Below, in pieces: positions 1 through 33,923 of a DNA stretch of 33,923 nucleotides. The position numbers and the translations under genes are program-made. Source of the DNA: Nitrospirota bacterium (GTDB taxonomy: Bacteria; Nitrospirota; Nitrospiria; Nitrospirales; UBA8639); assembly GCA_003696975.1 (NCBI GenBank), contig RFGT01000204.1:1-33923 (forward strand), written 5' to 3'. Below the pieces are notes generated by a model. It ran no database searches and was not told where the DNA came from. It saw nothing but the letters and a program-made list of their open reading frames with translations. The stretch's first letter is position 1. The number at the start of each line of letters is the position of its first letter.

Positions 1-708
1 ATTTTCAGCCGGAGTGGGGGATATATGGGAATCGGCTTTGCCATTCCCAGTAATATGGCCAAAACTGTCACGCAGAGTCTTATCAAATATGGAAAAGTCG
101 TGCGAGGTTGGCTGGGGGTCTCCATCCAAGAAGTGACTCCCGAGCTCGCCAAACGCTTCGATGCTCCCGACACCAAGGGCGCATTGGTTTCAGACGTCGT
201 GAAAGAGAGTCCCGCTGATCATGCAGGACTGAAACGGGGCGATATTATCCGGACGTATGATGGGCGCGAGGTCCAGAATCCGACCAAACTTCGTTCTCTG
301 GTGGCGGAGACGCATCCGGGCACACGTGTCGACATTACGGTCTTTCGCGATGGACAAGAAAAAACCCTGTCCGTGAAAATTGGAGAATTGCCGAAGCATC
401 TGGCTGCTCGAGGATCTGTGGAAACAGCGGGAGAAGAGCATGCTCTCGCTGGGCTTACCGTTGCCCCGGTTCCACCGGGTCGCACACCCAACGACGAGGG
501 AGTACTCGTGCAAGAGGTAGCACCGAACAGTCGGGCAGCCCGGGCTGGTATTCGGAGCGGCGACATCATCTTGGAAATCAACCGGAAACCCATTCGAAAC
601 ATCGATGATTTCGCCAAGATCACCGAACAGCTCAAGCCTGACGATGCTGTCTTGGTGCTGCTCCGTCGAGGGAACGCTACAATCTTTCTCTCAATCAGTG
701 GCCGGTAA
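1..708 (+). CDS. HtrA/Deg-family serine protease, 3' part (two PDZ domains)
   Basis: The gene is cut by the left edge of the window; the frame is open from base 1. The first visible residues, IFSRSGGYMGIGFAIPS, match the strand that follows the catalytic serine in HtrA/DegP proteases, so the protease domain lies almost wholly outside. PDZ1 spans roughly visible residues 36-126 (begins GWLGVSIQEVTPELA) and PDZ2 roughly 150-235 (LAGLTVAPV to the end). Members of this family are periplasmic or membrane-anchored proteases/chaperones that degrade misfolded envelope proteins, and the PDZ domains bind substrate C-termini. An ATG at 25 lies inside the domain and is not the true start. A small heat-shock gene follows on the same strand, which fits a stress-response setting. 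Family is clear; DegP versus DegS/DegQ class cannot be decided without the N-terminus. Confidence 0.93.
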   Translation: MFSRSGGYMGIGFAIPSNMAKTVTQSLIKYGKVVRGWLGVSIQEVTPELAKRFDAPDTKGALVSDVVKESPADHAGLKRGDIIRTYDGREVQNPTKLRSLVAETHPGTRVDITVFRDGQEKTLSVKIGELPKHLAARGSVETAGEEHALAGLTVAPVPPGRTPNDEGVLVQEVAPNSRAARAGIRSGDIILEINRKPIRNIDDFAKITEQLKPDDAVLVLLRRGNATIFLSISGR

Positions 709-822
709 ATGTACTGCGCTCCAGATATCAAGCTGGACACGAGAGCGTGAGACAACGACCGGAGGATGAGAGGCAGAGGAGACGACCTGGAGTCGGTCAC
801 AAGAGAAAGGAGGTGGTAACGG

Positions 823-1257
823 ATGACAAGAACGCCCTTACTTCCATTTGAGATACAAGTCGATCGGCTGCTCAATGAAGCCATTCGATCCCTGGACCCT
901 GGACAAGAGGAGATGTTTTCTCCCGCATGTAATGTCTGGGAAGACGACGACCATTTTGGGATCGAGATCGCATTACCGGGATGGGACAAAGAAGACATTA
1001 CCATCCACCAAGAGCACGATCGGCTCATTGTTTCCGGAAAAATGGGAAAATCCCGCACACAACAGGGTGAGCAAGAGCGGTCGTCTCGGATCTACCATCT
1101 CCAAGAAGTGGAGATGGGGGCATTTTCTCGATCGTTCCCTTTGCCCGACCAGCTAGCCTGCGATCAAACACACGCTTACTTCCGCAATGGCTTGCTGTCG
1201 ATTATTATCCCCAAACGGGATGAGGCACGACCGCGGCGGATCCTTATTCAGGGGTGA
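823..1257 (+). CDS. Hsp20/alpha-crystallin family small heat-shock protein
   Basis: A 144-residue protein of normal length for bacterial Hsp20. The alpha-crystallin domain occupies about residues 35-135. It shows the family landmarks LPGWDKEDI (residues about 51-59) and, near the C-terminus, the A-x-x-x-N-G-x-L motif in AYFRNGLLSIIIPK. It ends with RRILIQG, which resembles the I-x-I tail used for oligomer assembly. Such proteins are ATP-independent holdases for unfolding cytosolic proteins. The start is well supported by a strong Shine-Dalgarno, AAAGGAGGTGG, just upstream. It lies 114 bp after the HtrA-type protease and may be co-transcribed with it. No CIRCE element was seen upstream. Confidence 0.95.
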   Translation: MTRTPLLPFEIQVDRLLNEAIRSLDPGQEEMFSPACNVWEDDDHFGIEIALPGWDKEDITIHQEHDRLIVSGKMGKSRTQQGEQERSSRIYHLQEVEMGAFSRSFPLPDQLACDQTHAYFRNGLLSIIIPKRDEARPRRILIQG

Positions 1258-1286
1258 GCGGGCAGCACGGTTTTCGTGCTGCCCGC
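1258..1286 (+). other. Perfect 12-bp inverted repeat after the hsp20 gene
   Basis: The arms GCGGGCAGCACG (1258-1269) and CGTGCTGCCCGC (1275-1286) are exactly complementary around the loop GTTTT. The repeat begins on the base after the hsp20 stop codon. No T-run follows on either strand, so it does not match a classical intrinsic terminator. It may stabilise or define the hsp20 mRNA 3' end, or lower expression of the following gene, whose ribosome-binding site is 20 bases away. Confidence 0.8.
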
Positions 1287-1318
1287 GATAACCTTCTTAT
1301 AAGATGAGGAGGACGGCG

Positions 1319-1741
1319 ATGAGTCAGAACCCAAGAGATTCACAGGAGGAAAGGGAGCGTCAGGGTATTCCCGTACTGTATCGATACAGTGTTTATGTTC
1401 CTTGCTATCAAGAGTTTTTCCGCACGGCGCCCCAGCACAAAGGCTATGACTTTGAAGAAGCGCCAGTCATGAATGTTCCACCGCCGATTGCCCAGCATGA
1501 CACTCCTCTTTCCTGGTGGTCGTGGGATCGGCCCCGGCGGATTCGTCGGCACCTTCACCTTCGAGACGCTTATCAAGACGCGATTCTCCGGCTTCGCCAT
1601 CCAAACCATTCGCCGAGCTCTACAGAGACAGTTTTCAGAAAAGTCGATTATCGAGAAAGAGGACCTTCCATGCCAAACAATTTTACGCTTGGCGAGAAGA
1701 AGAACAGCCGGACGCCTCAGTACCAGCAAGCCGCGGCGTAG
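1319..1741 (+). CDS. Hypothetical protein, basic, aromatic- and proline-rich N-terminal half
   Basis: A 140-residue protein not recognised from any family. The ATG at 1319 is chosen because GAGGAGGA (1306-1313) sits at ideal distance before it; an in-frame ATG at 1304 would bury that site inside the gene. The N-terminal part is charged (about residues 1-18), followed by a tyrosine/proline-rich stretch (VLYRYSVYVPCYQEFF, then NVPPP) and an arginine/histidine-rich middle (DRPRRIRRHLHLRDAYQ). There is no signal peptide or membrane segment. It follows hsp20 on the same strand, separated by a strong hairpin, and converges on glnD with a 31-bp gap. The good ribosome-binding site supports it as a real gene; function unknown. 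Confidence 0.6.
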   Translation: MSQNPRDSQEERERQGIPVLYRYSVYVPCYQEFFRTAPQHKGYDFEEAPVMNVPPPIAQHDTPLSWWSWDRPRRIRRHLHLRDAYQDAILRLRHPNHSPSSTETVFRKVDYRERGPSMPNNFTLGEKKNSRTPQYQQAAA

Positions 1742-1772
1742 GCAGGCGCTCCGTATCATTCAGCACAGTTTG

Positions 1773-4538
1773 TTAGCAGCCAGAGGAACCCGGAAGATCA
1801 GACACGACAGAGGAGAAGCTTGTGGGACACCGCCCAGTTTGCAAAAACTGATCCACCTTGGTCTGCACAGTATTCCTGATCACCTCACAGGCCTCTGCCC
1901 CGTCAATTTTGGCTCCTCGTGCATCGGTCACGTAGAACACGTCAACCACTTGATCGAGCCGCGTAGAAATACGAGCCGCGTGGACAGCGAGATGAAGCTC
2001 AAACAAGGTTCGGGCAATCACATACAGCAAGCCTTGGCAATCATCGGCAAACACGTCAATAATGGTGTACTGATCTGACGTTTCATTGTCGATCTGCACT
2101 TCCGTCGGATGCAGTCCCAAGGGACGCGGTTTGGTAAAGGGAAGACGCCGATGGCGTTCCATGATTCGGAGCACGGATTCTTCTCCTTGGAGTACCCTCA
2201 CAATGGTCCTCCCCACGCTCTGGAGGCGCTCAGGCGGAGGTGCCCCATCGAAATCTCGATCTTCCACAACAAACGTATCTACAACAATTCCGTCGTCTCG
2301 GGTGAGAATCTGAGCATCCAGGACTTGCAATCCCTTCGCTGCTAGGACCCCCGCAACGTTCATAAAAATGCCCGGGATAATATCGTCATAGGTAATAAGT
2401 GTATATTCACACACGTGTAACTGGGGATGATACCACGACTCCACCACACATCCCCCGGGCTCGAGACGGCGAAGAATCTTGAAGTGAGCAGCCATGCGCT
2501 CACGTGATGTCCCGGATAAGTAGCGAAGAGGAAACTTCTCAAGTTGGGCAGTGACCCACTCTTTGATGCCCGCCGTGTCACATCCCAGATCGCCCTCTCC
2601 ATGTTGTCCATTCAGCAACACGGTGCACAGGTCGGCGGCCATTTGTGTGAGGTCAGGTCGGATGTCTGTTGCCTCCCGGCCACCTGAGACCTCTGGAAGG
2701 GTGTGGCTATAGAGCTCAACGAGCAAGGCTTCCTTCCATTTCGTGAGCGATCCTGGCCCCACAGCCGCTAGATCAGCCGCAGTCAACAAGAACAACTTTT
2801 TTAACATCTCCGGGGTACCAACCGCCCTGGCAAAGGTCAGAAGAATCTTCTCGTCGGAGGGATCACGTCGAAACGCCGTATTTGCCATGAGGAGATGGTG
2901 GTGCACTAAAAATTCCAGGGTACGGGCCTCATGCTGATCAAGTTGCAACCGAGCGGCCATCTCACGTGCGATCTGTAAGCCCATTTCACTGTGATCCCCT
3001 GGCAGTCCTTTTCCTAAATCGTGAAGCAGTAGGGCCAAATGGAGCAGATCCTTATGCCGGATTTCCTCATAGACCGTCCTGAAAATTCCAGGCTCCCTAC
3101 CCAGACGCTCCATTTCTTTGACGGCCAGCAAGCTGTGTTCATCGACCGTATACTTATGGTATTGGTTAAACTGCATCAGGCCCCGCACCCTGGCAAAGGC
3201 GGGAACCACTTTCTCCAGAACCCTGGCATGATGCATGAGCTCCAACGTCGAGCCTATGGGGCCAGGCCCGGAAAGAATTTGCCGAAACAACCGACTGACC
3301 GGTTCTGTACAGAACGCATGGTCGGGCATGCTTTCCATATGTCGATGAATTTCTTCCAGGGTGCCTCCATCGATCATCAAGTCGCGGAGCTGCGCTTCTC
3401 GGAAAAACCGCAGAAGCCACTCGGGATTTTCCAAGACGTACACCAACTTCTCCGGATGAATGGTCAATCGAGACCCCGATACGTAAAAGCAGCCTTCAAT
3501 GCGAGCAACGGGCCACCAGGATTTCCACCGCACCCACCAGGAGGGTTCCTGCACCCGATCGATAAACCGCATGCATCGCTCATAAATCCCTGTGGTATGC
3601 TGGTAGTACCGCTGCATGAACTGTTCGACGGCGAGCAAATGGGAGTGGTCGCGGAATCCGAACTCTCTCGCAAGTCGGACCTGTTCTTCAAAGGATAAAA
3701 TATCCTGGGCGCGCCCTGCTTGGAGATGCAAGAAGGCTCGGATCCGCCACAAGTAGTCTCGTGCCTCAAGCAGGGCAAGATAATCTTGATGAGCGAGAAG
3801 CCCCCGATTTGCCAGTTCACGCAGGGTGGTCGCTCGATATTTTGCCATCCCAACCCATTGTAAGAGATGGAGATCGCGTAACCCTCCCTTGGTTTTTTTA
3901 ATATTCGGCTCCAGTAGGTAGATGGTTTCCCCAAACTTCGTGTATTCACGTTGCCGCTCTTCGACTTTGTCCTTGATGAATCGCTGCACGTGGCGCCCCA
4001 AGATTCGCTTCGTGAAGCGACGTTGGAAATCTTGAAAGACTTGCACACTCCCGGCTAAAAAACGGGATTCCATCAACGCGGTTCTCGCTGCCAGATCTTG
4101 TTCTGCCACCGCCAAACAATCGGACAAAGACCTCACACTATGCCCGACTTGAAACCCGACGTCCCACAGATGATGAAAGATCTGGGTCGAGAGTGCGGTC
4201 ACCACTTTCTCTCCTCTCCCGTGGAACACAAGCATCACATCGATATCCGAATAGGGCGCCAACTCGCGCCGCCCGTATCCTCCAACCGCCACCAGGCAAC
4301 AATACTGCATGCCTAAGGTCGCCTCAGCTCCCTGTTGCCGCACCACGTTGCGATAGCGGCCAATAAGCACTGCATCTACAAGATCGGTAAATCCCGTCAC
4401 CACTTCTGATCCAGAGGCTCCCTGTTGTAGCCGCTGATGCAACCCATCGCGGCGGGCCTGCAGCACGAGTTGAACGGATTCGGGATCACCACCCAAATGA
4501 CCGGGGAGTATCCGTTCTGGAAGCTTGCACTCGTTCAT
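1773..4538 (-). CDS. glnD: Bifunctional PII uridylyltransferase/uridylyl-removing enzyme GlnD
   Basis: A protein of 921 residues (family about 850-950). It senses glutamine and adds or removes UMP on PII proteins (GlnB/GlnK). The nucleotidyltransferase domain shows GGYGRRELAPYSDID at about residues 86-100, with the metal-binding S-D-I-D. The central HD phosphohydrolase domain has LLLHDLGKGLPGDHSEMG and LVHHHLLMAN. Two C-terminal ACT domains, which bind glutamine, begin near residues 712 and 823. All modules look intact. The open frame extends to 4655, inside nadE. I chose the ATG at 4538, which leaves a 68-bp gap after nadE, but no good ribosome-binding site decides the start (GGAG lies about 12 bases upstream). 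It is probably the last gene of the aroC-aroB-ANTAR-nadE-glnD run. Confidence 0.95.
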   Translation of the reverse strand: MNECKLPERILPGHLGGDPESVQLVLQARRDGLHQRLQQGASGSEVVTGFTDLVDAVLIGRYRNVVRQQGAEATLGMQYCCLVAVGGYGRRELAPYSDIDVMLVFHGRGEKVVTALSTQIFHHLWDVGFQVGHSVRSLSDCLAVAEQDLAARTALMESRFLAGSVQVFQDFQRRFTKRILGRHVQRFIKDKVEERQREYTKFGETIYLLEPNIKKTKGGLRDLHLLQWVGMAKYRATTLRELANRGLLAHQDYLALLEARDYLWRIRAFLHLQAGRAQDILSFEEQVRLAREFGFRDHSHLLAVEQFMQRYYQHTTGIYERCMRFIDRVQEPSWWVRWKSWWPVARIEGCFYVSGSRLTIHPEKLVYVLENPEWLLRFFREAQLRDLMIDGGTLEEIHRHMESMPDHAFCTEPVSRLFRQILSGPGPIGSTLELMHHARVLEKVVPAFARVRGLMQFNQYHKYTVDEHSLLAVKEMERLGREPGIFRTVYEEIRHKDLLHLALLLHDLGKGLPGDHSEMGLQIAREMAARLQLDQHEARTLEFLVHHHLLMANTAFRRDPSDEKILLTFARAVGTPEMLKKLFLLTAADLAAVGPGSLTKWKEALLVELYSHTLPEVSGGREATDIRPDLTQMAADLCTVLLNGQHGEGDLGCDTAGIKEWVTAQLEKFPLRYLSGTSRERMAAHFKILRRLEPGGCVVESWYHPQLHVCEYTLITYDDIIPGIFMNVAGVLAAKGLQVLDAQILTRDDGIVVDTFVVEDRDFDGAPPPERLQSVGRTIVRVLQGEESVLRIMERHRRLPFTKPRPLGLHPTEVQIDNETSDQYTIIDVFADDCQGLLYVIARTLFELHLAVHAARISTRLDQVVDVFYVTDARGAKIDGAEACEVIRNTVQTKVDQFLQTGRCPTSFSSVVSDLPGSSGC

Positions 4539-4606
4539 GAGGATGTTGGCTCCACGTGTCCGGTTCAATCCACTACAATCTCTTTTCGGCCGGCTCTTCA
4601 AGCAGG

Positions 4607-6433
4607 CTAAATCGTCTTTTCCTGTCGAGCAGATCGCCGCCAGAATCTTGGCCAAGAATACCAGTTCGTAATGGGCATGCGCCGATCTTTTCCCAATGCC
4701 CGTCTGGTGATCTTGATCCCGATCGGAGCCTGCCGCCGTTTGTATTCACTTTGGTCCACAAGTGACAGCACTCGCTGGACAGTCGTCCGAGAGAATCCCA
4801 TCTGCACGATCTCCTCAGGCGATCGGTCCTCTTCTACGTATGCTGCCACGATCCGGTCAAGTTCTGCATATGGAGGCAGGACATCCTGATCAGTCTGATT
4901 CGGCTTTAACTCGGCTGAAGGAGGCCGCTCAAAGACACGCTTGGGAATCAAAATCCGGCCTCCGTCACGCTCTGCCTGCTGGTTGCGAAAACGAGCCAGC
5001 TCGTAGACCAGCGTTTTGGGCACGTCTTTGATCACCGCAAATCCCCCAGCCATATCGCCGTAGAGCGTGGCATATCCGACACTCATCTCGCTTTTATTAC
5101 CCGTCGTGAGGACGAGATAGCCAAACTTGTTTGAGAGCGCCATGAGAAGATTACCCCGAATCCTGGCCTGCAAGTTCTCTTCCGTCGCATCAAAGGGGGT
5201 GCCGGCGAATACCTTGGACAGGGTAGAAAGATACCGTTTCCAAATGGACGTAATCGAAAGACGTAAGGACTCGATACCAAGGGCTTTGATAACTGCCTGT
5301 GCATCTTCTCGACTAGCTCGCGAGGTAAACGGAGACGGCATCACCACTCCTAGCACAGAAGATGGGCCCAAGGCATCAACGGCAATGACCGCGGTGAGCG
5401 CCGAATCGATTCCCCCGCTTAGTCCAATAACCACCCGGGCGAACCGATTTTTCCTCACATAGTCGCGCACGCCCAAGACCAACGCCTGATAGACTTCAGC
5501 CAGGGGAGACAAGGCAGGAACAATCCGCGAGCTACACGATGGCATAGGGACAGGACGGGAATAGCCAAGCCCCGGGAGCGTCACCCGTTTCACGGCACGG
5601 CTCGATGAAACGCGACTGGTATGGCTGTCTTTTTTTCGGCGAATCGGCTTTTCGATAACCACATCCGCCAAGAGCATATCTTCTTCGAAGGCTTTGGCAC
5701 GGCCGATCACGTGGCCATGTCGATCGATCAATAGGCTATTCCCATCGAACACCAACTCATCCTGCCCCCCAACCATATTGGTATAACTCACAACCACCCC
5801 ATTTTCTCGCGCTCTCTCTGCGAGCATCTGCTCCCGAAGGTGTGATTTGCCCATGTGATACGGCGAGGCATTAATATTCACAATCAGCTCGGCACCCCCT
5901 AGAGCGACTTGACTCCTCGTCGGACCCTCGGGATACCAGATATCTTCACAGATATTGACGCCTATCGACACATTATCTCGGACGCACACTAGCGGAGTCC
6001 GCCCAGGAGAAAAATAGCGGCTTTCGTCAAAGACCCCGTAATTGGGCAACAACATCTTCTGATAGGTGGCGAACACCTGCCGATCGTGGATGATGGCCGC
6101 AGCATTGAAAATAATAGTCTGTCCAGACGGTACGACCGCAGGGCCCACCCGATGGGTCACGGGTCCGCCTTGCTCGACAAAACCAATAATCGCCGTGAGA
6201 CCGCGACATGCGGCGACACAATGCTGCAAGGCCCTAGCCGTATCTTGGAGAAACTGCGGACGGAGCACCAGGTCCTCAGGAGGATATCCCGTTACGGCCA
6301 ATTCCGGGAACACCACCACCGAAGCCTTGGCTTGACGCGCTTCCTTGATCCAGCGTGTAATTGCCCGGACATTTCCATCCAAGTCTCCGACGGTTGGATT
6401 CATCTGCACCATTGCCATGCGACAGATTTTCAT
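4607..6433 (-). CDS. nadE: Glutamine-dependent NAD+ synthetase NadE
   Basis: It converts deamido-NAD to NAD using ATP and ammonia released from glutamine. The N-terminal nitrilase-type glutaminase domain carries the catalytic triad Glu44 (VFPELAVTG), Lys126 (YQKMLLPNYG) and Cys162 (NICEDIWYP). The C-terminal synthetase domain has the ATP-binding loop SGGIDS at 339-344. The 608 residues slightly exceed the usual 540-580: there is a basic, serine-rich linker at about 265-310 between the domains and a short extra tail after the usual ITNWY end. The ATG at 6433 follows GGAGG (6436-6440) with only a 2-base spacer. Later in-frame ATGs at 6418 and 6412 would lie too far from it. The open frame extends to 6628, inside the upstream gene, but that extension is not credible. 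An intrinsic terminator lies directly before the ribosome-binding site. Confidence 0.95.
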   Translation of the reverse strand: MKICRMAMVQMNPTVGDLDGNVRAITRWIKEARQAKASVVVFPELAVTGYPPEDLVLRPQFLQDTARALQHCVAACRGLTAIIGFVEQGGPVTHRVGPAVVPSGQTIIFNAAAIIHDRQVFATYQKMLLPNYGVFDESRYFSPGRTPLVCVRDNVSIGVNICEDIWYPEGPTRSQVALGGAELIVNINASPYHMGKSHLREQMLAERARENGVVVSYTNMVGGQDELVFDGNSLLIDRHGHVIGRAKAFEEDMLLADVVIEKPIRRKKDSHTSRVSSSRAVKRVTLPGLGYSRPVPMPSCSSRIVPALSPLAEVYQALVLGVRDYVRKNRFARVVIGLSGGIDSALTAVIAVDALGPSSVLGVVMPSPFTSRASREDAQAVIKALGIESLRLSITSIWKRYLSTLSKVFAGTPFDATEENLQARIRGNLLMALSNKFGYLVLTTGNKSEMSVGYATLYGDMAGGFAVIKDVPKTLVYELARFRNQQAERDGGRILIPKRVFERPPSAELKPNQTDQDVLPPYAELDRIVAAYVEEDRSPEEIVQMGFSRTTVQRVLSLVDQSEYKRRQAPIGIKITRRALGKDRRMPITNWYSWPRFWRRSARQEKTI

Positions 6434-6440
6434 CGCCTCC

Positions 6441-6475
6441 AAAAAAAAACGCCCCTTCCTTTCTGGAATGGGACG
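6441..6475 (-). terminator. Intrinsic terminator in the nadE leader (candidate attenuator)
   Basis: On the minus strand the 5' arm CGTCCCATTCC (6475-6465) pairs with GGAAGGGGCG (6459-6450). This gives ten base pairs, one of them G-U, with one bulged A and the loop AGAAA. Nine uninterrupted T residues follow (6449-6441). The U-run is immediately followed by the GGAGG ribosome-binding site and ATG of nadE. A terminator in this position would silence nadE and glnD unless read through, which fits a regulated attenuator rather than a simple operon end. Confidence 0.88.
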
Positions 6476-6538
6476 CCTTTGTCCACTGTGTTCGCGCTGT
6501 GTGGGATCAGGAGAGAACTTTATCCTCTCACGGTGATC
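6471..6538 (-). promoter_or_regulatory. Candidate ANTAR-type antiterminator RNA in the nadE leader
   Basis: Two hairpins precede the terminator. The downstream one (6484-6471) is GGAC-AAAGGC-GTCC: a four-pair stem with a six-base loop carrying A at position 1 and G at position 4, the loop signature described for ANTAR-protein targets. Its 3' arm is part of the terminator's 5' arm, so the two structures exclude each other. The upstream one (6538-6505) pairs GATCA/TGATC and GAGAG/CTCTC, but its apical loop is not a clean A1/G4 hexaloop, so the usual first half of the dual motif is unproven. The gene just upstream encodes an ANTAR protein, making self-operon antitermination plausible. This is inference from visible pairing. 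Confidence 0.5.
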
Positions 6539-6572
6539 TTGCTTGTAACAGGCTCCCTCCCACCATGTCAAG

Positions 6573-7838
6573 CTACGGCTGCGTTGCTTTTTTTTCCAAT
6601 TCGCTGGCGAGAATAATGGCTTCGGCAATCTCGCGCATGGACTTTCGCGAATTCATGCTCTGCCGCTGCATCAAACGGAACGCTTCCGCCTCGGAAAGGT
6701 TTCGCGACTGCATCAAATAGCCCTTGGCGCGCTCCACTAATTTGCGAACTGTCAAGGCTTCCTGCATTTCAAACGATTTCTCCAGCAACCGCGTGTGCTC
6801 AATGGCCACGGCGGCTTGATTGGCAATGGCTTGCAAGATCTTGATCTCTTCAGCGGAGAAGACGTGTAGCGTCGAGGTATAGGTATTAATAACACCAATC
6901 GCTTTGTCCTTGCTCATCATCGGCACAGACAGCAAGGAGCATAAGCCCTCTTTCTGGGCTAGCGCGCGATAGTAGTAGCTTCCTTCTTTTCGAACATCAG
7001 GCACATAGATTGGCCGTTGTTCCTTCACGGCCCGGCCACTCAGACTTTGCCCAATTTTCAAGGGCGGCTTCAGCCGATAGGCCTCGCTCACACTTTGGGT
7101 GGCGGCAATCCGGAGTTCGCCCGTGTCCTCATCGACCAGCATGATCGAGCTAATGGTTGAATTCATCATTTGCGCCGTCATGGTCACGATCAATTGAAGC
7201 ACATCATCCAGCAAGCGATTGGATGCCACGGTTTCGGACACCTGGGACAAGGTGTCTAATTGGCGTGCCTGCCGGCGCATTTCCTCATACAACCTGGCAT
7301 TTTCAATCGCCCCTCCTACTTGATTGGCAATAGTGGAGAGCAAGGCCAATTCTACAGGCTGATAGCGTTTGGGGCGTTTGTGTTGGACATTGATGACCCC
7401 AACGACGTCGCCTTTGGTCACGATAGGTACGGACACAAATGCCTGGTAGCGGTCTTCAGGCAGGTTGTGAAAAAACTTGAACCGCGGGTCATCGCTGGCA
7501 TTTCTGGTGATCACCACCCGGGTCTTTTCCTGTGCGACCCATCCGGTAATCCCCTCTCCCAAGCTCAAGGCGATACGGCCAATCAATTTGGGATGAGGAT
7601 TTTTCGAGGCACGGAGCACCAGTTCGTCGCGACTTTTCGACAATAGATACAACAAACAGGAGTCGGCCTTTGTCACTTCCACGACCACGTCCACAATGTG
7701 CTTCAGTACCACTTCCAAATCAAGCGAGCTGCTGATCGACTCACTGATCCGGTGGAGCACCTCCACCTCGCGCGTCCGCTCGCGCAGCAACGCCCGGAGT
7801 TCCGCTAGCGTACGAGGAGACGATTCTTGCTGATTCAT
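6573..7838 (-). CDS. GAF-GAF-ANTAR domain protein (predicted RNA-binding antiterminator)
   Basis: A soluble protein of 421 residues with no membrane segment. It has a short N-terminal coiled coil (about 10-30), GAF1 (about 40-180), a linker helix, GAF2 (about 200-345) and a C-terminal ANTAR domain (about 358-412). The ANTAR landmarks are ERAKGYLMQSRNLSEAEAF and the following helix with MREIAEAIIL. GAF domains bind small ligands or sense redox or gases. ANTAR domains bind paired hairpins in nascent RNA and prevent termination, as in NasR and EutV. The gene starts 15 bp after aroB, so it is in the same transcription unit, and sits directly upstream of a terminator-bearing nadE leader. The ligand cannot be read from the sequence. 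The ATG at 7838 has only a weak upstream GA-rich site. Confidence 0.9.
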   Translation of the reverse strand: MNQQESSPRTLAELRALLRERTREVEVLHRISESISSSLDLEVVLKHIVDVVVEVTKADSCLLYLLSKSRDELVLRASKNPHPKLIGRIALSLGEGITGWVAQEKTRVVITRNASDDPRFKFFHNLPEDRYQAFVSVPIVTKGDVVGVINVQHKRPKRYQPVELALLSTIANQVGGAIENARLYEEMRRQARQLDTLSQVSETVASNRLLDDVLQLIVTMTAQMMNSTISSIMLVDEDTGELRIAATQSVSEAYRLKPPLKIGQSLSGRAVKEQRPIYVPDVRKEGSYYYRALAQKEGLCSLLSVPMMSKDKAIGVINTYTSTLHVFSAEEIKILQAIANQAAVAIEHTRLLEKSFEMQEALTVRKLVERAKGYLMQSRNLSEAEAFRLMQRQSMNSRKSMREIAEAIILASELEKKATQP

Positions 7839-7853
7839 GGTTTCAGCTCTTAA

Positions 7854-8999
7854 CTAACGGGCTCCCTTGGTTAACGCCGAAAGCCGCCAGGACGGGCCAT
7901 AGAATTGAGGATCAGCCAACCATCGCTTGACGGAGGCTCGCTCCAGGGGTTCCACCGTGACCATGCCAATACGGCGGGGTAGCACGCAATGAATATGGCC
8001 GCTAGCGACTTTTTTGTCGTGCAGCATGGCATCCCACAATTGTACGAAGGAAACGGGCGGCAATCGCCACGGCAAGCCGGCTTGACGAACGAGATCGCGC
8101 TGGCGCTCCACCACGTCCTTGGCGCAATACCCGAGATGATAGGCCAATGTCGCTTCCGTTACCATCCCGATTGCCACGGCTTCGCCATGAAGCAGACGAC
8201 GATAGCGGCCCAAGGCCTCCAAGGCATGACCAATCGTATGTCCATAATTGAGAATACGGCGAAGACCGGCCTCTTTCTCGTCCCTACGCACGACCCTAGC
8301 CTTGATTTCACAACAGCGCGTGATCACCTGGGACATCAGCCCCAGATCCATCTTGCAGATATCCGCCATATTGGTCTCCAAAAAGGAAAAGAAGTGGCGG
8401 TCGGTGATCATGCCATACTTGATCACCTCTGCCAGACCTGCTATCCGTTCGCGCAGAGGCAACGTTCGGAGCGTTTCAGGATCCACAAGCACGAACGCGG
8501 GCTGGTAGAAGGCGCCAATCATATTTTTGCCCAAGGGATGATTCACTCCCGTCTTCCCCCCGACACTGGAGTCCACCTGCGCGACTAGACTCGTGGCCAC
8601 CTGGACAAACGGAATCCCTCGGCGATAGATGGCCGCAGTGAACCCTGTCATGTCCCCAATGACCCCGCCCCCCAATGCAATGAGAACAGCTCCGCGATCA
8701 AACCGTTGCGCCATCAGCACATCAATGATTCGTGCAATCCAGGCAAGCGTTTTGACCCGCTCTCCTTCAGGGATGGTAATCAGCGTTGGTCGATAGCCTG
8801 CCTGCCGGAGAGACCGCTCCGCTGTCTGGCCATACAAACGAGCCAGCACCGGGTTGGTGACAAGCCCTACTTGCCCTGAAAACCCTAACTGCCGAAGATA
8901 GTCTCCAAGTGCCCTCAACCCACCTGCTCGGATGACGATATCATAGCTCCGTTGCCCTAACGGCACTCGGATGGTGGTCTCCCGATGATCCATCGACAT
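7854..8999 (-). CDS. aroB: 3-dehydroquinate synthase AroB
   Basis: Second step of the shikimate pathway: it cyclises DAHP to 3-dehydroquinate using NAD+ and a divalent metal. The NAD-binding region GGGVIGDMTGFTAAIYRRG is visible, followed by VDSSVGGKTGVNHPLGKNM. The metal ligands lie in GLAEVIKYGMI (Glu), NYGHTIGHALE (His) and LLHGEAVAIGM (His). At 382 residues it is near the normal length. The start is either the ATG at 8999 or the in-frame ATG at 8993; AAGGA lies 3 bases before the first and 9 before the second. The open frame runs to 9089, but the extra N-terminus looks non-coding. It follows aroC by 125 bp, pairing two shikimate-pathway steps that are not consecutive. Confidence 0.95.
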   Translation of the reverse strand: MSMDHRETTIRVPLGQRSYDIVIRAGGLRALGDYLRQLGFSGQVGLVTNPVLARLYGQTAERSLRQAGYRPTLITIPEGERVKTLAWIARIIDVLMAQRFDRGAVLIALGGGVIGDMTGFTAAIYRRGIPFVQVATSLVAQVDSSVGGKTGVNHPLGKNMIGAFYQPAFVLVDPETLRTLPLRERIAGLAEVIKYGMITDRHFFSFLETNMADICKMDLGLMSQVITRCCEIKARVVRRDEKEAGLRRILNYGHTIGHALEALGRYRRLLHGEAVAIGMVTEATLAYHLGYCAKDVVERQRDLVRQAGLPWRLPPVSFVQLWDAMLHDKKVASGHIHCVLPRRIGMVTVEPLERASVKRWLADPQFYGPSWRLSALTKGAR

Positions 9000-9124
9000 G
9001 CATCCTTTTTTCTCATAAGAGGAGCCGGTGACTCCCGCTGACCCGGAACGTAATTGCAGTGTGAGGAAAGGAGCCACGGGAGGAAGCAATCGAGCCTGGC
9101 GAGTCTGTCATGGTCCTTCCTTGT

Positions 9125-10285
9125 TCAAAATGCACGGACATAGGCTTGATAGGCATCGTAGTTGCGCTTCATCTCGTCAAGGTGATCCCCCCCAAACTTT
9201 TCCATCATGGCATTAGCGAGTTCATAGGCAATCACCGCCTCTCCCACCACACCGGCGGCTGGCACTGTGCAGATATCCGAACGTTCCACAGTGGCCTCGA
9301 ACGGCTCTTTTGTCTGGATATCGACACTGTGCTTAGGACGATACAGCGTCGCAATGGGCTTCATGGCTACACGGATGACGATTGGCTGTCCGTTGGTGAT
9401 CCCACCCTCTAATCCTCCTGCCCGGTTCGTCTTCCGAACAAACATTCCCTGATCGGGATTGTAATAAATATCGTCATGCACTTCAGATCCCAACTTCCGT
9501 GCTGACTCAAAACCCAACCCAATTTCCACACCCTTCATCGCTTGAATGCTCATCGCTGCCATCGCAAGCCTGGCACTGAGCCGACGATCCCACTGAGCGT
9601 AACTCCCCAATCCAATCGGCGGATTCGTCACCACAACCTCGAACACACCGCCCAACGAATCTCCTTGGTGTTTGGCGAACCGAATACGCTCAATCATCTT
9701 CTCTCCGGCAACCGGATCAGGACAGCGGACTGGCGAACTCTCCGCTTGCTCGTAGGCCTGTAGAGGATCGGTGACTTCCGCGGCCGCGACTCCTCCAATT
9801 TCTTTCGTGTAGCTCACCACTCGCATATGAAACTGCGCGAGAAGTGCCTTAGCCACAGCTCCGACGGCCACACGCATCGCCGTTTCCCGAGCACTGGCTT
9901 TCTCCAAGACATTACGGATATCCCGATGGCCATACTTAATGGCTCCCACCAAGTCCGCATGACCTGGCCGGGGCCTGGTCACCACTCGCTGAATAGGCGT
10001 AGGACCGGGATCCGGAGCCATAATTTCTTTCCAATTTTCCCAATCCTTATTCCGAATCATGAGGCCGATGGGGCTCCCGAGAGTACGGCCTTTCCGTACA
10101 CCACATAAAAATTCGACACAATCCTGCTCAATGCGCATTCGCCCACCACGCCCATATCCTCCTTGCCGTCTTGCCAGATCCACATTGATCATATCTGCTG
10201 TCAGAGGCAATCCCGCGGGCATCCCTTCAAGCACGGCAATGAGGCATGGTCCATGAGACTCTCCTGCATTTAAATAACGCAACAT
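9125..10285 (-). CDS. aroC: Chorismate synthase AroC
   Basis: Final shikimate step: conversion of EPSP to chorismate using reduced FMN. A 386-residue protein, close to the family norm of about 360-390. The N-terminal signature AGESHGPCL is present (residues about 7-15), as are RPRPGHADLVGAIKYGHRD and the conserved ASARETAMRVAVGAVAK. The C-terminal part has RAGGLEGGITNGQPI and AMKPIATL. The ATG at 10285 follows GAAGGAGAAATT, a good ribosome-binding site. It is the first gene of the group that continues into aroB, the ANTAR gene, nadE and glnD, and lies 103 bp after the small AMIN gene. That gap shows no clear promoter or terminator. Confidence 0.96.
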   Translation of the reverse strand: MLRYLNAGESHGPCLIAVLEGMPAGLPLTADMINVDLARRQGGYGRGGRMRIEQDCVEFLCGVRKGRTLGSPIGLMIRNKDWENWKEIMAPDPGPTPIQRVVTRPRPGHADLVGAIKYGHRDIRNVLEKASARETAMRVAVGAVAKALLAQFHMRVVSYTKEIGGVAAAEVTDPLQAYEQAESSPVRCPDPVAGEKMIERIRFAKHQGDSLGGVFEVVVTNPPIGLGSYAQWDRRLSARLAMAAMSIQAMKGVEIGLGFESARKLGSEVHDDIYYNPDQGMFVRKTNRAGGLEGGITNGQPIVIRVAMKPIATLYRPKHSVDIQTKEPFEATVERSDICTVPAAGVVGEAVIAYELANAMMEKFGGDHLDEMKRNYDAYQAYVRAF

Positions 10286-10388
10286 AATTTCTCCTTCTCT
10301 CTTACCCTACCCATTCATCTACTCACTGATTCCTCCATGCTCCGCGAAAATCTGGCATGCTTTTCAAACAGGAGACAGGGAAACCGCC

Positions 10389-10727
10389 CTAACGAAACTG
10401 TCTAAACTGCACGGCGATTAGGCGAGTTCGATGTTTCACTGCATAGTGTACTGACGACTTTATCCCAGGCACAAGATCAAACACCAGTTGCAGGGTGGTG
10501 AGCTGAGTGCCAATACGAATCTCCCGCAAAATGGAATGCCTGACAGGAAGAACCCGAAAGGGCACTGCTGATTTGACATCAAGCAAATCGAGCTGAAGCC
10601 GGTGCGATCCCCGAGGAATCACCCGATAGGGAAGGGGACCGTTTCCATACAAAATCACTGTTACAGCATGAGGTGCCCGAGTAACTTGTACATGTGTAAG
10701 GTAGGTGGCACGTGAGGAAGCTGACAT
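10389..10727 (-). CDS. Small stand-alone AMIN-domain protein at the pilQ position
   Basis: A 112-residue protein that resembles a single AMIN domain, the peptidoglycan-associating module found at the N-terminus of PilQ secretins and of amidases. The match is the pattern of short strands such as THVQVTRAPHAVTVIL, HRLQLDLLDVKSAV and TLQLVFDLV. It follows pilP by 50 bp, exactly where pilQ normally lies, but no secretin domain is encoded here or downstream. No signal peptide is visible, and the in-frame sequence before the ATG meets a stop within 20 bases. The ribosome-binding site is weak. It could be a pilQ remnant or a free-standing accessory protein. The domain call rests on pattern recognition. 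Confidence 0.65.
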   Translation of the reverse strand: MSASSRATYLTHVQVTRAPHAVTVILYGNGPLPYRVIPRGSHRLQLDLLDVKSAVPFRVLPVRHSILREIRIGTQLTTLQLVFDLVPGIKSSVHYAVKHRTRLIAVQFRQFR

Positions 10728-10777
10728 TCTCAGGAGACTATATCATATACGGCCATAGCATAGACGTTCCTGTTGTA

Positions 10778-11314
10778 TCACCGTGATGACTGCTGCATGG
10801 AACGAGGTCGAACCACCCGGATTCGCGTTTCATATATTCTGCGTGCTGGTGTAGACAGACTTTCCAGAATGATCGACTGGGCCATAATCATTTTGATGCG
10901 AGCCCTTACAGGATCAAGGCGACTTCCTTCCCGGACAATCACCTGCTTGCCGTCCGGCAGCCGAATCATCGCATGTGCATGCTGCGGTCCAATGAGAATA
11001 CCCACCACCGTGACCGATGGAGTCGGTTGCTCCTGATCCTCTCGCCTCCGTAAGGTTGACCCCTCAGGATGTAACGGCTGAAACGGATCTCGCCGGTTCC
11101 TCCAGGTATAGTGAAAGCTCGTGCTCCCCTGAAGCATCTCCTGCTGAATGCCTTGCTTCTGAGAGGGACGGTGTAAAGGATCGCTATAGGCCCTTGCCGC
11201 TCCGGTCTCTTGTGCACTGCTCTGCTGGAAAGCGAGCCCCAACCAAAACAGGCTCACCACAATAATGGTTATAATCATTTGCCATGTTCTCAGCGTTCGG
11301 CGGCGCTTCCACAT
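10778..11314 (-). CDS. pilP: Type IV pilus assembly protein PilP
   Basis: A 178-residue protein in the standard pilMNOP order. It has an N-terminal hydrophobic segment (about residues 13-30) and then a low-complexity region. The PilP landmark WRNRRDPFQP is at about 71-80, followed by the beta domain with PSVTVVGILIG and AMIRLPDGKQVIVREG. PilP normally is an inner-membrane lipoprotein linking PilN/PilO to the PilQ secretin. Here no lipobox cysteine is seen, so it appears anchored by the transmembrane segment or secreted by signal peptide (the stretch ends near SSAQE). The basic C-terminus is short. It starts 32 bp after pilO. Confidence 0.82.
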   Translation of the reverse strand: MWKRRRTLRTWQMIITIIVVSLFWLGLAFQQSSAQETGAARAYSDPLHRPSQKQGIQQEMLQGSTSFHYTWRNRRDPFQPLHPEGSTLRRREDQEQPTPSVTVVGILIGPQHAHAMIRLPDGKQVIVREGSRLDPVRARIKMIMAQSIILESLSTPARRIYETRIRVVRPRSMQQSSR

Positions 11315-11346
11315 ATTGCTTGCCTGTCCGAAGTGTCAGCTTTCTC

Positions 11347-11940
11347 TCAAGAAGGGAGGTCACTTCCCATGTGATAGGTGACCAACTCGATCTCAGCTTG
11401 GATCAGTTCCGGCGCCTGAGGATCTCGACGGAATGAGAGTGTTGTAATACGAAGTAGAGGAACGTTTGTCAACACGTGATCAAGAAATTGGGCAAGTTGG
11501 TGATACTGTCCCTGAACCTGAAGCGTGATCACGCTCTGGAAGAGAGATCCTGATTGAACAGGGCTCATCTCGCCGGGATGCCAAAATACCAAGAGCACTC
11601 CCGATCTGTCCGCTCCTTTCGTAACCGCTTGTAGCAAGATGTCTCCTGACTGACGCGAACTCATGACACGCCAGTCATCTGACGCCACAAGATCGCCTTG
11701 TGCGCTCGGGGCTGACAGAGATTGTTCCAGTGAGGCAAGCTGTTCACTCTGACGCCTGAGCTTGACTTCGAGTTCACTCACCTCGTGCCGCAAACCCTGG
11801 ATGTCAGTCAACAGAGGGAGAAGTACGAGCCATCCCCCACCTAGACCGAATAGTCCCAGGAGGCTGTACACTACACCTTTCTGCCACGCTGGGGTCAGAA
11901 TGACCCAATCAAGAAACCGTTCTTGAATTGAGACGTTCAT
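11347..11940 (-). CDS. pilO: Type IV pilus inner-membrane protein PilO
   Basis: A 197-residue protein with a single transmembrane segment (about 23-45, VYSLLGLFGLGGGWLVLLPL). A coiled coil follows (about 46-80, LRHEVSELEVKLRRQSEQLASL in pattern), and then a ferredoxin-like periplasmic domain. This is the PilO layout; PilO pairs with PilN in the inner-membrane alignment complex. The ATG at 11940 lies inside pilN, giving a 32-bp overlap that implies translational coupling. A TTG one codon earlier is the alternative. No clear ribosome-binding site was found. Domain order and neighbours support the call more than any single motif. Confidence 0.85.
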   Translation of the reverse strand: MNVSIQERFLDWVILTPAWQKGVVYSLLGLFGLGGGWLVLLPLLTDIQGLRHEVSELEVKLRRQSEQLASLEQSLSAPSAQGDLVASDDWRVMSSRQSGDILLQAVTKGADRSGVLLVFWHPGEMSPVQSGSLFQSVITLQVQGQYHQLAQFLDHVLTNVPLLRITTLSFRRDPQAPELIQAEIELVTYHMGSDLPS

Positions 11941-12481
11941 CAAGGACGAGTGTTATGCCAAAATGAAATAACTCATTTCCATAGGCGTCACGCCGCACTT
12001 CAAGCAACCGAGCGGCATGTACGAGGTTGTCTCCTTCTAACCGATGGAGAAATCGCCAAATGTCATCCCGCCGTAGTGCCGTTCCCTGAAGCGTGACGAT
12101 ATTCTCTTGGATACGCAAGCTATCCAACCATAGTCCAAGCGGCTCGATACTGCGACTGATCGCCTCCAACACTTCGAGCGAGGCTGTACGCCGGGTCATG
12201 ACCTGATCAATCCATCGCACGGTTTGGGCAAGATGATGAGCTCTCGCCTGTTGGGTGGCAAGCCTCTCCACCCGTTTCGTGAGGGCTGCAAGATGCCCAT
12301 GGAGTTGGGTCTTGCGTCGCACCAGCTCGTCGCGCTCATGGTGCATCATAACCCACCCGTTCCACCCTACCGTCAGGCTCGCTAGGATTACGCTCACGAG
12401 AGCCACCACATGCCACCACGCCATTCGGTGATAGCGCCGCAGATAAGGATCGGAATGGGGAAAGAGATTAATCGTGATCAC
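11909..12481 (-). CDS. pilN: Type IV pilus inner-membrane protein PilN
   Basis: A 190-residue protein beginning MITINLFPHSDPY. PilN proteins typically open with a short I-N-L-(L/F)-P cytoplasmic motif that docks into PilM. A transmembrane segment spans about 22-44, followed by a coiled coil (about 48-85) and a periplasmic domain. The GTG start at 12481 overlaps the pilM stop codon (GTGA), a sign of coupled translation. With PilM, PilO and PilP it would form the inner-membrane platform that connects the pilus motor to the outer-membrane pore. Confidence 0.88.
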   Translation of the reverse strand: MITINLFPHSDPYLRRYHRMAWWHVVALVSVILASLTVGWNGWVMMHHERDELVRRKTQLHGHLAALTKRVERLATQQARAHHLAQTVRWIDQVMTRRTASLEVLEAISRSIEPLGLWLDSLRIQENIVTLQGTALRRDDIWRFLHRLEGDNLVHAARLLEVRRDAYGNELFHFGITLVLDERLNSRTVS

Positions 12482-13533
12482 GGTTCATCGATTTTCCTAA
12501 GTGCAAGGCCGACAGCCAGCGTGAACAGTGGAGCGAGTGAGAGAAGTTCATCTTGAGCCTTGCGAGGCAGGGTCACTCGGCGAAATGGATTCGCCAGTTC
12601 GACCGGACACGAAACCCTCTTTGCCACGGTGTCCAACACTTTGGGGACAAGCGCATATCCTCCACACAGAAGGATTCGAGTAAGTGCCAACGACGGCCGA
12701 TGTTCGGCCAGATAGTACTGCATCCGACTAATCTCTCCAGCCACCATCTGCCCAAGTGCAGAGCATTCGGCGTGATCCTGCATTTCACAGGAAGAACCTG
12801 TTTCCCGGAAATCCTGTTCTGTTGCCCGTTTCGTCATATCACACCCTCTCCCCTCCATCACTGAACTGTCTTGTAGAACCCATGGGACCCCATTTTCCAG
12901 GACACAGATGGTAATATGGCGTGCGCCCATTTCTACCAGCATGACTGCTCCTGGCTGCGGTCCATACATCACAGTATACATATTGGCCAATGCCAATCCC
13001 TCCATATCACAGACCGTTGGGATGAATCCTGCCTCTTTGACAATTTGGCAACGAGCATCCACTACATCTCGTCTGGCAGCAACCAGAAGAATTTCAAGGG
13101 ACTGTTCCGATGATGGAGTAAGGGAAGGAGAAAGGATGTGATAATCCAGGTAGACCTCATCGAGAGCATCTGGAACGTATTGTTGGCCTTCCTCATACAG
13201 ATACTGCCGAATCTGATCAACCGGCATGCCCGGAAGACGCACACGTTTGGCCATGACTGAAGTCCCCGAAACCGCAACCGCAGCTCGTCGCGCTCGATAT
13301 GGGGTCTCTTTCAACAATGTTTGCAGGGCTTCTTGCTGGATTGATCTGGTGAAAAGAGGGACTGAAGCGGCGTGAGGAGAGGGTAACTTGACGATACCCC
13401 AATGTTGAAGAGAGAAGTTAGCGCTTCCGTGAGCGAGTTGAACAAGCTTGATGTTCTGAGAACCGATATCCAACCCCACCAAGAAGGAGGTTAGCCCCAA
13501 CCATCCTATCACCTGTTTCACGGAGGCATACAC
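12478..13533 (-). CDS. pilM: Type IV pilus assembly ATPase-fold protein PilM
   Basis: A 351-residue protein with the actin/FtsA-like fold. The phosphate-1 motif FLVGLDIGSQNIKLVQL lies at about 17-33, a later VMLVEMGARHITICVLENG fits the second phosphate loop, and RILLCGGYALVPKVLD the adenosine motif. PilM is a cytosolic protein that binds the PilN N-terminus and carries signals from the motor ATPases. The start is taken as GTG at 13533; nearby in-frame GTG codons at 13521 and 13512 remain possible because no strong ribosome-binding site decides. It is the first gene of the pil group, with a 194-bp gap after rapZ. Confidence 0.88.
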   Translation of the reverse strand: MYASVKQVIGWLGLTSFLVGLDIGSQNIKLVQLAHGSANFSLQHWGIVKLPSPHAASVPLFTRSIQQEALQTLLKETPYRARRAAVAVSGTSVMAKRVRLPGMPVDQIRQYLYEEGQQYVPDALDEVYLDYHILSPSLTPSSEQSLEILLVAARRDVVDARCQIVKEAGFIPTVCDMEGLALANMYTVMYGPQPGAVMLVEMGARHITICVLENGVPWVLQDSSVMEGRGCDMTKRATEQDFRETGSSCEMQDHAECSALGQMVAGEISRMQYYLAEHRPSLALTRILLCGGYALVPKVLDTVAKRVSCPVELANPFRRVTLPRKAQDELLSLAPLFTLAVGLALRKIDEP

Positions 13534-13644
13534 CGCAATCTCTCACAGGTTCATGTCTATCATGTCTATAAAGACCGTGTGTTTGACGGGTCACCTTTTT
13601 GTTCTCGATCACTTATACCCCCTGTACTCCGTACCGGTTCGGCC

Positions 13645-13712
13645 TGTCAATTCTCACTCTTCCGTATAAGGAGGAGGGATTTTGACTTGACTCGCGAATG
13701 TGGGACCACATT
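13645..13712 (-). promoter_or_regulatory. Possible pilM promoter region with a palindrome
   Basis: The 194-bp gap between rapZ and pilM contains a perfect TTGACA on the minus strand (13650-13645). No good TATAAT-like box sits at 16-18 bases; the best at 18 is TACAGG, while a TATAAG lies 27 bases away. Upstream is the inverted repeat AATGTGGGACCACATT (13697-13712), with 7-bp arms around a 2-bp centre. It may be an operator, or a terminator-like hairpin after rapZ lacking a U-run. No convincing sigma-54 site was found, despite rpoN being close. Low confidence. Confidence 0.3.
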
Positions 13713-13727
13713 GCCAAAACGAAGGGA

Positions 13728-14615
13728 TCATCCTCGATGAATATCACGATGCCGGATACTGGCCTCGTACCCTAGTTGACGGCACATTTCGTGTAACCGT
13801 AGTGCAATGGCTACAGACCGATGGCGTCCTCCTGTACATCCAATCGCCACGGTCAGATAGCTACGCCGTTCTCGTGCAAACAGGGGAAAGAGAAAGGCGA
13901 AAAACGCGCGAAAGTGGTCTAACAGAAGCTTGGCCTCTTCACTGGCAAAGACATAGGCTTGTACCGCTTGATCCTCACCCGTCAGCGGTTTTAACTCTGG
14001 GACAAAATTGGGATTCTGTAAGAACCGGACATCAAACACTAAGTCAGCATCATAGGGAACGCCATATTTAAACCCAAAAGTCATCAGCGAGACCCTCATC
14101 ACACGCGGGTGCTCCACATCACCATAGTGGCGAAAAAGCCAATCTCGCAACTCGTGAACGGTCAAGGTGGAGGTGTCTAAAATGCGGTCGGCACGGTCGC
14201 GTAGGTCTTGGAGATACTGCCGCTCGAGGCGAATTCCCTCGAGGACCGGCTGTTGCGGAAGCAACGGATGGGGGCGGCGTGACTCTGAAAATCGCCGTGT
14301 CAAGACTTCATCGGACGCCTCTAAAAAGAGAATTTCGATGGAATGGCCACATGCTTTTAAATGATCGAGATTGGCAAACACGTCGGCCAAGAACCCTCGT
14401 TCGCGGATGTCGATACCTAGCGCAATATGCCGCAACTCCTGGCTGCTTTGCGTACAGAGCTCGGTAAATTTTGGAAAGAGCGCGGGAGGCAGATTGTCCA
14501 CGCAGAAGAATCCCAGATCCTCGAGACATTTCAAAGCCTGCGTTCGGCCTGATCCCGAAGCACCACTCACAATAACTAAATGAAGTGCTGTCTGAGTTGC
14601 CACTTGCTCTTCCAT
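13728..14615 (-). CDS. rapZ: RapZ-like nucleotide-binding protein (YvcJ/YhbJ family)
   Basis: A 295-residue protein matching the RapZ family (about 285-295). The N-terminal P-loop is GASGSGRT at residues 18-25, followed by LEDLGFFCVDNLPPALFPKF, a family hallmark. The C-terminal domain carries VAIGCTGGRHRSVAIALRL. In enterobacteria RapZ binds small RNAs and glucosamine-6-phosphate to control cell-envelope precursor synthesis; in Bacillus YvcJ hydrolyses GTP. Here Arg24 replaces the usual Walker A lysine, so nucleotide hydrolysis may be altered. The gene follows rpoN by 64 bp, without the hpf and ptsN genes often between them. The ATG at 14615 has a weak ribosome-binding site. Confidence 0.93.
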   Translation of the reverse strand: MEEQVATQTALHLVIVSGASGSGRTQALKCLEDLGFFCVDNLPPALFPKFTELCTQSSQELRHIALGIDIRERGFLADVFANLDHLKACGHSIEILFLEASDEVLTRRFSESRRPHPLLPQQPVLEGIRLERQYLQDLRDRADRILDTSTLTVHELRDWLFRHYGDVEHPRVMRVSLMTFGFKYGVPYDADLVFDVRFLQNPNFVPELKPLTGEDQAVQAYVFASEEAKLLLDHFRAFFAFLFPLFARERRSYLTVAIGCTGGRHRSVAIALRLHEMCRQLGYEASIRHRDIHRG

Positions 14616-14679
14616 TGGTGCTCAGAGGAGTAAAAGAGGTTACTTCCTAACCTCAGGAGTAAGAAGAAATGGCCAACTT

Positions 14680-16188
14680 TTATGCTGAAGGAATTCGTTT
14701 TCGTTGACTTGCTGGAGCAATATTCAATTCCGCCCGATACTTCGCCACAGTACGCCGAGCAATCACGATTCCGCGATTTCGCAAGCGCAGGACAATCTCC
14801 TGGTCTTTTAGAGGGCGAGCGGGATTTTCTTGAGAGACCATTTCGCGGATCATCTCTCGAACAGTCAAAGAGGAGAGTTCTTCGGCTCCTGGTTCAGCTC
14901 GCTGAATGCCAGCATTGAAGAAAAATTTGAGTTCCAGCATGCCCTGGGGGCAATACATATACTTATTGGTTGTGACTCGACTGATAGTGGACTCATGCAT
15001 TCCCACATCTTCGGCCACTTGTCGGAGTACCAGGGGCTTCAGATATTGAATCCCTTTTTCTAGGAAGGGCTCTTGAAATTTGACAAGACTTTTGACCACC
15101 TTGAGAATGGTTTTATTGCGTTGATCAATGCTGCGAAGGATCCATTGAGCCGCGCGCATCTTTTCTTCCAAGTAGGCTCTAGTGGTACCGCCATCCTCAT
15201 CATGGCTCATCAGGCGTTTGTAATAGGGATTGATCCGCACGCGAGGTAATCCGTCCTCATTGAGCATAACCACCCATTCCCCTTCGTTCTTGAAGACATA
15301 CACATCGGGCACAATGATTTGGCTTTCCTCGGAGAAATAGGGGCGCCCCGGTTTCGGCTCAAGCCCTTCGATCACATGCACGGCCTGGCAGACCTCATCA
15401 AGAGAGACACCCAACTCTTTCGCAACGGTGGCATAGCGTTTCTTTTGCAGTTCGGGAAGGTATTTTTGAATGAGAGTTTCAGCCAGCGCTTGCTGCTCGG
15501 CTGACCCCGACATGACTGTCTCGCCTATGGGATCCTGTTGCAGATGTTTCAGTTGAATCAGCAAACATTCCACCAGACTCCTGGCCCCGACGCCGGGAGG
15601 GTCGAAGGTCTGAATATGGCCGAGGATAGCCTCCATTTTTTCAAGAGGCACCTTGGCATCCTGGGCGATCTCCTGAAGAGGGGTCCGCAAGTAGCCATCT
15701 TCGTCCAAATTCCCAATAACCATCGCGCCCAAGGCTTTGTCGTGTTCATCCAGAGAAGACAGCCGCAATTGCCATAGCAAATGGTCTTCTAATGAGGTGG
15801 GTTTGGTGAGGGTCTGTTCATAGGAAGGGAATTCTTCATCGGTCAAGGGAGCTTTATTTAGCCCGGATTGCCAATCGGGTTCAAAGTAATCGTCCCATCC
15901 ATCGGGAGAAAGGGGTTCGTCAAACGTTGTCGCCTCCCCCTCCGTTGACTCCTCAGAACCTTCGCTCTCTCCCGTGCCTTCCTCCTTCTCTGAAAACGTC
16001 TCGTTGGGGGTATCCTCGGTTTCGTCCAAATCAGGAGAAATTTCCTCCAATAACGGGTTCTCTAAGAGATGCTGCGAGAGAACTTGCTGAAGTTCCAGAC
16101 GAGACAGTTGCAACAACTTAATGGCCTGCTGCAACTGAGGGGTCATAACCAGTTTCTGCGTCAGCCGCAAATCAAGTCGAAGTTCCAT
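14680..16188 (-). CDS. rpoN: RNA polymerase sigma-54 factor RpoN
   Basis: A 502-residue protein. The glutamine/leucine-rich activator-contact region I is at residues about 3-48 (MTPQLQQAIKLLQLSRLEL), followed by an acidic region II (about 50-110). Then come the core-binding and helix-turn-helix regions, with LVLRQVAEDVGMHESTISRV. The RpoN box ARRTVAKYRA is at about 477-486 and reads the -24 promoter element. All elements appear intact. Sigma-54 transcription needs enhancer-binding ATPases and often serves nitrogen and pilus genes. The ATG at 16188 lies 27 bp after lptB, implying co-transcription with the LPS transport genes. Confidence 0.97.
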   Translation of the reverse strand: MELRLDLRLTQKLVMTPQLQQAIKLLQLSRLELQQVLSQHLLENPLLEEISPDLDETEDTPNETFSEKEEGTGESEGSEESTEGEATTFDEPLSPDGWDDYFEPDWQSGLNKAPLTDEEFPSYEQTLTKPTSLEDHLLWQLRLSSLDEHDKALGAMVIGNLDEDGYLRTPLQEIAQDAKVPLEKMEAILGHIQTFDPPGVGARSLVECLLIQLKHLQQDPIGETVMSGSAEQQALAETLIQKYLPELQKKRYATVAKELGVSLDEVCQAVHVIEGLEPKPGRPYFSEESQIIVPDVYVFKNEGEWVVMLNEDGLPRVRINPYYKRLMSHDEDGGTTRAYLEEKMRAAQWILRSIDQRNKTILKVVKSLVKFQEPFLEKGIQYLKPLVLRQVAEDVGMHESTISRVTTNKYMYCPQGMLELKFFFNAGIQRAEPGAEELSSLTVREMIREMVSQENPARPLKDQEIVLRLRNRGIVIARRTVAKYRAELNIAPASQRKRIPSA

Positions 16189-16215
16189 ATGTGTCTATAA
16201 CCTGTTCCAGAAAAG

Positions 16216-16941
16216 TTAGAGCTTAAACCGCTCACCCAAATAGACGGCTCGCGCCTTTGAGCTGTTGACGAGAACCTCAGGTGTACCTTCCTCCAGGATT
16301 TCCCCTTCATTAATGATATAGGCCCGATCTGTGATCGAGAGCGTCTCTTGCACATTGTGGTCAGTGATCAGAATACCCATTCCTTTGTCGCGTAGGGCAT
16401 GAATGATAGCTTGGAGATCACTAACGGCAATAGGGTCGATTCCTGCAAACGGCTCATCCAACAGAAGAAACCGGGGGTTGGATGCCAGAGCCCGCGTGAT
16501 TTCCAAGCGCCGACGCTCCCCTCCCGACAAGGTGAAGGCTTTGTTATGTCGCAACGGCGTCAACCCCAGTTCATTCAGCAAATTGGCTAACCGTTCTTCA
16601 CGTTCCGCTCTCCGCAGCCGTTGTAACTCCAACACGGCCAAGATGTTTTCCTCAACCGTCAGGCGTCGAAACACTGATGCCTCTTGAGGAAGATACCCCA
16701 TCCCCTTCCTGGCACGTTGATACATCGGCAAATGGGTAATGGGCTCACGATTCAGAAAGATCTGACCATGATCGGGAGGGCACAACCCGACTACCATATC
16801 GAAAATGGTGGTTTTGCCAGCTCCATTGGGGCCCAACAACCCTACGATTTCTCCGGCAGAGACTTCAAGATGAACCCCTTTCACAACTTCTCGCCCCTTA
16901 AAACACTTTCGTAATCCTTTTGCCATAACTCGATCACTCAT
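16216..16941 (-). CDS. lptB: LPS export ABC transporter ATPase LptB
   Basis: A 241-residue ABC ATPase that powers extraction of lipopolysaccharide from the inner membrane with LptF/LptG. It shows the Walker A GPNGAGKTT, the Q-loop in GYLPQEASVFRRLTVEENI, the signature LSGGERRRLEI, the Walker B FLLLDEPFAGID and the switch histidine in ITDHN. The Q-E-A-S-V-F-R-R-L stretch is typical of LptB rather than of branched amino-acid transporters. The ATG at 16941 is taken; an ATG five codons later is possible. It sits between lptA and rpoN, the usual Gram-negative arrangement. Confidence 0.96.
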   Translation of the reverse strand: MSDRVMAKGLRKCFKGREVVKGVHLEVSAGEIVGLLGPNGAGKTTIFDMVVGLCPPDHGQIFLNREPITHLPMYQRARKGMGYLPQEASVFRRLTVEENILAVLELQRLRRAEREERLANLLNELGLTPLRHNKAFTLSGGERRRLEITRALASNPRFLLLDEPFAGIDPIAVSDLQAIIHALRDKGMGILITDHNVQETLSITDRAYIINEGEILEEGTPEVLVNSSKARAVYLGERFKL

Positions 16942-16996
16942 ACACAGAGTCCCACCACGATCAAAGAGACACCCAGCAGAGTCGTCTCATTGGCCA

Positions 16997-17539
16997 TCAC
17001 GATTTTCCCCCCTGCTCCATGATCAGCACTTGCGACCCTCCTTCGACTACGCTGCGATCTTCTTTTAAATACATGGTCATTTTGGTTCCACTGACACGTG
17101 TCCCCCGCTGCCATGCGACAGGCGATTTGGTCAATACAATTTTTTCTTCATCTTTGTAATAAATTGCCAGCCCACACGTCGCTTTCGCAGTGGCCTTCTT
17201 GATAAGAACTCGCCCTGTGGCCTTGATCCTATCAACCTGTTGCCCTACCCCGTTGGCTTCTGTTTGCTCATGTTCCTCAGTTCGGTCAGACGCCTTAAAG
17301 AACACCACCATCTTGTCCGATCGCACGAGGAGATCTCCTTGTTTTAAAACGACATTCCCCTCGAAAATCGCTTTTCGGTCTTTCCCTTGCGCAATCATGG
17401 TTTGGGCCGTGATCGTGGTTGATGGTGACAGCTCGCCTCCTGCTCCCATTCCCTGATCAAGGGCTGAGAGCATGACACCTAACACCAGAGAGAGCCCCAC
17501 ACTCCTCAGCCAATTATGATGCAATGTCCACTGTAACAT
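16997..17539 (-). CDS. lptA: LPS transport periplasmic bridge protein LptA (OstA-like)
   Basis: A 180-residue protein. A signal-peptide-like hydrophobic segment (about 13-28, VGLSLVLGVMLSAL) is followed by the OstA/LptA beta-jellyroll. Its repeating strands include TITAQTMIAQGKDRKAIFEG, NVVLKQGDLLVRSDKM, GRVLIKKATAKATCGLAIYY and SGTKMTMYLKEDRSVVEGG. LptA forms the periplasmic bridge carrying LPS to the outer membrane. The ATG at 17539 overlaps the end of lptC by 26 bp, suggesting coupled translation. Downstream lptB is 55 bp away. Confidence 0.9.
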   Translation of the reverse strand: MLQWTLHHNWLRSVGLSLVLGVMLSALDQGMGAGGELSPSTTITAQTMIAQGKDRKAIFEGNVVLKQGDLLVRSDKMVVFFKASDRTEEHEQTEANGVGQQVDRIKATGRVLIKKATAKATCGLAIYYKDEEKIVLTKSPVAWQRGTRVSGTKMTMYLKEDRSVVEGGSQVLIMEQGGKS

Positions 17540-18080
17540 AGTTGAGCACTTGAAATTGTTCTGTTTCCAAGTTTCCTACCAACCCAATACCTGTAATGGT
17601 GAGTCCCTGACGGTGAATGATGACCGGAGCAGGCGAGTAAAATTCTTGAGTTTCATCTCTCCAACGAAGGATAGGGGTCAATAAGGTCAATCCATTGGTA
17701 AACGTCACGGAGATAAAGTCTTCTTGATCGACTAGCTCAAAGCTGTTGGTTGCCGTATCAATCATCCCGCGTTTCGCATGAACGATCATTTCTCGATCCT
17801 GTCGACCAAATAACGAAACCTGAACGTTTTCCAACAACGCTTGATGGCGAGAGTCATACATCTGTGCACGTTCGGCCTCAACTTCCCACCGTATTCGTCC
17901 TTCACGCGATTGCTGATACGTAAACCGTTTGATCCCCGCATCGGCTTGTCCACGCGAGGGAACCACCACCGTAACACTTGCGGGCCGCGAGTGAGCTTGA
18001 TGGTACGCCAGGTAGAGCAGACTCATCCCTATCCCCGCCACAAGTGCCACACAACCTCCTCTAACCCAAAGCGCTTGCAT
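17514..18080 (-). CDS. lptC: LPS export system protein LptC
   Basis: A 188-residue protein with one N-terminal membrane anchor (about 8-27, GGCVALVAGIGMSLLYLAY). A periplasmic beta-jellyroll follows, with strands of the LptC type (RIRWEVEAERAQMYDSRHQA, LLENVQVSLF, FYSPAPVIIHRQGLTITGIG). LptC connects the inner-membrane ABC transporter to LptA. It is the first gene after the ribosomal cluster, separated by 230 bp. The ATG at 18080 has only a weak ribosome-binding site. The kdsC/kdsD genes that often precede lptC are absent here. Confidence 0.88.
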   Translation of the reverse strand: MQALWVRGGCVALVAGIGMSLLYLAYHQAHSRPASVTVVVPSRGQADAGIKRFTYQQSREGRIRWEVEAERAQMYDSRHQALLENVQVSLFGRQDREMIVHAKRGMIDTATNSFELVDQEDFISVTFTNGLTLLTPILRWRDETQEFYSPAPVIIHRQGLTITGIGLVGNLETEQFQVLNYVTVDIAS

Positions 18081-18310
18081 TAGTCTGTATCCATTGTGGT
18101 TCTTGGGGTTGGCACGTCCAAAAAAAAGAATAACACACGACCCAGGGCAAGTAAACTCATCACCATGGGAAAGGGAGTCAACTTGCTAGCGAGAATGGAT
18201 AACGATTTACAGTCTAGGGGAAAAAGAAAAGCTTAAGGGAAGGAGGGTCTATTTACTTATTGTGACGTAGAGTCCACAAGAAGCCAGCACATCATCCTGC
18301 AGAATCCTCT
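18081..18310. other. Gap between the ribosomal cluster and lptC
   Basis: The largest gene-free stretch in the window, 230 bp. It probably contains the end of the rplQ transcript and the promoter of the lptC group. I found no convincing terminator hairpin with a U-run and no well-spaced pair of -35/-10 boxes. A TTGACT occurs on the minus strand, but no good -10 follows at 16-18 bases. A 34-codon frame starting at 18166 on the minus strand lacks a ribosome-binding site and runs into lptC. Confidence 0.6.
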
Positions 18311-18712
18311 TTACGTCCCATGGTGCGACTCTGCCTGTTTGCCAGTCGGCGAGCCAGCACGGGCAACAAGTTCGAGTGCTACGAGTTCCGCTGCATCACC
18401 AGGGCGATATCGTGTTGGGATAATTCGCGTATAGCCGCCCGGGCGAGTGCGAAAGCGGCTAGCGACATCATCAAACAATTTGGAGACCACTGCTTTGTCA
18501 CGAATAAACGCAAGGGCTCTTCGCCTGGCATGGAGGCTCCCATCTTTTCCTAACGTGATCATTTTGTCGGCCAGTCCTCGAACTTCTTTTGCTTTGGCCG
18601 CGGTTGTCTCAATCCGTTCATGTTCAAGCAACGCGGTTACGAGATTGCGAAACAGCGCCTTACGATGTTTTGTATTCCGACCGAGTTGGCGACCCTTTTT
18701 ACGATGTCTCAC
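18311..18712 (-). CDS. rplQ: 50S ribosomal protein L17
   Basis: A 133-residue protein beginning [20 protein letters not shown], the conserved L17 N-terminus. It continues with [18 protein letters not shown] and ends with the family's [16 protein letters not shown] plus a short polar tail. L17 sits near the polypeptide exit tunnel of the large subunit. It is the last gene of the alpha group, 22 bp after rpoA, and the end of the whole ribosomal supercluster. Confidence 0.97.
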
Positions 18713-18734
18713 ACACTACTCCTTCCCTGATTCA

Positions 18735-19733
18735 TCACTTTTTCGATTGGTCTTCTTGCTGTGCGGTTGCTTGGCTTTTAATGCCCAACCCTAATCCCAT
18801 CTCTGCTAGAACTTCTTTGATTTCATTCAACGATTTCTTCCCAAAATTTTTGGTTTTGAGCATTTCCATCTCGGTTTTCTGAACAAGATCTTCAATGGTC
18901 TTGATGTTGGCATTTTTCAAACAGTTGGCGGCTCGTACGGACAACTCCAATTCGTTCACACTTCGCATGAGATTTTTATTGAATTCCGCGTTCTGGTCCG
19001 TTCCTGGCACTTCAGACTTGGACTCTTGAACCGATTCACTGGGGATGCAAATAGCCAGATGATCACGCAAGATAGATGCTGCCGTAGCCACAGCCTCCTG
19101 AGGAGACAGACTGCCATCCGTCCACACCTCAAGGATGAGTTTGTCATAATCGGTGATTCGCCCCACCCTAGCATTTTCAACCTGGAAATTCACGCGCTTG
19201 ATTGGAGAAAAAATCGAATCGACCGGGATCACGCCGATAGGAAGTCCTTCCTCCTTATTCCGCTCAGCCGGCACATATCCCCGACCTGGTTTGACAATCA
19301 TTTCCATATCCAACATGCCATCTTTATCAAGGGTGGCAATATGCAAATCAGGATTTAAAATCGTCACCTCCGCGTCATGTTGGATATCCGAGGCCAAAAC
19401 CTCCCCCGGCCCTTTCTTCTTGAGACGAATGGCTTTAGCCTTATCAGTATGCAACTTCAGCCGCAAGTTCTTGATATTTAAGATAATAATGGTAATATCC
19501 TCTGCCACGCCGGGAAGCGTGGAAAACTCATGGTAAGCACCCTCGATTTTCACCGACGTAACAGCCGCTCCAGGTAGCGAAGACAATAAGACTCGCCGAA
19601 GCGAGTTCCCTATGGTGGTTCCGAACCCTCGCTCAAAGGGCTCAGCCGTGAACCGTCCATACGTGGATGAGGCGGTGTCTTTGTCCAACTCCAGCCGCGT
19701 GGGTAACTGAAAATCTTTCATCTCCTTGATCAT
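18735..19733 (-). CDS. rpoA: DNA-directed RNA polymerase subunit alpha
   Basis: A 332-residue protein. The N-terminal dimerisation and assembly domain (about 1-235) shows [21 protein letters not shown]. The C-terminal DNA-binding domain (about 255-320) shows [16 protein letters not shown] and [15 protein letters not shown]. Alpha nucleates polymerase assembly and contacts UP elements and activators. The ATG at 19733 is supported by GGGGGGAG eight bases upstream; an ATG four codons later has no usable spacing. It lies between rpsD and rplQ, as in most bacteria. Confidence 0.98.
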
Positions 19734-19808
19734 AAAGCCTGCTCCCCCCTTGTCATCGCTTTCATCAGCTTCTCTCGATTAGCTAAAGCACTCCACGCTG
19801 CTTGTTCC

Positions 19809-20435
19809 TTACCGGGAGTATAATTCCACAACTACTTGCTCATTGACAGGGGCCCTAATCTCTTCTTTCGTGGGCAACGCGCGCAGAGTCCCTTTACAGG
19901 CCTCCCGGTCAAGCTCCAGCCATGAGACCACACCTTGTGCTTCAGCCGCATCTAAGGCTGCCTGGACAACCAATAACTGCCGACTCTTGTCCTTGAGTTC
20001 CACAACATCGCCCACAGAGAGAATCATTGAAGGAATATTAGACTTCCGTCCATTAACGAGTACATGGCCATGGGTGACCAGTTGTCTGGCCTGTCTACGA
20101 GATTGAGCAAAGCCAAGTCGATAGACCACATTATCCAACCGCCGCTCCAGGAGGCTCAGCAAGTTTTCGCCCGTGACCCCAGGCTGCCGTTCGGCCCGTC
20201 TAAATAATCCACGAAATTGCCGCTCGAGCACACCATACATTCGGCGCAATTTTTGTTTTTCGCGAAGCTGAATGCTATAGTCTGTCACCCGAGTCCGATT
20301 CTGACCATGCTGTCCTGGCGGATAACTCCGTCGTTCAATCGCACATTTCTCTGTCATACACCGGGTGCCTTTGAGAAAGAGTTTGACACCCTCTCTTCGA
20401 CAAATTCGACATACAGGACCTAAATAATTTGCCAC
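19809..20435 (-). CDS. rpsD: 30S ribosomal protein S4 (zinc-binding form)
   Basis: A 208-residue S4, a primary 16S rRNA binder that nucleates small-subunit assembly and contributes to decoding accuracy. Four cysteines (Cys9, Cys12, Cys26, Cys31) form a C-x2-C, x13, C-x4-C zinc site at the N-terminus. The S4 RNA-binding domain is near [20 protein letters not shown] and [15 protein letters not shown]. In many bacteria S4 represses its own operon; no such leader was identified here. It lies 73 bp downstream of rpsK. Confidence 0.98.
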
Positions 20436-20508
20436 GTTTCTCCTCTCTTATCTCTTCTTCTTGTACGCCATTTGGGCGAAAACGAAGGCCATGCAGGTCT
20501 TTTCCCCT

Positions 20509-20892
20509 CTATACCCGCCTGCGCTTAGGCGGTCGACAGCCATTGTGCGGAATTGGGGTCACATCTCGAATGAGGTTGACCCGCAACCCGGCAGCTTGCA
20601 AGGCCCTCACAGCTGATTCCCGGCCAGCTCCTGGCCCACTGACATACACATCAATTTGTCGCATTCCATGTTCCATGGCTTTCCGACCGGCAGCTTCCCC
20701 TGCTTTGGTAGCAGCGAATGGAGTGCTTTTTCTTGAGCCTTTAAACCCCAAACTTCCTGCACTCGACCAAACAATCGTATTCCCGTTCATATCAGTAATC
20801 GTCACCAACGTGTTGTTAAAGGATGCTTGGATATGGGCAATGCCCGCCTGAACGATTTTCTTCTCTTTCTTTTTGCCTTTTTTCACGCTCAT
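20509..20892 (-). CDS. rpsK: 30S ribosomal protein S11
   Basis: A 127-residue protein with a lysine-rich start. It carries the S11 core [56 protein letters not shown] and the invariant [13 protein letters not shown] end. S11 lies on the small-subunit platform near the mRNA exit. It follows rpsM by 71 bp. Canonical alpha-operon position. Confidence 0.98.
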
Positions 20893-20963
20893 GAATCCGA
20901 CCTTTTGGATATTCCCTATGTGCTGTGCTGCTCGACCACGTGGAAGGTTATCGTCATGTAAGA

Positions 20964-21332
20964 TTACTTCTTCGAACGGCCAATAGCCGCCCTTCGACCT
21001 TTACGAGTCCGTGCATTCGTTTTAGTCCGTTGTCCCCTGACCGGCAAGCCTCGTCGGTGTCGAAGACCTCGATACGATCCAATGTCAATTAATCGCTTAA
21101 TGCTCAACGTCACATCCTTTCGCAAATCCCCTTCGACTTTAAAGTCTCGGTCAATAGTCTCACGTAGTTTGACAATGTCCTCTTCTCGAAGATCCTTGAC
21201 TCGGATTGAGCCGTCAATGCCTGTTCGCTGCAAAATGGTTCGAGCACTCCATGGACCGATCCCGTAGATATAGGTTAATCCTACATCGATTCGCTTATTG
21301 GCTGGAAGATCAACACCTGCAATCCGAGCCAT
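20964..21332 (-). CDS. rpsM: 30S ribosomal protein S13
   Basis: A 122-residue protein beginning [20 protein letters not shown], the S13 signature. A helix-two-turn-helix core and the basic [20 protein letters not shown] tail follow. S13 is in the 30S head and forms bridges to the large subunit and contacts to P-site tRNA. It is the first gene of the alpha group, downstream of rpmJ. Confidence 0.98.
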
Positions 21333-21401
21333 TGGTTATCCCTTTCTACTTTCAAACATGTCCAAGCGTTTTCCTAGCACGTTCGCACAAGCTTTCCCTG
21401 T

Positions 21402-21515
21402 TTAACCTTGCCGTTGCTTATGTCGAGGATTGACGCACCGAACGCGGACCACTCCCCGGCGACGAAAGACTTTACATTTTGAGCAAATGGGTTTGACAGA
21501 TGACTTAACTTTCAC
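21402..21515 (-). CDS. rpmJ: 50S ribosomal protein L36 (zinc-binding form, GTG start)
   Basis: A 37-residue protein read as [17 protein letters not shown], then [20 protein letters not shown]. Cys11, Cys14, Cys27 and His32 form the classic L36 zinc ribbon. The start is GTG at 21515; the nearby ATG at 21520 is in another frame and meets a stop after two codons. GGGGAA lies a few bases before the start. It lies between infA and rpsM, its standard place. Confidence 0.96.
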
Positions 21516-21554
21516 AACATTCCCCTTTTTTTTGAGAAATTTGGCACCTTATTT

Positions 21555-21773
21555 CTACTTAAACCGATAGGTAATTCTCCCTCGAGTTAAATCGTACGGG
21601 GAGAGTTCCACCGTTACCTTATCTCCGGGAAGGATTCGAATAAAATGCATCCGCATTTTACCAGAAATATGAGCCAAGATGTTTTGTCCGCTTTCAAGAC
21701 GAACTCTGAACATCGCGTTGGGAAGTGTCTCTGTCACCACCCCTTGAACTTCAATGACATCCTCTTTGCCCAT
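21555..21773 (-). CDS. infA: Translation initiation factor IF-1
   Basis: A 72-residue single OB-fold protein beginning [20 protein letters not shown] and ending [12 protein letters not shown], which matches IF-1 over its whole length. IF-1 binds the 30S A site and assists IF-2 and IF-3. It lies 41 bp after map and 39 bp before rpmJ. Confidence 0.98.
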
Positions 21774-21814
21774 ACGTTCAACTCATGGAACAAGCTGGGT
21801 TTTGGCTCTTGTCA

Positions 21815-22567
21815 TTACAACTGGGTCAGCACACGAGGTGGCCCACTTGGTTGAATCGCAACCGTATGTTCAAAATGGGCAGACCAGCTTCCATCCACGG
21901 TGACGGCTGTCCATTGATCTTCCAAAACCCGCACGTGATAACTACCCATATTTACCATAGGTTCAATGGCTAGCACCATGCCCGGCTTCAGTCGAGGTCC
22001 CTGACCGGGCCTGCCATAATTGGGGACTTGCGGCTCCTCATGCAATTGCCGCCCAATCCCGTGTCCTACAAAATCCCTCACCACCGAAAAGCCCCACGCT
22101 TCCACATGAGATTGAATAGCATGTGAAATATCCGAAAGCCGTTTTCCCACCACAGCTTGCTCAATCCCCTTCTCTAGCGCCTCCTTGGTAACCCGCAGCA
22201 ATGTGTTGACAGATTCGGGAATAGAGCCCACTGCTACTGTAATAGCTGCATCTCCATAGAATCCCCGAACAATGGCCCCCAAATCCAGACCAATAATGTC
22301 TCCCTCTCGCAAAACCTTCTGTGCAGACGGGATGCCATGCACCACTTCGTCATTAACAGACGCACACAGAGTCTTGGGATAGTTTCGGTAACCCTTGAAG
22401 GCAGGAATACCCCCTAGATCGCAGATAACCTCTTCTGCCAGTCTATCCAATTCCAGAGTCGTAACCCCAGGCTTCACGGCATTTACCAAGACTTGCTGGG
22501 TCTCCGCAACTACTTTACACGCTGCAGCCATCAACTCAATCTCTTCCTCGGTCTTGAAATCAATCAT
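21815..22567 (-). CDS. map: Methionine aminopeptidase, type I
   Basis: A 250-residue enzyme that removes N-terminal methionine from new proteins. Metal ligands are visible at Asp95, Asp106, His169, Glu202 and Glu233, with substrate-contacting His78 (HGIP) and His176 (QLHEEP). It lacks an N-terminal extension, so it is the simple cytosolic class. The ATG at 22567 overlaps the adk stop by four bases (ATGA), implying coupled translation. Confidence 0.97.
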   Translation of the reverse strand: MIDFKTEEEIELMAAACKVVAETQQVLVNAVKPGVTTLELDRLAEEVICDLGGIPAFKGYRNYPKTLCASVNDEVVHGIPSAQKVLREGDIIGLDLGAIVRGFYGDAAITVAVGSIPESVNTLLRVTKEALEKGIEQAVVGKRLSDISHAIQSHVEAWGFSVVRDFVGHGIGRQLHEEPQVPNYGRPGQGPRLKPGMVLAIEPMVNMGSYHVRVLEDQWTAVTVDGSWSAHFEHTVAIQPSGPPRVLTQL

Positions 22568-23220
22568 GCACGTTCGGAGCGATTCAGTAAAGCAAGCAAT
22601 CGATCTCGCACGGTTTCCACTGAGCCTGAACTATCAAGTTCCGCAAGCACCTGTCTTTCCCGGTAATAGGCAATCAACGGAGCTGTTTGCGCTTCATAGA
22701 CTGAAAGACGAGAGCTTACAGTCTCCCGTTGATCATCTCGGCGCTGCTGCAACGGCCCGCCACAGCGATCGCACACCCCTTCCCTCCTCGGCGGAGAAAA
22801 ATCAAGATGATATACGGCTTGACACTGGGTGCAGATTCGCCGTCCCGTCAATCGGCGAATAATTTCTTCTTGGGATAGACTGAAGTACACGACCTGATCC
22901 AAAGTCTGCCCACGCTGCTCGAGAAACGACGCTAGGAGGTCAGCCTGTTTCACGGTTCGAGGAAATCCGTCAAGCACAAATCCGTTCAAACAAGTGGCGA
23001 TTTTTTCCTGCACTAATCCCATCACCACTTCATCTGGAACGAGCTCCCCTCGATCCATATACTGCTGCGCCTTTTGCCCTAACTCGCTTCCTTGGGTTAC
23101 GGCTTCACGTAAAAGATCTCCTGTGGAAATCTTACAGACGCCAAATTTCTGCGCCACGATCTCGGCTTGGGTTCCCTTACCTACCCCCGGTGCCCCAAGA
23201 AACACCCATCGCTTCCCCAT
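22564..23220 (-). CDS. adk: Adenylate kinase with zinc-binding lid
   Basis: A 218-residue enzyme balancing ATP, ADP and AMP. The P-loop GAPGVGKGT is at residues 9-17, and the NMP-binding helix region includes ISTGDLLREAV and DGFPRTVKQA. The long lid holds four cysteines (130, 133, 150, 153) in a C-x2-C, x16, C-x2-C zinc knuckle, as in Bacillus-type adenylate kinases; Escherichia coli lacks it. The start codon overlaps the secY stop by one base (TAATG). Confidence 0.97.
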   Translation of the reverse strand: MGKRWVFLGAPGVGKGTQAEIVAQKFGVCKISTGDLLREAVTQGSELGQKAQQYMDRGELVPDEVVMGLVQEKIATCLNGFVLDGFPRTVKQADLLASFLEQRGQTLDQVVYFSLSQEEIIRRLTGRRICTQCQAVYHLDFSPPRREGVCDRCGGPLQQRRDDQRETVSSRLSVYEAQTAPLIAYYRERQVLAELDSSGSVETVRDRLLALLNRSERA

Positions 23221-24533
23221 TACCCGCTCCGTCCTTTCAGTCGCCCTTTGGCCAAAAACCCCTCGTAGTTACGCATCAACATATGCGATTCAATCTGTTG
23301 GGCTGTATCAAGCCCTACACCAATTACAATCAACAAGGACGTCCCTCCGAAATAAAACGGAACGTTCAGTTGGTAAATGAGGAGCTCAGGAATAACACAC
23401 ACTACCGCCAGGTAAATCGCCCCAGCGAAGGTAATCCTGGTCAACACCTTATAAATATCGTCTGCCGTCCGTTGACCCGGGCGAATTCCCGGGATAAACC
23501 CCCCATATTTTTTCATATTATCCGCCATGTCCACTGGATTCAATACAACTGCGGTATAGAAGAAACAGAAGAAAATGATGAGTCCAACATAGAGCAAGGT
23601 ATACACTAGCGACCCTGGAGCCAGTTGCGCCCCAAGCGACTGCACCCACGGAACCTGGATAAACCCTGTAATCGTTGCAGGGAATGCAATAATCGAGGAG
23701 GCAAAGATCGGCGGGATCACCCCCGCTGTGTTGATTTTCAGTGGGATATGGGTGCTCTGCCCCCCGTAAACTCTTCGCCCAATCACGCGCTTAGCATATT
23801 GCACTGGGATTTTTCGCCGTCCACTCTCCAAAAATACTACGGCAGTCACCACTGCAAGCATCACCACACCGAGTAAGAGGAGGAACACGAGGCTCAACTC
23901 TCCTACTCGATACAGGTCCAATGTCTGAACAATGGCACTGGGAAGGCGAGCCACAATCCCCGCAAAGATAATGAGAGAGATGCCATTCCCGACGCCTCGC
24001 TCAGTAATCTGCTCCCCAAGCCACATCAAAAATGCTGTGCCTGCTGTCAGTGTAATGACCGTCATAAAGCGGAAAGGCCAACCGGGCTCGATCACGAATG
24101 CACCTTGGTTCATCCCCTCAAGCCCGAGAGCAATCCCAAATCCCTGCACAAGCGCAATGCCAATCGTTCCATATCGCGTATATTGAATAATGGTTTTGCG
24201 GCCTCGCTCTCCCTCCTTGGCCAACTTCGACAAATGGGGAATGACAACCGTTAATAGCTGTAAGATGATCGAGGCGCTAATGTAGGGCATGATGCCCAGC
24301 GCAAAAATCGTCAGTCTTGATAACGCCCCTCCGGAAAAAATGTCTAAAAATCCCAGCAGCGCCCCTCCTCGGTCAAGGAGAAACTTGGCTAATTCCTCGT
24401 TATTGATTCCTGGCGTAGGAATATGCGCGCCAATGCGGTACACCGCCAGCATCGCCAAGGTGAATATGACCCGGCTGCGCAACTCTGGAATTTTGAGAAT
24501 GTTCTGGAAGCTCGTAATGAGCCGTTCAAGCAC
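23220..24533 (-). CDS. secY: Protein translocase subunit SecY
   Basis: A 437-residue protein with about ten hydrophobic membrane spans, the central channel for Sec export and membrane insertion. Landmarks include the N-terminal [35 protein letters not shown], and [20 protein letters not shown] in the large cytosolic loop used by SecA and ribosomes. The start is GTG at 24533, overlapping the rplO end by eight bases. Followed by adk and map in tightly overlapping order. Confidence 0.97.
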
Positions 24534-24975
24534 GGCTGATGACCTTGGCTTGTCCGCCAGCTTGCTGGATTTTCTGAATTGCTGTTTGACTGAATTTATG
24601 GGCTTCTATGATCAATGGTTGACTCAGCTCGCCAACACCCAGGATCTTGACAGGGCGGGTTCGGTGCTTAATAAGACCTTTCTCACGCAAGACTTCTGGA
24701 GTAATGGGAGAAGCCGCCGGCAATGTCGCGAGGGTTTTCAAATTAACAATGGCATAGTCCACTGAAAACGGATTGCGAAACCCTCGCTTGGGAAGACGCC
24801 TTGCCAGAGGCATTTGCCCCCCCTCGAACCCTTCCAAGTTAGGACGACCAGCCCGTGCAAGCAGCCCTTTATGCCCTCTGCCCGCGGTTTTTCCTGATCC
24901 AGATCCTGGACCTCTTCCCACACGACGCCGTTTCTTTTTGGCTCCAGGCAAGGGATGCAATTCATGAAGTTTCAT
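24526..24975 (-). CDS. rplO: 50S ribosomal protein L15
   Basis: A 149-residue protein. The start is set at the ATG of [20 protein letters not shown]; the open frame runs to 25113, but that extension lies within rpmD and is not L15-like. The glycine- and basic-rich N-terminus ([18 protein letters not shown]) is typical, as is the [17 protein letters not shown] stretch. It overlaps the rpmD end by 14 bp. No good ribosome-binding site, so coupling to rpmD is likely. Confidence 0.96.
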
Positions 24976-25180
24976 CGTCAGAGACCCGAACAAGATGTTG
25001 GACTTTTCGCAGTAATCCATAGACTTGAGCAGTCTTTGGCCGCTTGACAGTCTGATGCAGTTTCCGTAACCCCAGAGCACGAAGATAGACCCGCTGGCAT
25101 GCAGGTCGACCAATAGGGCTGTGTATCAACGTGATGCCCAGATATCCTGGTGGACTTTCATGTGGCATACCAGTAGACAT
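24962..25180 (-). CDS. rpmD: 50S ribosomal protein L30
   Basis: A 72-residue protein with the short ferredoxin-like L30 core: LGITLIHSPIGRPACQRVYL, LRALGLRKLHQTV and LLRKVQHLVRV. It carries about ten extra N-terminal residues before the core. The ATG at 25180 is preferred (GAGAAG shortly upstream); a GTG at 25192 and an ATG at 25168 are alternatives. It lies between rpsE and rplO. Confidence 0.92.
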   Translation of the reverse strand: MSTGMPHESPPGYLGITLIHSPIGRPACQRVYLRALGLRKLHQTVKRPKTAQVYGLLRKVQHLVRVSDDETS

Positions 25181-25199
25181 TGGTCTTCTCACTCACCGG

Positions 25200-25712
25200 T
25201 CAAGATGAGGCCTTCTCTGAGGGCTCACCGTTGGACTCAGTCCGGCGCATTCGTCTAACCTCATCAGGGTTTTTGATTTGTGCAAGACCATCCAGCGTCG
25301 CCCGGACCACATTGAATGGATTCCCGCGACCCAGCGTTTTCGCAATGATATTGTGTGCCCCTAGAACCTCCAAGATTGCTCGGACCGCACCTCCGGCAAT
25401 GATGCCCGTCCCTTCTTTAGCGGGCTTCAAGAGAACATGCTCCGCACCAAAGTACCCATGAACATTGTGCGGGATACTCCCGTTTTTCAAAGGCACATGC
25501 ATCAAATGCTTTTTCGCTTGCCCAACAGCTTTGGCAATAGCCGGAGGGACCTCTGCCGCTTTGCCCTTTCCAACCCCTACCCACCCATGCCCATCCCCCA
25601 CAACCACGAGAGCACAGAACGAAAACCGCTTTCCGCCTTTGACGACCTTGGCAACACGATTGATGGCCACAAGTTTGTCTTTCAGATTCAGTTCGTCTGG
25701 ATTAACCCGCAC
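25200..25712 (-). CDS. rpsE: 30S ribosomal protein S5
   Basis: A 170-residue protein. The double-stranded RNA-binding domain starts [20 protein letters not shown], and the C-terminal domain has [19 protein letters not shown]5 affects decoding fidelity and helicase activity at mRNA entry. The start is GTG at 25712; a strong GGAGGAGG lies about 11 bases upstream. The short hydrophilic tail after RRMRRTES is variable in the family. Confidence 0.97.
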
Positions 25713-25742
25713 CGACTGTGTATCCTCCTCCCTCCAAGTTCG

Positions 25743-26108
25743 TTAAAACTCAAGACCCGCTTCGCGCGAAGCCTCAGCTAAGGCTTGCACACGGCCGTGG
25801 TACAGACGTCCGCCTCGGTCAAAGACCACCGCGGTAATATTCGCGGCTCGAGCACGTTCCGCTACGAGCCGACCAACAGCACGAGCGGCTTCTCTGTTTC
25901 CTCCGGACTTCAACTGACTCCGAAGCTCCGGCTCACAGGAGGAAGCCGCGACCAAGGTGTGACCAATCGTATCGTCGATAATCTGCGCGTGGATGTGAGC
26001 GTTACTGCGGTAGACATTCAGCCGAGGGCGCGTTGGTGTCCCAAAGACACGCTTGCGTACTCGCCGTTTCCGTCGCTCAAACCGTCTCCGTTTAACCGTC
26101 TGGCTCAT
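25743..26108 (-). CDS. rplR: 50S ribosomal protein L18
   Basis: A 121-residue protein with an arginine-rich start ([17 protein letters not shown]) and the L18 core [20 protein letters not shown]. The end is [29 protein letters not shown] in parts. L18 delivers 5S rRNA to the large subunit together with L5. It lies 14 bp after rplF. Confidence 0.98.
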
Positions 26109-26122
26109 ACACGCACTTCCGT

Positions 26123-26662
26123 CTACTTTTTGCCGGCCTTTCCAGCCTTTTTGATAAGGACTTCACCCATATATCGAATGCCTTTCTGCTTGTAGACATC
26201 TGGAGGCCGAATACTCCGAATATTGGCAGCTATTTGGGTGACCAATCGTTTGCTAATCCCTCGAATAGAAATCACGGTTTGTCGATCAACCGTGACTTTG
26301 ACTTCTGGAGGAAGTTCTACCACAACAGGGTGAGAAAACCCCACGTTAAGCGTTAGAGTTTGATCTTGAACTTGCGCCCGATACCCTACCCCCGTCAATT
26401 CGAGCGTACGTTCATACCCTTTTGTCACACCATCCACCAGATTGCTTAATTCCATGCGGGTTAATCCATGAAGAGCGCGAAGTCGGGGAGTATCATCTGC
26501 TCGCTCAACATAGATCATCCCGTCTTTGATTGACACTGTAATACCCTCCGCCACATCCCATTCCAATTCCCCAAGCGGACCTTTAACCGAAACGTGACGA
26601 TTCGTCACCGCAACTTGCACGTCCGGACTCAGTGGAATGGGTTTACGTCCTACTCTCGACAC
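26123..26662 (-). CDS. rplF: 50S ribosomal protein L6
   Basis: A 179-residue protein with the two repeated L6 folds. It begins [19 protein letters not shown] and has [19 protein letters not shown] in the middle, ending with the signature [21 protein letters not shown]6 lies near the factor-binding site of the large subunit. The 88-bp gap to rpsH is one of the longer ones in the spc group, with no extra gene seen in it. Confidence 0.98.
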
Positions 26663-26750
26663 GCCTTCTCTCCTTCAACCCACAACCTACTCCCAACCAC
26701 CGTAGCAGCAATTCCTAACACCCTTAAGTCCTTTCTGGATGATGCTCACA

Positions 26751-27155
26751 TCACCAAATGTGACACAATACCTCTCCACCCACACCCAAGCGCCGCGCCT
26801 CGCGATCAGGAATGATGCCCTTTGAGGTCGAGAGCACAGCCACACCTAGCCCCCCCATGACACGCGGGATCTCAGTCTTGCCCACATAGACACGGCGGCC
26901 AGGCTTGCTGATACGACGGATTCCCGTAATTACGGATTTTTTGTCCCGTCCGCCCACATACCGCAAGTGAATGGTCAACACAGGGTGACTATTTTCCGTT
27001 GTCTGCTCAAAGTGGTGAATAAACCCTTCTTGTTGAAATACAGAGAGAATATGAGCCTTGACGCGCGAGGCGGGAACCGACACCGTTTCATATCCACGCG
27101 CAGCAGCATTTCGAATGCGAACAAAGAGATCAGCAATGGGATCAGTCATTGACAT
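26751..27155 (-). CDS. rpsH: 30S ribosomal protein S8
   Basis: A 134-residue protein beginning MSMTDPIADLFVRIRNAAAR, close to other S8 N-termini. The C-terminus has the conserved STSKGIIPDREARRLGVGGE. S8 binds the central domain of 16S rRNA and can repress the spc operon in some bacteria. The ATG at 27155 has AGGG nine bases upstream; an ATG two codons later and a TTG at 27164 are alternatives. Confidence 0.97.
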   Translation of the reverse strand: MSMTDPIADLFVRIRNAAARGYETVSVPASRVKAHILSVFQQEGFIHHFEQTTENSHPVLTIHLRYVGGRDKKSVITGIRRISKPGRRVYVGKTEIPRVMGGLGVAVLSTSKGIIPDREARRLGVGGEVLCHIW

Positions 27156-27222
27156 CGATACCAACCCTACTTCGTCACGCCATAACCTCGAACGCTCTCA
27201 TTACGCCCTGGTCCTTCTTACA

Positions 27223-27408
27223 CTACCAGCTAGATTTCGTCACACCAGGAATGTCACCCCGAAGGCTATGAAATCGAAAACAAATGCGGCACATGCGAAA
27301 TCGCCTGAGAAATCCGCGTACCCTTCCACACAAGGGGCAACGATTATATCGCCGCACCGGAAACTTTGGCGAACGAGTTGCCTTGATTTCCAACGCTTTT
27401 CTCGCCAT
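27223..27408 (-). CDS. rpsZ: 30S ribosomal protein S14, type Z (zinc form)
   Basis: A 61-residue protein, the short zinc-binding type of S14 rather than the ~100-residue zinc-free type. Cys24, Cys27, Cys40 and Cys43 form the zinc ribbon ([11 protein letters not shown] and RMCRICFR), and the end IPGVTKSSW is typical. It lies between rplE and rpsH, the standard place. Confidence 0.97.
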
Positions 27409-27448
27409 TCAAACTCCTCTCTCTGCTCTCTCCCTTCTCACCATGACA

Positions 27449-28054
27449 TCACGAGCGAAAGGGCATGCCAAGATAGGCCAACAGCGCTTTGGCTTCTTCA
27501 TTTCGCTTAGCAGTAGTGACAATGGTAATGTCCATACCATGGATAGAGGCCACGTCATCGTATTTGATTTCCGGAAACGTTAACTGCTCCTTTAATCCCA
27601 GCGTGTAATTCCCTCGCCCATCGAAAGACTTAGGTGAGACTCCTCGAAAGTCTCGAATACGAGGCAACGCTATGCTCATCAATCGATCAAGAAATTCATA
27701 CATGCGATTGCCGCGCAGCGTGACCTTGGCCCCAAGCGGCATACCCTGACGAATTTTAAAGCCTGCAATAGCTTTCTTGGCCCTTGTAATCACCGGCTTT
27801 TGCCCCGTAATAACACTCAACTCCTTGACCGCTGACTCAAGCAATTTGACATTTTGCACTGCCTCCCCCATGCCGACATTGAGAACAATACGTTCCAACT
27901 TCGGCACCTGCATGGGATTACGATACGAGAATTCTTTCATCATGCGAGGGATCACATCCTGCTGATACTTCACCTTCAACCGAGGCGTGAGGTCTTCAGC
28001 CATTGCAGCGGTTTCTGGTTCTTGATGAAGTGACGAGGTGCCTCTCTTGCTCAT
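27449..28054 (-). CDS. rplE: 50S ribosomal protein L5
   Basis: The L5 core begins [19 protein letters not shown] and shows [16 protein letters not shown] and [17 protein letters not shown]5 binds 5S rRNA and contacts P-site tRNA. The start is uncertain. The ATG at 28054 overlaps the rplX stop as TGATG, pointing to coupled translation, and gives 201 residues with an N-terminal extension. The ATG at 28003 (MAEDLTPRL) gives 184 residues, nearer the usual 180, but has no ribosome-binding site. Confidence 0.96.
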
Positions 28055-28395
28055 CACACTTTATCCAAAACTTCTTCGGGACTCTGTTTTAAAAATCGCA
28101 CTTTTCTTCCATCCGCCAATATCTTAATGCCCACTCGTGAAGGACGCTTGGCTGAATCGGAATAGAGCATCACATTCGACAACGCGAGCGGAGCCTCTCG
28201 CTCCAAAATGCCACCTTGCCGATTCTTTGCTGTCGGTTTGGTATGCCGTTTGATCATATTCAATTTTTCAACAAGCACTTTCCCTTCAGCAGGCCGGACG
28301 GCTAGTACTTTTCCAATTTTCCCTCGCTCCCGACCCGCGATCACCATCACAGTATCACCTTTTTTGATTCTTGTTTTTCGCTGCATTGCATCCAT
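28054..28395 (-). CDS. rplX: 50S ribosomal protein L24
   Basis: A 113-residue protein with the KOW motif [20 protein letters not shown] near the start and the conserved [10 protein letters not shown]. It ends with [12 protein letters not shown]24 is an early assembly protein of the large subunit. The ATG at 28395 is used; the ATG three codons later is equally possible. Confidence 0.97.
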
Positions 28396-28443
28396 CCGTT
28401 CTGCTCGTTCCGTGCCGAGATTTTCCTCGCAACTTAAATAACC

Positions 28444-28812
28444 TTAAATAACCTCTGGAGCTAGGGAAATAATTTTCATGAATTTCTTCTTCCGCAGTTC
28501 CCGAGCCACGGGGCCAAAGATCCGTGTCCCAATAGGGTCACCCTGGTTATTTACCAACACGCAGGCATTGCGATCAAATCGGATATAAGATCCATCTTCT
28601 CGACGGACCTCTTTTCTCGTTCGCACAATCACGGCTTTCACTACATCACCCTTTTTCACCGAGGCCTTGGGAATAGCTTCCCGTACAGAGACGACCACCA
28701 CATCACCCACTCCACCATACCGGCGCCTCGTCCCCCCTAAGACATGAAAGCACCGGACACTTTTGGCACCTGAATTGTCAGCGACTTCTAAATAGCTATA
28801 ATTTTGAATCAT
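28444..28812 (-). CDS. rplN: 50S ribosomal protein L14
   Basis: A 122-residue protein matching L14 throughout: [59 protein letters not shown] and the end [12 protein letters not shown]14 bridges the subunits and binds the silencing factor RsfS in many bacteria. A 10-bp tandem duplication spans its stop codon. Confidence 0.98.
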
Positions 28813-28870
28813 AATCGTTGGACTCGCGAGACTATCCCAAAATTCCCTGCCTCTTCAAAATGTCCCGTTC

Positions 28871-29200
28871 CTACTCTGAGGAAACAGAAGACCCGTGTTG
28901 TAGTGTTGTATGAGCCAATCCCACCTGTGCAGCCTGTTCCCCTTGCTCCAAGATAGCCGCGACGCGCCAATGCTTGGTTTTACTGATGGGCCGTGAATAC
29001 ACAATTTTGACGCGATCACCAACCCGTGCCGCATTGCGTTCATCGTGAGCCTTCACCTTCGTGATTCGGCGCAGCACCTTCCCGTACAAGGGATGGGGTA
29101 CTAGCCGAGTGATAGCTACGACCACAGTCTTATCCATCTTGTCGCTCACGACTGTACCATGCAACACCACCTGACGTCTCCTACTCCTATCGTTTGTCAT
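28871..29200 (-). CDS. rpsQ: 30S ribosomal protein S17
   Basis: A 109-residue protein. The S17 OB-fold occupies about residues 8-85, with [18 protein letters not shown] and the conserved [20 protein letters not shown] polar C-terminal extension of about 20 residues goes beyond the usual 80-90. S17 is a primary binder of 16S rRNA. It lies 32 bp after rpmC. Confidence 0.97.
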
Positions 29201-29232
29201 AAAATGACACAGTGAAAATTCTATTTAAGCTC

Positions 29233-29436
29233 TTAAACCTTCTCTCCCTGCAATTCTTTTTCACGAAGAATGGTTTTGGCGCGTGCGATATCCCGGCGTA
29301 CCTGCCTCACGCGCATGGGATTCTCAATACGCCCCATTGCCAATTGACACCGGAGGTGAAACAACTCGTGTTTCAATTGACGAATCTTTTCAACAAGCTC
29401 GGCAGGATCTAGACTGCGCAACTCTTTCGCATCCAT
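29233..29436 (-). CDS. rpmC: 50S ribosomal protein L29
   Basis: A 67-residue helical protein beginning MDAKELRSLDPAELVEKIRQ. It has the family stretch LFHLRCQLAMGRIENPMRV and RQVRRDIARAKTIL. L29 lies beside the exit tunnel. The rplP gene ends 34 bp upstream of its start. Confidence 0.97.
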   Translation of the reverse strand: MDAKELRSLDPAELVEKIRQLKHELFHLRCQLAMGRIENPMRVRQVRRDIARAKTILREKELQGEKV

Positions 29437-29470
29437 AACAAGAGAAAAAGCCTTAACTCCGAGTTCCTGG

Positions 29471-29893
29471 CTATATCAGAGGCAACTCTCCACGGACGAC
29501 AAACTTCGTGGCTACTGGCAACTTATGGCTCGCCAGTCGAAAGGCTTCCTCGGCAACATGCTGGCTCACGTCGTCCATCTCATAGAGAATACGACCCGGC
29601 TTCACCACGGCTACCCACAATTCCGGATTCCCCTTCCCTTTTCCCATCCGGACTTCCGCAGGTTTCTTTGTAACTGGCTTGTCAGGGAAAATTCTCGTCC
29701 AGATTCTTCCTCCCCGCTTCACATGCCGAGTCATGGCAATCCGAGCAGCCTCTATTTGTCTCGCAGTAATCCGGCCAGGCTCCAGCGCTTTCAATCCAAA
29801 CTGTCCGAACGACACTGTATTGCCCCGATAGGCTTTCCCGTGGATTCTGCCCTTTTGAACCTTGCGAAATTTGACTTTTTTAGGTGCAAGCAT
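29471..29893 (-). CDS. rplP: 50S ribosomal protein L16
   Basis: A 140-residue protein beginning [20 protein letters not shown]. It shows [20 protein letters not shown] and [18 protein letters not shown], all hallmark L16 segments. L16 organises the A-site region of the large subunit. It follows rpsC by 39 bp. Confidence 0.98.
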
Positions 29894-29932
29894 ACTTGCT
29901 CCTTTTGTTCATCTCACCTGGCACGCTATCGG

Positions 29933-30598
29933 CTACAGAAGACTCATGGTTTGCTCTGTCCGCGATGGCGTAGGAAGTTGAGCGTCACCTTTATAAATCC
30001 ACGCCTTCACGCCAATTTGCCCCATTGTCGTATGCGCCTCTGCAAATCCATAATCCACATCAGCCCTCAAGGTATGAAGCGGCACTCGGCCCTCTCGATA
30101 CCATTCTGTACGTGCAATCTCATGCCCTCCAAGTCGACCAGCACACGACACCCGTACGCCCTGAGCACCTAACCGCAACGCTGCAGCCACACTGCGTTTC
30201 ATCGCTCTCCGGAAGGAAACCCGCTTCTCTAATTGCAAGGCAATGTTTTCGGCCACTAACTGGGCGTCCAATTCAGGCTTCTTGATTTCTTTCACGGTCA
30301 CATACACTTCCCGTCCATATTGTTGTTCCAGCGTGGCTTTCAGTTTGTCCACTTCTGCACCCTTTCGCCCAATGATAATACCAGGACGAGCAGTGTGAAT
30401 AATTACCTTGACTTGATTGCCTGATCGTTCGATCTCCACCCGAGAAATACCAGCATGGTAGAGACGAGATTTAACGAGCTTACGAATTTGTACATCTTCA
30501 TGCAAAAGTTTGACGAAATCCTTCTTGGCGTACCATCGGGAATTCCACGTTCGCGTATACCCTAATCGAAACCCAAACGGATGCGTTTTTTGTCCCAT
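29933..30598 (-). CDS. rpsC: 30S ribosomal protein S3
   Basis: A 221-residue protein beginning [20 protein letters not shown]. It has the KH domain ([17 protein letters not shown]) and the C-terminal domain with [19 protein letters not shown] and [11 protein letters not shown]3 lies at the mRNA entry channel. It follows rplV by 60 bp. Confidence 0.98.
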
Positions 30599-30658
30599 CT
30601 GCCCTTCTGTCCCTTTTTGATGCCTCGATTTTCGATTTAGTTTTTATTAAACAAACCC

Positions 30659-31015
30659 TTAACGGTGCCCTTTAAGGGATTCTATTGGTGCCACCACAAT
30701 CGTAATATGACTCGTCCGCTTGTGAATCGGATGCGCTCGGCCCATCGATCGTGCTCGAAATCGCTTCAAGGTCGGCCCTCCATCAACATAGGCTTTGACA
30801 ATAGCCAGAGACTCACTATCCCCCAATTCCTTCTGCTCAGCATTCGCCACAGCAGAACGAAGCACCTTTTCTACCACTCCAGATGCTGCACGAGGGATAT
30901 ACTTCAACAGCGTGAAGGCTTCCGACACCTCACGGCCCCGAATTGCATCCACCACCATTCTCACCTTTCGTGGGGCCATCCGCACAAATCGCAGAATCGC
31001 TCTCGCTTCGGCCAT
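30659..31015 (-). CDS. rplV: 50S ribosomal protein L22
   Basis: A 118-residue protein beginning [20 protein letters not shown]. It shows the tunnel-lining beta-hairpin region ([20 protein letters not shown]) and the RTSHITIVV end. L22 lines the peptide exit tunnel and is a site of macrolide resistance in other bacteria. A 102-bp gap separates it from rpsS, with no gene seen in it. Confidence 0.98.
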
Positions 31016-31117
31016 TTCTTCACCATTGATTTCGCGCTTCTAAGATTCCGCTCTCTTGAGCCACACGGCTCAGCCCTTCTTCTTTCTCTCCCTCAACTTC
31101 TTCTTCTCCTTTGTAGC

Positions 31118-31405
31118 CTATTTTAAGGGAACAGCTTTTTCCGTTTTAGCTGCTCCGTGCCCCTTAAAGAAGCGCGTGGGCGCGAATTCCCCAAGTTTGT
31201 GCCCTACCATGTTCTCCGTTACGTAGACGGGAATAAATTTTTTTCCATTATGTACAGCAAAGGTATGCCCAATCATCTCCGGAACAATTGTTGAACGCCG
31301 AGACCATGTCTTAATGAGCTTGTGCTCTCGGGCGACGTTCATTTTTTCAACTTTTTTCAACAGATGCTCATCAACAAACGGCCCCTTATGAACAGATCGT
31401 GGCAT
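31118..31405 (-). CDS. rpsS: 30S ribosomal protein S19
   Basis: A 95-residue protein beginning [20 protein letters not shown]. It contains [20 protein letters not shown] and [17 protein letters not shown]. The ATG at 31405 is supported by GGAGGGAG about seven bases upstream. The open frame extends to 31564 inside rplB, but that part is not S19. Confidence 0.98.
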
Positions 31406-31427
31406 AGTGTAAACTCCCTCCTCTCGA

Positions 31428-32258
31428 CTACCTGGTTCGACGCGAAATAATAAGTCGTGATGAGGGTTTGTTCTTTTTTCTAGTCTTGAATCCCTTCGTA
31501 GGAACTCCCCACGGCGAGACAGGATGAGGATTGCCTTGACCCGATTTTCCCTCGCCTCCACCATGGGGATGATCTACTGGATTCATCACCACCCCACGCA
31601 CATGAGGACGTCGGCCCATCCATCGCGAACGGCCGGCTTTGCCAATGCTGACATTTTCGTGGTCGAGATTTCCCACCTGCCCCACCGTCGCCATACAGGT
31701 TCCCAGCACCCGCCGCATTTCCCCAGACGTCAGGCGGAGTTGGACGTATCCATCTTCCCGCCCCATAACCTGAGCAAACGCTCCAGCACTTCGCGCTAAC
31801 TGCCCTCCCTTCCCAGGTTTCAACTCCACATTGTGAACCATTGTTCCCATCGGCATGGCCGCTAATGGCAAAGCATTTCCCGGTCGCACTTCTGCATCAG
31901 GTCCAGACTGCACGACCATACCAATTTCTAACCCAATCGGAGCCAAGATGTATCGCTTTTCTCCGTCGGCATAATGAAGGAGGGCAATTCTGGCCGTTCT
32001 ATTCGGGTCATATTCAAATCGAACCACTTTTGCCGGAACTCCTACTTTATCGCGCTTGAAATCGATTATCCGGTAAAGGCGCTTATGACCACCACCACGA
32101 AATCGTACAGTAATACGACCTTGACTGTTTCTTCCGCCAGAGTGCCCTAGAAATTCCGTCAACCGTTTCTCCGGCCGAACATGAGCCAATCCTTCATCGG
32201 TAATATTGGTCATCCCTCGCCGCCCTGGCGAGGTAGGCCGATATTCCTTTAAAGCCAT
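31428..32258 (-). CDS. rplB: 50S ribosomal protein L2
   Basis: A 276-residue protein with [19 protein letters not shown] in the OB-fold and the catalytic-centre loop [19 protein letters not shown], including the invariant histidine. L2 is needed for subunit joining and peptidyl transfer. It lies 22 bp upstream of rpsS and 81 bp after rplW. Confidence 0.98.
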
Positions 32259-32339
32259 ACTATAGATCCCTTTCTACGCCAATCATGGAAGGAGAAAACT
32301 AACCTCTTAGCCGGTTGCGTCTTCAATCTTTATGCACTC

Positions 32340-32639
32340 TTATGCACTTTCATATAGTTCGAGCTTTTCCCCTTCCTTCAAGGTAATAATAGCCTTCTTC
32401 CAACTCGGGCGCCTTCCCATAAATCGGCCTTGACGCTTTTGCTTACCTAACACATTAATGACGTTCACGGATTTCACTTTGACATTTAAGACCGCCTCTA
32501 CGGCACGACGAATTTCAATCCGCGTGGCATCCTTAGCCACGACGAATGCCACCTGATTGCAACGTTCTTGGAGCGCGGTCATTTTCTCCGTCAGGAGGGG
32601 CCTGATTAGGATATCAACAGGATCTCGTTTTACGCCCAT
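32340..32639 (-). CDS. rplW: 50S ribosomal protein L23
   Basis: A 99-residue protein with DILIRPLLTEKMTALQE and EIRRAVEAVLNVKVKSVNV. The basic loop GKQKRQGRFMGRRPSWKKAI matches L23. It docks trigger factor and SRP at the tunnel exit. Its start overlaps the rplD end by ten bases. Confidence 0.98.
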   Translation of the reverse strand: MGVKRDPVDILIRPLLTEKMTALQERCNQVAFVVAKDATRIEIRRAVEAVLNVKVKSVNVINVLGKQKRQGRFMGRRPSWKKAIITLKEGEKLELYESA

Positions 32640-33253
32640 AATTCCTGAATCTTGGCAAGTTGATTTTCCAATACCAGCAATGCATCGTATCGAAGCACAT
32701 CATACACGTTCAACTCATGAGGCTCGACAACTTTCACCCCAGGAATGTTCCGGGCCGCCAGCTTCACACCGGAAGATTCAGGCCCCACCACAAATAACGT
32801 TGTTCGCTCTAAGCCCAATTGCCGTAACGCCGATGCCACATATCGCGTCTTGGGCTCAGGCAAAGGCAGAGCATCCAAGACAATCAACTCCCCATTGGCA
32901 CGCTTCGAAGCCAATGCACTCTTGAGCGCTATTCGATACATTTTTTTAGGAAGCGGAAACCCATACTGACGAGGCCGCGGTCCGAACACCACACCCCCAT
33001 GCCGCCAAATTGGGGATCTAATAGAACCCGCTCGCGCTCGGCCTGTATGTTTCTGCCGCCAAGGTTTTCGCCCAGCCCCGCTGACCTCTCCACGCCCTTT
33101 CGTTGAAGCCGTCCCTTGACGACTTGCCGCTTGTTGCATCACAACCGCAGCATGCACAAGTCCTTGGTGTGGCTCTGCCTCAAAAATCTCGGGAGCCAAT
33201 TCAACCGTCCGCACTTGACGGTTGTGAATATCTACAACAGGACACACAGCCAT
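32630..33253 (-). CDS. rplD: 50S ribosomal protein L4
   Basis: A 207-residue protein. The tunnel-lining loop is visible as RQGTASTKGRGEVSGAGRKP and WRQKHTGRARAGSIRSPIWR, and the globular part ends NVYDVLRYDALLVLENQL. In enterobacteria L4 represses the S10 operon; the relevant leader lies outside this window. Confidence 0.98.
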   Translation of the reverse strand: MAVCPVVDIHNRQVRTVELAPEIFEAEPHQGLVHAAVVMQQAASRQGTASTKGRGEVSGAGRKPWRQKHTGRARAGSIRSPIWRHGGVVFGPRPRQYGFPLPKKMYRIALKSALASKRANGELIVLDALPLPEPKTRYVASALRQLGLERTTLFVVGPESSGVKLAARNIPGVKVVEPHELNVYDVLRYDALLVLENQLAKIQELWA

Positions 33254-33271
33254 CTTGTGTTACACACCTTT

Positions 33272-33895
33272 TTATTCTTTCATCTTGCGAATCACAACAA
33301 GTCCACCGGACGGTCCAGGCACTGCTCCCTTCACAAAGAGAAGATTTTCCTCTGGACGAACATCTACGACAGTCAGTCCTTTGACCGTCACTCGACGGTG
33401 TCCCATATGGCCTGGAAGCCCCTTATTCTTCCACACGCGAGATGGAAAAGAACTACTTCCAATCGACCCAGGCGCGCGATGAAACATGGATCCATGCGAA
33501 GCCGGCCCACCCCCATAGTGATGCCGTTTCATTACCCCCTGAAACCCTTTCCCCTTCGAGATCCCCTGAACCGCAACTCGCTCCCCTTTCTTAAACAAGT
33601 CTGCTGTAAGGATTTGACCGACTTGACAGGAGGCCGCACCACGAAATTCGCGAAGGTGACGCCACAAACGATTTTGGCCTGCGGCCCGCAGATGTCCCAC
33701 TTGAGGTTTCGCCAATTTTCGTTCAGGTACTTCCTCAAACCCAAGCTGCACAGCTTCGTAGCCGTCTCGGTCCTGAGTTTTCAGTGCAGTCACTCCGCAT
33801 GGACCAGCCTGAATGACGGTCACTGGCAAGGCGCATCGCTCCTCGTCAAAGATTTGAGTCATTCCTAACTTTCGTCCGATCAATCCATTGACCAT
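33272..33895 (-). CDS. rplC: 50S ribosomal protein L3
   Basis: A 207-residue protein beginning MVNGLIGRKLGMTQIFDEE. It has the conserved GKGFQGVMKRHHYGGGPASHG and FHRAPGSIGSSSFPSRVWK core that reaches the peptidyl-transferase centre. The ATG at 33895 is preferred because GGTGA lies five bases upstream; a GTG three codons earlier (33904) is the alternative. It is the first gene of the supercluster inside the window. rpsJ, expected next, would lie beyond the right edge, and the last 28 bases are not assigned. Confidence 0.97.
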   Translation of the reverse strand: MVNGLIGRKLGMTQIFDEERCALPVTVIQAGPCGVTALKTQDRDGYEAVQLGFEEVPERKLAKPQVGHLRAAGQNRLWRHLREFRGAASCQVGQILTADLFKKGERVAVQGISKGKGFQGVMKRHHYGGGPASHGSMFHRAPGSIGSSSFPSRVWKNKGLPGHMGHRRVTVKGLTVVDVRPEENLLFVKGAVPGPSGGLVVIRKMKE

Positions 33896-33923
33896 CGACT
33901 TCACCAGTTCCCGATCTTGCCGG

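Follow-up and report, generated by a model that had tools for sequence, protein, structure and literature searches.

In Geobacter, the two-component response regulator GnfR places several nitrogen operons under ANTAR antitermination. ANTAR antitermination, its dual-hexaloop targets and predicted multi-operon ANTAR regulons are already known (PMC3369931). In the eut system of Enterococcus faecalis, EutV, whose input is a phospho-receiver domain, acts on several leaders in which the second of two G4 hexaloops overlaps an intrinsic terminator; the linkers between hairpins measure 5-12 nt, a longer linker abolished antitermination (PMC3369931, PMC8934654), and in the complex G4 stacks on an aromatic residue and A1 lacks specific contacts (PMC8934654). 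The described motif spans linkers of 2-25 nt (PMC8164766). NasR of Klebsiella, a soluble fusion of a nitrate-sensing domain to ANTAR, serves one known operon, nasF, in nitrogen assimilation (PMC7496416; PDB 4akk), and a predicted nitrogenase ANTAR regulon in Pelobacter embraces several nitrogen operons per genome (PMC3369931). NAD synthesis is tied to nitrogen status in other bacteria by PII, which works on the enzyme NadE, and nadE-PII gene islands have been recorded in Nitrospirae (PMC7196632). Our literature search found no ANTAR target in front of nadE, as the original prediction had also supposed, no ANTAR control in Nitrospira, and no named regulator of nitrogen assimilation for the canonical Nitrospira, which are major nitrite oxidisers.

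The window analysed here, a stretch of 33,923 nucleotides from a Nitrospirales genome, carries on its minus strand a gene for a GAF-GAF-ANTAR protein, a predicted antiterminator (6573..7838; Pfam GAF x2, ANTAR 72 bits), followed after a gap of 139 bp (6434-6572) by two genes predicted to be under its control: nadE, encoding glutamine-dependent NAD synthetase (4607..6433, ATG at 6433; Pfam NAD_synthase 258.8 bits, CN_hydrolase 119 bits), and, 3' of nadE and overlapping it, glnD, encoding PII uridylyltransferase (1773..4655, start uncertain; Pfam GlnD_UR_UTase 132 bits). All features of the gap lie on the same strand. A predicted promoter, the sigma70-like pair TTGACA-N18-TACAAG, has its -35 box at 6566..6571 and its -10 box at 6542..6547. 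It is followed by a hairpin at 6511..6529 (GAGAGGA-UAAAG-UUCUCUC, -8.1 kcal/mol), which has a short loop rather than an A1/G4 hexaloop and occupies the position, termed P1, at which relatives carry canonical hexaloops. After a linker of 26 nt comes the hexaloop hairpin P2 (GGAC-AAAGGC-GUCC, 6471..6484; loop 6475-6480, with A1 and G4), the predicted ANTAR-binding antiterminator. Its 3' arm is the 5' arm of an intrinsic terminator stem (6450..6475; -16.4 kcal/mol), the common arm being 6475-6471. A T9 tract (6441..6449), kept in relatives, completes the terminator and directly adjoins the nadE ribosome-binding site GGAGG (6436..6440). The original prediction had described the terminator with nine T residues touching this site, the A1/G4 hexaloop with its common arm and, as a weak point, an upstream hairpin devoid of such a loop; all are present. 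It had proposed control of readthrough into nadE and glnD and had missed the promoter: a pair scoring at least 10/12 occurs in 30 of 52 ANTAR-nadE leaders, and the promoter-like pair within the gap makes a separate start for the leader probable, so that its transcription need not rely on polymerase arriving from the ANTAR gene.

In this single sequence the hexaloop might have arisen by chance: when the gap was shuffled 500 times, 94 of the shuffled versions had an A1/G4 hexaloop with at least 4 bp. The fold of the terminator was matched by none of 200 shuffles (z = -3.6), and folding of the whole 141-nt leader was not significant (z = -1.66); the case therefore rests on comparison. The Rfam search that had been proposed as a check returned zero matches to the leader among 4227 models at curated and permissive thresholds, even at E<=10, and a plasmid search with the leader gave no match. 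The nadE terminator, probably on account of its bulge, was missed by a simple terminator scan whose counts were at chance level.

The GAF-GAF-ANTAR gene is the single ANTAR-domain gene in the window's assembly, and its product has the C-terminal ANTAR domain, the aromatic residue and the RNA-contact residues expected of an antiterminator. Aligned with EutV, F387 corresponds to Tyr164, M395 to Met172, N396 to Asn173 and R398 to Arg175, with only the contact Arg177 replaced, by S400; the offset between the numbering of the PDB chain and that of the paper is our own reading. The domain aligns with that of NasR (PDB 4akk) at E 3.4e-05. The closest solved relatives of the first GAF domain include GAF domains of phosphoenolpyruvate-protein phosphotransferases, which we take to be the nitrogen-type PtsP and which provide a lead on the signal.

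Relatives were gathered by protein search and their ANTAR-nadE gaps extracted. The hexaloop and overlapping terminator are kept in 52 distinct leaders, and the same gene order occurs without the element in a few genomes (L004, L014, L018, L028, L030, L108, L122). Across 32 aligned distinct segments P2 is paired in 100% of cells and hardly varies, so that this almost invariant stem contributes no covariation; in the terminator, 5 of 12 pairs have changed on both sides, and 91% of cells are paired as against 49-59% in slid controls. Of the two hairpins, in both of which covariation was to be looked for, P1 displays it. A C-G closed hairpin with the loop A/G-A-x-G-x-x lies upstream in 23 of the 52 leaders, compared with 1.0 expected from shuffles, and its stem contains 26 double-change cells vs 9.2 in shuffled alignments (0/500 shuffles reach 26; slid controls 3-7), a count tilted somewhat towards structure, since loop and inner pairs served to select the rows and weak candidates were removed manually. 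The anticipated conservation of A1/G4 held for the hexaloop as such, with the qualification that position 1 changes from A to G in part of the relatives, a tolerance that fits the lack of specific contact with A1 in the EutV complex; some loops measure 7 nt. Linkers in relatives are ~13-42 nt. The window's genus and several neighbours have a hairpin or remnant at the P1 position without a hexaloop, and the window's nadE leader is, as judged by comparison of sequences, one that has lost its second hexaloop. Together these comparisons place the predicted element far beyond chance.

To search for further copies we used a covariance model, R1, comprising P2 and the terminator. R1 found three places in the window's own genome, scoring 48.2, 42.3 and 34.8 bits (next best 14.6): before nadE-glnD, before an operon of FNT (formate/nitrite transporter) and nirA (ferredoxin-nitrite reductase), and before porin-amtB-glnK-amtB (L165 and L166, respectively, for the latter two). 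The FNT-nirA leader has a second canonical hexaloop; the amtB leader has the loop GAUGGC and one stem mismatch. In 60 relatives the regions of most remaining hits were retrieved and assigned to classes (n=95), and 90 of these hits precede nadE, amtB/glnK, nitrite/cyanate (FNT, nirA, cynS, nrt), urea-transport or sigma54-activator genes. By class, 35 stand before porin-amtB/glnK, 17 before a sigma54 activator (8 of them followed by FNT within the retrieved region), 16 before FNT with nirA or cynS, nine before porin-urt (plus two other urt-type), six before nrtABC, five before nadE and two before an uncharacterised protein, three being unclassified. The A/G-A-x-G loop rule holds in most of 86 classified elements, with 7-nt loops common among those of the nitrite class; 53 of the 86 have a P1 hairpin under the rule applied to the nadE leaders. 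The genome matched to N. moscoviensis has elements before nadE and nrtABC-cynS, and that matched to N. defluvii before nadE and FNT-cynS-nirA. The gene neighbourhood is already known as a syntenic nitrogen region (PMC6311188); proximity does not explain the elements, since in the single-contig genome G010 they lie >100 kb apart.

This distribution bears on an alternative account of the locus, that an ordinary terminator ends the ANTAR-gene transcript and the hexaloop is incidental. A strong terminator directly after the ANTAR gene is what that account would expect, but with the T tract abutting the ribosome-binding site of nadE there is no space in between for a promoter; amtB, nirA, nrt and urt operons without an ANTAR gene ahead of them are preceded by the same hexaloop-terminator; and the loop letters are conserved though the terminator stem can do without them. 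We find this account scarcely credible.

Protein and element also occur together. Among 236 Nitrospirales genomes, 154 have both, 67 have neither and 15 are discordant (ANTAR alone in 7, element alone in 8); ANTAR is thus present in 154 of 162 element-bearing genomes (Fisher p ~3e-41, shared ancestry ignored). The eight genomes with elements in which ANTAR was not detected could indicate a nitrogen-linked attenuator read by another factor, either a small-molecule riboswitch or a different RNA-binding protein, as could the ability of GAF proteins to act on other partners, the binding of ANTAR to the leader being a prediction. Most of the eight are, however, incomplete assemblies, the loop rules fit known ANTAR targets, the RNA-contact residues are conserved, and protein and element are missing together both inside one genus and from a second family, so that another reader appears quite improbable. 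In the genus concerned, g12, neither is present in 47 of the 49 genomes that have an AMO-family monooxygenase (e.g. G044, G190), while the four members first sampled without that monooxygenase have both; g13 genomes (family f4) are without either. In genus g19, ANTAR is kept in 12 of 12 genomes with an AMO-family gene and elements in 9 of 12, which rules out a strict rule that no ammonia oxidiser possesses the system. Complete ammonia oxidisers are described as having neither nitrite assimilation nor cyanase, with a syntenic nitrogen region kept in one clade B genome (PMC6311188); we infer that g12 corresponds to clade A and g19 to clade B. Beyond the order, ANTAR orthologues (46-62% identity) of other families are followed by different genes and lack a convincing element; those of family f16 (L254-L257; 46-47% identity) are followed by another conserved gene, membrane-protein-like, with no R1 match.

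We consider it highly probable that a trans-acting GAF-GAF-ANTAR antiterminator governs attenuation of nadE-glnD and of a wider nitrogen-assimilation regulon, and we infer binding, antitermination, sign and signal from leader anatomy, conservation, covariation, the mutually exclusive pairing, the RNA-contact residues, gene sets and co-occurrence. RNA polymerase would begin at the promoter immediately downstream of the ANTAR gene, and its default would be to stop at the terminator ahead of the nadE ribosome-binding site, the terminator being far more stable than P2 (-16.4 vs -5.2 kcal/mol). On sensing a signal through its GAF domains, most plausibly nitrogen shortage, the protein would bind the P2 hexaloop, and P1 where present; P2, so held, would prevent the terminator from forming because the two have an arm in common, and nadE-glnD would be transcribed. 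The same protein may act in trans on the FNT-nirA and porin-amtB-glnK-amtB leaders of the window's genome and, in relatives, on those before nrtABC-cynS and urt genes. The control of nadE-glnD by the ANTAR protein that was originally proposed is thereby retained, but as a single cis pair it was too narrow, two further elements lying elsewhere in the genome; likewise, the suggested coupling of a GAF-sensed signal to NAD synthesis and PII modification is better seen in a setting where nadE is one of a nitrogen-assimilation set and nitrogen status the likely theme. Such a regulon is a sensible home for nadE, given the PII control of NadE elsewhere. Activation on nitrogen shortage, the sign suggested by the target set, agrees with transcription in N. 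moscoviensis under the single condition of nitrite as sole nitrogen source, where most of the gene region, cyanase included, was strongly transcribed and one of three amtB copies was low (PMC6606698).

ANTAR binding might instead have the opposite sign, favouring termination, or act at the translation start by blocking ribosomes; ANTAR RNAs can work at the level of translation (PMC8164766, PMC3369931), and here the T tract adjoins the ribosome-binding site. Against both, P2 and the terminator are mutually exclusive, as in eut, and the terminator of several relatives is separated from nadE by 38-225 nt, a distance too great for ribosomes to be blocked directly. We judge these variants very improbable. 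With less assurance than for antitermination itself, we think it fairly probable that the GAF-GAF-ANTAR protein is an RNA-level master nitrogen regulator of canonical Nitrospirales (nadE-glnD, amtB-glnK, nirA, cynS, nrt, urt), which a single lineage of complete ammonia oxidisers has lost along with the target leaders, and that a single-hexaloop version works before nadE in part of the family.

Compared with EutV/eut, the Nitrospirales system has in common an ANTAR domain with matching RNA-contact residues, G4 hexaloops, a hexaloop overlapping an intrinsic terminator and several leaders per protein; it differs in its two GAF domains, its nitrogen-acquisition targets, its longer linkers (~13-42 nt against 5-12 nt), its A or G at loop position 1 and, in the window's nadE leader, its one hexaloop. 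That leader has an A1/G4 hexaloop of at least 3 pairs, the terminator overlap and an ANTAR-encoding genome, and no second upstream A1/G4 hexaloop; the element at large departs from the described motif in linker length, purine at position 1 and 7-nt loops, and this leader, with its second hexaloop missing, is not classed here as a standard dual-hexaloop member. With NasR/nasF it has in common a soluble sensor-ANTAR fusion, nitrogen assimilation and, as predicted here, antitermination, but it has two GAF domains and a multi-operon set (nadE-glnD, amtB-glnK, urea/cyanate genes). The Pelobacter regulon, like that of GnfR in Geobacter, comprises several nitrogen operons but concerns nitrogenase genes in another lineage, and we found no nadE, nirA, cynS or urt targets for either. 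The PII-NadE contact acts on the enzyme, whereas the element would act on nadE-glnD transcription, so that, if the proposal is true, NAD synthesis would be tied to nitrogen supply at a second level. None of the searchable papers describes this set of targets, this lineage, the relaxed loop or the long linker. One RNA-binding sensor with mapped targets can be tested in cultured species (N. moscoviensis, N. defluvii), its loss in ammonia-oxidising relatives is a natural experiment on their lost nitrite/cyanate assimilation, and natural leaders with a single hexaloop and long linker probe the current model of ANTAR action.

Several variations were also observed. In part of the genomes (L167:2016-3242, L182, L189, L201 and others) a sigma54-activator gene that lacks a recognised sensor domain stands immediately behind the element and ahead of the nitrite transporter, an arrangement that suggests a regulatory cascade. 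In L172, L173, L174, L177, L247 and L264, nrt or FNT operons are preceded by two hexaloop-terminator elements in tandem, spaced ~100 nt apart. Matches at L175:4349-4500 and L195:199-251 precede genes without assigned nitrogen function, with two tandem elements before the uncharacterised protein of L175. At L088:9021, L108:8981 and L122:4243 the element does not precede nadE but lies ~1.9-3.3 kb past its start, where it may stand in front of glnD or another nitrogen gene. The ANTAR-nadE gaps of family f2 (L124-L130) contain up to three hexaloops, mostly G1, and what appear to be two tandem attenuators; in L117 three imperfect tandem copies of a ~100-bp repeat separate the ANTAR gene from the leader.
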